Part shown: positions 1 through 64,000 of the stretch, in pieces | Numbering within the stretch: position 1 is the stretch's first letter | Layout of the letters: each line of letters starts with the position of its first letter | Assembly (NCBI RefSeq): GCF_900116905.1 | Contig: NZ_FPCG01000002.1 | Span: 248,001 to 312,000, forward strand | Reading direction: 5' to 3' | Source of the DNA: Micrococcus terreus | GTDB lineage: Bacteria; Actinomycetota; Actinomycetes; Actinomycetales; Micrococcaceae | Length of the DNA stretch: 64,000 bases | Translations under genes and position numbers: made by a program | Notes under the pieces: model-generated | Seen by the model: only the letters and a program-made list of their open reading frames with translations | Database searches by the model: none | Told to the model about the DNA's origin: nothing

Positions 1-873
1 GATCCGTTCCAGCTGCTGGTCCACGACCACCGGAATGAACTCCTCTGTCTGATCGCCTGAACTCGGACTGGCGCTCTCGGGGGACGGTGATGCGGTAGCC
101 GGGGCCAACACAGAGCTTCCCAGGACCAGCACGCCCACGGCAGCACCTGCACCCATCCGTCGGGCAGTGCTGGAGCTCTGCCTGTCGGAGGTCGCACCGG
201 CCCGGCCCGACTGGCCCGGGTCGGCCGCCTGAGTTGCGGCCGGACGCCCGCCACGGCGACTCCGCAGCCAGGCCCAGAGCAGCAGGCCCAGGCCGATGAG
301 GATGAGCAGGGGGCCGATGACCAGCAGAGGGACGATCCAGGGGCTGTCTCCGACGCGGTTGGTCCAGGTGACCGTGACATCGGTGGGAGCCGGCGCCGTT
401 CCGTCCACGGCGATCAGCAGCGCCGTCTGGTCCTCCTCCGGCAGCGTCCAGCGCTGCTCGAGCGTGCCCGAGGCCTCGTGCGTCTCGATCCACAGATCCG
501 AGTCGACCGGGTTGGGCACCTCCATCTCGCCCTCCGCGTGATCCACGATCACGTGCGGCTGCTCACCCTCCGGGACATCGGTCTGGATGCCCTTCACCGT
601 GTTGTGCGCCGCGTCGCCGATCCATGCCTGGATGTCGCGCTCCCGTCCCAGCATCACGGTGTAGTCGCCGTCACCGGTGAGCGTGTACTCCACCGGGTCC
701 TCATCGATCTCTGCGAACTCACCGGTGATCACCGTCAGCGGCGCCTCGGTGGGGTCGTCGCCCACCTCGGCGGTCAGAGTCAGCGGAGGCGTCCAGATCG
801 TCTGGAGACCGATGCCGCCCAGCAGGGCGGCCAGGCCCAGCAGGAGGGCCAGGAGACCGGAAACAATGCGCAC
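1..873 (-). CDS. Partial membrane-anchored protein, function unknown (C-terminus off the left edge)
   Basis: Reading frame open from a GTG at 873 to the left edge (291 codons); an in-frame stop lies at 886-888, so this is the only reasonable start. The N-terminus (VRIVSGLLALLLGLAALLGG) is a signal-anchor-like hydrophobic segment. A beta-rich extracytoplasmic region of about 150 residues follows, then a second membrane segment at about 181-204 followed by basic residues, and a third hydrophobic stretch at about 239-258 that ends in an Ala/Ser/Pro-rich linker. No catalytic motif is recognised. It is divergent from the AI-2E family gene. The coding character is good, but the family is not identified and the missing C-terminus may hold the defining domain. 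Confidence 0.75.
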   Translation of the reverse strand, partial: MRIVSGLLALLLGLAALLGGIGLQTIWTPPLTLTAEVGDDPTEAPLTVITGEFAEIDEDPVEYTLTGDGDYTVMLGRERDIQAWIGDAAHNTVKGIQTDVPEGEQPHVIVDHAEGEMEVPNPVDSDLWIETHEASGTLEQRWTLPEEDQTALLIAVDGTAPAPTDVTVTWTNRVGDSPWIVPLLVIGPLLILIGLGLLLWAWLRSRRGGRPAATQAADPGQSGRAGATSDRQSSSTARRMGAGAAVGVLVLGSSVLAPATASPSPESASPSSGDQTEEFIPVVVDQQLERI

Positions 874-953
874 GCGAAGAGCCGTTCATTCGGGGACAGA
901 GTGAATCGGGCCGGTCGCGGGAGCGGAGAACTCCTGGACACAGCCCGAATCGC

Positions 954-959
954 AGTATA
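954..959 (-). promoter_or_regulatory. -10 box TATACT for the truncated gene at 1-873
   Basis: TATACT on the minus strand, about 80 nt upstream of the GTG at 873. No good -35 element is visible. It is the only near-consensus -10 in this divergent intergenic region. Confidence 0.4.
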
Positions 960-1040
960 CGGGGAAAGGTCACCGAATGATAACGACGACGTCCGCCCGG
1001 CAGACGCTGGAGGGCTCAGCTGTGCCGTACCCTGAGCAGT

Positions 1041-2417
1041 GTGTCGCACCCTACATCTCCCAGCGAGGGCCGGGGACTCGGCCCAGACGTCGGTCCCGAC
1101 GAGCATCACGGCCCGTCGTCCGCACCTGCACAGGACGCCTCCGGCGCAGAGTCTGCCCCTGTCCCCCCGGCCACTGAGAGCGGCGAGATCGAGTCGAGAG
1201 CCGTTCCTCACCCCACCGCGGTCTCCACGGAGAGGTCGCGGTTCGCTCGGCTCCGCAGCCGTCTGAGCGGACGGTCCCTGCCGGGCGCCAGACCTCGCCG
1301 TCGATTCGAGGTCAGCCAGATGGAGCCGGCACAGCCGCCGCTCGCGACCGATGAGGTGCCGGAGCCCCGTGAGGTGCAGGTCGCACCCAGCCACCCGATT
1401 CAGATCGGATTCCTCTTCACGGTGGGCGTGGGACTGGCCCTGGGCCTCTACTGGGTGTTCACCAGCAACGCCCAGCTGCTGATCTGGATCGCCGCAGCGC
1501 TGTTCATCGCCCTGGGCCTGGACCCTGTCGTCCGCAGGATCGAGAGCTGGGGTGCTCCGCGCGGTGTCGGCGTCGCCGCCTCCGTCCTGATGCTGGCGGC
1601 ACTGTTGGCGGCGTTCTTCTCCATGCTGATCCCCACGGTGGTGGATCAGACCACCCAGTTCGTACAGAGTCTGCCGGTGCTGGTCTCGGAGTTCATGGAC
1701 TCGGAGTTCTTCCAGGACCTGGACGAGCAGTTCGGGGTGCGCGACCTCGTGGACTCCGAGATCGCCAACTTCGTCAGCAACTCGGCGAACATCACCGGAC
1801 TCTTCGGCGGGATCTTCGGCGTCGGCACGGTGATCGTCAACACCGGCTTCTCCATTCTCATCGTGCTGGTGCTGACCCTGTACTTCCTGGCCTCGCTGCC
1901 GTCGATGAAGTACTGGGCCTACCGGCTGGCCGCCCGATCCCGCAGGGCACGCGTGCAGTACCTGGGAGATGAGATCACCTCGTCCGTCGGCCACTACGTG
2001 ATCGGCCAGTCGATCGTGGCCGGCCTGAACGGCCTGGTGGCCTTCATCGCCATCACTGTCGCGGGGGTGCCCTTCGGCGCCCTGTTGGCCTTCTTCGCCG
2101 GGCTGATGGCGTTCATCCCCCTGGTCGGCGCCATGATCGGCGGGACGATCATCACGCTGGTGGCGCTCTCAGCCGGCTGGCAGACCGCCTTGATCTTCGC
2201 GGTGATCTATTTCGCCTACCTGCAGATCGAGGCCTACTTCGTCTCCCCGAGGGTGATGAGCAAGGCCGTCGCCGTGCCTGGGGCCGTCGCGGTCATCGCC
2301 GTGATCGCCGGCGGCACGCTGCTCGGCGTCCTGGGGGCCCTGATGGCCATCCCGGCTGCCGCTGCGGTCATGCTCATCGTCAAAGAGGTGCTCATCCCCC
2401 GGCAGGACCGCCTCTGA
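1041..2417 (+). CDS. AI-2E family transporter (PerM/YdiK-type membrane protein)
   Basis: 458 residues. The first ~110 residues are a Pro/Ser/Arg-rich cytoplasmic tail. They are followed by paired membrane helices (LLIWIAAALFIALGLDPVVR, then a VLMLAALLAAFF segment), a soluble loop with the typical QTTQFVQSLPVLV region, and four to five C-terminal helices including the family-typical LTLYFLASLPSMKYW and VIGQSIVAGLNGLVAF blocks. Members export small molecules or ions; the substrate here cannot be inferred. GTG 1041 gives the long form. ATG 1320 has a better Shine-Dalgarno (GAGG, 8 nt away) and would remove the low-complexity tail, so the start is uncertain. It is convergent with the small zinc protein that follows. 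Confidence 0.88.
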   Translation: MSHPTSPSEGRGLGPDVGPDEHHGPSSAPAQDASGAESAPVPPATESGEIESRAVPHPTAVSTERSRFARLRSRLSGRSLPGARPRRRFEVSQMEPAQPPLATDEVPEPREVQVAPSHPIQIGFLFTVGVGLALGLYWVFTSNAQLLIWIAAALFIALGLDPVVRRIESWGAPRGVGVAASVLMLAALLAAFFSMLIPTVVDQTTQFVQSLPVLVSEFMDSEFFQDLDEQFGVRDLVDSEIANFVSNSANITGLFGGIFGVGTVIVNTGFSILIVLVLTLYFLASLPSMKYWAYRLAARSRRARVQYLGDEITSSVGHYVIGQSIVAGLNGLVAFIAITVAGVPFGALLAFFAGLMAFIPLVGAMIGGTIITLVALSAGWQTALIFAVIYFAYLQIEAYFVSPRVMSKAVAVPGAVAVIAVIAGGTLLGVLGALMAIPAAAAVMLIVKEVLIPRQDRL

Positions 2418-2419
2418 GG

Positions 2420-2782
2420 TCAGCGACCGTCGTGGCGCCGGGTCCGCCAGCAGATGGGGTGCCAGTGTCTGCGGTCCTCACCGGCACGATCATCACCGAA
2501 GATCCAGTCGCTGCGCCAGGCCACCAGATGTGCCGCCCCAGCGCGGATGCTCCGGCCACACCCCGGACAGGTGTAGTCCTTGACGGCACGCCACGACGGG
2601 ATCTGGCGCACATGCCAACCGCCGTCATGGTGATCCTGCTGCTGATAGCCCGTGTCCAGTCCCAGCAGCGCCTCCACCGCGTCCGGCTCCCCTGGACGGC
2701 GCTGAGACCTCTGGTCGCCGGCGCCACCCTTGCGTGCACCGCTGACACGGGCGGTGCGACGGGGCCTGTTGGAGCGGGGCAT
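2420..2782 (-). CDS. Small zinc-ribbon-like protein, actinobacterial hypothetical
   Basis: 120 residues, ATG start at 2782. A basic N-terminus ([15 protein letters not shown]) is followed by [29 protein letters not shown] and [10 protein letters not shown]. The CPGC pair with the later His and Cys residues suggests one zinc site. Proteins with this layout sit next to nucS in many Actinobacteria and are often annotated as ATP/GTP-binding protein without evidence. I see no P-loop. It is divergent from nucS with 40 bp between the starts, so a shared control region is possible. Biological role unknown. Confidence 0.7.
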
Positions 2783-2809
2783 GAGTCCATGGTGTCACAG
2801 GGCCACCGG

Positions 2810-2815
2810 TACACT
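2810..2815 (+). promoter_or_regulatory. -10 box TACACT of nucS, predicted leaderless
   Basis: TACACT lies exactly 7 nt before the GTG start of nucS and no Shine-Dalgarno is present, so transcription would begin at or next to the start codon. Confidence 0.55.
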
Positions 2816-2822
2816 GCCGGGT

Positions 2823-3518
2823 GTGCGTCTTGTCATTGCTCGTTGCTCCGTCACCTATGAAGGCCGTCTCCGCGCGCACCTTCCCCCTGCCGTCCGTCTC
2901 CTGATGGTCAAGGCCGACGGCGCGGTCCTGATCCATTCCGACGGCGGCTCGTACAAGCCGTTGAACTGGATGAGCCCCCCGGCCACGCTGCGCATCGCGG
3001 AACCGTCCGCTGAGCTGGCCGAGGAGGGTGTGGTCCAGGTGTGGTCGGTGCAGGCCACGAAGTCCGATGATCGACTGGTCATCCACGTCTTCGAGATCCA
3101 TCAGGAGATGAGTCAGGACCTGGGCCTGGATCCCGGGCTGGTCAAGGACGGTGTGGAGGCGGATCTGCAGCGCCTGCTGGCCGATCAGATCACCACGCTG
3201 GGCGAGGGATACACCCTGGTGCGGCGAGAGCACATGACCGCGATCGGCCCCGTGGACATCCTGGCACGGGACGCGGACGGCGCCACGGTGGCGGTGGAGC
3301 TCAAACGACGAGGTGACATCGACGGCGTGGAGCAGCTGACGCGCTACCTCGAGCTGATGAATCGGGATCCGCTGCTCGCCCCGGTGCGGGGAGTCTTCGC
3401 GGCTCAGCAGATCAAGCCTCAGGCACGCACCCTGGCCGAGGACCGCGGGATCCGTTGCGTCACCCTGGACTATGACGCGCTGAGGGGCGTCGATGACGCC
3501 GACTCCCGGCTGTTCTGA
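2823..3518 (+). CDS. nucS: Endonuclease NucS (EndoMS), non-canonical mismatch repair
   Basis: 231 residues, the usual length for the family. Actinobacteria lack MutS/MutL, and NucS cleaves both strands at mismatches with help from the beta clamp. The N-terminal DNA-binding half begins [16 protein letters not shown], which is family-typical and fixes the start at GTG 2823 rather than at upstream in-frame codons. The C-terminal RecB-like nuclease half carries the PD-(D/E)xK signature as GPVDILARD followed by [20 protein letters not shown] (Asp, Glu and Lys in order). The promoter -10 box sits 7 nt upstream, so the mRNA is probably leaderless. It ends at a strong inverted repeat shared with the DUF2550/atp operon. 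Confidence 0.96.
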
Positions 3519-3540
3519 CCACCGCCTCGGGACACAGCAG

Positions 3541-3594
3541 ATCGGCTCGTTCCGATCCCGGGCCATCCACTGACCGGGATCGGAACGAGCCGAT
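3541..3594. terminator. Bidirectional terminator, 21-bp perfect inverted repeat
   Basis: The arms at 3541-3561 and 3574-3594 are perfectly complementary over 21 bp with a 12-nt loop, placed between convergent nucS and the atp operon. There is no U tract; long GC-rich hairpins without U runs are common in high-GC Actinobacteria. Confidence 0.8.
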
Positions 3595-3648
3595 TGACTG
3601 TCTTCACTTCTCTGGCGCCACGGCGGGAGCATCAGCGGCGGGCTGAGA

Positions 3649-4095
3649 TCACCAGCCGTTGCGGCGCGGCCGCCGTCCCAGTGGCTCCCGCCACGTTCCG
3701 AACCCGGTCACCGGACCGGATTCGATCCAGGCGCTCACTCCAGAGCACTCCTCGTGACTGAGCTCCAACAGGACGGGGCTCCTGCCCCCGGAGAGACGGG
3801 CCAGGACATATCCCTCACGGGACCCGGGCCCCTCGCGCCGGATCTCGGCCTGGTGGCGGGCCGTGCTCCAGCAGGGACGGGGATCGATGGACCGGACCTT
3901 CATCAGGTCCAGGCTCACCTCGTTGTACCGGCCGATCACCGAGGCTCCCCTGCTCGATCCCCCGACCTCCCGCACCTGCGCGCGAAAGGTCCCGGGGGTC
4001 CGAAGGAGAGTCCGCCGGCGCCACCACATCATCAGTGCGACCATGAGGACGACGCCCGCCAGCGCGCCGATCAGGGTCCACCAGATCGGTGACAT
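3649..4095 (-). CDS. DUF2550 family membrane protein
   Basis: 148 residues from ATG 4095. One N-terminal membrane helix (WWTLIGALAGVVLMVALMMW) is followed by a basic WRRR and a soluble beta-rich domain with GTFRAQVR and SVIGRYNEVSLDL. This small family lies directly after atpC across Actinobacteria, and here the start is 1 nt beyond the atpC stop, so it is the last gene of the ATP synthase transcript. Its function is unknown; position alone suggests a membrane role linked to the complex. Confidence 0.85.
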   Translation of the reverse strand: MSPIWWTLIGALAGVVLMVALMMWWRRRTLLRTPGTFRAQVREVGGSSRGASVIGRYNEVSLDLMKVRSIDPRPCWSTARHQAEIRREGPGSREGYVLARLSGGRSPVLLELSHEECSGVSAWIESGPVTGFGTWREPLGRRPRRNGW

Positions 4096-4096
4096 C

Positions 4097-4384
4097 TCAG
4101 GCCGCGCTGTCTCCGCGCGCCTCGCCGTCCAGGGTGGCGGAGCCGGCGACGATCTCCACGCGGTCATGGTTGACCGAGAAGAAGCCGCCTTCGGCGCGTG
4201 CCGTCACGGTCTGACCGTCAGCGGTGGTGACCACGACGTCGCCGTCGCCCAGGACAGCCAGCAGGGGCGTGTGCCCCGGCAGGATGCCGATCTCACCGTC
4301 GATGGTCCGGGCGCTGACAGACTGTGCCGGCCCGGACCACACGAAGCGGTCCTCTGCAACGATCTCGACTTCGAGCTCGGCCAT
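4097..4384 (-). CDS. atpC: ATP synthase F1 subunit epsilon
   Basis: 95 residues, ATG at 4384. It begins MAELEVEIVAEDRFVWSGPA and contains the family block GEIGILPGHTPLLAVLGDGDV, the N-terminal beta-sandwich of epsilon that contacts the c-ring and gamma. The protein is shorter than the E. coli form (about 139 residues): the C-terminal two-helix inhibitory arm is essentially absent, as in many actinobacterial epsilon subunits. It follows atpD by 3 nt in the same operon. Confidence 0.96.
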   Translation of the reverse strand: MAELEVEIVAEDRFVWSGPAQSVSARTIDGEIGILPGHTPLLAVLGDGDVVVTTADGQTVTARAEGGFFSVNHDRVEIVAGSATLDGEARGDSAA

Positions 4385-4387
4385 GGA

Positions 4388-6785
<2,398 letters not shown>

Positions 6786-6851
6786 GGTGGTCCTTTCCTT
6801 CGACCGGGTGGGCCGGCTCGACGTCACGTCGATCCGGCCCACTCCGACGGG

Positions 6852-8489
6852 TCAGCGCTTCTGCTTGACGATCTTTTCCTGGGTGACCTTCTCGTCGGCC
6901 AGAGGGTCGTGCTCCTCATGGCCTGCGGCCACCAGCTGGTTGTCGCCCTCGCCGAAGAAGCCCTTCTTGAACTCTTCGATCTCGGTCTCCATGGCCTCCA
7001 GCGTGGAGTCCTCCAGCTTGCCGGTCTCAGCGATCGGGCCCAGCACCACGTTCTTGCGACGCAGGTGGTCGATGAACTCCCGCTCGAAGCGCAGCGCATC
7101 CTCGACCGGGACCTCATCCAGGTGGCCCTTGGAGCCGGCCCAGATGGAGACGACCTGCTCCTCGACCGGGTACGGGGAGTACTGGGGCTGCTTGAGCAGC
7201 TCCATCAGACGCTCACCGCGCTGGAGCTGACGGCGGGTGGCCGGATCCAGGTCCGAGGCGAACATGGCGAAAGCCTGCATGTCGCGGTACTGCGCCAGAT
7301 CCAGCTTCAGCGTGCCGGAGACCTTCTTCATGGCCTTGACCTGAGCCGCGCCGCCCACGCGGGACACCGAGATGCCCACGTCCACGGCGGGGCGCTGGTT
7401 GGCGTTGAACAGGTCCGACTGCAGGAAGATCTGTCCGTCGGTGATGGAGATGACGTTGGTGGGGATGTAGGCCGAGACGTCGTTGGCCTTGGTCTCGATG
7501 ATCGGCAGACCGGTCATCGAGCCGCCGCCCATGTCGTCGGACAGCTTGGCACAACGCTCCAGCAGCCGGGAGTGCAGGTAGAACACATCGCCCGGGTAGG
7601 CCTCGCGTCCCGGCGGACGACGCAGCAGCAGAGACACCGCACGGTAGGCCTCAGCCTGCTTGGAGAGGTCGTCGAAGATGATCAGGACGTGCTTGCCGCC
7701 GTACATCCAGTGCTGGCCGATGGCCGAGCCGGCGTACGGTGCCAGGTACTTGAAGCCGGCGGGGTCCGATGCCGGGGAGGCCACGATGGTGGTGTACTCC
7801 AGGGCGCCGTGCTCCTCCAGGGTGGCGCGGACGCCGGCGATGGTGGAGGCCTTCTGACCCACAGCCACGTAGACGCAGCGGACCTGCTTGGTGACGTCGC
7901 CGCTCTCCCAGTTGGCCTTCTGGTTCAGGATGGTGTCCACGGCGATCGCGGTCTTGCCGGTCTGGCGGTCACCGATGATCAGCTGGCGCTGGCCACGGCC
8001 GATCGGGATCATCGCGTCGATGGCCTTCATGCCGGTCTGGAGGGGCTCCTCCACCGACTTGCGCTGGGTCACGGTGGGAGCCTGGAGCTCCAGGGCGCGA
8101 CGTCCCTCGGCCTCGATCGGGCCCATGTCGTCCAGCGGCTGACCCAGGGGGTCCACCACGCGGCCCATGAAGCCATCACCGACCGGCACGGAGAGGATCT
8201 CCCCGGTGCGGTGCACCTCCTGGCCCTCTTCAATGTTCTTGAACTCGCCGAGGACGACGACACCGATCTCACGGGTGTCCAGGTTCTGGGCCAGGCCCAG
8301 GGTTCCGTCCTCGAAGCGCAGCAGCTCGTTGGCCATGACGGAGGGAAGACCCTCCACCCGGGCGATGCCGTCTGCTGCGGACACGACGCGACCGACCTCT
8401 ACCCGCTCGGCTCCGGCCGGCTCGTAGGATGCCGCGAACTCGTTCAAGGCATTGCGGACGTCGTCAGCGTTGATGGTCAAGTCGGCCAT
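6852..8489 (-). CDS. atpA: ATP synthase F1 subunit alpha
   Basis: 545 residues, ATG at 8489 ([20 protein letters not shown]). It holds the non-catalytic nucleotide site P-loop [16 protein letters not shown], the Walker B region [17 protein letters not shown], and the alpha/beta signature [17 protein letters not shown]. The C-terminus extends about 30 residues past most bacterial alphas and ends in a charged tail ([20 protein letters not shown]), a feature also known from mycobacterial alpha, where the extension suppresses ATP hydrolysis. Whether this tail acts the same way is inference. Confidence 0.97.
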
Positions 8490-8578
8490 CTGCAGTCCCT
8501 GCTCTCTTGATAGGTGATCATCGACGCGAAGTGCAGGTCGACGACCGGATGATTTCGTCTGGATTCGTCAGTGCCGGC

Positions 8579-9388
8579 TCAGCCGGCCATCTTCCGCTGG
8601 AGGTCATGCAGCCGGGTGGCCACCGTGGAGTCGACGACGTCGTCTCCCACCTTCACGCGCACCCCGCCCACCAGGGCAGGATCCACGGTCACGTCCAGCT
8701 TGAGGTCACGGCCGAAGGTCCGGCGCAGGCCCTCGGCCAGTCGCCGCTGCTGCTCATCGCTCAGCGGTCGCGCGACGGTGACGTCGGCGATCCACTGGCG
8801 CTGGCGCCCGGCGACGGCCGCGGCGAAACGACGCACCAGCTCGGCGGGCTTGTGCCCGCGGGGGTTCTCCACCGCCTGACGGACCAGGAGGCGGACCTCC
8901 TCGGACCCGTTGCCGGTGAGCCGCTCAGCCAGGTTCCCCCGCGACTGCGCGGGAGCCTGCTGGTCGGTGATGGCCCGCTGGACCTCGTGGGACTCCTCCA
9001 CGACGTGGTGGAAGGAGAGCAGCTCCTGGGAGAGGCGGTCCAGCCCTGAGAGGCCGTCGCGCTCGGCGGAGGCGGCCACAGCAGTGCCGGCCAGCTGTTC
9101 CACGGCGTCACCGAAGTCACGCTCGCCGGACCAACGGCGACCTGCCAGGTCGGTCAAGACCTGCAGCGCCTGCTCGGAGAGCCGACCGCTGAACAGCGAG
9201 CGGAGTACACCGGACCGGCGCTCCACCGTCCACGAGGGATCGGTCAGGGCCCGGCGCAGCGGTCCGTTCTCGTCCAGCACGTCCAGCGTGGAGAAGAGGT
9301 CGCGTGCCAGCTGCAGTCCGCCGGAGGCCAGCGTGGGCTCCAGAGCCTGTCGTGCGGCGGCCAGTGAATCGCTCGATGCTCCTGCCAT
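8579..9388 (-). CDS. atpH: ATP synthase F1 subunit delta (peripheral stalk)
   Basis: 269 residues, longer than the E. coli delta (177) but normal for Actinobacteria. The C-terminal half carries the OSCP/delta signature DLKLDVTVDPALVGGVRVKV and the end VDSTVATRLHDLQRKMAG. The subunit links the peripheral stalk to alpha3-beta3. The ATG at 9388 overlaps the atpF stop by one base (TAATG), indicating coupled translation. Confidence 0.95.
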   Translation of the reverse strand: MAGASSDSLAAARQALEPTLASGGLQLARDLFSTLDVLDENGPLRRALTDPSWTVERRSGVLRSLFSGRLSEQALQVLTDLAGRRWSGERDFGDAVEQLAGTAVAASAERDGLSGLDRLSQELLSFHHVVEESHEVQRAITDQQAPAQSRGNLAERLTGNGSEEVRLLVRQAVENPRGHKPAELVRRFAAAVAGRQRQWIADVTVARPLSDEQQRRLAEGLRRTFGRDLKLDVTVDPALVGGVRVKVGDDVVDSTVATRLHDLQRKMAG

Positions 9389-9957
9389 TACTCAGCAGCA
9401 CCTGCACTGGTCGTGCGAGCGGACTCGCTGCGCTCCAGGTCGGCCAGGAAGCGATCCACCACGCGCTGGGAGCGGGCGTCGTCGTCCAAGGACTCCCCGA
9501 CGATCTTGCCGGCCAGGGAGGTGGCCAGGGTGCCCACCTCGGACCGCAGCGAGGACACGGCCTGCTGGCGCTCCGCGGCGATCTGCGCCTGGGCCTGCTC
9601 GGTCATGCGAGCGGACTCGGCTGCCGCCTTCTCCTTGAACTCGGCCAGGATCTGAGCGCCCTCGGTGCGGGCCTCCTCGCGGATGCGGTTGGCCTCCACG
9701 CGGGCGTCCTGCAGCTGCTGCTGGTAGTCGGCCATCATGGCGTTCGCCTCGGCCTGGGCCTTCTCGGCCTTCTCCAGTCCGCCCTCGATCGCGTCGACGC
9801 GATCCTGGTAGGACTTCTCCAAGGCAGGGGCGATGAACTTCACCACGATGAACATCAGCACGGCGAAGCCGACTGCGGTGACGAGCACCTCCCACCAGTT
9901 GGGAACCAGCGGGTTTGCGCCCTCGCCTGCAGCGAGGATCACGTCAGTCCCGATCAT
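9388..9957 (-). CDS. atpF: ATP synthase Fo subunit b
   Basis: 189 residues. One N-terminal membrane helix (WWEVLVTAVGFAVLMFIVVK) precedes FIAPALEKSYQDRVDAIEGG and a long Ala/Glu/Gln-rich coiled coil (AEKAQAEANAMMADYQQQLQ). It forms the stator stalk as a dimer. It sits between atpE and atpH in canonical order. Confidence 0.96.
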   Translation of the reverse strand: MIGTDVILAAGEGANPLVPNWWEVLVTAVGFAVLMFIVVKFIAPALEKSYQDRVDAIEGGLEKAEKAQAEANAMMADYQQQLQDARVEANRIREEARTEGAQILAEFKEKAAAESARMTEQAQAQIAAERQQAVSSLRSEVGTLATSLAGKIVGESLDDDARSQRVVDRFLADLERSESARTTSAGAAE

Positions 9958-10024
9958 TGATCAACCATCCTTCGGTGATGTGTTCCAGTCATTCCTGTCC
10001 GGGCACTGCCCGGGCGGGGCATGA

Positions 10025-10234
10025 TCAGAGGACGAACGCGAACACCAGGCCCAGGATGGCCAGGGCCTCGGCGAGGGCGAAGCCCAGCAGGGCGATGGGC
10101 TGCAGGATGCGCTGAGCCTCGGGCTGACGGGCCACACCGTTGATGTAGGCGGCGAAGATCAGGCCCACGCCGATGGCGGAGCCGATGGAGGCCAGGCCGT
10201 AGCCGATCAGGTTCAGGTTGCCGGTGATTTCCAT
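10025..10234 (-). CDS. atpE: ATP synthase Fo subunit c (proteolipid ring)
   Basis: 69 residues from ATG 10234, with GAAAGGA 6 nt upstream. It is a helical hairpin: TM1 [20 protein letters not shown], the polar loop ARQPEAQR and TM2 with the ion-carrying carboxylate Glu56 in [15 protein letters not shown]. No Na+-binding signature is evident, so proton coupling is the likely mode. It is the ring turned by proton flow and the target of diarylquinolines in mycobacteria. Confidence 0.97.
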
Positions 10235-10389
10235 GGTGTTCCTTTCAAGATGCCGGTGGGATCCGGCAGGTTGTGAGGTAGTCCCTCCCACGACCCGATG
10301 GAGGCCGGATCAGGAAGTCTGGTGGTGCGGTGGACGGGGTCCGGTCACCGCGGTCTCGCCGCCGTCGCCGGCGCCGAGGAGTCTGTGGG

Positions 10390-11202
10390 TCAGTGGTCGT
10401 TCGCCGAGATCGCGCCCTGGATGTAGATGGCGGTCAGCAGGGTGAAGACGAAGGCCTGGAGGTACATGATCAGCAGCTCAAGGAAGTACATGGCCACCGA
10501 GCCGAGGATCACCAGGATGCCGGTGCCCTGCAGGGCCAGGTTGCCGGTCTCGGTGATCAGGTAGGCGGCGCCGGCACCGGCCAGCATCACGATCATGTGG
10601 CCGGAGAGCATGGTGGCCATCAGACGCAGGGAGTGGGTCAGCGGGCGCACGATGAAGGTGGAGATGATCTCCAGCGGCACCAGGAGCGGCAGGATCCATC
10701 CGGGGACACCGGAGGGGACCACGGCGAGCTTGAAGTACTTCAGCCCGTGGTGGCGGATGCCCACGCCGATCCAGATGATGTAGACGATCAGCGCCAGCGC
10801 ATAGGCCGAGCCGGCATGCGAGAAGGAGGGCAGCTGCAGGAAGGGGATGGCGCCGAAGATGTTGTTCAGCAGCACGAAGAAGAACAGGCCGAACAGCAGG
10901 GGGACCCAGGGGCGGAAGTCCTTCTCGCCGATGATGTCGCGGCCCATGCCGTTGCGGACGAAGGAGTAGCCGGACTCGGCCAGCCACTGCATCTTGGTGG
11001 GGACCAGCTTGGGCCGACGCATCGCGATCATGAAGAACGCCGAGATCAGGATCACCGAGAGGATGACCATGAGCATCTGCTTGCCGAAGCCGGTGCCGTA
11101 TTCGGCCGCCCAGGGCAGGATGTCGGGCAGGTGAGCATCACTGATGGTCGGGGGCGTGAATCCGCCCTGGTCAGTGGTGCTGGCGAGCACGATCGGGAGC
11201 AC
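10390..11202 (-). CDS. atpB: ATP synthase Fo subunit a (proton channel)
   Basis: 270 residues from GTG 11202, which has AGAGAGGAC upstream. Five to six membrane helices. The half-channel helix carries the essential Arg in PLTHSLRLMATMLSGHMIVM, and the last helices (LLIMYLQAFVFTLLTAIYIQ) match the family. It is separated from the upstream atpI-like gene by 240 bp, so the structural operon may have its own promoter here. Confidence 0.96.
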   Translation of the reverse strand: MLPIVLASTTDQGGFTPPTISDAHLPDILPWAAEYGTGFGKQMLMVILSVILISAFFMIAMRRPKLVPTKMQWLAESGYSFVRNGMGRDIIGEKDFRPWVPLLFGLFFFVLLNNIFGAIPFLQLPSFSHAGSAYALALIVYIIWIGVGIRHHGLKYFKLAVVPSGVPGWILPLLVPLEIISTFIVRPLTHSLRLMATMLSGHMIVMLAGAGAAYLITETGNLALQGTGILVILGSVAMYFLELLIMYLQAFVFTLLTAIYIQGAISANDH

Positions 11203-11311
11203 GCTGGTCCTCTCTGGAAGTGTTCGTCAACGGAACATGCACAGCGGCGCCGTTGCTGCTTCAGTGAAGGTCGCGGCAGCCCGTCCTGGCCGTCGTTATG
11301 AATCCTTGATG

Positions 11312-11317
11312 ATCCTA
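11312..11317 (-). promoter_or_regulatory. Candidate -10 (TAGGAT) upstream of atpB
   Basis: The 240-bp gap between the atpI-like gene and atpB contains the only AT-rich patch of the area (about 11295-11322) with TAGGAT on the minus strand. No clear -35. Suggests the ATP synthase structural genes can be transcribed apart from the upstream housekeeping genes. Confidence 0.35.
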
Positions 11318-11442
11318 TCAAACAGCGGGCAGTGGTCCTGACCATGTCGCGGCGAGATCCAGCGCAGAATCCGTGCGATCACGGCCGGTCAGAACGTGCG
11401 CTCAGCTCCGGCTCGAGACATCACGGTCGGATCACGGTCTGC

Positions 11443-11871
11443 TCACCGGGAGGGGGCGTCGTCGTAGATCTGCTGCCGGGTGTGCATGAAGGCCAGCACC
11501 TCCGCGGCCTGCCAGGCCAGGATGCCCACCAACGCGCCGATTCCGGCCGGCACGGCCTGGATCCACTCCGGCCGCGGCACCACGGTCAGCAGCAGACCGA
11601 ACAGCACCACCTTGGCCACGAAGGCCCCCAGCGAGACCACCACGGCCTGGTCGCGTGATCTGTCCCATACCCAGGCGGTCACGGCCAGGGTGAGCGCCGA
11701 GAGGAGCACGACGACGGCTCCGCCCAGTCCCAGTGAGGCGGCGGCCTGGCCTTCCCCGGCACCACGCATCGACCAGGTGGCCACCACGCCGATCAGGACA
11801 GCGGGGACGCTCACGACCAGGCAGCGGTTCAGGATCCCCCACCAGCCGTTGCGGTTGGTCCAGCGGCTCAT
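11443..11871 (-). CDS. AtpI-like membrane protein of the ATP synthase operon
   Basis: 142 residues with four predicted membrane helices (for example LVVSVPAVLIGVVATWSM, LGGAVVVLLSALTLAVTAWV, SLGAFVAKVVLFGLLLTVV and AGIGALVGILAWQAAEVLAF). The position at the head of the atp genes and the four-helix layout match AtpI/Atp1-like proteins, which are thought to help assemble the c-ring or carry Mg2+. The start overlaps the end of the wecA-like gene by 4 nt. The assignment rests on topology and context, not on a strong motif. Confidence 0.75.
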   Translation of the reverse strand: MSRWTNRNGWWGILNRCLVVSVPAVLIGVVATWSMRGAGEGQAAASLGLGGAVVVLLSALTLAVTAWVWDRSRDQAVVVSLGAFVAKVVLFGLLLTVVPRPEWIQAVPAGIGALVGILAWQAAEVLAFMHTRQQIYDDAPSR

Positions 11872-12983
11872 GCGCTCTCCTCACGTTCCACGGCCGGCCC
11901 CCGGCGCACCCAGGGGTGCAGGGTCAGCCAGCCGGCCCCGAGCAGCAGCACGCCCAGGACCGGCAGGACGAAGACATCGTCGAAGAAGTTCAGGGACACC
12001 ACACCGTAGGCCACCAGGAAAGACCACAGGTAGAGCAGCAGCACGGCCTGTCGATGGGTGTAACCGCCGTCCACGAGCTTGTGGTGCAGGTGTCCGCGGT
12101 CCGCCGAGAACGGACTGGACCCGCGGGCGGTGCGTCGCAGCACGGCCATGCTCAGGTCCAGCAGCGGCAGCAGCAGCACGGCGATCGGCAGCAGGATGGG
12201 CATGTAGGCCGGGACGTTGCGGAAGCGGAAGCCCTCCATGGCCCCCACGTCGGCGGTGACCGCCACGGCAGCGGTGGCCATCAGCATCCCGATCAGCAGG
12301 GCACCGGTCTCCCCCATGAAGATCCGGGCCGGGTGGAAGTTGTGCGGCAGGAAGCCGATGCACACGCCCACCAGCATCGCCATCAGCAGGGTGGCCAGAT
12401 TGGAGTAGTCGAACTCGTTGATCGTCCGGGTCAGGACATAGGTGTAGATGAAGAACGCCGAGCCGCCGATCGCCGCCATGCCCGCCGCCAGCCCGTCCAA
12501 CCCGTCCACGAAGTTGATGGCGTTCATGGTCAGCACCACCACGAACACCGTCAGCCCGATCTGCACCGGCTCGGCGCCCACGGGGATCCATCCCACCGGC
12601 ATGGCCTCCACCCGGATGCCGTGCAGGGCGATCATCAGCCCGGCGGCGATCTGGCCGGTCAGCTTCAGGCTCCAGTGCAGGTCCCAGAGATCGTCCGCCA
12701 CCCCCACCACGGTGATGGTCAGCAGCGCCAGCAGCACACCGCGCAGCGGCATCGGGTCGGTGTAGATCCCCTCCAGGAACGGGATCAGCCCACCCAGGCC
12801 CAGGGCCACGACGACGGCCACCACCATGGCCACTCCGCCCAGCTTGGGGATGGGCTCGCGGTGGACATCGCGCTTGCGCCGCGGCGTGAAGACCTCGCCC
12901 CGGATGCCCAGCGCGCGTACCGCCGGGGTCAGCGCGAAGGTGACCAGGGCGGTGAGGGCGAGCAGGATCAGGTAGACCTTCAC
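11868..12983 (-). CDS. MraY/WecA family glycosyl-1-phosphate transferase (WecA/TagO-like)
   Basis: 371 residues, about eleven membrane helices. Conserved cytoplasmic motifs are present: KLGGVAMVVAVVVALGLGG, the DDLWDLHWSLKLTGQ aspartate motif, NAINFVDGLDGLAAGMAAIG, and the His motif LPHNFHPARIFMGETGALLI. The enzyme transfers GlcNAc-1-phosphate or a related sugar phosphate from UDP-sugar to the polyprenyl phosphate carrier, the first step of wall polymer (arabinogalactan or teichoic-type) synthesis. The position before the atp genes is standard in Actinobacteria (rfe/wecA), distinct from mraY of the dcw cluster. Confidence 0.92.
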   Translation of the reverse strand: MKVYLILLALTALVTFALTPAVRALGIRGEVFTPRRKRDVHREPIPKLGGVAMVVAVVVALGLGGLIPFLEGIYTDPMPLRGVLLALLTITVVGVADDLWDLHWSLKLTGQIAAGLMIALHGIRVEAMPVGWIPVGAEPVQIGLTVFVVVLTMNAINFVDGLDGLAAGMAAIGGSAFFIYTYVLTRTINEFDYSNLATLLMAMLVGVCIGFLPHNFHPARIFMGETGALLIGMLMATAAVAVTADVGAMEGFRFRNVPAYMPILLPIAVLLLPLLDLSMAVLRRTARGSSPFSADRGHLHHKLVDGGYTHRQAVLLLYLWSFLVAYGVVSLNFFDDVFVLPVLGVLLLGAGWLTLHPWVRRGPAVEREESA

Positions 12984-13720
12984 GGAGTGGAGCGCTCTCC
13001 TGACTGCGGTGCGGACTCGGCGTCCTCAGCTGCATCAGCGGCGTCGGCGGACTCGGCGTCCGGGGCATCCACCGCGTCCGCCTCGAAGGCCTCCGGCACC
13101 AGGGCCCGCAGCGTCTCCTCGGGGATCGCACCTTCGCGCACCACGCGGAAGGGCTCCACCGTGCAGTCCACGATGGTCGAGGGCTGCTGGCTGGAGCGCT
13201 CGCCGCCGTCCAGGTAGACGGCCACGGACTCGCCGAGCATCTGCTGGGCCTCGTCCACGGTGGTGGCCGCCGGCATGCCGGTCCGGTTGGCGCTGGAGAC
13301 GGCCAGCGGGCCGGTGGCCTGCAGCAGTCCCCGGGTGATCTCATCAGCCGGCACGCGCAGGGCCACAGTGCCCCGGGTCTCCCCCAGGTCCCAGGTCAGG
13401 GTCGGCTGAGAGTGCACGATCAGCGTCAGCGCGCCGGGCCAGAACTCCCGGGCCAGCTCCCGCGCCGCCTCAGGCACATCCATGGCCAGTCCATCCAGCA
13501 CATCGGCACTGCCCATCAGCACGGGCGGAGGCATGGTGCGCCCCCGGCCCTTGGCGGCCAGCAGCACGGCCACGGCCTGCGGGGAGAAGGCGTCGGCGCC
13601 GATCCCGTAGACGGTGTCCGTGGGCAGCACCACGCACTCTCGCCGGGACAGGGCCTCACGGGCGGTCTCGATCCCCTCGGCCAGCCGTTCGGGGTCGGTG
13701 CAGTCGATTCGCTCACTCAC
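12980..13720 (-). CDS. L-threonylcarbamoyladenylate synthase (TsaC/Sua5/YwlC family)
   Basis: 246 residues. It makes threonylcarbamoyl-AMP from threonine, bicarbonate and ATP for the t6A modification of tRNAs reading ANN codons. The YrdC-fold signature is clear: CVVLPTDTVYGIGADAFSPQ, LLAAKGRGRTMPPPVLMGS and GPLAVSSANRTGMPAATTVD. The last ~35 residues are an acidic Ala/Asp/Ser tail (DAPDAESADAADAAEDAESA) that is probably disordered. It overlaps both prmC and the wecA-like gene by 4 nt. Confidence 0.94.
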   Translation of the reverse strand: MSERIDCTDPERLAEGIETAREALSRRECVVLPTDTVYGIGADAFSPQAVAVLLAAKGRGRTMPPPVLMGSADVLDGLAMDVPEAARELAREFWPGALTLIVHSQPTLTWDLGETRGTVALRVPADEITRGLLQATGPLAVSSANRTGMPAATTVDEAQQMLGESVAVYLDGGERSSQQPSTIVDCTVEPFRVVREGAIPEETLRALVPEAFEADAVDAPDAESADAADAAEDAESAPQSGERSTP

Positions 13721-14658
13721 GCTGACATTCTCCCATCCACAGGGTGCTGCTCCGGTCCCGGCGAGCCGATCCGCCGGGCCGAGGTGCTGCGCGGCCGCCC
13801 GGCCAGGTCTGCATGCCCGGTGATCCGGGTGAACATCCCGGTGTGCTCCAGGGCAAGCGCCACCGTGTCCCCCTGGGTCTCGTCATGCTCCATCACGAAG
13901 AACCCGCCCGGTCGCAGCAGCCGTGCAGCGGTGGTGATGATCGCCGTGGGCATCTGCATGCCGTCCGCTCCCCCGCCGTAGAGCGCCAGCGCCGGGTCCT
14001 GGGCGGCCTCGGCCTGAGGGGGGATCCGTCCGTCCGGGACGTAGGGAGGATTGGACACCACGACGTCGGCCTGGCCAGTCAGACCGGGAAGTGCGGTCCG
14101 CGCGTCCTCCAGGTGCAGGGCGACACCGCGGCGTTCCAGGTTCGCCGCAGCCCACCGGGCGGCCTCGGCGTCCAGTTCCACGGCGTGCACCACGGCAGCC
14201 GGGACCTCATCGGCCAGGGCCGCGGCGATCGCTCCCGACCCGGTGCACAGGTCCACGGCCACGACGCTGTGCTGCGGTGCCCTGCGACTCGACTCGAGCA
14301 GGGCGTCCACGGCCAGTCCGGCCACGTCCTCGGTCTCCGGGCGCGGCAGGAACACTCCGGGCCCCACGTGCAGCAGGGACTGCCGGAAGATGACCTGTCC
14401 GGTGAGGTGCTGCAGCGGAACCCGCGCCGCGCGGGAGGCGAGCAGCTCGTCCAGGCGGGTGACGTCGTCGGGAGGCAGGGAGTGGCCCATCACGGCCAGG
14501 GAGGCGACCCGGCCGCGGGAGACGCCCAGGACGTGCCCGGCGAGCAGTTCGGCGTCCGCGCGCGGCGAGTCCACACCGGCCTCGGCGAGCCTGCGCTCTG
14601 CATGCCGGATCCACGGGCCCAGCTCCAGCGGTGACGGCTGCGCTTCAGGGGTCTGCAC
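13717..14658 (-). CDS. prmC: Peptide chain release factor N5-glutamine methyltransferase
   Basis: 313 residues. It methylates the Gln of the GGQ motif in release factors RF1/RF2. It has the N-terminal helical domain (RHAERRLAEAGVDSPRADAE), the SAM-binding VAVDLCTGSGAIAAALADEV and the catalytic substrate motif NPPY in ADVVVSNPPYVPDGRIP. It directly follows prfA, whose product is its substrate, with 3 nt between them, and overlaps tsaC by 4 nt. Confidence 0.96.
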   Translation of the reverse strand: MQTPEAQPSPLELGPWIRHAERRLAEAGVDSPRADAELLAGHVLGVSRGRVASLAVMGHSLPPDDVTRLDELLASRAARVPLQHLTGQVIFRQSLLHVGPGVFLPRPETEDVAGLAVDALLESSRRAPQHSVVAVDLCTGSGAIAAALADEVPAAVVHAVELDAEAARWAAANLERRGVALHLEDARTALPGLTGQADVVVSNPPYVPDGRIPPQAEAAQDPALALYGGGADGMQMPTAIITTAARLLRPGGFFVMEHDETQGDTVALALEHTGMFTRITGHADLAGRPRSTSARRIGSPGPEQHPVDGRMSA

Positions 14659-14661
14659 GGC

Positions 14662-15753
14662 TCAGGCCTCGTCGGAGGAGCCCAGTGCCTGCAGGCGGTG
14701 GGCCTCGTCCATCTCGATGCAGGACTGCAGCACCGGGCCCAGGTCGCCGTCCAGCACGGCCTCCAGGTTGTAGGCCTTGTAGCCGGTGCGGTGATCGGCG
14801 ATCCGGTTCTCCGGGTAGTTGTAGGTGCGGATCCGCTCGGAGCGGTCCATGGTGCGCACCTGGGAATGGCGGGTGGCGGCGTTCTCCGCGTCGATCTGCT
14901 CCTGCTGATGGGCCAGCAGGCGGGAACGCAGCACGCGCATGGCCGCCTCGCGGTTCTGGATCTGGGACTTCTCGTTCTGCATGGCCACCACGATCCCGGT
15001 GGGCAGATGGGTGATGCGCACGGCGGAGTCGGTGGTGTTCACGGACTGTCCGCCCGGTCCTGAGGAGCGGTAGACGTCGATCTTCAGCTCATTCGCGGCG
15101 ATCTCCAGCTCTTCGGGCTCGTCCACCTCGGGGAAGACCAGCACGCCGGCGGCCGAGGTGTGGATCCGCCCCTGGGACTCGGTGACGGGCACCCGCTGGA
15201 CGCGGTGCACCCCGCCCTCGAACTTCAGATGCGCGAACACGCCCTCGGCCGGGTCGGTGGAGGAGGCCGGACGCTTCACTGCCAGCTGCACGTCCTTGTA
15301 GCCACCCAGGTCGGACTCCGTGGAGGAGAGGATCTCGGTCTTCCAGCCGCGGGACTCGGCATACCGGGTGTACATGCGCAGCAGGTCCCCGGCGAACAGG
15401 GCCGCCTCCTCGCCGCCCTCGCCGCCCTTGATCTCCAAGATGGCGTCCCGGCCGTCGTCCGGATCACGCGGGATCAGCAGCCGGCGCAGCCGCTCGGCCG
15501 CCTCCGCCTCGACTTCGGTCAGACGGGGCACCTCGGCGGCGAAGTCGGCGTCCTCCTGGGCCAGTTCGGTGGCGTCGGCCAGGTCCTCGGAGGCGGCCTG
15601 CCAGGCGCGGTGGGCGGAGACGATCCCGTTGAGCTCGGCGAAGCGCCGGCCCAGACGGCGGGCCAGACCCTGGTCCTGGTGGACGGCGGGATCGGCCAGC
15701 TGGTCGGTGAGCTGGCGGTGCTCATCCAGCAGCTCCTGCACGGAGTCGAACAT
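14662..15753 (-). CDS. prfA: Peptide chain release factor 1
   Basis: 363 residues. RF1 releases peptides at UAA and UAG. The GGQ catalytic loop is in [20 protein letters not shown], and the codon-recognition region follows the conserved block [20 protein letters not shown]. The start [12 protein letters not shown] is family-typical (ATG 15753). A GTG two codons upstream (15759) has the better distance to AGGAG and may be the true start, adding only Val-Ser. It heads the prfA-prmC-tsaC-wecA-atp gene train. Confidence 0.97.
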
Positions 15754-15833
15754 GCTCACGGGGATCACTCCTGGGAGGGGGTCGGGTCAGCCGGATCTGC
15801 AGAGACGGGTCGACCCCCGTCCCTCCGCGGTGA

Positions 15834-15852
15834 CCACCGGTGGAGCCGGTGG
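15834..15852 (-). terminator. Hairpin between rho and prfA
   Basis: The 7-bp arms CCACCGG and CCGGTGG enclose a 5-nt loop, about 35 bp after the rho stop. No U tract. It may attenuate rather than end transcription into prfA. Confidence 0.3.
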
Positions 15853-15885
15853 GTCTGCGGAAGGCCGGGGGCCGCCGTCGGGGTC

Positions 15886-18039
15886 CTAGTCCTCGCCCTT
15901 GAGTCCCAGAGTGGTCTTGGAGACCAGCATGAGGAACTCGGCGTTGGACTGGGTGTCCTTGATCTTGTTGGTGAGCAGCTCCAGCGCCTGCTGGGTGTCC
16001 AGACCCGAGAGCACGCGACGCAGCTTCCACATGATCTTGACCTCTTCGGAGGAGAGCAGGTTCTCCTCGCGCCGGGTGCCGGAGGCGTTGACGTCCACCG
16101 CCGGGAAGATGCGCTTGTCCGCCAGCTGACGGGACAGACGCAGCTCCATGTTGCCGGTGCCCTTGAACTCCTCGAAGATGACCTCGTCCATCTTGGACCC
16201 GGTCTCCACCAGAGCCGTGGCCAGGATGGTCAGCGAGCCGCCGTTCTCGATGTTGCGGGCGGCGCCGAAGAACCGCTTGGGCGGGTACAGCGCCGAGGAG
16301 TCCACACCGCCGGAGAGGATGCGGCCCGAGGCGGGAGCGGCCAGGTTGTAGGCACGGCCCAGACGGGTCATGGAGTCCAGGAGCACGACGACGTCACGCC
16401 CCATCTCCACGAGTCGCTTGGCGCGCTCGATGGCCAGTTCCGCCACGGTGGTGTGGTCGTCAGCCGGACGGTCGAAGGTGGAGGCGATGACCTCGCCCTT
16501 GACCGAACGCTGCATGTCGGTCACCTCCTCCGGGCGCTCGTCCACCAGCACCATCATCAGGTGCACCTCAGGGTTGTTGGTGGTGATCGCGTTGGCGATG
16601 GACTGCAGGATCATGGTCTTGCCCGCCTTGGGGGGCGAGACGATCAGACCGCGCTGGCCCTTGCCGATGGGCGCCACCAGATCGATCACGCGCGGACCGA
16701 TCTTCTTGGGCTCGGTCTCCAGGCGCAGCCGCTCCTGCGGGTACAGCGGCACCAGCTTGGAGAAGTCCTGACGAGTGGGGTTCTCCTCGGCCGGCTGCCC
16801 GTTGACGCTGGTCAGCTTGATCAGCGCATTGAACTTCTGGCGGTTGGAGTTGTTCTGGCTCTCGCCCTCACGGGGTGCACGGATGGCGCCCATCACGGCG
16901 TCGCCCTTGCGCAGCCCGTACTTCTTGACCATGGACAGCGAGACGTAGACGTCGTTCTGACCGGGCAGGTAGCCGGAGGTGCGGACGAAGGCGTAGTTGT
17001 CCAGCACGTCCAGAATGCCGGCCACGGGCAGCAGGACATCATCCTCGGTCAGCTCGGTGTCATCCACCTCGGGGCCGCCGCGGCCACGACGGTTGCGTCC
17101 GCGCTCGTTGCGATCCTGGCGATCGTTGCGGTTGCGGTTGCGGCGGTTGCGGCGCGAGCCGCCCTCGTCGTCGCGGTCGTTGCGGTTCTGACGGTCGTTG
17201 CGGTCACCGCGGTTCGAGGAGCCGCCCTGATCGCTGCGGTCATGGCGATCCTGACGATCGTCGTTGCGCTGGGAACGCTCGCCGCGGTCGTTCCGGTCGG
17301 ACTTCTCGTTGCGGTCCTGGCGATCCTGACGGTCATCCTGGCGATCGCCCCGGTTCGACCGGTCGTTGCGGCTGCGGCGTTCCCCGCGCTCGCCGCGGCC
17401 GCGGCCGTTCTGGTCCTGCTCGGAGGACTCCCCGCCGGTGTTCTGGTCCTGTCCGCCCTGCTCCTGCGGAGCGGACTGCTCCTGACCGGACGGGCCGGAG
17501 CCCTGCTGGTCCTGCTGACCACGGGAGGAACGCCCACGGCGGCTGCGGCCGGAGGGCTGGTCCTGACCACCCTGCTCCTCGGTCGAGGCGGCCTGCTGGT
17601 CCCCAGCGGTGGACTCGGAGCCGGACTCCTGGGCCGGAGCGGACTCGGCCGCACCGGCGGGCGACTCGGCCCGGCGTCCGCGCGAACGGCGGCCCCGAGT
17701 GGGAGCGGACTCGCCCTCACCGGCGGATTCGGCCGGGGCAGACGATGCGGGAGCGGACTCGGCCCCGCCCTGGTCGGCGGTCTTCTCGGCGGAGTCCTCG
17801 CTCGAGGCGGCGGAGCTGCGCTGGGCGGCCTCACGGTCGGCGACGGCGCCGCCGCGCTGATGACGTGAGATGGCCTCGACCAGATCGGACTTGCGCATGC
17901 GCGAGCCGCCGGTGATGCCGAGCTGCGAGGCCAGAGCCTGCAGCTGGGCCAGCTTGAGGCCGGCCAACCCGTTCGAGGCGGCCGGGCGCTGCGCGGCAGA
18001 GTCCTCGGTGCTCACGGGGGTGTCAGTGGTGTCGGTCAC
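15886..18039 (-). CDS. rho: Transcription termination factor Rho with long disordered insert
   Basis: 717 residues against about 420 in E. coli. GTG 18039 is chosen because GAGAAGGAAACC lies just upstream. A Rho N-terminal SAP-like domain ([19 protein letters not shown]) lies at about 25-65. Residues about 70-320 are a low-complexity Asp/Arg/Asn/Ser/Gln-rich insert with repeated RNDRNDRQDR-type units. It is followed by the RNA-binding cold-shock domain, the P-loop [18 protein letters not shown] near 466, and Walker [19 protein letters not shown]. Such inserts are known in actinobacterial Rho, where they raise RNA affinity and promote phase separation in some species. The ATPase core has all expected motifs. 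Confidence 0.96.
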
Positions 18040-18356
18040 GAAGGTTTCCTTCTCCCTCGTCAGGCAGGTCTGTCGCACGGAGCGAGCCTGCTGGTGTTGT
18101 CCGGCCGCCGCACAGGATCGTGCTGCAGAAGACCGGGATGCAGATCCACCCATCCGGCGGTCCGGACGGTGGGGGCGGCACCGGCTGGTGCCTGTTCAGA
18201 CCACAGGAGCGCCTGCTGGCGCGTGCCGGGTCTGAGGGGAATGACGTTCACACGGGACTCCGTGGCCAAGGGGCCGACACCGGGAAGAGGTGCAGTGCGG
18301 ATCCCGTCAACGTCCCCGCTGCTCTCCGGAGTGGCGCAGGGCCGACCGGTTCGTTC
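18040..18356 (-). other. Gene-free 317 bp: rho 5' leader / thrB-rho spacer
   Basis: No gene is visible. On the minus strand it forms the likely long untranslated leader of rho. It contains an interrupted inverted repeat near the start (AGCAGGC near 18090 and GCCTGC near 18064) and the rho Shine-Dalgarno at its end. Autogenous control of rho through its leader is known in E. coli; that it occurs here is only a possibility. No clear promoter was found. Confidence 0.4.
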
Positions 18357-19343
18357 TCAGCGGTGTCCCTTCACCTTAGCACCCGTGCGGTCCACGGGCA
18401 GAACGCTGACACGCCACTGCTGTTCCGAGCTGGCGGTGGCCTCGCGGATATGCCGCTCGGCCCGCTCGGCCTGCTCTGCGCCCGAGGTCAGCACCAGCAC
18501 GGTGGGCCCGGCACCGGAGACCACGGCGGCCAGCCCCTCCGCCCTCAGGGAATGCACCAGGGCCAGGGACTCGGGCATGGCGGGAGCTCGGTGCTCCTGG
18601 TGCAGCCGGTCCTCGGTGGCTGCCAGCAGCACGCTGGGGTCTGTGGTCAGCCCGTGCACCAGCAGGGCGGCACGGCCGGCGTTGGCGGCGGCGTCAGCAT
18701 GCGGGACCTGAGCCGGGAGCAGTCCACGCGCGGTCTCCGTGCTCAACGGCTCCGAGGGCACAGCGACCACCGGGACCAGCTGTGCGTGCGGCTCCAGCCG
18801 CACGGAGCGGTACCCGGCCGGATCCTGCCAGGACAGGGCCAGGCCCCCGCTCAGGGCGGGCGCCACATTGTCCGGGTGGCCCTCCAGTTCGGAGGCGGCG
18901 TCCAGGACCTGTTCCTCGGTGGATCGATCCTCCAGGGGCAGCAGCGCCTGGGCGATCAGCACCGCCGTGGCGTGGGCGGTGGCCGAGGAGCCCAGTCCAC
19001 GCCCGTGGGGAATCCGATTGTGGGCGGTCAGCTGCAGTCCGCCCAGGTCCCATCCCGCGCGCGCCAGCTGCGCACGCACCGTGGTGATGATCAGGTGCCG
19101 GCCGTCCGTGGGCAGGTGGCCGGCGCCCTCCCCGGTGACCTCAGCGTGGAAGCCCTCGCCGGCCTCCAGGGTGCGCACGGTGACCTCATCGCGCAGCTCC
19201 AGTGCCAGGCCCATGGTGTCGAATCCCGGTCCGAGGTTGGCCGAGGTGGCCGGAACGGAGACGGTGACCTCGATCCCGGCCGGCAGCGTGCGCCGTCGTC
19301 GGGACTCTGCTGGGGGGCCCGGCACCGCTGGTGAGGTGCCCAT
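18357..19343 (-). CDS. thrB: Homoserine kinase
   Basis: 328 residues of the GHMP kinase family; it phosphorylates homoserine to O-phosphohomoserine. The ATP-binding motif PHGRGLGSSATAHATAVLIA is intact, and VPATSANLGPGFDTMGLALE is the N-terminal substrate region. The C-terminal GAGPTVLVLTSGAEQ is motif 3. The start overlaps the thrC stop as TGATG. Last gene of the hom-thrC-thrB block. Confidence 0.96.
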   Translation of the reverse strand: MGTSPAVPGPPAESRRRRTLPAGIEVTVSVPATSANLGPGFDTMGLALELRDEVTVRTLEAGEGFHAEVTGEGAGHLPTDGRHLIITTVRAQLARAGWDLGGLQLTAHNRIPHGRGLGSSATAHATAVLIAQALLPLEDRSTEEQVLDAASELEGHPDNVAPALSGGLALSWQDPAGYRSVRLEPHAQLVPVVAVPSEPLSTETARGLLPAQVPHADAAANAGRAALLVHGLTTDPSVLLAATEDRLHQEHRAPAMPESLALVHSLRAEGLAAVVSGAGPTVLVLTSGAEQAERAERHIREATASSEQQWRVSVLPVDRTGAKVKGHR

Positions 19344-20455
19344 CAGACCAGCCCCAGGGCCTCGGCCACCGAGACGACGTCATAGTCCACCTTCTGGGGG
19401 GTGACATCGGAGCCGTCCGCGTTCTTCAGCGCCCACTGGGGGTCCTTCAGACCGTGCCCCGTGACGGTGATGACCCAGCGCTTGCCGGCCGGGACGTTGC
19501 CCAGGGCATGGTGCTTGATCAATCCGGCCACGCCTGCGGCCGAGGCGGGCTCGACGAAGACACCCTCCTTGGAGGAGAGCCAGCGGTGGGCCTCCAGGAT
19601 CTCCTCGTCGGTGACGGAGTCGATGATGCCGCCGGACTCGTCACGGGCGGCCTCGGCCTGCTCCCACGAGGCCGGGTTGCCGATCCGAATGGCGGTGGCC
19701 ACGGTGTCCGGCTCGGTCACCGGGTGACCCAGCACGATCGGTGCGGCACCGGCGGCCTGGAAGCCCCACATGACAGGGGTCTTGGTGGACACGGCCGGGA
19801 GCTCCTCGTCCGAGGTCCCCTCATGCGGGTTGACGTAGGGGGCCGCGTATTCGCGGTAGCCCTTCCAGTAGGCGGTGATGTTGCCGGCATTGCCGACGGG
19901 CAGCAGGTGATAGTCCGGGGCGTCGCCGAGGGCGTCCACCACCTCGAAGGCACCGGTCTTCTGCCCTTCGATGCGCGCCGGGTTCACCGAGTTGACCAGG
20001 AACACCGGGTAGTTCTCGGCCAGCTTGCGCGCCACGTCCAGGCAGTTGTCGAAGTTGCCGTCCACCTGCAGCAGGGTGGCGCCGTGGGCGATGGCCTGGG
20101 AGAGCTTGCCCAGGGCGATCTTGCCGTCCGGGACCAGCACCGCGCAGGTCAGACCGGCCTGGGTGGCGTAGGCGGCGGCCGAGGCAGAGGTGTTGCCGGT
20201 GGAGGCGCAGACCACGGCCTTCGCCCCCTGCTCCACGGCGGCGGTGATGGCCATCGTCATGCCCCGGTCCTTGAAGGAGCCGGTGGGGTTCATCCCCTCG
20301 AACTTCACCCAGACCTCGCCCTGGACCAGCTCAGACAGCGCCGGTGCAGGGATGAGCGGGGTGCCGCCCTCGCCCAGGGTGACGACCCGGGTCTGCTCGG
20401 TCACGGGCAGACGATCGGCGTATTCGCGGACCACTCCGCGCCACTGGTGTGCCAT
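19343..20455 (-). CDS. thrC: Threonine synthase
   Basis: 370 residues. A PLP enzyme converting O-phosphohomoserine to threonine. The PLP lysine is in [37 protein letters not shown] and [20 protein letters not shown] bind cofactor phosphate and substrate. It starts [18 protein letters not shown], with GGAAGG of the hom tail as ribosome site, and follows hom by 2 nt. Confidence 0.96.
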
Positions 20456-20457
20456 GG

Positions 20458-21828
20458 TCAGTTGCCTTCCACTCGCAGGACGGAGATCACATCGGTGACC
20501 ACGTCCAGGGCCGTCAGTTCGGCCACGGTCTGCTCCAGGTCCCGCTCCAGGGCCCGGTGGGTGATGAAACGCAGGGAGGACTCGGCCTCGGCATGCCCGG
20601 AGTGTCCCTCCGGCAGCGGCACCTGGCGCATGGCCTCGATCGAGACGCCGTGCTGGGCGAAGACACCGGCGGTCTGAGCCAGCACACCGGCCTGGTCCTT
20701 GACCTCCAGCACCACCAGGTAGCTGGTGGTGGCGTCACCGACCGGCAGCGCCGGAAGGGTGGCCTGCGGGGTGTGGGTGCGGCCCGGTCCCCCGCGCACC
20801 AGACGACGGGCGATGGAGACGGTGTCCCCCATGACGGCGCTGGCGGTGGGCGCTCCTCCGGCCCCGGGTCCATAGAACATCAGCTCGCCGGCGTTCTCCG
20901 CCTCCACGAACACGGCGTTGAACGCCCCGTGGACCGCGGCCAGGGGGTGCTGACGGGGCAGCAGCGTGGGATGCACGCGCAGCACAGCTCCCTCCGTGGA
21001 GTCAGCTCCGTCCCCGCCCGGCGTGGTGATGCGCTCGGCAATGGCCAGCAGCTTGATGACATAGCCGGCCTCAGCAGCCGCCTCGTTGTCTGCGGCGGTG
21101 ATGGCGGTGATGCCCTCGCAGTGGACCTGGTCCAGGGTGAACGGCGCATGGAAGGCCAGGTTGGCCAGGATGGCGGCCTTGGCGGCGGCGTCATGCCCCT
21201 CCACGTCCGCCGTGGGATCGGCCTCGGCGTAGCCCAGGCGCTGGGCCTCGGCCAGGGCGTCGTCGAAGGTCGCCCCGGTGGTGTCCATCTGGTCCAGGAT
21301 GTAGTTCGTGGTGCCGTTGGCGATGCCCATGATCCGTGTGACGCGGTCGCCGGAGAGGGAGTCCCGCAACGGACGCAGGATGGGGATGGCACCGGCCACG
21401 GAGGCCTCGAAGGACAGCTGGGTGCCGGCCTCGGCCGCGGCCCGGTACAGTTCCGAGCCGTGCTGGGCCAACAGAGCTTTGTTGCCGGTCACCACGGCGG
21501 CGCCGCGGGAGATGGCCCGCTGGATCAGCGACTTCGCCGGCTCGATCCCGCCCAGCAGCTCGATCACGATGTCCGCCTGGTCCACCAGGGCCTCGGCGTC
21601 GGTGGTGTAGAGCTCACCGGGCAGCTGATACTCGCGCTCGGCGTCGGTGCGGCGCACGAACACGCCGACCAGCTCGAGACGTGCCCCGACGCGGGCCTGG
21701 AGCATCTCGGCGTCCTCGGTGAGGATCCGCGCCACCTGGGAGCCGACGTTGCCGGCACCCAGCAGGGCGATCTTGAGGGGCTCGTGCGTGGTGGTCAATG
21801 GTCCTCCGTAGGAATCGGTCGGTCTCAC
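20458..21828 (-). CDS. hom: Homoserine dehydrogenase
   Basis: 456 residues. It reduces aspartate semialdehyde to homoserine, the branch to Thr/Met. The Rossmann motif is [17 protein letters not shown]; the catalytic region includes [14 protein letters not shown] and the Lys/Asp-bearing [21 protein letters not shown]-terminal ACT domain ([20 protein letters not shown]) should give threonine feedback inhibition. GTG 21828 overlaps the lysA stop as GTGA. TTG 21798 lies just after TACGGAGGACC and matches the family N-terminus ([16 protein letters not shown]), so either start is possible. Confidence 0.95.
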
Positions 21829-23309
21829 TCGGTCTCGCGGGCGAAGAGGTCGTCCTCGGTCTCGCGGCGGATGATCAGCCGAGAGACACCGTCCTTGACG
21901 GCGACGACGGCCGGCCGGGTGAGCAGGTTGTAATTGCTGGACAGGGCATGGCAGTAGGCGCCGGTGGCAGGCACGGCCAGCAGGTCACCGCGCTGCAGGT
22001 CCTCCGGCAGGTAGGCGTCTCGCACCACGATGTCCCCGGACTCGCAGTGCTTGCCGACCACCCGTGAGAGGACGGGGGTCGCCTCGGTGGTCCGTGATGC
22101 CAGGACGGCGGTGTAGTCGGCGTCGTAGAGCACGGGACGGGGGTTGTCGCTCATCCCGCCGTCCACGGCCACGTAGCGGCGCGGGAACGTCCCGTCCGCA
22201 TGGTCCACGGCCACGGTCTTGCGCACGCCCACGGTGTACAGGCTCAGTCCGGCCGGACCGGAGATGGCCCGGCCCGGTTCGATCGAGATCCGGGGGCAGC
22301 GCATCTGCAGCCGCTCACAGACCGCGCGGACCACAGCGGCCAAGGCCGTGGCGATCTGCTCGGGTGCACGAGGCTCGTCGGCGCTGGTGTAGGCGATGCC
22401 GTGGCCGCCGCCCAGGTCCAGCTCCTCCAGCTCCACCCCGTGGTCCTGGCGGATGGCGGCCAGGAAGGTCAGCAGCCGTTCGGCGGCCAGGGCGAAGCCG
22501 TCAGCCTCGAAGATCTGGGATCCGATGTGGCAGTGCAGGCCCCGCAGCTCGATCGAGGGAGCGGCCAGCGCCTGGGCCACGGCCTGGGCCGCCGGAGACT
22601 TTCCAGGGATCGGCCCGTCCATCCGCTGCGCATCGGCGGAGAGGTCCGGGTCCTGCCCCTCGGTGAAGGAGGAGTCGGCCATGGACAGACCGAACTTCTG
22701 GTCCTCGTGGGCGGTGGCGATGAACTCGTGGGTGTGCGCGTGCACGCCCGGTGTCAGCCGCAGCATCACCGGTGCGGTGAGACCTGCCTCCTGCGCCAGC
22801 TCGGCGAGACGGGTCAGCTCATCCAGGGAGTCCACCACGATCCGGCCCACCCCGACCTCCAGGGCGCGGCGCAGTTCGCCATCAGACTTGTTGTTGCCGT
22901 GCAGGCCGATGCGAGCGGGGTCCACCCCGGCCCGCAGCGCCACGGCCAGCTCCCCGCCGGAGGCGGTGTCCAGACACAGGCCCTCCTCCGCGATCCAGCG
23001 GGCCACCGGGGTGACCAGGAAGGACTTGCCGGCGTAGTAGACGTCCACTCCCCCGCACAAGTCCTCGAATGCGGCGTCGAAGGCATCACGGAAGGATCGG
23101 GCACGGGCCCGGAAGTCGTCCTCGTCCACCACCAGCAGCGGGGTTCCGTAGTCGGCTGCGAGCTGGGAGGCGGGGATGCCCTGCACCGCCAGCTGGCCGT
23201 CGTCGTGCCGACTCACTCCGGAGGAGAAGATCACCGGGTCCAGGGCGTTGCCGTCCTCGGGGACCTGCAGCCAGTCCGGTGCCAGGGGCGAGGCGGTGTG
23301 GGCGGCCAT
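21825..23309 (-). CDS. lysA: Diaminopimelate decarboxylase
   Basis: 494 residues from ATG 23309, which overlaps the argS stop as TGATG. It decarboxylates meso-diaminopimelate to lysine. The PLP lysine is in DVYYAGKSFLVTPVARWI; the other marks are ELDLGGGHGIAY (PLP phosphate), ISIEPGRAISGPAGLSLY and the catalytic-Cys block GKHCESGDIVVRDAYLP. Followed by hom in the same transcript, giving a lysine/threonine operon. Confidence 0.95.
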   Translation of the reverse strand: MAAHTASPLAPDWLQVPEDGNALDPVIFSSGVSRHDDGQLAVQGIPASQLAADYGTPLLVVDEDDFRARARSFRDAFDAAFEDLCGGVDVYYAGKSFLVTPVARWIAEEGLCLDTASGGELAVALRAGVDPARIGLHGNNKSDGELRRALEVGVGRIVVDSLDELTRLAELAQEAGLTAPVMLRLTPGVHAHTHEFIATAHEDQKFGLSMADSSFTEGQDPDLSADAQRMDGPIPGKSPAAQAVAQALAAPSIELRGLHCHIGSQIFEADGFALAAERLLTFLAAIRQDHGVELEELDLGGGHGIAYTSADEPRAPEQIATALAAVVRAVCERLQMRCPRISIEPGRAISGPAGLSLYTVGVRKTVAVDHADGTFPRRYVAVDGGMSDNPRPVLYDADYTAVLASRTTEATPVLSRVVGKHCESGDIVVRDAYLPEDLQRGDLLAVPATGAYCHALSSNYNLLTRPAVVAVKDGVSRLIIRRETEDDLFARETE

Positions 23310-24970
23310 CACATCCGCTCCGGGGCGGAGACGCCCAGAAGCGCCAGGCCATTGGCCAGGACCTGGGCGGTGGCCTCGTTGAGCCACAGACGGGTGCGGT
23401 TCAGATCCGAGATCTCCCCGGGGCCGTCCTCACCGGCCACCGGGACGATCCGGCAGACCGCATACCAGGAGTGGTAGGCCGAGGCCAGCAGTTCCAGATG
23501 CCGGGCCACCCGGTGCGGCTCGCGCAGCTTGGCGGCCTGGCCCACGACCGAGGGGAACTCGCCCAGACGGGCCAACAGCTCGGACTCGGTGGGGTCGGTG
23601 AGCAGCGCGGCGTCGAACGCCCCCCGGTCCACGCCGGCGGCCTCGGCGGTGCGCGCGGCACCGCGGGTGCGGGCATGGGCGTACTGCACGTAGAACACCG
23701 GGTTGTCGTTGGTGCGGGACTGCAGCACCTCGGGATCGATGGTGATCGGCGAGTCCGCGGGATACCGGGCCAGCGAATAGCGCAGCGCGTCCTTGCCCAG
23801 CCACTGGACCAGGTCCTTGAGTTCGATGATGTTGCCGGCACGCTTGGAGAGCTTGGCGCCGTTGACCGAGATCAGTTGGCCGATGAGGATCTCGATGTTG
23901 TGGTTCGGGTCGTCGCCGGCGCAGGCGGCGATGGCCTTGAGCCGTCCCACATAGCCGTGGTGGTCGGCGCCGAGCAGATAGATCTTCTCCGGGAAGCCGC
24001 GGTCCTTCTTGGAGAGGTAGTACGCGGCGTCGGCGGCGAAGTAGGTGGGCTCACCGTTGGCGCGGATCAGCACGCGGTCCTTGTCATCGCCGAAGTCGGT
24101 GGTGCGCAGCCAGACGGCGCCGTCCCGGTCCTCGATGTGGCCCTGCTCCCGAAGCCGGGCCACGGCGTCCTCGATCGCACCGGACTCGTGCAGATCCTTC
24201 TCCGAGAACCAGACGTCGAAGTGGACGTCGAAGGCATCCAGGGTGTCCCGGATGTCCTGGAGCTGAAAACGGTAGGCGGACTCCCGGATGACCGGCAGGG
24301 CGGCCTCCTCGGTCAGATTGCGCACGTCCGGGTGCTCGGTGAGCACCTGATCGGCCAGCTCCTGGACGTAGGCGCCGGGGTACCCGCCCTCCGGCACGGG
24401 CAGGCCGTGCAGGCGGTTGTAGACAGACTGGGCGAAGACGTTCATCTGCGAACCGGCGTCGTTGATGTAGTACTCGGCAGTGACATCCGCGCCGGAGGCC
24501 GCCAGCAGGCGTGCGATCGAGTCACCCAAGGCCGCCCAGCGGGTGTGGCCGATGTGCAGCGGACCCGTGGGGTTGGCGGAGACGAACTCCATGTTCACGG
24601 TGCGTCCGGCCAGCACCGCGTTGCGGCCGTACTCCGCTCCGGCCTCCACGATGGCCCGAGCCAGCTCGCCGGCGGCGGCTGCGTCCAGGGTGATGTTGAG
24701 GAACCCGGGTCCGGCGATGTCCACCGAGGCGATGCCGTCACGGTCCTGCACACGGGTGGCCAGCACGGTGGCGAACTCGCGCGGGTTCATCCCCGCCTTC
24801 TTGGACAGCTGCAGCGCTACATTGGTGGCCCAGTCTCCGTGCTCGCGGCTCTTGGGTCGCTCCACCTTCACGGTGGCCGGGACGTCAGCGGCGTCCAGAG
24901 AGATCTCGCCGGCGTCGATGGACTCGCGCAGGCAGGCAGAGAGCAGGGAGGAGAGTTCTTCGGGGGTCAC
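23309..24970 (-). CDS. argS: Arginyl-tRNA synthetase
   Basis: 553 residues from GTG 24970 (VTPEELSSLLSACLRESIDA). A class I synthetase: the HIGH motif is in NPTGPLHIGHTRWAALGDS; the KMSKS-equivalent GAKLSKRAGNIIEL has the usual weak form for ArgRS. It has the N-terminal Add1 domain and the C-terminal DALR anticodon-binding domain ending NGLALLGVSAPERM. There is no Shine-Dalgarno; a TAGACT -10 box sits 7 nt before the GTG, so the message is probably leaderless. A tRNA-Arg gene lies 150 bp away on the other strand. Confidence 0.96.
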   Translation of the reverse strand: MTPEELSSLLSACLRESIDAGEISLDAADVPATVKVERPKSREHGDWATNVALQLSKKAGMNPREFATVLATRVQDRDGIASVDIAGPGFLNITLDAAAAGELARAIVEAGAEYGRNAVLAGRTVNMEFVSANPTGPLHIGHTRWAALGDSIARLLAASGADVTAEYYINDAGSQMNVFAQSVYNRLHGLPVPEGGYPGAYVQELADQVLTEHPDVRNLTEEAALPVIRESAYRFQLQDIRDTLDAFDVHFDVWFSEKDLHESGAIEDAVARLREQGHIEDRDGAVWLRTTDFGDDKDRVLIRANGEPTYFAADAAYYLSKKDRGFPEKIYLLGADHHGYVGRLKAIAACAGDDPNHNIEILIGQLISVNGAKLSKRAGNIIELKDLVQWLGKDALRYSLARYPADSPITIDPEVLQSRTNDNPVFYVQYAHARTRGAARTAEAAGVDRGAFDAALLTDPTESELLARLGEFPSVVGQAAKLREPHRVARHLELLASAYHSWYAVCRIVPVAGEDGPGEISDLNRTRLWLNEATAQVLANGLALLGVSAPERM

Positions 24971-24977
24971 CTGCCAC

Positions 24978-24983
24978 AGTCTA
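24978..24983 (-). promoter_or_regulatory. -10 box TAGACT of argS, predicted leaderless
   Basis: TAGACT lies 7 nt before the GTG of argS and there is no ribosome-binding sequence in between. Confidence 0.5.
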
Positions 24984-25123
24984 GGGTTCTGGCGCTGGCC
25001 CTCCCCAATCCGATGCCTCCCGTGACGCGGCCGGGATGCGTCCGCCCCCGCGATCCCTCCGCGTCGATTCGGTGCCACCGGGCGCGACGGTGTACTGTGG
25101 TCGAGTCCCGTCACGGGACCCCC

Positions 25124-25199
25124 GCCTCCGTAGCTCAGGGGATAGAGCGTCTGCCTCCGGAGCAGAAGGCCGCAGGTTCGAATCCTGCCGGGGGCACCA
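25124..25199 (+). tRNA. tRNA-Arg (anticodon CCG), CCA encoded
   Basis: Cloverleaf drawn by eye: acceptor GCCTCCG pairs with CGGGGGC (one T-G), D arm GCTC/GAGC, anticodon stem TCTGC/GCAGA with loop CTCCGGA giving anticodon CCG, T arm GCAGG-TTCGAAT-CCTGC, discriminator A and genomic CCA at 25197-25199. A possible -10 (TACTGT) lies about 30 nt upstream. It reads the codon CGG, frequent in this genome. Confidence 0.97.
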
Positions 25200-25302
25200 T
25201 TCTCTGGCCTTCCCCTCCCTCACCTCCGTGCAGCCGTGGGCTGCCGACCGAGCTGACGTGGCCGTCGTCGGGATGGCCCTCAACAGTGACAGAGTGGAGG
25301 GA

Positions 25303-26463
25303 ATGACCTCCACCGCAGCACCGCACTCCTCCGCCCTCGCGGGGCGCCCCCTCTCGACGACAGGCATGGTCCTGGGCGTGGCGGCCACGTTCATCGGCAC
25401 CACGATCGGTGCTGGCTATGCCTCGGGTCAGGAGATCCTGCAGTACTTCGTCAGCTTCGGTGTGTGGGGTGGGATCGGAGCCCTGCTGATCGCCGGCCTG
25501 CTCTTCTTCGTGCTCTCGGCCACAGTGCTCACCCTGGCCCACCGGCTGCGCACCCAGGACATCCACGATCTGGTCAATCCCACCTCCAGCCGCTGGCCCA
25601 CTCGGTTCGCGGACCTGTGCATCACGGTCTCGCTGCTGGGCACCCTGGTGATCATGCTCGCCGGGGCCGGAGCCGCCCTGACCGGGCCGTTGGGCGTGCC
25701 GCCCCTGATCGGCGCGCTGATCATGGCCGGGGTCTGCGTGCTCAGCGTGCTGGCCGGGGTGACCGGGCTGGTGCGCGTGCAGCAGGCCGTGGTGCCGGTG
25801 ATCATCGTGGTGGCCCTGGGAGTGGCGATCTGGGCGATCCTGACACCGGAGGCGCCCACCGGCCAGGACGCCACGGCCCTGGTGAACTCCTCCCCGCTGA
25901 TCAACACCTGGTGGATGTCCGGCATCCTCTATGTGGCGTTCAACATCCAGCTGGCCTACGCCGTGCTCGCCCCGGTGGGCGCCGCAGCGGTCTCCGGCCG
26001 GGGTCTGCGCCGCGGCGCGCTCCTCGGGGCGTTGGCCCTGGTGGCCATGGCGGGGGCGATCATGGCGGCACTGATGGTCAACGCCTCGGCGGTGGGCCAG
26101 GCCGAGCTGCCCATGGTGGATCTGGCGGCGCGCATCGGCCCGTGGGCCTCCTTCCTGTTCCTGGCCGTGCTGCTGCTGGCACAGTTCACCACCGCGGTCT
26201 CCTGCCTGTTCGGCTCCGTCCAGCGTCTGCGCCGGGTGCACGCCCTGCGCCGGCTCCCGGTGTGGACCGTGGCGGCCGGCACGGCCCTGGTCACGGCGGT
26301 GCTCTCCGGCGTGGGCTTCTCCCAGCTGGTCGGGATCGTCTATCCGCTGCTGGGCTACGCGGGGATCGTGATCATCGTGATGCTGCTGGTCACCGCAGCC
26401 CTGCACCGACGGCGCCGGCGGGCGTCCTCCACCTCCGCACCGGAGCCCACCCGTGCCGGCTGA
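25303..26463 (+). CDS. YkvI family membrane protein (APC-fold transporter-like)
   Basis: 386 residues, about ten membrane helices. The N-terminal block VAATFIGTTIGAGYASGQEI is the hallmark of the YkvI family (COG3949), related to the amino acid/branched-chain transporter fold with an unwound first helix. Substrate unknown. ATG 25303 follows GTGGAGGGA closely; an earlier in-frame ATG (25273) is possible. The stop overlaps the start of tag by 11 nt, so the two genes are coupled. Confidence 0.86.
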   Translation: MTSTAAPHSSALAGRPLSTTGMVLGVAATFIGTTIGAGYASGQEILQYFVSFGVWGGIGALLIAGLLFFVLSATVLTLAHRLRTQDIHDLVNPTSSRWPTRFADLCITVSLLGTLVIMLAGAGAALTGPLGVPPLIGALIMAGVCVLSVLAGVTGLVRVQQAVVPVIIVVALGVAIWAILTPEAPTGQDATALVNSSPLINTWWMSGILYVAFNIQLAYAVLAPVGAAAVSGRGLRRGALLGALALVAMAGAIMAALMVNASAVGQAELPMVDLAARIGPWASFLFLAVLLLAQFTTAVSCLFGSVQRLRRVHALRRLPVWTVAAGTALVTAVLSGVGFSQLVGIVYPLLGYAGIVIIVMLLVTAALHRRRRRASSTSAPEPTRAG

Positions 26464-27115
26464 ACAGGATCCTCAGACCGCTCCGGTCTCGGTTCCTTCC
26501 CCTGCCTCCCCGGTCTCCCCTGACCTGATCAGGGGCGACGACGGCCGGCTGCGTCCGGCATGGGCGTCCGGGGACGCTCTGCTCCGGGAGTACTACGACA
26601 CCGAGTGGGGCATGCCGGTGCGCGATGAACGGGGACTCTTCGAGCGGCTGAGCCTGGAGGCGTTCCAGTCAGGCCTGAGCTGGGCGATCATCCTGCGCAA
26701 GCGCGAGGCGTTCCGTGCCGCCTTCACTGGTTTCGACCCCGAGGCGGTGGCGCAGTTCGGCGACGCCGACGTGGAGCGGCTGCTGGCCGACGCCGGGATC
26801 GTGCGCAACCGGGCCAAGATCCTGGCCACCATCGGCAATGCCCGAGCCACCCTGGCCCTGCGCGAGGACCCTGACCTGCCCGGTGACCTGCCCCAGCTGC
26901 TCTGGTCCTTCCAGCCTGCCAGCACCCCGGCGCCGATGACCGTGGCTGAGGTCCCCACGCAGTCCGCGGAGTCGGCCGCGCTGGCCCGGGAGCTCAAGCG
27001 CCGGGGGTTCCGCTTCGTCGGCCCCACCACCGCCTACGCACTGATGGAAGCCGTGGGGATGGTGGACACCCATCTGGTGGGGTCCTGGAGGCGGGGCACC
27101 TCCGGGGTGTGGTGA
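26453..27115 (+). CDS. tag: DNA-3-methyladenine glycosylase I, lacking most zinc ligands
   Basis: 220 residues from GTG 26453 inside the ykvI tail. It removes 3-methyladenine from DNA. The family core is clear: REYYDTEWGMPVRDERGLFE, LSLEAFQSGLSWAIILRKRE with the conserved Glu and Trp, DAGIVRNRAKILATIGNARA and KRRGFRFVGPTTAYALMEAV. Compared with E. coli Tag, the zinc-snap residues Cys4, His17 and Cys179 appear replaced (RPAWAS, YYD, VGSW); only the C-terminal His (VDTHLVG) remains. The N-terminal ~25 residues are Pro/Ser-rich. Confidence 0.9.
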   Translation: MPAEQDPQTAPVSVPSPASPVSPDLIRGDDGRLRPAWASGDALLREYYDTEWGMPVRDERGLFERLSLEAFQSGLSWAIILRKREAFRAAFTGFDPEAVAQFGDADVERLLADAGIVRNRAKILATIGNARATLALREDPDLPGDLPQLLWSFQPASTPAPMTVAEVPTQSAESAALARELKRRGFRFVGPTTAYALMEAVGMVDTHLVGSWRRGTSGVW

Positions 27116-27195
27116 CGGGGCCGTCGTCGGGAGTCCGCCCCAGCGCCCGGCCCTCCCCGTGGTTCAGGTTCCGCAGCGTCCACTGACAGCGAAAA

Positions 27196-27208
27196 TGAAC
27201 GCCGTTCA
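27196..27208. promoter_or_regulatory. Operator-like palindrome TGAACgccGTTCA upstream of gabD
   Basis: A perfect 5-bp inverted repeat with a 3-nt centre, 128 nt before the gabD start. Further GTTCAC copies follow at about 27204 and 27219. Position and symmetry suggest a dimeric repressor site; the regulator is unknown. Confidence 0.4.
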
Positions 27209-27335
27209 CCGTGCGCTGGTTCACTTCACCGGCCAAAACGGCGAGGATGGACGGTGACGGGAGAACCGCTGTGCGGCGACTCCCTCCCCCGTCCGGATCA
27301 CCCCGGGCGCCGCTGGACCCATCAAGGAGTGACAC

Positions 27336-28739
27336 ATGAGCGCACCATCCACTGCAGACCTGGGCTACCGCACCCAGAACCCCGCCACCGGCGAGGTGGA
27401 GAAGCAGTTCGACACCGCCACGGACGAGCAGATCCAGCAGGCGCTGGAGAAGTCCCAGAAGGCCTACCAGGAGTGGTCCAAGCGGCCCATGTCCGAGCGT
27501 GCGGCCATCGTGAAGAAGGTCGCCTCCCTCTTCACCGAGCGGCGCAAGGAGCTGGCCCAGCTGGCCGCCCGCGAGATGGGCAAGCCGGCCAATGAGGGCA
27601 GCGGCGAGGCTCGGTTCTGCGACGCCATCTTCTCCTACTACGCCGACAACGGCGAGGAGCTGACCAAGGACCAGGTCGTCAAGGACATCGACGGGCAGAA
27701 GGCCGTGATCGAGCGGCTGCCGATCGGCCCGCTGCTGGGCATCATGCCCTGGAACTACCCCTACTACCAGGTGGCCCGCTTCGCCGCGCCGAACCTGGTC
27801 CTGGGCAACACCATCATCCTCAAGCACGCTGAGATCTGCCCGCAGTCGGCCCTGGCCATCCAGCAGATCATGGACGACGCCGGAGTGCCCGAGGGCGTGT
27901 ACCAGAACGTCTTCGCCACCCACGACCAGATCTCCACGATCATCGCCGACCCGCGCATCCAAGGCATCTCGCTGACCGGCTCTGAGCGTGCCGGTGCCTC
28001 CGTGGCCGAGCAGGCCGGACGCCACCTGAAGAAGGTCGTGCTGGAGCTGGGCGGCTCCGATCCCTACGTGGTGCTCTCCGCCGAGGACCCCAAGGCCGCC
28101 GCCGAGGAGGCCCTGGCCATCCGTCTGGAGAACACCGGCCAGGCCTGCAACTCCAACAAGCGCATGATCGTCATGGATGACATCTACGACGACTACGTGG
28201 CCGGCCTGGTGGAGAAGGCCAAGGCCCTGAAGCCCGGCGATCCGCTGAACCCGCAGGAGGGCACCTACGGGCCACTCTCCTCCGAGGCCGCCGCGAACGC
28301 CCTGGTGGAGCAGATCGAGGACGCCGTCAAGAACGGCGCCACCCTGCACGCCGGTGGCAAGCGCGTGGACGGACCCGGCTACTACGTGGAGCCCGCTGTG
28401 CTGACCGGAGTCACCAAGGAGGCTCGCGCCTACTACGAGGAGCTCTTCGGTCCGGCCGCCGTGGTCTACCAGGTCACCTCGGATGAGGAGGCGCTGGAGC
28501 TGGCCAACGATACCCCCTTCGGTCTGGGCGGTGCCGTGTTCGCCACCGAGGACGGCCGCGCGGAGAAGCTTGCCTCGAAGCTGCAGGTGGGCATGGCCAA
28601 CGCCAACGCCTACGCCGCAGAGGGCGCCGAGATGCCCTTCGGCGGTGTCAAGCGCTCCGGCTACGGCCGCGAGCTCGGCCCGCTGGGCATGGAGGAGTTC
28701 GTGAACAAGCGCCTCTATTACGTGGTGGACGAGGACTGA
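27336..28739 (+). CDS. gabD: NAD(P)-dependent succinate-semialdehyde dehydrogenase (aldehyde dehydrogenase family)
   Basis: 467 residues with AAGGAG 7 nt upstream of the ATG. It oxidises succinate semialdehyde to succinate, the last step of GABA/putrescine breakdown. The aldehyde dehydrogenase core is complete: [20 protein letters not shown], the general-base Glu in [14 protein letters not shown] and the catalytic Cys near residue 271 in [16 protein letters not shown], then [15 protein letters not shown]. The N-terminus [19 protein letters not shown] is typical of GabD-like enzymes. Exact substrate is inferred from family resemblance. Transcribed alone and closed by a hairpin terminator. Confidence 0.88.
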
Positions 28740-28800
28740 CCCTCCCTGCCCCATGGAGGGGTTCCGTTCCCCCGGCCTGACCGGCCGGTGCGGATTCCCG

Positions 28801-28842
28801 ACGACGCCCGGTGCCTTCCAGCAAGAAGGCACCGGGCGTCGT
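28801..28842 (+). terminator. Terminator after gabD
   Basis: A 17-bp perfect stem (28801-28817 with 28826-28842) and an 8-nt loop; no U tract. Confidence 0.75.
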
Positions 28843-28921
28843 GGCGTCCGGAGGCGTCGAGATGTCCGGGAGGCGCGGGTCACCGAAGGCTGCGGACACG
28901 GCGCGTGCCAGAATGAGGGCC

Positions 28922-29863
28922 ATGAGCGACTCCGAGACCTTCGCGCTGACCTCACCCGCCGAGGGACCTGTTGCCCTGAACCAGTCCTGGCTCGGCTCGG
29001 ATCGGCTGCTGGAGTGGATCATCGCCTGCCAGTCCGATCCAGCCACGGGCACCGCCTACCTCGGGGGCACCGCGGAGGGGGTGCGGGCCGAGCTGGAAGG
29101 CCTGGACCAGGACTGGACGGACACCGTCCGCGTGGTCACCGTCCAGGGCCAGCCGGTGGCCGCGTGCGCCGTGGAGTGGGACGAGGAGCCCGCCACCGCG
29201 TGGATCCAGGGCCCCTGGGGCAGCGAGGATGCCGTAGAGACCTGGGGTGAGCCACTGATGGCAGCCATGGTGGAGCAGCTGCCCGCTGAGATCACCACCC
29301 TGGAGATCTGCGGCGAGGTCCGCAACTCAGCCATGGCAGACCTGGCGGATCGGTTGGGGTGGCAGCCCACGGAGGTGAACCACGCCATGGTGCTGCCGGT
29401 GGAGGCTGCACGGTCTGTGGTGAAGGAGCTGGGCAGTGTCCTGTCGACCGTGACCGTACGGGATGTCCTCGAGGATGACCTGCCCAGTCTGGCGCATCTG
29501 CATGAGTCCGAGTTCCCGGACGCCTATGCCACCACCTCGCAGCTGCTGACACGCCACCTCACCGTGGTGACCACGCAGGACGAGCAGGTGCTCGGATACG
29601 CCAGCGGACAGATCCAGGACGACGGCCAGGCCTACATCGACTTCACCGCGGTGGATCCTGCCGCACGCCGCCGAGGACTGGGGCGGACCTTGATCCTGGC
29701 GCTGACCGGTCGCCTGGTGGAGACGGCTGATCCTGATCGCCTGACCCATGTGCACCTGACCGTGCAAGAGGAGAAGACCTCCGCCCGTGCGCTGTATGAG
29801 TCCGTGGGATTCAGAACCGATGTCTCCCTCCGCGGCTACCGAGGCCCCCGGCCGCTGGACTGA
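28922..29863 (+). CDS. GNAT family N-acetyltransferase, two tandem domains
   Basis: 313 residues from ATG 28922 (GAGG 4-7 nt upstream). The C-terminal domain (from about 175) has the acetyl-CoA motif A, IDFTAVDPAARRRGLGRTLI, and the end typical of motif B, ARALYESVGFRTDVSLRGYR. The N-terminal ~160 residues look like a diverged GNAT half (TLEICGEVRNSAMADLADRL, GWQPTEVNHAMVLPVE) without the pyrophosphate loop, as in MshD-like tandem GNAT proteins. The substrate cannot be told from the sequence. Confidence 0.8.
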   Translation: MSDSETFALTSPAEGPVALNQSWLGSDRLLEWIIACQSDPATGTAYLGGTAEGVRAELEGLDQDWTDTVRVVTVQGQPVAACAVEWDEEPATAWIQGPWGSEDAVETWGEPLMAAMVEQLPAEITTLEICGEVRNSAMADLADRLGWQPTEVNHAMVLPVEAARSVVKELGSVLSTVTVRDVLEDDLPSLAHLHESEFPDAYATTSQLLTRHLTVVTTQDEQVLGYASGQIQDDGQAYIDFTAVDPAARRRGLGRTLILALTGRLVETADPDRLTHVHLTVQEEKTSARALYESVGFRTDVSLRGYRGPRPLD

Positions 29864-29890
29864 CCTCGGCCATCATGCCGGCCCCGGCAC

Positions 29891-29930
29891 AGCAGTGGCC
29901 CGCTCCCCCCGAGGAGAGCGGGCCACTGCT
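29891..29930. terminator. Bidirectional terminator between the GNAT gene and putP
   Basis: The 15-bp arms at 29891-29905 and 29916-29930 pair perfectly across a 10-nt loop, between two convergent genes. Confidence 0.75.
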
Positions 29931-29964
29931 TCGTGGTGGCGGGTCAGCCGTCCGAGCCAGTGGA

Positions 29965-31488
29965 TCAGACGGCGCGCGTCGGCTCGTTGCCGGCGGCGAT
30001 GGAGGCCGCCTCGTCGAACTCGGCCTCCACGCCGGGCTGGTGCTTGAAGGTCACCAGGGAGACCAGGACACCGACGATCAAGGCCAACAGGAATCCGGGG
30101 ACGATCTCGTAGAGGGCGAAACCCTCCCAGACCTCGTCCGAGACGTTGCCCCAGATCGCCACAACCACAGCACCCACCAGCATCGAGGCCAGGGCACCCA
30201 TGGCGGTGAAGCGCTTCCAGAACAGCGCGAGCAGGATGACCGGGCCGAAGGCGGCACCGAATCCGGCCCAGGCGAAGCCGACCAGCTCGAGCACGCTGGA
30301 CTCCGGGTCCAGGGCGAGCAGTCCGGCGATCACGGCGACCACCAGCACACCGGCGCGGCCCATCCACATCTGGCGCTGGGGGGTGGCCTCCTTGCCGAAG
30401 ATCTTGTACAGGTCCTCCACCAGGGCGGAGGAGCAGACGATCAGCTGCGAGGAGACGGTGGACATGATCGCGGCCAGCACGGCGGCCAGGACGAAGCCGG
30501 CGACCAGCGGGTGGAACAGCACCTGGCTCAGCACCAGGAAGACGGTCTCAGGGTCGTCCAGGGTGGTGGGGTTGGCCTGGAAGTAGGCCAGTCCGACCAC
30601 GGCGGTCATCACGGCGCCCAGGGCGCAGATAGCCATCCAGGCCACGCCGATGCGACGTCCGACGGCGGCCTCCTTGGCCGAGCGCAGGGCCATGAAGCGC
30701 ACGATGATGTGTGGCTGACCGAAGTAGCCCAGGCCCCAGGCCAGAGCGGAGATGGTGCCGATCCAGGTGGCGTTGGCGAAGAGCGAGAGGTGGTCCACAC
30801 CCTCGCCGGAGGCGGCGTCGACCGCGCGGACCGAGTCCACGATGGCATCCCAGCCGCCCATGGTGACGATGGTGGCCACCGGCACGGCGATCAGTGCCAG
30901 CAGCATCATCAGCCCCTGGACGACATCGGTCAGGGAGGCACCCAGGAAGCCGCCGAACAAGGTGTAGGCCACGGTGATGGCAGCGACCAGCAGCATGCCG
31001 AAGAGGTAGGTCGAGCCGAAGGAGGACTCGAAGAACTTGCCGCCGGCCACCATGCCCGAGGAGACGTAGAAGGTGAAGAAGGCCAGGATGATCAGTCCGG
31101 AGACGATCCGCAGGAGGCGGGTGCGATCACAAAAGCGGTTCTCCAGGAAGGAGGGCACCGTGATCGAGTTGTTGGAGACCTCGGTGTAGGAGCGCAGGCG
31201 CGGAGCCACGAACTTCCAGTTCAGCCAGGCGCCGACGGTCAGGCCGATGGCGATCCAGGCCTCCACCAGCCCGGCGGCGTAGACCGCGCCGGGCAGGCCC
31301 ATCAGCAGCCAGCCGGACATGTCCGAGGCGCCGGCGGACAGCGCGGCCACCCCCGGGGACATCCTGCGTCCGGCCAGCATGTAGTCGTCCAGGTCGTTGT
31401 TCTTCCGTGAGGCCCACAGCCCGATGCCCAGCATCGCGGCGAAGTACAGCCCGACGGCGATGATCTTGAAGATCTGATCCTGATCCAT
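29965..31488 (-). CDS. putP: Sodium/proline symporter
   Basis: 507 residues, about thirteen membrane helices, sodium:solute symporter family. ATG 31488 follows GAGGAATCC; it starts MDQDQIFKIIAVGLYFAAML. PutP marks are LAGRRMSPGVAALSAGASDM (Na+ site, helix 2), GWLLMGLPGAVYAAGLVEAW, and IMSTVSSQLIVCSSALVEDL with the Ser/Thr Na+ ligands of helix 9. Imports proline with Na+ for nutrition or osmotic balance. Monocistronic, with terminator at its 3' side. Confidence 0.93.
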   Translation of the reverse strand: MDQDQIFKIIAVGLYFAAMLGIGLWASRKNNDLDDYMLAGRRMSPGVAALSAGASDMSGWLLMGLPGAVYAAGLVEAWIAIGLTVGAWLNWKFVAPRLRSYTEVSNNSITVPSFLENRFCDRTRLLRIVSGLIILAFFTFYVSSGMVAGGKFFESSFGSTYLFGMLLVAAITVAYTLFGGFLGASLTDVVQGLMMLLALIAVPVATIVTMGGWDAIVDSVRAVDAASGEGVDHLSLFANATWIGTISALAWGLGYFGQPHIIVRFMALRSAKEAAVGRRIGVAWMAICALGAVMTAVVGLAYFQANPTTLDDPETVFLVLSQVLFHPLVAGFVLAAVLAAIMSTVSSQLIVCSSALVEDLYKIFGKEATPQRQMWMGRAGVLVVAVIAGLLALDPESSVLELVGFAWAGFGAAFGPVILLALFWKRFTAMGALASMLVGAVVVAIWGNVSDEVWEGFALYEIVPGFLLALIVGVLVSLVTFKHQPGVEAEFDEAASIAAGNEPTRAV

Positions 31489-31733
31489 CAAGGATTCCTC
31501 TCGCGTCGTTCAGTTCTGTCTGGTCTGTCTCGGTGCACTGTCGCCCGGGGTTCCGGGCACAGGTCGGCCCGGGGACAACAGGATTTGACGTCTACCGTTC
31601 CATGATTCTTTCTCGATGGCTAATCGGGCAGATCGGATCACCTGATCAGAATCAATGCAGATTTCGTGCTGACTCGGCCCTGTCAGGTGACGGCAGAGCC
31701 CAGGGCACCGGCCACCGTAGACTGGCCGGTGCC
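31489..31733. other. Divergent 245-bp region between putP and hrpA
   Basis: Contains the AT-richest stretch of this part of the chromosome (about 31580-31670), which must hold the putP promoter. I could not pick a convincing -35/-10 pair there. The hrpA -10 box lies at its right end. Confidence 0.4.
31718..31723 (+). promoter_or_regulatory. -10 box TAGACT of hrpA
   Basis: TAGACT ends 10 nt before the hrpA ATG, within a 17-nt stretch that also occurs before sigR. Predicts a leader of only a few bases. Confidence 0.4.
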
Positions 31734-34700
31734 ATGTCACAGCCTGCGATCGCACCCCAGATCACCTATCCCGAGCACCTGCCGGTCTCTGCCCGCCGGG
31801 ACGAGATCAAGGAGGCGATCGAGCGTCACCAGGTGGTCGTCGTCGCCGGTGAGACCGGGTCCGGCAAGACCACCCAGCTGCCCAAGATGTGCCTGGAGCT
31901 GGGCCTGGCCGAGCACGGGATGATCGGGCACACTCAGCCCCGCCGTATCGCGGCACGATCTGTGGCCGAGCGCCTGGCCCACGAGCTGGACACCGAGATC
32001 GGGCGCACGGTCGGCTATCAGGTCCGCTTCACCGCCGAGACCTCGAAGCAGACCCAGGTCAAGGTGATGACCGACGGCATCCTGCTGGCCGAGATCCAGC
32101 AGGACCGGATGCTCTCGCGGTACAGCGTGATCATCATCGACGAGGCTCACGAACGCTCTCTGAACATCGACTTCCTGCTGGGCTACCTGCAGCGGCTGCT
32201 CCCCCAGCGTCCGGATCTGAAGGTCATCATCACCTCGGCCACGATCGATCCAGACTCCTTCGCCCGCCACTTCGGCCGGCCCCTGACCGAGCAGGACTCC
32301 GGGCAGGACCGCGAGCGCGCGGTGGACGGGGTCGTCCCCGCCCCGGTGATCGAGGTGTCCGGCCGCACCTTCCCCGTGGAGATCCGCTACCGTCCCCTCT
32401 CCGCACCGGCGGAAGCGGATGACGAGTACGAGGAGACCGACGACGCCGAGGAGACCCGCGACCCGGTGGACGCGGTCTGCGATGCCGTGGACGAGCTCTC
32501 CCGGGAGGCACCGGGAGACATCCTGGTGTTCTTCCCCGGCGAGCGCGAGATCCGAGATGCGGCCGAGGCCCTGGCTCCGCGCGTGGCGGCCAATCGGCGA
32601 CTGGCCGGCACCGAGATCCTGCCGCTCTACGGTCGGCTCTCCATGGCCGAGCAGCACCGGGTGTTCAGCACGGGAACGACACGGCGGATCGTGCTGGCCA
32701 CGAATGTGGCCGAGACGTCGCTGACCGTGCCGGGCATCAAGTACGTGATCGACACCGGCACCGCGCGCATCTCCCGCTACTCACACCGCACCAAGGTCCA
32801 GCGGCTGCCGATCGAGCGGATCAGCCAGGCCAGTGCCAACCAGCGCTCGGGCCGCTCCGGCCGCACCAGCGACGGCATCGCCATCAGGCTGTACTCGGAG
32901 GAGGACTTCGCCTCCCGCCCGGAGTTCACCGACCCGGAGATCCTGCGCACCAATCTGGCCGCCGTGATCCTGCAGATGTGCGCCATGGGCGTGGCCCGGA
33001 CCCCAGCGGATGTGGCCGACTTCCCGTTCCTGCAGCCCCCGGACACCCGTCAGGTCACCGACGGCGCCACCCTGCTCACCGAGCTGGGCGCCCTGAACTC
33101 CGGTCAGCCGGAGCGGGATGCGCAGGGCCGGACCCGCACCTTCCCCAAGGGCACCATCACTCCGGTGGGGCGGAAGCTGGCACGGCTGCCCGTGGACCCC
33201 CGTCTGGGCCGGATGATCCTGGAGTCCGGCACCCGGGGATGTGTGCGCGAGGTCATGGTCCTGGCAGCGGCGCTGACCATCCAGGATCCCCGCGAGCGTC
33301 CCACCGAACAGCGGGCCGCCGCGGATGAGCAGCACGCGCGCTTCACGGATGCGAACTCGGACTTCACCGGGCTGCTGAACCTGTGGGCGTATCTGCGCGA
33401 TCAGCAGAAGGAGCTCTCCGGCAACCAGTTCCGCAGGATGTGCCGCGCCGAGCACATCAACTATCTGCGGGTGCGCGAGTGGCAGGACCTGGTCCAGCAG
33501 CTGCGCCAGCTGGCGAAGTCCGTGGACATCTCGGTCTCGGCCGGCCCCGTGGACCCGGTGGGTCAGCACGAGCCGGTGCACCGCTCCATCCTCACCGGCC
33601 TGCTCTCCCACATCGGCTCCTGGGACGAACGCAAGCGAGAGTACGCCGGCGCCCGCAACACCCGGTTCGCAGTGTTCCCCGGCTCGGCGCTGTTCAAGAA
33701 GAGGCACCCGTTCGTGATGGCCGCCGAGCTGGTGGAGACCTCCCGGCTCTGGGCCCGCATGGTGGCCAGGATCGAGCCGGAGTGGGCGGAGGAGGCCGCC
33801 GGGTCCCTGGCCAAGCACACCTACAACGAGCCGCACTGGTCCCGCCGCGCCGGCTCCGTGGTGGCCCGGGAGAAGGTCACGCTGTTCGGTGTCACCCTGA
33901 TCCCGGACCGCGCGGTGCGCTACGGGAGGATCGACCCGGTCCTCTCCCGTGAGCTGTTCATCCGTCACGCCCTGGTGGAGGGCGACTGGCGCACCCGGCA
34001 CCGCTTCTATGCCCGCAACCAGCAGGCCCTGGCCGAGGTGGAGGAGCTGGAGTCCCGGCTGCGCCGGCGTGACCTGCGCATCTCCGACGAAGACCTCTTC
34101 TCCTTCTACGATGAGCGCGTCCCAGCCCATGTGGTCTCCGAACGGCACTTCGACTCCTGGTGGAAGAAGGCTCGGCATCAGACCCCGGAGCTGCTGGACA
34201 TCAGTACCGAATCCCTGCTCGCTGCTGACGCCGAGGAGCTGGACACCGATCAGTTCCCCACCACCTTCCACCACCCCACGGATGGCGGTGGGATCGAGCT
34301 GGACCTGGAGTACCAGTTCAACCCGGCCGCCGGGCCGCAGGAGTCGGACGGCATCACGGTGACCATCCCGGTGCTGCTGTTGAACCAGATGGACCCAGAG
34401 CGATTCCGCTGGCTGGTGCCGGGGCTGCGCGCCGAACTGGTCACCGCACTGATCCGTTCCCTGCCCAAGGCGGTGCGCAAGAACTTCGTCCCCGCCCCGG
34501 ACGTGGCCCGCACGGCCGTGGAGCAGCTGGACCAGGAGGCAGATCCCCTCCACGACGATCTGCTGCCCGCCCTGGAGCTGACCCTGCGCCGGATGCGCGG
34601 CGTGGTCATCCCCCCGGACTCCTGGAACCCGGCCTCCGTCCCGGACCACCTGCGGATGGACTACCGCGTGGTGGACTCCCGCGGAGCCGTGGTGGGCGCC

Positions 34701-35894
34701 GGTCCTGACCTGGCCGCACTGCAGGATCGTCTGGCCCAGGCCAACCGCACGGCCATCGCCGAGTCCCTCGCCCAGGCCGGTGGCACCGGCCTGATTCCCG
34801 ACGGCGGCGCACCGGTCCCAGCGCCCTCTCCCGGAGGGCGTGGGCCGGGCACCGGTGCCGGGCGCCGCGGTGGGAAGAACGCTGCAGGTGCCGCGGGCTC
34901 CGTGCCGGGGGGCACCCCCGGTGACCGGGGAGGCCGAGAGGCGGGGCCGTCGTCGGGAGCTGATCCAGGGGCCGGCACCTCCGCGGTGGCCGAGCGTCAC
35001 GGGATGACCGCCTGGGAGGTCGGGGATCTGCCGCGCAGGGTGGAGAGCACCGTGCGGACCGGGCAGAGCGTGCAGCAGATCACCGGGTACCCGGCGCTGG
35101 TGGCCGAGACCCTGCCGGACGGATCCCCCGCGGCAGGCCTGACCGTGATGCGCACACCAGAGGACCAGCGCACCGCGCACCGTGGCGGAGTGGGCGCGCT
35201 GCTGCTGGCCCAGGTGCCCAGCCCGCAGCGCTACGTGCTGGACCACCTGGACAACCGAGAGAAGCTGACCTTCACCCAGAACCCCCACGGGTCCGTGGAC
35301 CAGCTGGTGGCCGACTGCACCCGTGCGGCGATCGACCGGCTGCTGCCAGAGGATCTGCCGTACACCGAGGCCGAGTTCCGCCGGCTCTTCGAGCGGGTGC
35401 AGGCCGAACTGATCGACACCGTGTTCGCGGTGACCGCCGTGGTCGAGCGGATCCTCTCTCGAGGCGTACAGGTGCGCAAGGCCCTCAAGGGCACCGTCTC
35501 ACTGGCCATGGCCCCGGCACTGAACGACATCAAGTCCCAGCTGGGGCAGCTGGTCTTCCCCGGGTTCGTGGCCACCACCGGATGGGCCCATCTGCAGCAT
35601 CTGCCCCGCTACCTGGAAGGGATGCAGAAGCGGATCGAGAAGCTTCAGGCCGGCGGTGCCGTGCAGCGCGATGCCCGGGACATGGCCGTGGTCCAGGAGC
35701 TGGAGGACGCCTTCGACGCCGCCGTGCAGCAGGTGCGGGCACGCCGTCCGGGGCAGCCGATCCCGGCCGCGTTGGACCAGGTCCGATGGATGATCGAGGA
35801 GCTGCGGGTGAGCTACTTCGCCCAGGAGCTGGGCACCGCGGTCTCCGTGTCCGAGAAGCGGGTGCGCCAGGCGCTCAAGGCAGCCGCCGGCTGA
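31734..35894 (+). CDS. hrpA: ATP-dependent RNA helicase HrpA (DEAH-box)
   Basis: 1386 residues. The helicase motifs lie in order: Walker A GETGSGKTTQ near 41, DEAH in IIIDEAHERSLNIDFLLGYL near 137, SAT in VIITSATIDPDSFARHFG, motif V in ETSLTVPGIKYVIDTG, and motif VI QRSGRSGRT. OB-fold and the large C-terminal DUF3418 region follow, as in E. coli HrpA, which rescues stalled colliding ribosomes. A Gly/Pro/Ala-rich insert of about 70 residues (about 1020-1090; GGRGPGTGAGRRGGKNAAG) interrupts the C-terminal half. No Shine-Dalgarno is seen before ATG 31734. Confidence 0.95.
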   Translation: MSQPAIAPQITYPEHLPVSARRDEIKEAIERHQVVVVAGETGSGKTTQLPKMCLELGLAEHGMIGHTQPRRIAARSVAERLAHELDTEIGRTVGYQVRFTAETSKQTQVKVMTDGILLAEIQQDRMLSRYSVIIIDEAHERSLNIDFLLGYLQRLLPQRPDLKVIITSATIDPDSFARHFGRPLTEQDSGQDRERAVDGVVPAPVIEVSGRTFPVEIRYRPLSAPAEADDEYEETDDAEETRDPVDAVCDAVDELSREAPGDILVFFPGEREIRDAAEALAPRVAANRRLAGTEILPLYGRLSMAEQHRVFSTGTTRRIVLATNVAETSLTVPGIKYVIDTGTARISRYSHRTKVQRLPIERISQASANQRSGRSGRTSDGIAIRLYSEEDFASRPEFTDPEILRTNLAAVILQMCAMGVARTPADVADFPFLQPPDTRQVTDGATLLTELGALNSGQPERDAQGRTRTFPKGTITPVGRKLARLPVDPRLGRMILESGTRGCVREVMVLAAALTIQDPRERPTEQRAAADEQHARFTDANSDFTGLLNLWAYLRDQQKELSGNQFRRMCRAEHINYLRVREWQDLVQQLRQLAKSVDISVSAGPVDPVGQHEPVHRSILTGLLSHIGSWDERKREYAGARNTRFAVFPGSALFKKRHPFVMAAELVETSRLWARMVARIEPEWAEEAAGSLAKHTYNEPHWSRRAGSVVAREKVTLFGVTLIPDRAVRYGRIDPVLSRELFIRHALVEGDWRTRHRFYARNQQALAEVEELESRLRRRDLRISDEDLFSFYDERVPAHVVSERHFDSWWKKARHQTPELLDISTESLLAADAEELDTDQFPTTFHHPTDGGGIELDLEYQFNPAAGPQESDGITVTIPVLLLNQMDPERFRWLVPGLRAELVTALIRSLPKAVRKNFVPAPDVARTAVEQLDQEADPLHDDLLPALELTLRRMRGVVIPPDSWNPASVPDHLRMDYRVVDSRGAVVGAGPDLAALQDRLAQANRTAIAESLAQAGGTGLIPDGGAPVPAPSPGGRGPGTGAGRRGGKNAAGAAGSVPGGTPGDRGGREAGPSSGADPGAGTSAVAERHGMTAWEVGDLPRRVESTVRTGQSVQQITGYPALVAETLPDGSPAAGLTVMRTPEDQRTAHRGGVGALLLAQVPSPQRYVLDHLDNREKLTFTQNPHGSVDQLVADCTRAAIDRLLPEDLPYTEAEFRRLFERVQAELIDTVFAVTAVVERILSRGVQVRKALKGTVSLAMAPALNDIKSQLGQLVFPGFVATTGWAHLQHLPRYLEGMQKRIEKLQAGGAVQRDARDMAVVQELEDAFDAAVQQVRARRPGQPIPAALDQVRWMIEELRVSYFAQELGTAVSVSEKRVRQALKAAAG

Positions 35895-35925
35895 ACAGAG
35901 GATCGGAGGAGGCGGACAGCCCGGA

Positions 35926-36363
35926 TCAGGCCTCGGGGACGAACTCGGCGTGACCGGCCACCCGTAGCCCGGCGCGGATCTTCTCTGCGGCGGCGTCCAG
36001 ATCCGCAGGGTCCGGGTTGTTGTCCACGCGGCTCAGGTCGAAGTCGTCCAGGGAATTGGACGGCCAGACATGCACGTGCAGGTGCGGGACCTCATAGCCG
36101 GCGATCATCAGTCCGGCCCGGCGGGCGCCGAACGCCTCCACCTGGACCCGGCCGATGGTCTGGGCCACGCGGGCCAGGTGCCCCACCAGCTCCGGGTCGG
36201 CGTCCGTCCACAGGTCCACCTCGGCACGGGGCACCACCAGGGTGTGTCCGTGGGCGATCGGCCCGATGGACAGGAAGGCCACACAGGACTCGTCCTTCCA
36301 GACGAACCGGCCGGGCAGCTCTCCGTTGATGATGCGGCTGAAGACGGTGGTCGAGGGGCTCAT
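35926..36363 (-). CDS. HIT family protein (histidine triad nucleotide hydrolase)
   Basis: 145 residues. It has the triad motif HLHVHVWPSN (His-x-His-x-His) with the upstream FSRIINGELPGRFVWKDESC and AHGHTLVVPRAEVDLW blocks. Members hydrolyse nucleoside phosphoramidates or adenylates; physiological substrate unknown. Lies downstream of the sulfurtransferase, 57 bp apart, possibly one transcript. Confidence 0.92.
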   Translation of the reverse strand: MSPSTTVFSRIINGELPGRFVWKDESCVAFLSIGPIAHGHTLVVPRAEVDLWTDADPELVGHLARVAQTIGRVQVEAFGARRAGLMIAGYEVPHLHVHVWPSNSLDDFDLSRVDNNPDPADLDAAAEKIRAGLRVAGHAEFVPEA

Positions 36364-36420
36364 GGGCTTCTCCTTCGGTCGGTCTGTCTGGAATGGGGGT
36401 CGTGCGGTCTGCGACGCAGT

Positions 36421-37365
36421 TCAGTCCCCGGTGGCCACGGGCCGTCCGGGTGTGTGGGACCAGGCGGACCAGGACCCGGGGAACAGCGCCGCGCGGATCC
36501 CGGCGATCTGCAGGGCGGCCACCACATGGGCCGCCGTCACGCCCGAGCCGCAGTAGGCGCCGACCTCGGTCCGTCCGTCCTGACCGGCACCGAGCGCGGC
36601 GAACCGTTCTGCCAGCATCTCGGCCGGCAGGAAGCGGCCGTCCTGCCCGAGGTGAGAGGTGGCCGGGGCGTTCAGCGCGCCGGGGATGTGTCCGGCCTGT
36701 GGGTCCAGGGGCTCCTGCTCGCCGCGGAACCGTTCGGGCGCGCGGGCGTCCAGCAGCAGACCGTGCTCCGGCAAGGCGGCGGCGGCGTCGATGTCCAGCA
36801 CCGGCATCCCGTCCCACCGGGTCCGGGCGGACCCGTGCACGGGGATGACCTCCCCGGCCTGCAGCGGCAGCCCGGCCTCCCGCCAGAGCTGCAGTGCCCC
36901 GTCCAGCAGATAGGCCGTGCGGATGCCCGCGTGGCGCAGCAGCCACCAGGCCCGTGCCGCCGAGGTTCCGGCGGAGTCGTCGTAGACCACCACGGTGTCG
37001 CCGTCGTCGATCCCCCACATGCGCACCGCCCGGCTGACGTCCTCGGGGCTGGGCAGGGGATGCCGCCCGTCCTGGGGTTCACCGTGGCCGGCCAGCTGAT
37101 CATTGAGGGAGACGTAGACCGCCCCGGGCAGATGGCCCTGCAGGTGGTCCTCATGGGCACCGCCGCCCAGCGGTGTCCACCGCACATCCAGCAGCTTGAC
37201 GGTGCCGGCCCGGGGTGCCGGGGTGGCCGGGACGAACCCGGGTCCGGTCCTCGGGGCCACCGTGGAATCGGCGCGCTCGGCCGGGTCGAGGTCCACACCC
37301 AGCCAGTCGGCCAGCACCCAGGGGTCCACCAGGACCGGATCGGTGACCGGAAGCAGGCCGCTCAT
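36421..37365 (-). CDS. 3-mercaptopyruvate/thiosulfate sulfurtransferase, two rhodanese domains
   Basis: 314 residues. The N-terminal rhodanese domain is inactive (it ends WGIDDGDTVVVYDDSAGTSA, with Asp at the Cys position). The C-terminal domain has the active Cys near 272 in VGAYCGSGVTAAHVVAAL. CG-S/T-G-V-T is the loop of mercaptopyruvate sulfurtransferases, whereas rhodaneses have CRKGVT, so mercaptopyruvate is the likelier donor. The start overlaps the end of the metallo-beta-lactamase-fold gene by 4 nt. Confidence 0.9.
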   Translation of the reverse strand: MSGLLPVTDPVLVDPWVLADWLGVDLDPAERADSTVAPRTGPGFVPATPAPRAGTVKLLDVRWTPLGGGAHEDHLQGHLPGAVYVSLNDQLAGHGEPQDGRHPLPSPEDVSRAVRMWGIDDGDTVVVYDDSAGTSAARAWWLLRHAGIRTAYLLDGALQLWREAGLPLQAGEVIPVHGSARTRWDGMPVLDIDAAAALPEHGLLLDARAPERFRGEQEPLDPQAGHIPGALNAPATSHLGQDGRFLPAEMLAERFAALGAGQDGRTEVGAYCGSGVTAAHVVAALQIAGIRAALFPGSWSAWSHTPGRPVATGD

Positions 37366-38147
37366 GCGCGTGCACCGGGCGTGGCCGTCGTCGGGAGGTC
37401 CTGGCCGGTGCCGCCCCCCGGGACCTGGACGCTCTCCCCCACTTGCAGACGGGTCAGCTCGGCGCCGTTCGCCTGGGCGAAGCCGCCGGTGAGCTTGAGA
37501 TAGATGCCGTGTCCGTGCTCGCTGAGCAGGCCGTCATGCACGGGGATGAGCTGACGGGCCCCACGGGCGGCCATCAGGCGCAGGAAGTCGATGCTCTCGG
37601 AGACCTTGGCCCACGGAGCGTTGAGCGGGACCAGGACGGTGGCGGGTCGGTGCTCCCCCGGCACCGCGAAGCAGTCGCCCGGATGGTAGACAGCACCGTC
37701 CAGGACGTAGCCGATGTTGTCCACGCGGGGGATCTCCATGTGGATCATGGCGTGGTCCCCGCCCACGGTGTCCACACGGAACCCCGCCGCCTGGAACGAC
37801 TCCCCCGGCACCACGGTGTGGACCTGTCCCGTCTCCGCCCCGGCCTGGACGACAGCGGAGCGCAGACGGTCGGCGGCGGCCTGAGGCGCGTGCAGCTGCA
37901 CGTTCGAGTGCGCGGCCAGGTGGGCCAGCACGGGAGCATCATCCACGTGGTCCGCATGCTCATGGGTGATCAGGATGTGGTCTGCACCCTCCAGCGCCGC
38001 CGGGACCTCGGTGAAGACGCCGGGGTCCAGCACCAGCACCTGCCCGTCCTTCTCCACACGTACACAGGCATGCCCGAGCTTGGTCAGGGTCAGGGCGCCG
38101 GCGGCAGAGGCCTGCGTGGCGACGGGCGCGGAGTCGGTGGTGCTCAC
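37362..38147 (-). CDS. Metallo-beta-lactamase-fold hydrolase (UlaG-like)
   Basis: 261 residues from GTG 38147. The di-metal motif HxHxDH appears as ILITHEHADHVDDAPVL, with later ligands in HTVVPGESFQAAGFRVDTVG, VYHPGDCFAVP and the final His in QLIPVHDGLLSEHG. It belongs to the COG2220 group of small soluble hydrolases. Substrate unknown. First gene of the three-gene MBL-sulfurtransferase-HIT cluster; 37 bp from zur, which is divergent. Confidence 0.88.
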   Translation of the reverse strand: MSTTDSAPVATQASAAGALTLTKLGHACVRVEKDGQVLVLDPGVFTEVPAALEGADHILITHEHADHVDDAPVLAHLAAHSNVQLHAPQAAADRLRSAVVQAGAETGQVHTVVPGESFQAAGFRVDTVGGDHAMIHMEIPRVDNIGYVLDGAVYHPGDCFAVPGEHRPATVLVPLNAPWAKVSESIDFLRLMAARGARQLIPVHDGLLSEHGHGIYLKLTGGFAQANGAELTRLQVGESVQVPGGGTGQDLPTTATPGARA

Positions 38148-38171
38148 CCGTTCAGCCTACCGACCCGCTGG

Positions 38172-38177
38172 TACCCT
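38172..38177 (+). promoter_or_regulatory. -10 box TACCCT of zur, predicted leaderless
   Basis: TACCCT lies exactly 7 nt before the zur ATG. The 37-bp divergent gap leaves no room for a long leader. Confidence 0.5.
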
Positions 38178-38184
38178 GCAAGGG

Positions 38185-38682
38185 ATGATCGAGCAGCCCT
38201 CCACCCCCGCAGCACCCGCCTCGTCGGCGTCCTCCCGCAGCACCCCCGCCCCCGTGCGGCAGCGGTCGACCCCCCAGAAGGCGGCGGTCAACCGGGTCCT
38301 GGACGAGCTGCCGGACTTCGTCTCCGCCCAGGACCTGTTCCAGCTGCTGCGTGAACGCGGCGAGAAGGTCTCTCTGGCCACGGTGTACCGGACGCTGCAG
38401 CAGCAGGTGGAGGACGGCACCGTGGACATGCTCACCCCGGACGACGGCGAGGCCCGCTACCGGCGCTGTGCGGTCGAGGAGCATCACCATCACCTGGTGT
38501 GCCGCCGCTGCGGCAGCACGGTGGAGATCCTGGCGCCCACGGTGGAGTCCTGGGCGGCCCAGACCGCCGCCGAGCACGGCTACACCTCCGTGGAGCACAC
38601 CGTGGAGATCTACGGCCTGTGCCCAGCCTGCTCCGCAGAGTCCGCCGCGTCGCCTGACTCTGCCGCGTCCGACCACGCCTGA
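38185..38682 (+). CDS. zur: Fur-family zinc uptake regulator (Zur-like)
   Basis: 165 residues from ATG 38185. The winged helix (QKAAVNRVLDELPDFVSAQD, EKVSLATVYRTLQQQVEDG) is followed by the dimerisation domain with EEHHHHLVCRRCGSTVEIL and a second pair in YGLCPACSAE; the two CxxC pairs make the structural zinc site, and the His cluster belongs to the regulatory site. A Zur role is inferred from the znuABC genes next door and the palindromic box upstream of znuA. The last ~15 residues are a Ser/Ala tail that overlaps znuC on the other strand by 73 bp. Confidence 0.9.
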   Translation: MIEQPSTPAAPASSASSRSTPAPVRQRSTPQKAAVNRVLDELPDFVSAQDLFQLLRERGEKVSLATVYRTLQQQVEDGTVDMLTPDDGEARYRRCAVEEHHHHLVCRRCGSTVEILAPTVESWAAQTAAEHGYTSVEHTVEIYGLCPACSAESAASPDSAASDHA

Positions 38683-39491
38683 TCCGCCACCACCCCGGAC
38701 TCGGGCAGCACCTGCACGCCTGGCCCGCACTCCGGATCGTCGATGAACGTCCCGGCCGGACGGTGGATCGAGCCCAGCCCGTAGACCGACTCCAGGTTCT
38801 CCTGGGTCAGCACCTGCCCGGGCGTGCCGGAGGCCACCACGCGCCCGCCCATCAGGATCACGTGGTCGGCGGCACGCGCCTCATCCAGGTCATGCGTGGT
38901 CAGCACCACCGAATGTCCATGGTCGGTCTCGGCGTGGATCAGGTCGTCGATGGTGCGGGCCGAGACCAGGTCCAGTCCGGTCATCGGCTCATCGAGCATC
39001 AGCAGCTCGTGGCCCTGGGCGATCCCCTGGGCCACGTACACGCGCTGGCGCTGACCCCCGGAGAGCTCGTCCAGGTGCCGGTGGGCCAGATCGGCCACGT
39101 CCATCTGCTCCATGGCCTCCTGCACCGCGGCCCGGTCCTCGCGCCGGAACGGACGGAACCAGCCCAGGGAGGGATACCGTCCCATCCGCACCACGTCCCG
39201 CACGGTCATCGGAGTGCCCTCCGGGTACACCACGGACTGCATGACGAAGGAGATCTGGTGCCGGGCCTGCTCCACCGGCTGGCCGAACACGCGCAGGGTG
39301 CCCGAGCTGGGCGTGAGCACGCCGGCCATGGCTTGCAGCAGGGTGGACTTGCCCGAGCCGTTGGGCCCGATCACCGCCGTCACCGTCCCGCGCGGCACCC
39401 GGAACCCGGAGCTGCGCACCGCCAGGTGGTCTCCGTGCCGCAGCACCAGACCGTCGGCCTCCACCACCCAGTCCTGGCTCTCACCGGACAT
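38610..39491 (-). CDS. znuC: Zinc/manganese ABC transporter ATP-binding protein
   Basis: 293 residues from ATG 39491 (GGAGG 9 nt upstream). Walker A VIGPNGSGKSTLLQAMAGVL, signature ELSGGQRQRVYVAQGIAQG, Walker B LLMLDEPMTGLDLVSA and the switch His in VVLTTHDLDEA are all intact. The last ~25 residues form an Asp/Ala/Ser/Glu tail (DAAESGDAADSAEQAG) encoded antisense to the zur tail. It energises the ZnuB channel. The start overlaps the znuB stop by 11 nt. Confidence 0.93.
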   Translation of the reverse strand: MSGESQDWVVEADGLVLRHGDHLAVRSSGFRVPRGTVTAVIGPNGSGKSTLLQAMAGVLTPSSGTLRVFGQPVEQARHQISFVMQSVVYPEGTPMTVRDVVRMGRYPSLGWFRPFRREDRAAVQEAMEQMDVADLAHRHLDELSGGQRQRVYVAQGIAQGHELLMLDEPMTGLDLVSARTIDDLIHAETDHGHSVVLTTHDLDEARAADHVILMGGRVVASGTPGQVLTQENLESVYGLGSIHRPAGTFIDDPECGPGVQVLPESGVVADQAWSDAAESGDAADSAEQAGHRP

Positions 39492-40365
39492 CGGCGCCCA
39501 CCTCCAGAGCAGATTCACGACGACGGCCCCGGGAGCTGCGCGCGGACCGCAGGGTCTCGCGGACGGCCAGGACCAGGAAGAACAGCACGATGGGCACCAG
39601 GGCCATGGTGGCCGAGCCGGCGGTGCCGATCCGGTAGCTGAGCACCAGCCCGCACCAGACCGAGAACAGGGCGATCAGCACCGACCACGCGAACATGGCC
39701 GGCACAGTGCGGGAGATCAGCGCCGCCGTGGCCGGGGGGCCCACCAGCAGGCCGAACACCAGCAGGGTGCCCACGGCCTGGAAGCTGCCGATCACCGACG
39801 TGGCGATCAGCACGAGCAGCAGCATGTGGGTCAGCTGGGGCCGCATCCCCAGGGACCGGGCCTTGGGCGGGGCGAAGGACAGGGCCATCATCGGACGGTA
39901 GAGCAGCACCGCCAGGACGATCACCGCCACGGCCATGATCGACTGCACGCGGATGTCCTCCCAGCTCACCCCCAAGGCGTCGCCGAACAGGATGCTGGTC
40001 AGCGAACCGGTGTAGGAGTCCGAGCGGGAGATCATCACCACGCCCAGGGCCATCATGCCCACGAACAGCAGGCCGATCGAGGTGTCCTCCTTCAGCGTGG
40101 TGCTACGGTGGATCAGCTCGATCCCGCCCACCATGGCCACAGCGGCGACGGCGGCGCCAAGGTAGGGCGAGAAGTCGAAGAGGACTGCGGCGGCGATCCC
40201 CGGGATCACCCCGTGCACGAAGGCGTCCCCGAAGAAGCTCATGCCGCGCAGCACCAGCCACACGCCCACGACGGAGGACATCACCGCGGCGATCATCCCG
40301 CCGATCAGGGCACGCTGCTGGAAGCCCAGAGTGAAGGGCTCAGCCAGCCAGTCGATCAGCTCCAT
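39481..40365 (-). CDS. znuB: Zinc/manganese ABC transporter permease
   Basis: 294 residues with eight to nine membrane helices of the ABC-3 family. It begins MELIDWLAEPFTLGFQQRAL and contains LRGMSFFGDAFVHGVIPGIA, the conserved early loop, and FGLLVGPPATAALISRTVPA. It forms the import channel with ZnuC. Follows znuA by 13 bp. Confidence 0.94.
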   Translation of the reverse strand: MELIDWLAEPFTLGFQQRALIGGMIAAVMSSVVGVWLVLRGMSFFGDAFVHGVIPGIAAAVLFDFSPYLGAAVAAVAMVGGIELIHRSTTLKEDTSIGLLFVGMMALGVVMISRSDSYTGSLTSILFGDALGVSWEDIRVQSIMAVAVIVLAVLLYRPMMALSFAPPKARSLGMRPQLTHMLLLVLIATSVIGSFQAVGTLLVFGLLVGPPATAALISRTVPAMFAWSVLIALFSVWCGLVLSYRIGTAGSATMALVPIVLFFLVLAVRETLRSARSSRGRRRESALEVGADVR

Positions 40366-40378
40366 GCGTCCAGCCCCC

Positions 40379-41452
40379 TCACGTCAGGGCGTCGGCGAGC
40401 GCACGGGCGTTGAAGACCATGGCCTCCGCGTAGGTCTCTGCTCCGGAGCCGGCCGGGCCGATCCCGCTCTCGTAGAGCTCCACCACGGGCACGTCGCCGA
40501 CCTCCTGGGCCACGGCCTGGACGGTGCTGCTGCCGGCCCCCACGCTGGTCAGCAGGGCGTCGGCGCCGCTGTCGCGGATCTGGTCCACCAGGGCGGCCAA
40601 CTCCTGCGAGGAGGGCTCAGCATCGGTGGACCCTCCGGGGATGACCACCCCGGAGACCTCCAGCCCGTAGGCCTCGGCCAGGTAGTTGTAGGCGGCATGG
40701 TCGGTGACCAGGGTGCGCCGGTCCTCGGGGATCTCAGCCAGGATCTGCGCCACCTGCTGGTCCACCTCTGCCAGGTCGGCCTTCACCTCGCCGCCGCAGT
40801 CGGCGTACCTCGGCTCGCCCGTCTGCTGGGCCAGGTCTTCACCCATCACCTCAGCGGCCTGGGCCATCCGGCCGGCGTCCATCCACACATGCGGGTCGAG
40901 CGGACCATGGTCGTGTCCGTCATGCGCGTCACCCTCAGCCTCGTCGGCGTGCTCGGCATGCTCTTCGGCCGTCTCGCCGGCATGGTCGTCATGTCCATCC
41001 ACAGCGGTGAACGGCAGCGGGTCCAGCTCCGGGGCGACCTCCAGGATCGTGGCACCGTCTGCCGCGGCGTTGGACAGGGCCGCCTCCAGCCCGGCCTCCA
41101 GGCCCAGCCCGTTGGCGAAGACCATCTCGGCCCCGGCCATCTGCGCCACCTGCTGCGAGGATGCGGAGAAGTCATGCGGATCGTCCCCGGGGCCCATCAC
41201 GGCCACCGACCCCGTGCCGACGCAGTCGGTGATCTGGCCCAGCACGCTGCCCAGCTGGGTCGTGGTGGCCACCGCCACCACCTCTCCCTGAGGAGCGCTC
41301 GAGGTGGCCTCAGCCCCCTCCGGTGAGGTGCCGCCGTCGGGACCTGCGCCGCAGGCCGAGAGGGTCAGCAGGGCAGTCAGGCCCAGCGCGCCAGGCATCA
41401 GGGCACGACGACGGCCACGCACCAGGGCGGGCACGCTCGGGGAGTGCGTCAT
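40379..41452 (-). CDS. znuA: Zinc ABC transporter substrate-binding lipoprotein
   Basis: 357 residues from ATG 41452. A lipoprotein signal with lipobox LSAC places the anchor at Cys34. The domain is cluster A-I: metal ligands are expected in DDPHDFSAS, the His of LDPHVWMDAGRMAQA and TLVTDHAAYNYLAEAYGLEV. An acidic His-rich loop at about 140-185 (DGHDDHAGETAEEHAEHADE) is a mark of zinc-specific ZnuA and probably collects zinc. A strong Zur-box candidate lies 45 bp upstream. Confidence 0.94.
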   Translation of the reverse strand: MTHSPSVPALVRGRRRALMPGALGLTALLTLSACGAGPDGGTSPEGAEATSSAPQGEVVAVATTTQLGSVLGQITDCVGTGSVAVMGPGDDPHDFSASSQQVAQMAGAEMVFANGLGLEAGLEAALSNAAADGATILEVAPELDPLPFTAVDGHDDHAGETAEEHAEHADEAEGDAHDGHDHGPLDPHVWMDAGRMAQAAEVMGEDLAQQTGEPRYADCGGEVKADLAEVDQQVAQILAEIPEDRRTLVTDHAAYNYLAEAYGLEVSGVVIPGGSTDAEPSSQELAALVDQIRDSGADALLTSVGAGSSTVQAVAQEVGDVPVVELYESGIGPAGSGAETYAEAMVFNARALADALT

Positions 41453-41496
41453 GGGGGTTCCTTCCCGGCCGGACGGCGCCGACAGACGAGATGAGT

Positions 41497-41517
41497 TATT
41501 GCGAATCGTTAGCAATA
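41497..41517. promoter_or_regulatory. Zur-box candidate upstream of znuA
   Basis: An AT-rich imperfect palindrome, TATTGC-N9-GCAATA, whose inner half-sites also pair partly (AAtcgTT). It lies 45 bp before znuA. Next to it on the minus strand is TATATT, a possible -10 of the znuABC operon, so a bound repressor would block transcription. It is the most AT-rich spot nearby and fits Fur/Zur-type operators. Confidence 0.75.
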
Positions 41518-41562
41518 TAGCACGGTGCTGCAGCCCGTTCGGACGCACCTCACCCGTCGAGG

Positions 41563-42648
41563 TCAGCGCGATTCGGAGGACTGCTTCCGCCCACGGATCC
41601 GACTGGCGTTCTGCGCCTGGGTGGCGTCGTGGATCTCACCCACCAGCACCTCCAGCACATCCTCCAGGAACAGCACGCCCACCGTCTGGCCAGAGGCGGA
41701 GATGACGCGAGCCAGGTGGGAGCCGGTGCGTTGCATCAGGCTCAGTGCATCCTCGATCTCGTCCTGGGCCCCCACGTTGGCCAGCGACCGGACCTTGGTG
41801 ACGGGCACCGACTCCTCGTAGCGGGACTCCGGCACCGTCATGACGTCCTTCAAGTGCAGGTACCCGGTGTAGGCGCCGTCGGTGTCCTGCAGCACGAACC
41901 GGGAGAACCCGGTGCGGCCCACCGCGATCTCGAAGGAGCGGGGGTCCACGTCGGCGGGCAGGGTGACCACATCGGAGACCGGAACCATCACGCTCTCGGC
42001 GGTGTAGTCCGAGAACTCCAGGGCACCGGAGATCAGTCCCGAGCCGTCGTCCACCAGCCCGGTCCGGGTGGACTCGGCCACGATCGACTGGACCTCCTCC
42101 AGGGTGTAGGTGGAGGTGACCTCGTCCTGGGGCTCGACCTTCATGGCCCGCAGCACCAGGTTCGCGGTGTGGTTGAGCACCCAGATCACCGGGTGCAGGA
42201 TCCGGCTGATCCACACCAGCGGGGTGGCCAGCAGCAGCACCGCCTTGTCCGCCATGGACACGGCCATGTTCTTGGGCACCATCTCACCGAAGGTCACATG
42301 GAGGAAGGTCACGATCAGCAGGGCGATGACGAAGGCGGAGACGTCCGCCACCCCGGTGGGCACGCCCACGGCCTCCAACGGGATGACCAACAGGTGGTGG
42401 ATCGCCGGCTCGGCCACGTTCAGGATCAGCAGCGAGCACACGGTGATGCCCAGCTGGCAGACCGCGAGCATCTGGGAGACGTGCTCCATGGCGAACAGCG
42501 CGGTCTTGGCGCGGGCCGAGCCGGATTCGGCCTTCGGCTCGATCTGACTGCGCCGGGCGCCCATGACGGCGAACTCGCCGCCCACGAAGAAGGCGTTGGC
42601 CAGCAGCAGCACCACCAGCCACACGATGCCCATGACGTCCTCGCTCAT
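41563..42648 (-). CDS. CNNM/CorC-type transporter-like protein (DUF21-CBS), second of a pair
   Basis: 361 residues. An N-terminal DUF21 membrane domain with three to four helices (MGIVWLVVLLLANAFFVGGE; FLHVTFGEMVPKNMAVSMAD is the family motif) is followed by a Bateman pair of CBS domains (VMVPVSDVVTLPADVDPRSF, LARVISASGQTVGVLFLEDV). It lacks the C-terminal CorC_HlyC domain present in its partner. The family is implicated in Mg2+/Na+ exchange; the hemolysin name is historical. Starts overlapping the upstream paralogue by 4 nt. Confidence 0.88.
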   Translation of the reverse strand: MSEDVMGIVWLVVLLLANAFFVGGEFAVMGARRSQIEPKAESGSARAKTALFAMEHVSQMLAVCQLGITVCSLLILNVAEPAIHHLLVIPLEAVGVPTGVADVSAFVIALLIVTFLHVTFGEMVPKNMAVSMADKAVLLLATPLVWISRILHPVIWVLNHTANLVLRAMKVEPQDEVTSTYTLEEVQSIVAESTRTGLVDDGSGLISGALEFSDYTAESVMVPVSDVVTLPADVDPRSFEIAVGRTGFSRFVLQDTDGAYTGYLHLKDVMTVPESRYEESVPVTKVRSLANVGAQDEIEDALSLMQRTGSHLARVISASGQTVGVLFLEDVLEVLVGEIHDATQAQNASRIRGRKQSSESR

Positions 42649-44060
42649 CGGGTCACCTCCCCTGCGGCTCGATCCGTGCGGCCGATCCGGCTGCCGCGTC
42701 CACCTCGGCCGGACTCACGGGAGTCCGACACCGGGGTGAGCTCGTCCGCCGGCGTGCGCTCCTCCGGGATGAACTTGATCCGATCGATGCGTCGACCGTC
42801 CATGCGCTCGACCTCCAGGATTCCGCCCTCGGCTTCCACCTTGTCCCCGACCTCGGCCACCCGCCCCAGAACGGCCATCATGTACCCGCCGACGGTCTCA
42901 TAGGCACCGCCCTCCGGCACCTTCAAGGTCGCGATCTGGGCCCCGGCCTCGTCCGGACGCATCAGACCGGGAAAGTACCATTTGCCCGAGGCGGTCTGCA
43001 GCACGCCGGGGGTGATGCGGTCGTGCTCGTCCGAGACCTCGCCGACGATCTCCTCCACCAGGTCCTCGAGGGTCACCACCCCGGCGGTGCCCCCGTACTC
43101 ATCCACCACGACCGCCATCTGCAGGCTCGCCTCGCGCAGCTCGGAGATCAGCTGGTCCAGGTGCACCGTCTCCGGCACCCGTCCGATGTCGGTCATCACG
43201 GTCGCAGCCACCAGGTCGGCACGGCGTGCGCGAGGCACGGCCACGGCCTTCTTGACGTGGAGCACGCCGCGGATGTCGTCCGGGGACTCCCCCAGCACCG
43301 GGAAGCGGGAGAAGCCGGTGCGCCGTGCGGTGTCGATCACCGACTCCAGAGGCTCCTCGGCATCCACGGTCTCCATCCGGATGCGCGGGGTCATCACATC
43401 GGCCGCCGTACGGTCGGAGAAGCGCAGGGTGCGGTCCAGGAAGGTCGCAGTCTGCTCATCCAGGGTGCCCATGGCCGCCGAGCGGCGCACCAGCGAGGAG
43501 AGCTCCTCCGGCGTGCGGGCTCCGGAGATCTCCTCCTTGGCCTCGAAACCCATGGTGTGCAGCACGCGGTTGGAGAAGCCGTTGAGCAGGATGATCGCCG
43601 GGCGGAACACGGCGGTGAACATCAGTTGCGGCCGGGCCAGCAGCCGCCCGACCTGCATCGAGCGGGCGATCGAGAGGTTCTTGGGGACCAGCTCACCGAT
43701 CAGCATCGAGAGCAGGGTCGCGATCACCATGGCCGCCACCAGTCCCATCGAGGCGGCCGCTGACTCGCTCAACCCCCAGGAGATCAACGGGCCCTGGAGC
43801 AGGCGTCCCAGGGAGGGCTCCATCAGGTAGCCGGTCAGCAGTGTGGTCAGGGTGATGCCCAGCTGGCATGCCGAGAGCTGGGTGGACAGGGACTTCAGGC
43901 ACTTCAGCAGCGGCTCAGCGCCCTGGTCCCCCTCGTCCACCATCCGCTGGACCGTCGGCACGTCCAGGGCGATCATGGAGAATTCGACGGCCACGAAGAA
44001 CCCGGTGCCGAGGATCAACAGCAGGCCGATGGCCAGCAGCAGCCATTCCACAGTCAGCAC
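42645..44060 (-). CDS. CNNM/CorC-type transporter-like protein (DUF21-CBS-CorC_HlyC)
   Basis: 471 residues from GTG 44060. DUF21 membrane domain (LGITLTTLLTGYLMEPSLGR, MLIGELVPKNLSIARSM), CBS pair (DVMTPRIRMETVDAEEPLES; QMAVVVDEYGGTAGVVTLED), then CorC_HlyC with VEAEGGILEVERMDGRRIDR and an Arg-rich tail. Probably acts with its shorter neighbour as a heteromer in Mg2+ homeostasis (inference from pairing and family). Confidence 0.9.
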   Translation of the reverse strand: MLTVEWLLLAIGLLLILGTGFFVAVEFSMIALDVPTVQRMVDEGDQGAEPLLKCLKSLSTQLSACQLGITLTTLLTGYLMEPSLGRLLQGPLISWGLSESAAASMGLVAAMVIATLLSMLIGELVPKNLSIARSMQVGRLLARPQLMFTAVFRPAIILLNGFSNRVLHTMGFEAKEEISGARTPEELSSLVRRSAAMGTLDEQTATFLDRTLRFSDRTAADVMTPRIRMETVDAEEPLESVIDTARRTGFSRFPVLGESPDDIRGVLHVKKAVAVPRARRADLVAATVMTDIGRVPETVHLDQLISELREASLQMAVVVDEYGGTAGVVTLEDLVEEIVGEVSDEHDRITPGVLQTASGKWYFPGLMRPDEAGAQIATLKVPEGGAYETVGGYMMAVLGRVAEVGDKVEAEGGILEVERMDGRRIDRIKFIPEERTPADELTPVSDSRESGRGGRGSRIGRTDRAAGEVTR

Positions 44061-44230
44061 TCACCTCCGAGGACGTGCCGACCGCACCGGCCGGGGATCA
44101 CGCGCTGAGCGCGCGTGTCAGGACCGGGATGACGGGATGAGCGGGGACTGGAGGGCTCCATTCCGGCCGCGGTCGAATGACGGCGGCAACGGGTGGTGGC
44201 ACCGGATCGGTGTCTGTCCATAGCCAGGCC

Positions 44231-44236
44231 AGTATA
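44231..44236 (-). promoter_or_regulatory. -10 box TATACT for the CNNM gene pair
   Basis: TATACT on the minus strand, just after the guaB1 stop codon region, gives a leader of about 165 nt to the GTG at 44060. No good -35 seen. Confidence 0.4.
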
Positions 44237-44244
44237 CGGAACGC

Positions 44245-45759
<1,515 letters not shown>

Positions 45760-45805
45760 TCAACGACGTCGTCGCGCCTGGTGGCCGCGGGGTCCAGACA
45801 GTCAC

Positions 45806-45811
45806 TATGCT
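45806..45811 (+). promoter_or_regulatory. -10 box TATGCT of kgd
   Basis: TATGCT about 75 nt before the kgd start; no convincing -35. Confidence 0.35.
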
Positions 45812-45887
45812 GGAGTCCAGGAATGCCCATGGCCGGGCGGGCGCAGCCCGGCGCACAAGAGACCCCAATGGAAGAGGCGTATCCACC

Positions 45888-48800
45888 GTGCCAGAACTGA
45901 CGTCCGACCAGATTTCCGCGGAGTTCCCCGGAAACGAATGGCTCGTCGCGGACATCTACGACAAGTACAGGACGGACAGGTCCTCGGTGGACGCCCAGTG
46001 GGCCGCCATCTTCGAGCGGCTCGAGTCCGGTGGGTCGAAGGACGAGGGGGCAGCCCCGGCCCCCTCGGCGGCGAAGACCTCCGCTGGCGGTGGCCCGTCT
46101 GCCCAGGCCACCGAGACCGTGACCGACTCCCCCAAGGATCCGGGCGAGGCGTCCGACTCGGGCAAGCCCACTCCCCAGGAGCCGAAGAAGTCCGCCTCGT
46201 CGGCGAAGAACGAGAAGACCCAGAAGAAGGACGAGACCAAGACCGCTGCCTCGTCAGCGCAGAAGGCCACCACTCCCAAGCCCACGGTGAAGCGCTCCGG
46301 CGCCCCCTCCACCGCGCCGGTCCCCTCCGAGCCGACCAAGGCCACCAAGAAGGACGCCCCCGACCCGGCTGAGGACAAGGTCACTCCCCTGCGCGGCATC
46401 GCCAAGGCAGTGGCCAAGAACATGGACGCCTCGCTGTCCATGCCCACCGCCACCACGGTGCGTGATGTCCCCGCGAAGGCGCTGATCGACAACCGCATCG
46501 TCATCAACAGCCACCTCAAGCGCTCTCGCGGCGGCAAGGTCTCCTTCACCCATCTGATCGGCTACGCGATCGTCCGCGCCCTGGCTCAGTTCCCGTCCAT
46601 GAACGTGCTCTACCGCGAAGAGGACGGCAAGCCAGTCATGGTCGAACCGGCCCACGTGAACTTCGGTCTGGCCATCGACCTGCCCAAGCCCGACGGCACC
46701 CGCACCCTGGTGGTGCCGAACATCAAGGCCGCCGAGACCCTGGACTTCATGGAGTTCTGGCAGGCCTATGAGGACCTGGTCAAGCGCGCCCGCGACAACA
46801 AGCTGGGCATGGACGACTACGCCGGGACCACCGTCTCGCTGACCAACCCCGGTGGCATCGGCACCGTGCACTCCGTGCCGCGCCTGTCCGAGGGCCAGGC
46901 CGCGATCATCGGTGTGGGCGCACTGAACTACCCCGCCGAGTTCCAGGGGGCCGCCGAGAAGACGCTGAACAAGCTCGCGGTCTCCAAGACCATCACCCTG
47001 ACCTCCACCTATGACCACCGGGTCATCCAGGGTGCCGGCTCCGGTGAGTTCCTCAAGCTCATCCATGGCCTGCTGCTGGGCGAGCAGGACTTCTACGACG
47101 AGATCTTCCACTCCCTGCGCATCCCGTACGAGCCGGTGAGCTGGAAGCCGGACATCCAGGTCAACCCCGAAGACCAGATCAACAAAGTCGCCCGCATCCA
47201 GCAGCTGATCCACGCCTACCGCGTGCGCGGACATCTGATCGCCGATGTCGACCCGCTCGAGTACGTGATGCGTCGTCACCCGGACCTGGACATCCTGCAG
47301 CACGGACTGACGCTGTGGGACCTGGAGCGGGAGTGGCCCACCGGCGGCTTCGGCGGCAAGCCCATGCTGACCCTGCGCAGCATCCTGGGCGTGCTCCGCG
47401 ATGCCTACTGCCGCAACACCGGTGTGGAGTACATGCACATCCAGGACCCGACCGAGCGTCAGTGGTTCCAGGACGAGCTGGAGCACCCGTACTCCAAGCC
47501 CACGCGCGAGGAGCAGCTGCGCATCCTGGGCCGGCTCAACGCCGCCGAGGCCTTCGAGACGTTCCTGCAGACCAAGTTCATCGGCCAGAAGCGCTTCTCC
47601 CTTGAGGGCGGTGAGTCCCTCATCCCGCTGCTGGACGGGGTGATCTCCGGGGCTGCCGACGACGGCCTGGACGAGGTCGCCATCGGCATGGCCCACCGCG
47701 GCCGTCTGAACGTGCTGACCAACATCGCCGGCAAGACCTACGCCCAGGTCTTCCGCGAGTTCGAGGGCACCTCGGTGCCCGGCCAGGTCCAGGGATCGGG
47801 CGATGTGAAGTACCACCTGGGCACGGAGGGCACCTTCGTCTCCGACCGCGGCAACCGCACCAAGGTGACCTTGGCCGCCAACCCCTCCCATCTGGAGGCG
47901 GTCAACCCGGTCCTCGAAGGCATCGTGCGTGCCAAGCAGGATCGGCTGGACCGTGGCGCCGACTCGACCACCTCGTTCTCGGTGCTGCCGATCCTGGTGC
48001 ACGGTGACGCCGCCTTCGCCGGACAGGGCGTCGTCGCGGAGACCCTGAATCTCTCGCAGCTGCGCGGCTACCGCACCGGTGGCACCATCCACGTGGTGGT
48101 CAACAACCAGGTCGGCTTCACCACCCCGCCCACCTCGGCCCGGTCCTCCGTCTACGCCACCGATGTGGCCAAGACCATCCAGGCGCCGATCTTCCACGTC
48201 AACGGCGATGACCCGGAGTCGGTCGTCCGTGTGGCCCAGCTGGCCTATCAGTACCGCCAGCGGTTCAACAAGGACGTCGTGATCGATCTGATCTGCTACC
48301 GCCGCCGCGGTCACAACGAGGGCGATGACCCCTCCATGACCCAGCCGCGCATGTACAACCTCATCGAGCACAAGCGTTCGGTGCGCAAGCTGTACGTGGA
48401 GAACCTCGTCGGACGCGGTGACATCACCCAGGACGAGGCCGACTCGGCCATGAAGGACTACCAGCAGCGCCTGGAGCGGGTCTTCTCGGAGACGCATGAG
48501 GCCCAGACCTCGCCGATCCCCGTGGTCGGCACCGGTCTGCAGTCCCTCACCGAGGATGAGAAGGACTTGGTCCCCGCCGCACCGGAGACCACCGCGATCT
48601 CCGAGGAGATGCTCCAGCGCATCGGGCAGGCCCACCTGGACGTCCCGGAGGGCTTCACGGTCCACCCCAAGCTCCAGGCCCTGTTGGAGAAGCGCGCCAA
48701 GATGTCCGTCAACGGGGACATCGACTGGGGCTTCGCCGAGCTGGCCGCCTTCGGTTCGCTGCTGATGGAGGGGGTGCCTGTCCGCCTGGCCGGCCAGGAC

Positions 48801-49733
48801 TCCCGCCGTGGCACGTTCGTCCAGCGCCATGCGGTCTTCCATGACCGAGTGACCGACGACGAGTGGACGCCACTGCGTCACCTCTCCAACGATCAGGCCA
48901 AGTTCTGGATCTACAACTCCCTGCTCAGCGAGTATGCCGCCCTCGGGTTCGAGTACGGCTACTCCGTGGAGCGCTCGGATGCCCTGGTGCTCTGGGAGGC
49001 CCAGTTCGGCGACTTCGTCAACGGTGCCCAGACCGTGATCGACGAGTTCATCTCCTCGGCTGAGCAGAAGTGGGGACAGTACTCCTCGGTCGTCATGATG
49101 CTGCCGCACGGCTACGAGGGACAGGGACCGGACCACTCCTCCGCACGCATCGAACGCTTCCTGCAGATGTGCGCCGAGGACAACATCCGCGTGGCCAACC
49201 CGTCCACCGGCGCCAACCACTTCCACCTGCTGCGGGAGCAGGCGTACTCGCGTCCCCGCCGTCCGCTGGTGATCTTCACCCCCAAGCAGCTGTTGCGCCT
49301 GAAGGCCGCTGCCAACTCGGTGGCGGACTTCACCCAGAAGGGGTTCCAGGCGGTCATCCCTGACGAGCAGGCCAGCTCGTCGACCACCACCGTGCAGCTG
49401 GTCTCAGGTCGGCTGTACTACGACCTGCTGGCCCGCCGGGAGAAGCACAAGGACACCAAGACCGCGATCGTGCGCGTGGAGCAGCTCTACCCGCTGCCCG
49501 TGGAGCAGATCCAGGCCGAGCTGGACAAGTACCCGAACGCCCAGGTCCTGTGGGTCCAGGACGAGCCCGCGAACCAGGGACCGTGGCCGTTCATGGCGCT
49601 GAACCTGCTGCCGCAGCTGGAGCGCGAGGTCACCCTCGTCTCCCGTCCGGCCTCGGCGTCCACCTCCACCGGCACCAAGAAGCGTCACGACCAGGAGGCC
49701 ACCGTCCTGCTGGATGAGGCCTTCGGCGGCTGA
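45888..49733 (+). CDS. kgd: Multifunctional 2-oxoglutarate metabolism enzyme (fused E2-E1, Kgd/OdhA)
   Basis: 1281 residues from GTG 45888. Order of parts: an E1 N-terminal helix with [20 protein letters not shown]; an Ala/Lys/Ser/Pro linker (about 50-170); an E2 acyltransferase domain ending [20 protein letters not shown], where the usual DHRxxDG Asp is replaced, as in other Kgd; then the ThDP-dependent E1 from about 420 with [20 protein letters not shown] and the cofactor motif [20 protein letters not shown]. It serves the TCA cycle from 2-oxoglutarate to succinyl-CoA, working with shared E2p/E3. FHA-type GarA/OdhI control is known in the family. It has no lipoyl domain. Confidence 0.96.
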
Positions 49734-49760
49734 CCGGTCCGACTCAGCGCATCAGCCGGT

Positions 49761-49798
49761 GCTGGGGTCAGGTCCTCTCACGATGACCCGGCCCCAGC
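49761..49798 (+). terminator. Terminator after kgd
   Basis: GCTGGGG pairs with CCCCAGC, and the adjacent TCA pairs with TGA across a small bulge; 28 bp after the kgd stop. Confidence 0.6.
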
Positions 49799-49882
49799 CC
49801 CGGCTGGATTGCTACAGTGACGGACAACTCCGAACGTGAGACCGCACCGGCGGCCAGCCGGTGACGGAAGGAAAGGGACAAC

Positions 49883-50485
49883 GTGGAGATTCGACGGATC
49901 CGCATCGCCTCCGTGGGCAACGAGCTGTTGGCCGGGGTGGGAGATCCACGAGCCTTGGGCTGGCTCGGCCGCGTCCTGGCCAAGACCTCGGCACCCGGGG
50001 TCCAGCTGGAGAGCTACGTGCTGGCCCAGCCGGGAGAAGGCACTGAAGCCCTCTCGGCCCGCTGGCAGCGTGAAGCCGAGGCGCGCTACAGCGAAGAGAC
50101 CGAGAACCGGCTGGTGATCGGGCTGTCCGATCTGGACCTGGACCTGGAGACCTCCACAGCACGGGCTCGGCTGAACCTGGCCAACATCCTGGACCGGGCC
50201 GCTCAGCTGGACATCCGCACCCTCGTGGTCGGTCCCGTCCCCTCCCTGGACAATGAGCGCAATGCCCGGCTTGCCGAGCTCAACACCGCCTACCTGGATG
50301 TGGCGGACCGACGCCGTCACTACTACGTGGACACGTTCACCCCCTTGGTGAACCACGAGCAGTGGCGCAATGACCTCGCCGCCGGCCACGGCCTGCCCGG
50401 TCAGGCCGGCTACGGGCTGATCGCCTGGCTGGTCCTGCACCGCGGCTGGTACCAGTGGCTGGGTGTTCCCGAGCCCACCGCCTGA
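49883..50485 (+). CDS. SGNH/GDSL-hydrolase-like protein with lost catalytic residues
   Basis: 200 residues from GTG 49883 (AAGGAAAGG upstream). The fold is recognisable: block I SVGNELLAGVGDPRALGWLG matches the GDSLTAGxGD region of SGNH hydrolases, and the C-terminal GQAGYGLIAWLVL matches the helix after block V. The nucleophile Ser of GDS is Glu14 (GNE), the block III GxND is GLSD, and the DxxHP dyad reads GHGLP. It is therefore unlikely to be an esterase. Function unknown; it could be a binding or scaffold protein. It sits between kgd and bL37. Confidence 0.8.
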   Translation: MEIRRIRIASVGNELLAGVGDPRALGWLGRVLAKTSAPGVQLESYVLAQPGEGTEALSARWQREAEARYSEETENRLVIGLSDLDLDLETSTARARLNLANILDRAAQLDIRTLVVGPVPSLDNERNARLAELNTAYLDVADRRRHYYVDTFTPLVNHEQWRNDLAAGHGLPGQAGYGLIAWLVLHRGWYQWLGVPEPTA

Positions 50486-50520
50486 TTCGATCCGCATCCC
50501 ACCCCTGTGAGAAGATGGAC

Positions 50521-50548
50521 GGCAGAGTACGGGTCCCCCGTGTCTGCC
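50521..50548 (+). promoter_or_regulatory. Hairpin in the bL37 leader
   Basis: GGCAGA (50521-50526) pairs with TCTGCC (50543-50548), with an inner ACGGG/CCCGT stem, ending 20 nt before the bL37 start. Could be the terminator of the SGNH-like gene or a leader regulating bL37. Confidence 0.45.
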
Positions 50549-50568
50549 CTCGAACCGAAGGAGTCGCC

Positions 50569-50643
50569 ATGAGCAAGCGTGGCCGCAAGCGGCGTGACCG
50601 CAAGAAGAATGGTGCCAACCACGGCAAGCGTCCCAACGCCTGA
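50569..50643 (+). CDS. 50S ribosomal protein bL37 (24 residues)
   Basis: MSKRGRKRRDRKKNGANHGK followed by RPNA: a 24-residue, very basic protein with a near-perfect Shine-Dalgarno (AAGGAG, 6 nt before ATG). Sequence and length match bL37, the small actinobacterial ribosomal protein first seen in mycobacterial 50S structures, where it binds 23S rRNA near the peptidyl transferase centre. Often missed by gene finders because of size. It ends at a strong hairpin shared with rsrA. Confidence 0.9.
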   Translation: MSKRGRKRRDRKKNGANHGKRPNA

Positions 50644-50678
50644 CCTGGTGTTCCGGCCCAGCGCCGGTTGAATGCACT

Positions 50679-50727
50679 CAGACCCCGCCGATCGGGACGG
50701 TTCCTCCGTCCGCCCCGGCGGGGTCTG
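50679..50727. terminator. Bidirectional terminator between bL37 and rsrA
   Basis: 12-bp arms at 50679-50690 and 50716-50727 with a further 6-bp inner stem (GGACGG/CCGTCC) in the loop, between convergent genes. Confidence 0.75.
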
Positions 50728-50788
50728 CTGTGTCTGGTGGACTTGTTCTCAGGAACAGGTGGGGGCGCCCCGGCGGGGCACCGAGGGC

Positions 50789-51073
50789 TCAGTGACCGGA
50801 GTGGGTGGTCTCCACACGGATCTGGCTGATCCGGGTCATGATGCGCACCTTCAGCTGGTCAGGGGCCTTCTCGCAGCAGCTGCGGCGGACCACCGAGCGG
50901 ATGATGCACTCCAGGTCGTAGGCACGGGTGCAGTCCTCACACTCCTCGAGGTGATGACGCACCTCCTCCAGATCCTGATGGGTCAGGGCCCCGTCCAGGT
51001 ACTCGTAGAGTCGCTGGATCCTGGCGTCCTCGCAGTCGCCGATCTGTTCACAGTCTCGATTCTCCGAGCTCAC
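50789..51073 (-). CDS. rsrA: Mycothiol-system anti-sigma factor RsrA (ZAS family)
   Basis: 94 residues. The zinc-binding anti-sigma motif HxxxCxxC appears as [20 protein letters not shown], with a further Cys pair in [11 protein letters not shown]. RsrA binds SigR under reducing conditions; disulfide stress oxidises the Cys residues, frees zinc and releases SigR. Start overlaps the sigR stop by 4 nt. It ends at the terminator shared with bL37. Confidence 0.94.
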
Positions 51074-51780
51074 TGGTCGGCCTCCTGTCCTGCTGGTGCT
51101 GTGTTCGGGGTCGTCTTGGTCTTCTTGGCGGCACTCCTGCGTGCGGCCTTCTCCACGTCCATGCCGCGTTCCCGGGCATAGTCCGTGAGCAGCTCGCGGA
51201 GCAGCTTGCGCCCGCGGTGCAGCCGGCTCATCACCGTTCCGATCGGGATGTCCAGGATCTCGGCGATCTCCCGGTAGGCGAAGCCCTCCACGTCCGCGAA
51301 GTACACGGCCAGGCGGAACTCCTCGGGAATGGACTGCAGGGCCTCCTTGACATCGGAGTCCGGCAGCCGGTCCAAGGCCTCGGTCTCCGCCGACCGCAGG
51401 CCGGTGGAGGTGTGCTCGGCCGCCTGGGCCATCTGCCAGTCCTCGAGGGTGTCCATCGTGGACTGCTGAGGCTGACGCTGACGCTTGCGGTACAGGTTGA
51501 TGTACGTGTTCGTCAGAATCCGGTACAGCCAGGCCTTCAGGTTCGTCCCGGGCTTGTACTGGTGGAACGAGGAGTACGCCTTGGTGTAGGCCTCCTGCAC
51601 CAGGTCCTCGGCGTCCTGAGGGTTGCGCGTCATGCGCATGGCTGCGGAGTAGAGCTGGTCTACATACTCCATGGCATCGCGTTCGAACCGGGCGCGGCGC
51701 TGGGCCTCGCTCTCGGACTGCACATCCACCCCAGGCAGGTCATGGGTCACCGGGTCGCCGGTGGCGTTCTGAGTCTCCAT
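51070..51780 (-). CDS. sigR: RNA polymerase sigma factor SigR (ECF, SigH/RpoE type)
   Basis: 236 residues from ATG 51780. Region 2: [40 protein letters not shown] and [20 protein letters not shown]. Region 4: [40 protein letters not shown]. It directs the thiol-oxidative stress response (mycothiol, thioredoxin genes). The C-terminal ~25 residues are a Lys/Ala/Thr tail. An in-frame ATG at 51849 would add 23 residues ([20 protein letters not shown]), which may be a regulated longer isoform. Coupled to rsrA by a 4-nt overlap. Confidence 0.95.
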
Positions 51781-51788
51781 CACCGGCC

Positions 51789-51794
51789 AGTCTA
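51789..51794 (-). promoter_or_regulatory. -10 box TAGACT for the short SigR form
   Basis: TAGACT lies 8 nt before ATG 51780, giving a leaderless message for the 236-residue form. Confidence 0.45.
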
Positions 51795-51858
51795 CGGCGG
51801 GCCGGGGAGGCAACCGCGGAGGTGCCTCCAGAGTGAGCGGTGGGGTCATGGCAGGTAC

Positions 51859-51884
51859 AGCGTCGTCCCTCCCCGGGATATTCC
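51859..51884 (-). promoter_or_regulatory. Candidate SigR-dependent promoter (GGAAT-N18-GCT)
   Basis: GGAAT at 51880-51884 (minus strand) is followed after exactly 18 nt by GCT (consensus GGAAT-N18-GTT). Transcription would start next to ATG 51849. Confidence 0.4.
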
Positions 51885-51892
51885 GTGCCCGG

Positions 51893-51898
51893 TATCCT
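51893..51898 (+). promoter_or_regulatory. -10 box TATCCT of aroA
   Basis: TATCCT about 80 nt before the aroA GTG; the leader contains a GGACCCCTC-type hairpin near 51928. Confidence 0.35.
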
Positions 51899-51978
51899 GG
51901 AGGACGGGACCCGCCCTCGCTGAGGGGTCCCCGCGCGCACAGCGCCAGCACCCCCGCGACCCCGATGATGGAGACCCC

Positions 51979-53340
51979 GTGACCCCAGCCGACCCCTGGC
52001 CCGCACCCCGCCCCGCCGGCCCGGTGGACGGCACCGTACGGGTGCCTGGATCCAAGTCGCTGACCAACCGCTGGCTGCTGCTGGCCGCTCTGGCAGACGG
52101 GCCCAGCACCCTGCACGGCGTGCTGGACTCCCGGGACTCCCGGCTGATGCTCCAGGCCCTGCAGGCTCTGGGCGCCCAGGTGACCTGGGCGGGCCCTGAC
52201 ACGGTGCAGATCACTCCCCTTCCCCACCGGCCCGACGTCGGCTCGGTCACCATCGACTGCGGCCTCGCCGGCACGGTGATGCGGTTCATCCCCGCCGTGG
52301 CCGCCTTGACCACCGGCGGCGTCACCCTGGACGGAGACCCCGAGGCCCGGGTCCGCCCCATGGGTCCGGTGCTGCGGGCCCTGGAGCAGCTGGGTGTGCG
52401 GATCGATGCCCCGGAGTCCGCTGGCCCTGAGCCGACCACGCTGCCGATCACCGTGCACGGGACCGGCGAGGTCCGAGGAGGCCGGGTGGAGATCGATGCC
52501 TCCGGTTCCAGCCAGTTCGTCTCGGCACTGCTGCTGGCGGCCCCCCGATTCGCCCAGGGACTGCATCTGGTCCACACCGGCCGGTCCGTGCCCAGCCCGG
52601 AGCACATCGCCATGACCGTCTCGGTGCTGCGGCAGGCCGGCGTGGAGGTGGACGATTCGGTGCCTGGAACCTGGCGGGTGGCCCCGGGCCCGGTCCTCGT
52701 CCGTGAGACCACGGTGGAGCCGGACCTGTCCAACGCCGGCCCGTTCTTGGCAGCGGCCGTGGTCACCGGCGGCACGGTCCGCATCCCTGACTGGCCGGCC
52801 GAGACGACTCAGATCGGAGACCGCTGGCGCCAGATCCTGCCCCGGTTCGGCGCCACGGTGAGCTTCGAGCCGGGCACGGAGTCGACCGGCACGCTCACCG
52901 TGACCGGGTCGATCGACACGGACGGGACTCCCACGATCTGCGGTCCCGGTGAGATCGCCGGGACCGCAGAGCTGGCTCCCACGGTGGCCGCGCTCTGCCT
53001 GCTGGCGGACGGCCCGTCCTCCCTGACGGGGATCGGCCATCTGCGTGGGCACGAGACGGACCGACTCTCCGCCCTGGCCACCGAGACCGCTCGGGTCGGC
53101 GGAGCGGTCCAGGAGGGCACGGACCGCCTGGACTTCGCTCCGGTCTCGCGCAGGTCGCTGAAGCCTGAGGTGATGCAGACCTATCTGGACCATCGCATGG
53201 CCACCTTTGCGGCCGTCGTCGGGCTGGCTATCCCGGAGGTGCAGATCCAGGATGTGGCGACCACGGCCAAGACCATGCCGGACTTCCCGCAGATGTGGAC
53301 CGCGCTGATCGGCACGGCCCAGCCCGGGAGCGGTGCATGA
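51979..53340 (+). CDS. aroA: 5-enolpyruvylshikimate-3-phosphate synthase
   Basis: 453 residues from GTG 51979 (GGAG 5 nt upstream). It joins shikimate-3-phosphate and PEP in the shikimate pathway. Motifs: [20 protein letters not shown] (substrate Lys), [20 protein letters not shown], the Arg region [20 protein letters not shown], and the C-terminal [20 protein letters not shown]. The frame stays open far upstream, antisense to sigR, but homology begins here. The stop overlaps rsgA as ATGA. First gene of a five-gene operon. Confidence 0.96.
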
Positions 53341-54461
53341 GCCGGCCGGGCCGAGGGGTCTCGGCGCGCGACTGGGACGAGTCCGATGTCCGAGTCCGCC
53401 CGAACAAGAAGGGGTCACGCCCGCGGACCAAGGACCGCCCCGCGCATGAGGATGCCGTCCAGGGCCGCGTGATCACCGTGGACCGCGGTCGCTACACGGT
53501 GCACCTGCCGCAGGACGCCCACGGCCCGGCACGTGAGGTCAGCGCCATGCGGGCCCGGGAGCTGCGCCGTCAGCCCGTGGTCACCGGGGATCTGGTGGGC
53601 CTGGTGGGCGATCTCTCCGGGGCCGAGGGCACGCTGTCCCGGATCGTGCGGATCGAGGACCGGGAGACGGTGCTGCGCCGGTCCGCGGACGACTCCGATG
53701 CCGTGGAGCGCGTGGTGGTGGCCAATGTGGACACCCTGGTGATCATGGTGGCCGCGGCGAACCCCGAGCCGCGCACCGGGTTCATCGACCGCGCCCTGGT
53801 GGCAGCCTACGATGCCGGAATCGAACCGGTGCTGTGCATCACCAAGACCGACCTGAAGGACCCGGCGGAGCTGCTGGCCCACTACCGGGAGCTGGAGCTG
53901 GAGGTCCTCACCTCCGCCTCGGACTCCCCCGTGGACACCGGCTCCCCGGACCAGGACCCGGCCCTGGACCCGGACCTGCTGACGGCGCTGCGGGACCGGC
54001 TGGACGGTCACATCTCCGCGCTGGTGGGGCCGTCCGGCGTGGGCAAGTCCACCCTGATCAACGCCCTCACCGGCGCCGAGCGGGCCACCGGGCATGTGAA
54101 CGCGGTGACGGGGCGCGGCCGGCACACCTCCTCCTCGGCCCTGGCCCTGCCGCTGCCCAGTGAGGACGGCAGCGTGCGGGAGGACACCTGGGTGGTGGAC
54201 ACCCCTGGCATCCGCTCGTTCGGCCTGGGCCTGGTGGACCCGGACCGGGTGATCGAGGCCTTCGACGACCTCTCCCCCGCCCTGGCCGACTGCCCCAAGG
54301 GCTGCACGCACGCCGAGGGGGCGGTCGGCTGCGCCCTGGACCCCTGGGTGGCCGACGGGCACGCCGGTCCGGCCGGGCCGCGCCGCCTCGAGTCGCTGCG
54401 GCGGCTGCTCGCCGGCCGCTCGGACGCGCCGGTGACTGCACCGCCTCGCGACGGGCGGTAG
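53337..54461 (+). CDS. rsgA: Ribosome small subunit maturation GTPase RsgA
   Basis: 374 residues. A circularly permuted GTPase: the G4 motif (CITKTDL) near 168 precedes G1 ([20 protein letters not shown], near 232) and G3 ([16 protein letters not shown]). An N-terminal OB fold and a C-terminal zinc knuckle ([14 protein letters not shown]) are present. It checks late 30S assembly. The basic N-terminal ~45 residues ([18 protein letters not shown]) are typical of actinobacterial RsgA. Overlaps aroA by 4 nt. Confidence 0.95.
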
Positions 54462-54464
54462 CGT
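54459..54464 (+). promoter_or_regulatory. -10 box TAGCGT before hisN
   Basis: TAGCGT ends 6 nt before the hisN ATG, overlapping the rsgA stop; could give a leaderless internal transcript. Confidence 0.35.
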
Positions 54465-54470
54465 GAACGC

Positions 54471-55301
54471 ATGACCTCTGACTCCGCTCCGTCCCCGAAC
54501 TACACGGACGATCTGCGGCTGGCCCACATCATGGCCGATGCCGTGGACGCGCAGACCATGGCTCGGTTCAAGGCCGTGGACCTGCAGGTGGACACCAAGC
54601 CGGACCTGACGCCCGTCTCGGACGCCGATCGCGCCGCCGAGGAGATCATCCGCGGCAACCTCTCCCGGGCCCGCCCGCGGGATGCCGTGCTCGGCGAGGA
54701 GTTCGGCTCGGAGGGCCACGGTCCCCGCCGGTGGATCATCGACCCGATCGACGGCACCAAGAACTTCGTGCGCGGGGTCCCGGTGTGGGCCACGCTGATC
54801 TCCCTGGTGGATGAAGGGGTCCCGGTGGTCGGCGTGGTCTCGGCTCCGGCCCTGAACCGCCGCTGGTGGGCCGCGCGTGGCACCGGTGCCTACACGGGTC
54901 GTTCCCTGGCCTCGGCCACCCGGCTCCAGGTGTCCGGCGTGAACCGCCTGGCCGACGCCTCCCTGTCCTACTCCTCCCTCGAGGGCTGGCGGGAGCGGGG
55001 CAACATCCGCGAGTTCCTCGAGCTGACCTCAGACGTCTGGCGCACGCGGGCCTACGGCGACTTCTGGTCGTACATGATGGTGGCCGAGGGGTCGGTCGAT
55101 CTGGCGTGCGAGCCAGAGCTGGAGCTGTATGACATGGCCGCGCTGGTGCCGATCGTCACCGAGGCCGGCGGTAGTTTCACCTCGTTGGAGGGGGAGCCTG
55201 GCCCGTTCGGCGGCAATGCCCTGGCCAGCAACGGCCTGCTGCACCAGGAGGTCCTGGAGCGGCTGAACCCTGACCTGGTGGGTCAGCGCCCGGCCGAATG
55301 A
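54471..55301 (+). CDS. hisN: Histidinol-phosphatase, inositol-monophosphatase fold
   Basis: 276 residues. Metal site motifs: LGEEFGSEGHG (Glu), IIDPIDGTKNFVRGVPVWAT near 92 (Asp-Pro-Ile-Asp-Gly-Thr) and the C-terminal Asp in ELYDMAALVPIVTEAGG. It dephosphorylates histidinol phosphate in the penultimate step of histidine synthesis. The HisN assignment rather than a plain inositol phosphatase rests on the actinobacterial aroA-rsgA-hisN context and N-terminus (LRLAHIMADAVDAQTMARFK). Overlaps fluC by 4 nt. Confidence 0.9.
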   Translation: MTSDSAPSPNYTDDLRLAHIMADAVDAQTMARFKAVDLQVDTKPDLTPVSDADRAAEEIIRGNLSRARPRDAVLGEEFGSEGHGPRRWIIDPIDGTKNFVRGVPVWATLISLVDEGVPVVGVVSAPALNRRWWAARGTGAYTGRSLASATRLQVSGVNRLADASLSYSSLEGWRERGNIREFLELTSDVWRTRAYGDFWSYMMVAEGSVDLACEPELELYDMAALVPIVTEAGGSFTSLEGEPGPFGGNALASNGLLHQEVLERLNPDLVGQRPAE

Positions 55302-55840
55302 GCCGGTCCGATCCTGGTGGGGCACCGGACCACCCCGGCTCACCGGTTCCTTCGATCACCTCCTCCCCTTCCCGACGACGTCACCCCGGCTGGCGGGTCA
55401 TCCTCGCCGTGGCGGTGGGCGGCCTGGTGGGATCGCTGCTGCACACGGGCACGACCCGGACGTTGCTGAGCCTGGCGGGGGCCTCCCCTGCCGGCGCGCT
55501 GGACCGGCCGCTGGCGGACACCGCGGTCCTGGTGGTGGCCAATCTCGTGGGCTCGTTCCTGCTGGGCATGCTGACCGCCCGTTCCGCACGGTGGAACCGG
55601 CCGACGTGGCTGGCCACCGGACTCGGCGTCGGGGTGTTGGGCTCGTTCACCACGCTCTCCGGGGTCCTGGTGGTCTGGACCGTGCTCCTGCCCCACGGCG
55701 ATGTCACCGACCCCGCAGGACAGCTGATCATCTTCGGCACAGCGGTGCTGGCCCTTGCCGTGCAGGGGTTGTCAGGGAGCGCGGCCGCGCTGGGCGGGCT
55801 GTACCTGGGCGGCATGAGGGAACGAGGGCTCCGATCATGA
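55298..55840 (+). CDS. Fluoride exporter FluC/CrcB, first of a pair
   Basis: 180 residues, longer than usual (about 125) owing to a ~25-residue basic/Ser/Pro N-terminus. Four membrane helices. The channel signature is present: NLVGSFLLGMLTARSARW (polar track Asn) and GVLGSFTTLSGVLVVWTVLL (Phe and Thr/Ser track). Exports toxic fluoride as a dual-topology dimer or, with its neighbour, as a heterodimer. ATGA overlaps on both sides. Confidence 0.9.
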   Translation: MSRSDPGGAPDHPGSPVPSITSSPSRRRHPGWRVILAVAVGGLVGSLLHTGTTRTLLSLAGASPAGALDRPLADTAVLVVANLVGSFLLGMLTARSARWNRPTWLATGLGVGVLGSFTTLSGVLVVWTVLLPHGDVTDPAGQLIIFGTAVLALAVQGLSGSAAALGGLYLGGMRERGLRS

Positions 55841-56268
55841 CCGCGGCCGAGCTGGCCCTCTGGCTGGTCCCTCTCGCCGGCGCCTTGGGTGCCGTCACCC
55901 GTTTCCTCCTGGACTGGTACGTGTCTGTTCGAGGCGTGCTGTGGGCCAACCTGGCGGGGTCGTTCCTGGCAGGGGCGGCCACGGCGCTGCTCGGGCGCGG
56001 GTCACTGCACGCCACGGACGTCATGGCGAGCGGATCGGTCCTGGGACCTGCGGTCCTGCCAGCGGCACTGATCGTGCTGGTGGGCTTCACCACGGCGCTG
56101 ACCACGTTCTCCACCGTCTCAGTACGCAGCGCGGAACAGGTGCTGGACCGTCAGTGGGGCGCCGCGATGCGGATGTGGCTCACCCATCTGGGCGGTGGTC
56201 TGGCGGCCGCCGTTGCAGGAGCGCTGGTGGCCTGGTGCCTGTCCGGTGTGACCGGGCTCGCCACCTGA
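55837..56268 (+). CDS. Fluoride exporter FluC/CrcB, second of a pair
   Basis: 143 residues, four helices. ANLAGSFLAGAATALLGRGS and GFTTALTTFSTVSVRSAEQV carry the Asn and the Phe/Thr/Ser track; the FSTxxxE motif is closer to consensus than in its neighbour. Overlaps the first fluC by ATGA. The pair probably forms one antiparallel heterodimer, each subunit fixed in opposite orientation. Confidence 0.91.
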   Translation: MTAAELALWLVPLAGALGAVTRFLLDWYVSVRGVLWANLAGSFLAGAATALLGRGSLHATDVMASGSVLGPAVLPAALIVLVGFTTALTTFSTVSVRSAEQVLDRQWGAAMRMWLTHLGGGLAAAVAGALVAWCLSGVTGLAT

Positions 56269-56316
56269 GATCCGTGGTGGGCCCCTGGTGCACCGGCGAA
56301 GCAGCACGGGCACGAC

Positions 56317-56352
56317 GAAGGCCCCCAGACCGTCGCCGGTCTGAGGGCCTTC
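56317..56352 (+). terminator. Terminator of the aroA-fluC operon
   Basis: A 15-bp stem with one mismatch (56317-56331 with 56338-56352), 49 bp after the last stop. Confidence 0.75.
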
Positions 56353-56401
56353 ACCACCGCTGTGCAGCGGCAGAAACGTGGAGACGGCGGGAATATCCCC
56401 C

Positions 56402-56521
56402 ATTCGTTTCTGACTAGGGCAAATGCTCGACACGGCGTGAGACTGTCTGACAGGTGACTACTAAAGACCCCGGCGCGGTTGCCGCCGCCCGGGGTGTGGT
56501 CCGACCGATCAGGAGTCGAAC
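56402..56521 (+). promoter_or_regulatory. Structured promoter/leader of the 41-residue membrane protein
   Basis: Contains the palindrome CTGTCTGACAG (56443-56453) just before a possible -10 (TACTAA, 56458-56463), then a hairpin at 56467-56495 (7 bp, one bulge, 4 bp, 6-nt loop), and the Shine-Dalgarno AGGAG at 56511. The layout suggests a repressor site plus an RNA hairpin near the ribosome site. I do not recognise it as a known riboswitch. Confidence 0.45.
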
Positions 56522-56647
56522 ATGCCTCAGCCTACCCTCCCCCGCTCCCACCGTCACCCGGTGGTCGATGCGCTCACGAACATTCTGTTGACCGTGGCCC
56601 TCTTCGCCGCCGTCTACTCCCCCACCATCATCGCCGGCCCGTCCTGA
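56522..56647 (+). CDS. 41-residue single-helix membrane protein, unknown
   Basis: Begins MPQPTLPRSHRHPVVDALTN, then one membrane helix (ILLTVALFAAVYSPTIIA) and ends GPS. GGAG 6 nt before the ATG is good. The conserved-looking architecture (basic/His N-terminus, helix, short tail) and its elaborate leader suggest a real small gene. It lies between the chromosomal fluC operon and the mobile element; which of the two it belongs to is not clear. Confidence 0.6.
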   Translation: MPQPTLPRSHRHPVVDALTNILLTVALFAAVYSPTIIAGPS

Positions 56648-57030
56648 CCGCTCTCAGCCCCTCCGGACCCCCGGGGGCGGCTGGGCACTGTCCACGGGCG
56701 TTTACCGCGTCCCGTGGGCGGTTCCGGGCCTCCCGTCCGCGTGTTCCTGCCCCTCGACGTACTCAATGGGGCGCGGTATAGGCATAGCAACGTTCAGGGG
56801 CGAACCGCCGTCCCACCGTCCGCAATGGCCATGCGGTCGGGTCCACCACAGCTCACCCTCGAATCGGGGGTGGGCCACTGGTGCTACTCCGAATGATGGT
56901 TGCCGGGGTTCGGGGGTGATTTGAAGGGATGAAGGGACCACAGCAAGGCCAGCCCCGCTAGGGGTCCGCTCTACCTTGTCCGGGCCACCAGCTAGACCAC
57001 CAGTAACGCCACCACGACGGGAGCATCACG
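56648..57030. other. Gene-poor 383 bp at the left side of the mobile element
   Basis: No convincing gene. A hairpin (CCACGGG 56692-56698 with CCCGTGG 56711-56717) may terminate the 41-residue gene. From about 56750 the sequence becomes less GC-rich, with several TAG/TAT patches. The left junction of the element is probably here, but without the right end no att repeat can be identified. Confidence 0.4.
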
Positions 57031-57306
57031 ATGACCACCACAGCAGCACCGGCAGCACCGGCAGGATCCACTCACCGCACTGTGCCTGATCCGTTCGTGG
57101 ATGGTGTCAGCTACAGCAAATGGGACGGGCCTAGCGTCGGCGCAGACGACAGCACACGGGTATCGACCTACTGGGAACCTGAGAGCGGCGTCGTGCTCGC
57201 CGTGGACGGCAATGGCACCGAGCGCGGCGGCTTCGACATCACACCAGAGTCAGCACGGCGACTGATCGCTGATCTGACGACGGTTCTCGCACGGCTCGGC
57301 AGCTGA
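57031..57306 (+). CDS. 91-residue protein of the element, unknown
   Basis: Begins MTTTAAPAAPAGSTHRTVPD and ends with a short helix, FDITPESARRLIADLTTVLA. GGGAG 7 nt upstream of the ATG. The middle (VSTYWEPESGVVLAVDGNG) looks like a small beta sheet. The C-terminal ARRL-x3-L pattern resembles that of the 89-residue protein at 61071-61340 and suggests a shared small fold. One of only two plus-strand genes in the element. Confidence 0.6.
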   Translation: MTTTAAPAAPAGSTHRTVPDPFVDGVSYSKWDGPSVGADDSTRVSTYWEPESGVVLAVDGNGTERGGFDITPESARRLIADLTTVLARLGS

Positions 57307-57313
57307 ACGCAGC

Positions 57314-57363
57314 TCGCATTTCAAATGCGACCGCAGGGCCACCGGGCTTCGGTTCGGTGACCC
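57314..57363 (+). terminator. Double inverted repeat after the 91-residue gene
   Basis: TCGCATTT-C-AAATGCGA (57314-57330) is a perfect palindrome; a second 9-bp stem with one mismatch (57336-57344 with 57355-57363) follows. Together they likely terminate transcription. Confidence 0.5.
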
Positions 57364-57659
57364 TTGTGTGTTCCCACAGCCTCGGCGGCGATGTCGCGGG
57401 ACTTGTGGCCCCAGTTACCTTGTGGTCCCGGGACCACAAGGTCCGGCCCTGCCTTGCCGGTCCTCTTTCGCTCCAACGCTTTCGGCTTCTCCAGTGCCTC
57501 CAGCCGCTGGGCGAGGTCCATGCCGGTGATCGTGTCGGAGGTGGGCAGGGGTGCGGGGGTGCCGGTGGGGGCAGGTGCTTCCGGAGGAAGCACCTGGAGA
57601 TCCCCTATCACGTTCGAGCGATCCACCCCCACCACCGGCGCGATGGCCCTGGTGGTCAG
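57321..57659 (-). pseudogene. Truncated HTH/ParB-like protein remnant
   Basis: A minus-strand frame of about 112 codons without a proper start (a stop precedes LTTRAIAP). The beginning, TTRAIAPVVGVDRSNVIGDL, is a helix-turn-helix of the type found at the C-terminal side of ParB-like and replication-linked proteins of actinobacterial elements. The later KSRDIAAEAVGT is a second recognisable DNA-binding segment, after which the frame runs out into unrelated residues. Both ends look cut, so I read it as a decayed gene. It contains the 26-bp palindrome. Confidence 0.45.
57417..57442. repeat. 26-bp perfect palindrome
   Basis: The two 13-nt halves (ACCTTGTGGTCCC and its exact reverse complement) abut with no spacer. 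It lies inside the HTH/ParB-like remnant. Perfect uninterrupted palindromes of this length are rare by chance and would suit a site-specific protein or cruciform. Confidence 0.8.
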
Positions 57660-58258
57660 TCCTCACACGCAGGTAACACCCGGCTCATGCGGTGCTTGTA
57701 GTGGTTCGAGTCGATCCCGGATGTATCGCGCATGACGACGGTATCCAGCTGTTCCACACTCATGCACGACATGTTGATAACCCATAGGGCGAAACTGTCC
57801 CGCTCATCGTCTGTCAGCTCAGTCTGCACGTGAACACGGACCGTGCCGGACGAAACGTCTTCGACCTCTACGATCCAGAATCCGGGGCTGCTCGCTTGCA
57901 GTGCTCGGAAAGAATCCACGCCGTTTGCTTCTAGTAGCGCGGTCTCGACACCCCCTGCCAGCGACTCGACTGCTTCAGCGGTGGTCTCAGGCGCGACTGA
58001 CGGCGACGGGGTGACGGACTCCGACGGTTCTGTCGATTCTTGGGGAGACGAAGCAGCCGTGCCCTGCTGATTCGTCTCTGATGGACTAACGGACGGGTCT
58101 GGAGAGATCGACCCTCCACCGGACGTCAGGAGGGCGAACAGAAGGACCACAGCAGCGGTGATTCCCACGACAGTCAGGGCGAACATCGGGGCACTCAGAC
58201 CCTTGCGCTTCTCGGGCTGCTGGTGTGGCTGCGGGGGCCATCCTTGCTGGTAACTCAT
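57656..58258 (-). CDS. Single-helix anchored protein, unknown
   Basis: 200 residues. A short Gln/Pro-rich cytoplasmic N-terminus (MSYQQGWPPQPHQQPEKRKG), one membrane helix (APMFALTVVGITAAVVLLFA), a Ser/Pro/Glu/Thr linker of about 60 residues and a C-terminal extracellular domain of about 90 residues with two Cys (NMSCMSVEQ, VLPACED) likely forming a disulfide. The layout resembles DUF4333-type or small secreted actinobacterial proteins, but no family is certain. Stop abuts the HTH remnant. Confidence 0.7.
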   Translation of the reverse strand: MSYQQGWPPQPHQQPEKRKGLSAPMFALTVVGITAAVVLLFALLTSGGGSISPDPSVSPSETNQQGTAASSPQESTEPSESVTPSPSVAPETTAEAVESLAGGVETALLEANGVDSFRALQASSPGFWIVEVEDVSSGTVRVHVQTELTDDERDSFALWVINMSCMSVEQLDTVVMRDTSGIDSNHYKHRMSRVLPACED

Positions 58259-58380
58259 GACTCACCCTCTCGCGTCCGCCTCTCGGATACGGCCACCCTA
58301 CCGACAGCGTCCGGCAACTCAGGTGACGGTGATGCCACGGGGTGCGCGGGGCGGTGTCATGGCAAGATGAACGGGTGGAG

Positions 58381-58737
58381 ATGACAGTCGCAGCCCTAGA
58401 GGCTTACATGCTGACGGTGCCCCTGTTGGTCGGTGCAGGAGCACTCGCAGCGGGGCAGCGATTGAAGTGGGACGGAACACGCTTCGGCTTCCACGTGTTC
58501 CGCATTTTCTCAGTCGTGATGGGGGTGGCGGTCACGGTTGGAATGCTCGTCGCTTTCAACGGTCTCTCTACGGGTGGCGTTTCCGGTCTAGCGACTCTGG
58601 TGGTCTCGCTGGGGTTCGGCGGTGCTCTTGGATACTTCCTCGTGAGCATCATCCGACCGGCGATTCTTATTGAGTTCGACGGTGGCAGCGGCCAGCCCCG
58701 CGACGGGGATAAGCACACCGATCAGGACGGCGATTAG
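58381..58737 (+). CDS. Three-helix membrane protein, unknown
   Basis: 118 residues from ATG 58381; a GTG at 58375 two codons earlier is also possible. Hydrophobic segments: MLTVPLLVGAGALAAGQ, FSVVMGVAVTVGMLVAF and LATLVVSLGFGGALGYFLVS. A hydrophilic tail (GQPRDGDKHTDQDGD) ends the protein. Codon use is strong in this frame. It overlaps the minus-strand 56-residue gene by 150 bp. Confidence 0.6.
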   Translation: MTVAALEAYMLTVPLLVGAGALAAGQRLKWDGTRFGFHVFRIFSVVMGVAVTVGMLVAFNGLSTGGVSGLATLVVSLGFGGALGYFLVSIIRPAILIEFDGGSGQPRDGDKHTDQDGD

Positions 58738-58758
58738 GGGTAGAACGTCCGTGTTCAT
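58588..58758 (-). CDS. 56-residue single-helix membrane protein of the element
   Basis: Begins MNTDVLPLIAVLIGVLIPVA, with one N-terminal helix, then a basic/acidic tail (NKNRRSDDAHEEVSKSTAEP). The ATG overlaps the stop of the zinc-finger gene as ATGA and has GGAG 5 nt upstream, so it fits the element operon well. Small N-terminal-helix proteins of this type are common in phage and could be holin-like, but nothing specific is seen. Confidence 0.55.
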   Translation of the reverse strand: MNTDVLPLIAVLIGVLIPVAGLAAATVELNKNRRSDDAHEEVSKSTAEPQRDHQSR

Positions 58759-58931
58759 TTCTTCTCCGATGATCGTTTGGACAGGCACTCGGCGCACCAG
58801 GGGCCGGCGTAGTCCTCGGGGGTGAATCTCTTGCGACAACCGGCACAGGACCGGCCCACCGTGTGACGGCGCACGATAGGCCGGCCTGACCGTTCCTTGC
58901 GGTTATCGGCCTTGCGCTTGATCCGGGCCAT
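58755..58931 (-). CDS. 58-residue CxxC zinc-finger protein of the element
   Basis: Begins MARIKRKADNRKERSGRPIV; the zinc site is CAGC then WCAEC, a four-Cys ribbon of 18 residues between pairs. Basic N-terminus suggests nucleic acid binding. Starts 2 nt after the terminase-like gene stop and overlaps the next gene by ATGA, so operon context supports it although it is short. Confidence 0.65.
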   Translation of the reverse strand: MARIKRKADNRKERSGRPIVRRHTVGRSCAGCRKRFTPEDYAGPWCAECLSKRSSEKK

Positions 58932-58933
58932 CC

Positions 58934-59338
58934 TCAGGCCCTCCCGCGCTTTCGACCTGCCTCAGTGTCGTGTCCTGCCCACCGGGCTTCAGCGGCCTTG
59001 CGAGCGGATACCTGCCGGGGCGTGGGCAGTGTCTCGGCTTTCTCATCGGTCAGGTCCGGAAGTGCCAGTGCCGCCAGCAGCTTGTGCAGCACCTGCCGCT
59101 GTCCTCGCGCTTCCCCTAGTGCGGGGTGCACGACGGTCTGGCCCATGCTTCCCCGCACTGTTGCCCCGTCCGTCTCCACGGCCAGGGCCAGGGCGTCCAG
59201 CTGATCCAAGGTCCGGCACGCCTCGGCCAGCAGCTGCACCTCGCTGTCAGTCAGTTCATAGTCACGGACGGTGCGCCGCCAGAATCCAGCTCCACGCTCT
59301 CCCAGTCCGCCAGGCATCTTCGGTCGTTTGGTCGTCAT
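58934..59338 (-). CDS. Phage terminase small subunit-like protein (P27 family)
   Basis: 134 residues from ATG 59338 (GGAG 6 nt upstream). The helical pattern GLGERGAGFWRRTVRDYELT, EVQLLAEACRTLDQLDALAL, VHPALGEARGQRQVLHKLLA is typical of P27-type small terminases of actinobacterial phages, with a basic Arg/Lys tail containing ARKAAEARWAGHDTEAGRKR. Small terminases select the DNA to be packaged. A second, diverged copy lies upstream at 59517. No large terminase follows. Confidence 0.75.
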   Translation of the reverse strand: MTTKRPKMPGGLGERGAGFWRRTVRDYELTDSEVQLLAEACRTLDQLDALALAVETDGATVRGSMGQTVVHPALGEARGQRQVLHKLLAALALPDLTDEKAETLPTPRQVSARKAAEARWAGHDTEAGRKRGRA

Positions 59339-59347
59339 CGTTGCTCC

Positions 59348-59530
59348 TCAGCAGAGTGATCGGGGTTCAGAAATGGAGTGCTCAGCATGGCCGCGCTGTT
59401 CAGAGACCTCACCGGCGGTGGTGAGTCGTAGGGGCCCCGGTGGCACTGGGAGGGGGTCTGCGAGGGACATGCGCAGCTCTCTCGTGATGGTTCGACCGGG
59501 CTTCGGGTAGGTCCGTCTAGCCCTTGCCAT
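59348..59530 (-). CDS. Possible 60-residue protein between two terminase-like genes
   Basis: Begins MARARRTYPKPGRTITRELR, basic then Pro-rich. Starts 14 nt inside the end of the upstream terminase-like gene and ends 10 nt before the next start, filling the gap exactly. No weak or strong motif. Could be a chance frame. Confidence 0.35.
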   Translation of the reverse strand: MARARRTYPKPGRTITRELRMSLADPLPVPPGPLRLTTAGEVSEQRGHAEHSISEPRSLC

Positions 59531-59888
59531 TGGCCTTCACGCTGTTCGCTAGTGCTCGCTGTCGGGCCTGTCGCTGTCGATCTGACGGTGAGCTGCTGCC
59601 CTCCCCGTAGACGACGACGCCGAGCTGACCGAGTAGTCGGGCCACTGAGTCGCGGTGCTTGCGCACTTCATCCCACAGTCGATTCACCACGGGCTGTCCG
59701 GTCGATCCTGTGGTGATCAGTTCCGAGCTGGTGGCGGCGGCGCGTAGGGTGTCCAGCTCATCGGTAGCGCGGCATGCCTCGCAGAGTAGTGCGGCCTCTG
59801 TTGTCGTCAGTGCTATCTGTGCTGTGATGCTCTCCCACAGCTTGCGTCCAGCGGCTGCCAGGTCGTCAGGTGCTGCGGTCTCTGTCAT
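59517..59888 (-). CDS. Second phage terminase small subunit-like protein (P27 family)
   Basis: 123 residues from ATG 59888. It has the same helical plan as its neighbour: AAGRKLWESITAQIALTTTE, AALLCEACRATDELDTLRAA, TGQPVVNRLWDEVRKHRDSV, then a Gln/Arg-rich tail (SDRQRQARQRALANSVKANG). Sequence identity between the two is low, so the duplication is old or the two came separately. The ATG overlaps the stop of a 32-residue frame as ATGA. Confidence 0.7.
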   Translation of the reverse strand: MTETAAPDDLAAAGRKLWESITAQIALTTTEAALLCEACRATDELDTLRAAATSSELITTGSTGQPVVNRLWDEVRKHRDSVARLLGQLGVVVYGEGSSSPSDRQRQARQRALANSVKANGKG

Positions 59889-59983
59889 GGTCTCAGCTCT
59901 CGGTCGTCGTCGAAAAACGTGGGGCCGGTGAAGTCCCCCCATCCGTACGGATCAAAATCTCCCTCCCCGGCGGTACTCGTCAT
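59885..59983 (-). CDS. 32-residue acidic protein before the terminase-like genes
   Basis: Starts MTSTAGEGDFDPYGWGDFTG and ends in an acidic run (FFDDDRELRP). ATGA overlap with the next gene supports it. No Shine-Dalgarno before its ATG (GGGCCCACC), which weakens the case. Could be a leader peptide coupling translation. Confidence 0.4.
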   Translation of the reverse strand: MTSTAGEGDFDPYGWGDFTGPTFFDDDRELRP

Positions 59984-60064
59984 GGAGGTGGGCCCGCCCC
60001 GACCCGGTGGCGTCCCGCGCTGTCCGTCGCAGTCGCTGTGGACCACGACGGACAGCGCAGAGAC

Positions 60065-60880
60065 TCACAGGGCGACGCGCTCTCGTGCGTGTGCTCGTCC
60101 AGCCTTGGCGACTCGCTCGGCCAGCGTGCTCGGCGTTGCCAGGCTCAGCGCAGCCTTGCCGTACTCACCGCGCGCGATACCGATCAGCACCAGGTCAGCA
60201 CCGATGCGTCGAATGTCTGCGGCCAGCTTCCGAATCGCCCGGGTCTGCTCCAGTTGCGGTTCATTGGCGACCTCATTGCCCACCCCGCGCACCTGCTCCA
60301 CTACCGGGGTCGGCAGCTCCACCAGTGGCAGCAGTGCGTTCAGATCAGATGGATAGTCGCTGTTCCCGTTCAAGCTTCGGAAGATTCCCGCGTAGGCGTT
60401 GAACCGTGCCAGGGACTCGCGCACGGTGTTCAGGGCGGCACCAGCATCGGCCTGAATCACCGCCTCAGCATCCAGTGCAGATGCACCGGCGGGAAGCTTG
60501 CCCACGGCTTGGGTGAAGGTCTTGACCAGCTTGTCGAACGGGGCCTTCAGATCCAGGGTGGCCTGCTCCAGATAGTCCGGCATGGCAGCCCGGACCACGT
60601 ACGGGAACACTTCGCTGAACTCTTTACGCAGAGCGTCTGCGGCCTGTGCCTGTCGAATCTGCTCCAGGGCATCGGCGTGCCAGACGTCCACGTCATCGGC
60701 CTGTAGTGCTTCCTGAGCGAGAGTGTTGGCGACCTGACGGGCGGTAGGGGCACTGTCGATCTTGTGCTGAATCTCGGTGCCCAGACTCGGCGCGGTCAGA
60801 CCGGCCTGCCGATAGGCGGTGATGATGTTGCCCATGTGGTTCAGGTCGGTGGTGATGGGGCGGGAGTAGATGTTGCTCAT
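60065..60880 (-). CDS. 271-residue helical protein of the element, unknown
   Basis: Begins MSNIYSRPITTDLNHMGNII with GAGAGGAAAC upstream. Almost all alpha-helical by composition (Ala/Leu/Gln/Glu rich), no Cys, no membrane segment. Segments such as APFDKLVKTFTQAVGKLPAG and LARFNAYAGIFRSLNG are distinctive but I do not recognise a family. Size and helicity would suit a scaffold or DNA-binding accessory protein; this is speculation. Coupled to the upstream 65-residue gene by ATGA. Confidence 0.75.
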   Translation of the reverse strand: MSNIYSRPITTDLNHMGNIITAYRQAGLTAPSLGTEIQHKIDSAPTARQVANTLAQEALQADDVDVWHADALEQIRQAQAADALRKEFSEVFPYVVRAAMPDYLEQATLDLKAPFDKLVKTFTQAVGKLPAGASALDAEAVIQADAGAALNTVRESLARFNAYAGIFRSLNGNSDYPSDLNALLPLVELPTPVVEQVRGVGNEVANEPQLEQTRAIRKLAADIRRIGADLVLIGIARGEYGKAALSLATPSTLAERVAKAGRAHARERVAL

Positions 60881-61074
60881 GGCGTTTCCTCTCGGTGGGT
60901 GATGCGGTCGTGGTTCTCGGCGTCCATCTGCTCGAACGCTCGCTCTAGTAGTTCGATCCCGGCGACTCTGCGCTGGGCAGCTCGCCTCTGCTGCTCCTGG
61001 GCTTCGAGTCGCTTCTGCTCCAGCGACTCGGCCCACTTGTCGAATCCGGCCTTGAACTCGTCCTGGATGCTCAC
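60877..61074 (-). CDS. 65-residue coiled-coil protein of the element
   Basis: MSIQDEFKAGFDKWAESLEQ followed by a Gln/Arg/Glu-rich helix (KRLEAQEQQRRAAQRRVAG). A single long amphipathic helix, likely oligomeric. Overlaps both neighbours by ATGA. Function unknown. Confidence 0.7.
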   Translation of the reverse strand: MSIQDEFKAGFDKWAESLEQKRLEAQEQQRRAAQRRVAGIELLERAFEQMDAENHDRITHREETP

Positions 61075-61340
61075 GGGTAGACCTCGGCGTCGTCGGGGTT
61101 CAGGCGGATGGACTCGATGGCGTCCGCCAACTGGAGGGCCAGGCGGCGTGCGTCCTCGACGTGGAGCATCTGCCGGGGCCTGCCGAGACTGAAGATCCCA
61201 ACACCGGCGAACGTGCTGCCGTCGCTACGGGTGATGACCACGCGGTCAGAGTTGATGGTCTGCGAGATCTCTTGGTTGTGTTCCCACATGCGGGGCTGGG
61301 TCGTGAACCGCTTGGGCTTGGGGTTGGTTGGCATGGTCAT
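61071..61340 (-). CDS. 89-residue protein of the element, unknown
   Basis: Begins MTMPTNPKPKRFTTQPRMWE; a small beta-rich centre (VVITRSDGSTFAGVGIF) then a helix (VEDARRLALQLADAIESIRL). The end resembles that of the 91-residue protein at 57031. ATGA overlaps on both sides make it a firm operon member. Confidence 0.7.
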   Translation of the reverse strand: MTMPTNPKPKRFTTQPRMWEHNQEISQTINSDRVVITRSDGSTFAGVGIFSLGRPRQMLHVEDARRLALQLADAIESIRLNPDDAEVYP

Positions 61341-61510
61341 TCGTCCTCCGGCATCTCGTGCGGCAGATCAGGTTCAGGTGTGCCGTCAGCGGCCACCAGA
61401 CCGGGCAACGTGCGCTGTCCGGGGATCGGTAGGTGTTCGGGCAGGGTCAGTCCGTGGCGACGCTCTAGAGCGGCCCAGAAGGCATCTGCCGGTGGGGTGC
61501 GTGGGGTCAT
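61337..61510 (-). CDS. 57-residue protein of the element
   Basis: Begins MTPRTPPADAFWAALERRHG, then LTLPEHLPIPGQRTLPGLVA and an acidic end (PDLPHEMPEDE). First gene after the repeat array; AGGAACC lies before the ATG and the stop overlaps the next start as ATGA. Function unknown. Confidence 0.6.
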   Translation of the reverse strand: MTPRTPPADAFWAALERRHGLTLPEHLPIPGQRTLPGLVAADGTPEPDLPHEMPEDE

Positions 61511-61574
61511 GGATGGTTCCTGTTCTCGGTCGGAATGAGCCGACGGACTTCGGGCAGAACTAGGTCGAACCCCG

Positions 61575-61648
61575 AACCCCGTCTATAGACGGGGTTGACG
61601 GGGTTCGTAGTCCGTCGCGACGGGGTTAGACGGGGTTAGACGGGGTTC
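61575..61648. repeat. Iteron-like array of GACGGGGTT and a 22-bp palindrome
   Basis: Five direct copies of GACGGGGTT: two in tandem (61588-61605) and three with an exact 10-bp period (61619, 61629, 61639; unit GACGGGGTTA). One inverted copy (61575-61583) makes a perfect 22-bp palindrome with the first direct copy (arms AACCCCGTCTA and TAGACGGGGTT). The array covers the 3' end of the ATPase gene and the promoter region of the downstream genes. Candidate replication origin or operator. Confidence 0.8.
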
Positions 61649-62745
61649 GGTTCTGAAGGCAGGTAGTACGCCTTGCCGCCGCCTCGGCCCTGCCGCTCGA
61701 CCTCGACGATCAGACCCTGAGCAACGGCCTGTCGTCGGGCAGTGCGGATAGCTGAGACGGCACCGGGAAGTGTCTCCAGACCTGAGCCTGAGACCCCGGG
61801 GTGCAGTCCGACGTACTCCACGATCTGAGGAAGTAGCTCGGCTGTCTGCGCGGCGTCTCGGCTCTGCTTCCGATTGCCCTCGGTCAGCGTGAGTCGCCGG
61901 GTGGATTCGTCATAGGACAGAGCACGCTCGGCCTCATCGACGTTGCGACCGAACGCGGAGAAGTACCGGGGCGACGATGGATCATCGGCGTCCTGACGTA
62001 CCAGCTTCCACGTGGATTCGGGCCAGTCCTGCAACCGTGAGTCACCCCGGGATCGTTCCCCGCTGTGGCCCATGTGATGCACGACGACGGCCTCTGTCGC
62101 CTCGGACTCCTTCAGGAAGGCATCGAAGGCCACCAGGAAGCGTCCGGCCTCGCGGTTCTCATCCAGCCCCAACGCGTCCAGGACCGGGCGCAGACAGTCG
62201 AACAGCACCACTCCGGGACTGTGCAGGGCCTCGGCCCACTGGGCGCGTACAGAGCCGTCCAGCAGATCGAACGATCCGACACTGCCGCGCAGAGACACCA
62301 GGCGCACGGCATCGGTGTTCTGTATGTTCTGTGCCCTGAGCCAGCTGCGCAGCATCCGTTCATCCAGCTCGTTGTCGATCAGCGTGACCGTCGTGGTCTG
62401 GTGGACCTCGAACGTCTCTAGGAACGGGTCACCGTCCACCAGGGAGCGGATCAGGTTGCCTAGCAACGTGGTCTTGCCGGACTTGTACTGTGCGGCCAGG
62501 ATCACCCGGGCACCAGCGGTCAGCAGTCCCTCGATCACATACTGAGTCCGTTCATCCGGGATGGACAGGAACTCAGTCAGAGTGCGAACCGGGGGCAGGG
62601 TGACCGGCGTGCGGCTCTCAGCCTCGACCAGCTTCCGGGCCTCGGCACGTGCTCGCATGCGCTGGGCTTCGCGGTAGACCTCCATCGTGAAGTCAGGTAG
62701 CTCGACCTCGATCTGCTCCAGGTCCAGCGGTGATAGCTCACTCAT
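61636..62745 (-). CDS. AAA family ATPase, RepA-like (DnaB-type hexameric helicase fold)
   Basis: 369 residues from ATG 62745. P-loop AAQYKSGKTTLLGNLIRSLV near 85; Walker B VVLFDCLRPVLDALGLDENR; AVVVHHMGHSGERSRGDSRL, then QDWPESTWKL, the HH...RGxSxLxDWPD block typical of AAA_25/RepA-like ATPases. A C-terminal winged-helix-like part (TAELLPQIVEYVGLHPGVSG, RRQAVAQGLIVEVERQG) could bind DNA. Such proteins serve replication of plasmids, phages and satellites. The gene ends inside the GACGGGGTT array, supporting a replication role. Confidence 0.85.
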   Translation of the reverse strand: MSELSPLDLEQIEVELPDFTMEVYREAQRMRARAEARKLVEAESRTPVTLPPVRTLTEFLSIPDERTQYVIEGLLTAGARVILAAQYKSGKTTLLGNLIRSLVDGDPFLETFEVHQTTTVTLIDNELDERMLRSWLRAQNIQNTDAVRLVSLRGSVGSFDLLDGSVRAQWAEALHSPGVVLFDCLRPVLDALGLDENREAGRFLVAFDAFLKESEATEAVVVHHMGHSGERSRGDSRLQDWPESTWKLVRQDADDPSSPRYFSAFGRNVDEAERALSYDESTRRLTLTEGNRKQSRDAAQTAELLPQIVEYVGLHPGVSGSGLETLPGAVSAIRTARRQAVAQGLIVEVERQGRGGGKAYYLPSEPNPV

Positions 62746-62957
62746 GCGTTCACCCCCTGCCTGAATCGCTCGACCGACCGGCGGTGTGCAGCTTCGGCAC
62801 CTTCCCACCCTGAGAACATGCGTTCTGCTGACGCGGAGATGCGTGGGTGAACGTGAGGGCAGGACATCTCAGTGCGGCCCTGATCCAGTCCGGCGCGGTA
62901 GCCGTCCTGCCAGATGATCTGCTCATGCTCGATGGTGTTGCGGATGTCGGGGTTCAT
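62742..62957 (-). CDS. 71-residue protein of the element
   Basis: MNPDIRNTIEHEQIIWQDGY then RAGLDQGRTEMSCPHVHPRI. ATG 62957; overlaps the ATPase gene by ATGA and the upstream gene likewise. A Cys-x-His-x-His cluster (CPHVHP) could bind metal. Function unknown. Confidence 0.65.
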   Translation of the reverse strand: MNPDIRNTIEHEQIIWQDGYRAGLDQGRTEMSCPHVHPRISASAERMFSGWEGAEAAHRRSVERFRQGVNA

Positions 62958-63244
62958 GCGGCACCGTCCCACCCGAGTCCACGGACCGGGGCAAGCTTGC
63001 ACAGGGTGATCGACGCGGCCTGTCCGCGCTCCACAGCCTTATCCACAGCCCTCTGAGCGGCATGGAGCGACAGGAAAAACCGACGGCGGTAACGGACTTC
63101 TCCGGCGACCTTATGGGCCACCATGACGACATGAACACCGTTCAACATATCCACGGCATCGGGTAGACTAAGGGTGTCGCCAGCCAACGACTTTCGATCT
63201 GCCTCGGGTGCCAGCTCGGGGCGGATTTTCTTTGCCTCAGGCAT
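62954..63244 (-). CDS. 96-residue protein of the element
   Basis: From ATG 63244 (MPEAKKIRPELAPEADRKSL). The second half, VMVAHKVAGEVRYRRRFFLS, LHAAQRAVDKAVERGQAAS, is a small alpha/beta unit seen in many unnamed actinobacteriophage proteins. Overlaps the upstream stop by 8 nt. Function unknown. Confidence 0.65.
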   Translation of the reverse strand: MPEAKKIRPELAPEADRKSLAGDTLSLPDAVDMLNGVHVVMVAHKVAGEVRYRRRFFLSLHAAQRAVDKAVERGQAASITLCKLAPVRGLGWDGAA

Positions 63245-63530
63245 GTTCACGGCCACCCCCTCGCCGGTCAGCGCGACGGGTTGCACGCTCGCCCGTGGGG
63301 TCGGCATAGGTCAGCACGACGGCCAGCGCGTCCGGGTCCAGCTCCACCACGTAGGAGAAGTTGCGGACGATCCAGGACCGAGACAGGTGCGGCATCCAGG
63401 ACTGCACCACGGCCACGGCATCACGCTTGGACAGACCGCACAGCTCCGACTGCATCTGAGCACAGTCATCAACCGTGAGGCTTCCGGCGGACGTAGCTCG
63501 GCGGGTCCGGGATTCGGTGAGCACACTCAT
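63237..63530 (-). CDS. 97-residue protein of the element
   Basis: Begins MSVLTESRTRRATSAGSLTV; middle VQSWMPHLSRSWIVRNFSYV and VELDPDALAVVLTYADPTGE. Overlaps the excisionase gene by ATGA. No family recognised. Confidence 0.65.
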   Translation of the reverse strand: MSVLTESRTRRATSAGSLTVDDCAQMQSELCGLSKRDAVAVVQSWMPHLSRSWIVRNFSYVVELDPDALAVVLTYADPTGERATRRADRRGGGREHA

Positions 63531-63784
63531 GCAGCACCACCACCGGAGACGTGCGCATAGGTGGCGGGGTTGACCTCGCGGCGCATCTTGCGCAGGTCGG
63601 CAGGGTCGATACGCAGGACACGGGCACCGTAGAAGTAGGCTCGCAGCTCGCCGCGTGAGATCCAGCGGCGGACGGTCGGCACAGACGTGCCGGTCAGGTC
63701 CGCAACTTCCTTGACGGTCAGTTGTCGTTCGATAGTGCCGCGGGCATGAGAATGGCCCACGGTGGAGGACTGTACGGATGGCAC
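63527..63784 (-). CDS. Excisionase-like helix-turn-helix DNA-binding protein
   Basis: 85 residues from GTG 63784, with GAGAGGGG about 10 nt upstream. The MerR/excisionase-type HTH is clear: QLTVKEVADLTGTSVPTVRR, WISRGELRAYFYGARVLRID, then PADLRKMRREV. Such proteins control excision or early transcription of integrated elements. It heads the minus-strand gene train. Confidence 0.85.
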   Translation of the reverse strand: MPSVQSSTVGHSHARGTIERQLTVKEVADLTGTSVPTVRRWISRGELRAYFYGARVLRIDPADLRKMRREVNPATYAHVSGGGAA

Positions 63785-63895
63785 GATGATTGATCCCCTC
63801 TCGGGTCTCAACCGGGTGCCAGATCCGGTGTCCGGGATTCCATCCGCGGGCCTAGTAGACGACTACAGGATACCACCTGTGACGCATGGTGATCT
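63785..63895 (-). promoter_or_regulatory. Promoter/operator region of the element operon
   Basis: TATCCT on the minus strand (63867-63872) is a good -10. The palindrome GTAGTCGTCTAC (63855-63866) lies right at the expected start of transcription, an arrangement suited to repressor binding. Leader about 75 nt. Confidence 0.5.
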
Positions 63896-64000
63896 TCAGG
63901 CCGTGACGATGACCTCCGCATGCCCGGCCTTGATGTCCCGTGTGACCTGTTCGCGGTCGATCAGCGCGTCATGGATGTGGTCACAACTCAGCGTCAGGTT
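63896..64000 (-). CDS. C-terminal end of a further element gene (cut by window edge)
   Basis: 34 codons open to the edge, ending DREQVTRDIKAGHAEVIVTA and a TGA. It includes SCDHIHDALID. Too short for a family call; its position upstream of the excisionase-like gene is where an integrase or replication gene often lies. Confidence 0.5.
   Translation of the reverse strand, partial: NLTLSCDHIHDALIDREQVTRDIKAGHAEVIVTA

Follow-up and report, generated by a model that had tools for sequence, protein, structure and literature searches.

The Rep helicases of SaPIs read iterons lying directly behind their own gene by means of a C-terminal domain, and they are regarded as self-loading (PMC7581432). In PICIs the origin is the region immediately 3' of rep, where two sets of iterons are found around an AT-rich region (PMC6092414). 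A possible role for winged helices was raised by Kazlauskas et al. (2018), who suggested that they might serve in origin recognition when placed behind helicases of diverse families, among them the RepA and DnaB types (PMC5862659); the term "iteron" does not occur in the accessible text of that paper. For extrachromosomal mycobacterial prophages, Wetzel et al. (2020) found no repeat motifs in the regions they examined (PMC7157519). Our literature search, which had most subscription journals outside its reach, returned no description of arrays such as the one reported below.

The stretch of DNA analysed here, referred to as the window, comprises 64 kb of the Micrococcus terreus genome and contains an array of short repeats, which begins at the point where the gene of a RepA-type helicase (ATPase) has finished encoding its C-terminal winged helix. 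We consider it about 75% probable that this array serves a small integrated mobile element as its replication origin and is bound by the winged helix of the helicase encoded upstream. The initial annotation had already suggested an origin of plasmid or phage type, and comparison with relatives supports that reading, as both the position and the spacing of the array recur. The evidence consists of the recurrence of arrays behind winged-helix codons, the recurrence of their spacing, the predicted folds, a modest statistical link between repeat unit and wing, the Prim-Pol fusions among the relatives scanned, the likeness to SaPI and PICI origins and the repeats of plasmid pDJL3.

An exact-word count found GACGGGGTT exactly six times in the window, all within the 73 bp at 61575–61647. 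One copy is on the minus strand (61575) and five are on the plus strand (61588, 61597, 61619, 61629, and 61639), which confirms the five direct units and one inverted unit annotated initially. The expected number in the window is 0.50, and six copies were reached by none of 100 shuffles (maximum 2). A tandem GACGGGGTT pair is unique to the array in the 3.09-Mb assembly (two overlapping matches, both at the array). A partial inverted unit, CGAACCCCG, could also be identified at 61566–61574, so that the array proper covers ∼61566–61650. Read in gene direction (minus strand), the order is 10-10-22-9-15(inverted) bp followed by the partial inverted unit. The array thus has the helically phased direct repeats next to a replication gene that mark an iteron origin, with five direct units and one inverted unit, steps of 9–10 bp and a neighbouring gene for a helicase of RepA fold. 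The palindrome of 22 bp and the exact 10-bp period of the last three direct units were likewise found as first described, the palindrome being perfect. The array also overlaps the ATPase gene at its 3' end, the stop codon of which is at 61636–61638, and precedes further genes, the next small ORF in gene direction having its ATG at 61508–61510, again in agreement with the initial annotation. When one mismatch is tolerated, some 9-mer reaches the copy number of the array in 5 of 30 controls taken from the GC-rich window; the case therefore rests on the exact count and on the relatives, not on the degenerate count.

No clear AT-rich unwinding stretch is seen beside the array of the window (42% AT at most), and this was counted against the origin reading. 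The word TTATCCACA, the DnaA-box consensus, has a single perfect copy inside the element at 63039–63047, 1.4 kb from the array. It was set aside and may be due to chance, since 0.25 copies are expected in the window and 21 of 100 shuffles had at least one. A different cluster of short repeats is present at 17104–17420 of the window (CGCAACGA five times and CAGGACCA four times).

Table 1. Features of the array and of the element that carries it (window coordinates).
Feature	Position	Strand	Basis
Left attachment site, 18-bp copy of tmRNA 3' end	56377..56394	+	Sequence match
Terminase small-subunit-like gene	58934..59338	-	phrog_1496 E 1.2e-21; Terminase_4 just over cut-off; under TIGR01558 cut-off
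Second terminase small-subunit-like gene	59517..59942	-	phrog_1496 E 1e-16; under cut-offs of Terminase_4 and TIGR01558
Iteron array: 5 direct, 1 inverted, 1 partial inverted unit	61566..61650	-	Repeat and exact-word counts
Perfect 22-bp palindrome AACCCCGTCTA/TAGACGGGGTT, from inverted unit and fifth direct unit	61575..61596	.	Inverted-repeat search
Direct units at 61619, 61629 and 61639, spaced by exactly 10 bp	61619..61647	+	Exact-word count
RepA-type (AAA_25) helicase, 369 aa, presumed initiator	61636..62745	-	Pfam AAA_25 E 5.7e-23; fold match RSF1010 RepA
C-terminal winged helix of helicase, residues 292–369, presumed iteron-binding domain	61639..61872	-	Predicted models, fold comparison
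AlpA/excisionase-like HTH protein	63527..63811	-	TIGR01764 E 1e-11, over cut-off; HTH_17

The element harbouring the array is ∼9.4 kb long and is bounded on both sides by an 18-bp copy of the tmRNA 3' end; like PICIs it thus has an attachment site and an integrase of its own. It extends from 56377 to the end of the window (64000) and on to position 10751 of locus L003. The other copy of the tmRNA end adjoins a tyrosine integrase gene ∼1.7 kb past the right end of the window. A search for an empty attachment site in the genus did not establish one; the left flank was matched in six of eight genomes, its own included, and in the others over pieces of 25–74 bp only. Only one of the two terminase small-subunit-like genes passes a curated cut-off (Pfam Terminase_4), and the two are the only phrog_1496 matches in the genome. 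PF03354, the single large terminase family searched, has no match in the genome, and none of the element proteins scanned is a recognised large terminase or capsid protein. A terminase small subunit without a large terminase of its own (as judged by the PF03354 search) is a PICI trait, as is the gene order of an AlpA/excisionase-like gene, rep and, where the helicase gene ends, an array presumed to act as the origin. By its gene set the element is probably a phage satellite, which would depend on a helper. A survey of actinobacterial prophages points out that satellites or PICIs may be present among elements of <15 kb (PMC10023795). One further element protein of 200 aa (57656–58258, minus strand) gave weak matches to the Zot-like phrog_197 (E 0.0034) and to the defence model PD-T4-6 (E 0.0024), probably reflecting low complexity.

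The locus shares with SaPIs and PICIs both the setting, a small integrated element with an integrase, an AlpA/xis-type gene and a terminase small subunit, and the position of the iterons immediately 3' of the helicase gene as in the Rep-ori modules of SaPIbov1, SaPI5, and EcCICFT073, with reading by the C-terminal domain presumed here (PMC6092414, PMC7581432). Unlike the SaPI Reps, which are of the DUF927/D5 type, the helicase of the window is of the RecA-fold RepA type with AAA_25 as its only Pfam match, and it has no primase domain. Unlike in PICIs, the two groups of units are 22 bp apart with no clear AT-rich region between or beside them. By analogy the module may work like a PICI origin, and its membership in the PICI class is at most presumptive given the different Rep family and the lack of a clear AT-rich region.

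Other described proteins resemble parts of the system. Many relatives of the helicase have a Prim-Pol, a RepA-type helicase and a C-terminal winged helix and so resemble the PrimQH-type primase/helicase/winged-helix proteins, for which origin recognition by the winged helix was suggested (PMC5862659). The PrimQH-type proteins differ from the protein of the window in their N-terminal primase: here Pfam matched AAA_25 alone, and no N-terminal primase domain was found, while a Prim-Pol is fused in front of the helicase in 6 of 10 relatives scanned. The RepA origins of the extrachromosomal mycobacterial prophages are similar in being phage-borne and actinobacterial and in their presumed location, inside repA or beside it; their RepA proteins are set apart by description, with a length of 320–350 aa and an HTH predicted at residues 95–132 (PMC7157519).

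The predicted structure of the helicase (mean pLDDT 82) has the RecA-fold core of a hexameric RepA helicase. Its best fold match is RSF1010 RepA (1olo; Z 20.0, rmsd 3.5 Å, 226 residues), and matches other than RepA, KaiC among them, score Z 18.0 and below. In RSF1010 the iterons of oriV are read by a separate protein, RepC, whereas in our predicted models the winged helix is part of the helicase itself. When modelled alone, the C-terminal 85 residues (mean pLDDT 89) resemble winged helices with Z 9.8 and below, including MarR (9.3) and the winged helix of Rpa2 (9.1). Foldseek gave E values no better than 0.015 for this model. Searched by sequence against solved structures, the single helicase protein had no match and a profile had weak ones only (best E 0.058). 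The structure alignments A2 and A3 contained 21 and 32 sequences, which is part of the set fetched. Of the two binders proposed in the initial annotation, the ATPase is the probable one, through its C-terminal winged helix; no result of the analysis pointed to the excisionase-like protein.

Relatives of the ATPase were collected from GTDB contigs (10 loci), from IMG/VR (14 and 53 loci) and from phage (6) and plasmid (1) records, of which one phage and the plasmid were taken for analysis. Among whole genomes, a relative was present in 19 of 295 from the family, 22 of 396 from the order and 20 of 396 from the phylum, the own genome being counted each time. The set of 97 sequences, which included the window and came from all these sources other than the genomes of the order, was reduced to 67 at 85% core identity, and 66 of these were testable, one being too short. 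The 550 bp from the winged-helix codons on were searched for arrays, and an array was called significant if its 9-mer count was reached by at most 1 of 100 dinucleotide shuffles. The winged-helix codons served as anchor, since anchoring at the stop codon misses arrays inside an open frame.

Of the 65 non-redundant relatives that were testable, 47 had a significant array in the corresponding position (48 of 66 with the window). At least seven copies were present in 33 of the 65 relatives vs 11 of 1889 controls drawn from these loci. Among 11 new loci collected later, with the genomes of the order as one source, one was too short and 8 of the 10 testable ones had an array. As expected for an iteron origin, the repeats thus recur beside the same gene (47/65, and 8/10 later). 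The arrays start at a median of 240 nt past the codon for residue 292 (quartiles 222 and 288; 48 arrays, with the search beginning at 120). This corresponds roughly to the end of the winged helix (residue 362, 210 nt), regardless of whether the reading frame has stopped. Of the 48 arrays, 25 lie entirely behind the stop codon, and 16 have all their units in the open frame continuing past the winged helix. In L006 (11006–11260), L008 (11107–11360), and L017 (9148–9340) the helicase ORF reads on through the array for hundreds of bases; such covered arrays may be origins inside the initiator gene or merely stop-poor stretches of GC-rich DNA.

The 18 of 65 relatives without a significant array in the stretch tested, which include the close relatives L029 and L004 (Arthrobacter sp. 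HY1533), were counted against the origin reading. One of them is the Rhodococcus plasmid pDJL3 (L047), a circular record of 15.9 kb with an ATPase relative and phage genes. It carries AGTGCGTT/AACGCAC repeats at 13430–13590, ∼0.67 kb behind the stop codon and past a convergent gene, and some of the other misses may therefore also be displaced arrays. The minimum of the cumulative GC skew of pDJL3 is near its array, but was not counted as gene direction switches there too. AT content at the arrays is raised only slightly, by a mean of 3–7 points over 48 loci, and this lack of a clearly AT-rich unwinding stretch was also counted against the origin reading. An Arthrobacter sp. Br18 element (L010, 7231–14594) combines a helicase and array with a WhiB-like gene, a terminase small subunit, a major head protein and, as judged by eye, a serine-recombinase-like gene, and is perhaps a capsid-encoding satellite. 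Near the start of the IMG/VR locus L019 (8–300) there is a dense cluster of 12 copies of AGCGTCCC, unrelated to the helicase array.

The unit word varies from locus to locus (GAGTGCGCC, CAGTTCGCC, CAGCTCGTT, GGTTCCCCG, GTGTCCATC, and others), while a common layout recurs: direct units with a period of ∼10 bp, a gap of ∼23 bp, two units 8–9 bp apart and an inverted unit ∼15 bp further on. Examples are 10-11-22-9-14(inverted) in L005, 8-11-23-8-14(inv) in L061, 9-11-23-8-17(inv) in L025, 8-10-11-23-8-14(inv) in L022 and 8-10-10-23-8-17(inv) in L024, with an extra inverted unit within the gap in L005, L024, and L025. The layout was scored against a template made from the window's own array (six fixed slots, tolerance 2 bp, strand required), and the spacings and strands were permuted 400 times within each locus as the null. 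Both this test and the Mantel tests below were restricted to loci where an array was significant, which were 48 including the window and 8 of the 10 testable later ones.

Summed over the 47 relatives, the template score was 184 vs 142.2 for the permutations (sd 3.8, maximum 154 in 400). At least five of the six slots were matched by 16 of the 47, where 1.5 were expected and at most 6 occurred in a permutation; nine of these 16 have p < 0.05 singly. After removal of the two loci with a window-like unit, 14 of 45 still matched at least five slots. The eight later arrays reached a summed score of 31 vs 23.5 (sd 1.5), which was equalled in 0 of 400 permutations. Four of them matched at least five slots, including L157 with all six and a different unit word, and the remaining four matched two or three. 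Fewer than five slots in 31 of 47 relatives and in four of the eight later arrays were counted against the origin reading. Shared descent inflates the spacing tests, yet the unit words are not kept among the relatives. Lack of conserved spacing had been named beforehand as one half of what would refute the initial reading; instead, position and spacing recur with other unit words.

The similarity of units was correlated with the similarity of winged helices when the helicase core was controlled for (partial Mantel r 0.185, p 0.005; 48 loci). The correlation of units with the core given the winged helix was r 0.157 (p 0.03; 48 loci), as plain shared descent would give. Using classes of wing motif picked after the unit/wing table had been seen, AGT(G/T)CG units were found at 12 of the 16 loci with GPR-like wings vs 4 of the 32 others, and AACC-containing units at 4 of the 5 loci with GRGGG-like wings, which is the type of the window, vs 3 of the 43 others. 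AACC-containing units were also noted by eye in the later loci L156 and L157 (GRGGG/GKGGG wings). Exceptions are L032, with a GRGGG wing and a AAGTGCGC unit, and L061, with the unit of the window and a different wing. Judged from these sequence comparisons, the unit appears to follow the winged helix to a modest degree.

An operator or autoregulatory site seems an unlikely explanation for the array. It would bind the ATPase or another element protein and mainly control the ATPase operon or the downstream small and terminase genes. A palindrome with phased repeats is operator-like too, the ATPase gene and the genes that come next in its direction have the array between them, and an initiator could do both jobs. 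Yet the array is located behind the ATPase gene and not before it, and the unit tracks the winged helix of the helicase. The 16 arrays with all units inside the open frame would be oddly placed for an operator of the next gene. The more specific proposal of the initial annotation, an operator for the terminase-containing genes, has become less likely, as many relatives likewise have their array behind the ATPase gene and a scan for sigma-70-type promoters found none in 61300–61900.

A packaging site (pac/cos-like) read by the terminase small subunits of the element is regarded as quite improbable: two such genes are found 1.6 kb away in the same element and the L010 element has one as well, but array position is tied to the winged-helix codons and unit type to the wing. 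About as improbable is a partition site (parS-like) or a transcription terminator or RNA hairpin. In the mycobacteriophages Miko and Rachaly, repA is closely followed by a parS that has five direct repeats (PMC7157519), whereas the element proteins scanned here include no ParA/ParB-like match. As RNA, the array strand folds better than its shuffles (z -4.7), as inverted repeats must; no terminator-like site with a T run was found in 61300–61900, however, nor any Rfam match at gathering score in 56300–64000, and a hairpin leaves the fixed helical spacing of the direct units unexplained.

If the array is the origin of the element, which is probably a phage satellite, a mechanism can be suggested in which the hexameric RepA-type helicase encoded directly upstream would bind the iterons through its own C-terminal winged helix. 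The 10-bp helical period would put several helicase subunits on one face of the DNA, and the close pair together with the inverted unit beyond it might orient a second group of subunits. The observed phasing would fit such an arrangement, with several winged helices on one face and an inverted group beyond. Upon excision or induction of the element, helicase rings could then assemble and load on the DNA next to the array. From the array, its recurrence and the predicted folds we infer binding, hexamer formation, ring loading, unwinding and replication.

A broader proposal, for which we see the chances as evenly balanced, is that proteins of this kind form a widespread group of actinobacterial self-loading initiators, in which a hexameric helicase of RecA fold (RepA type) itself carries the winged helix that reads the iterons. 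What sets their origins would be a conserved arrangement in three dimensions, with units on one face, a gap of two turns, a close pair and an inverted unit, rather than the sequence. The unit could then drift with its reading head while the ring-loading geometry stayed fixed.

Origin finding by the winged-helix helicases of mobile elements has been suggested before, and in the accessible text of that work the sites are not located for the RepA type (PMC5862659). Candidate target sites have now been placed in dozens of phage-like contigs, in chromosomal elements and in one phage-like circular plasmid. If the proposal is true, it would provide a rule for locating origins in such elements, and would extend the SaPI arrangement to a second helicase family. 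It might also yield orthogonal replicons for actinobacterial vectors, in which the unit and its reading head are swapped together.
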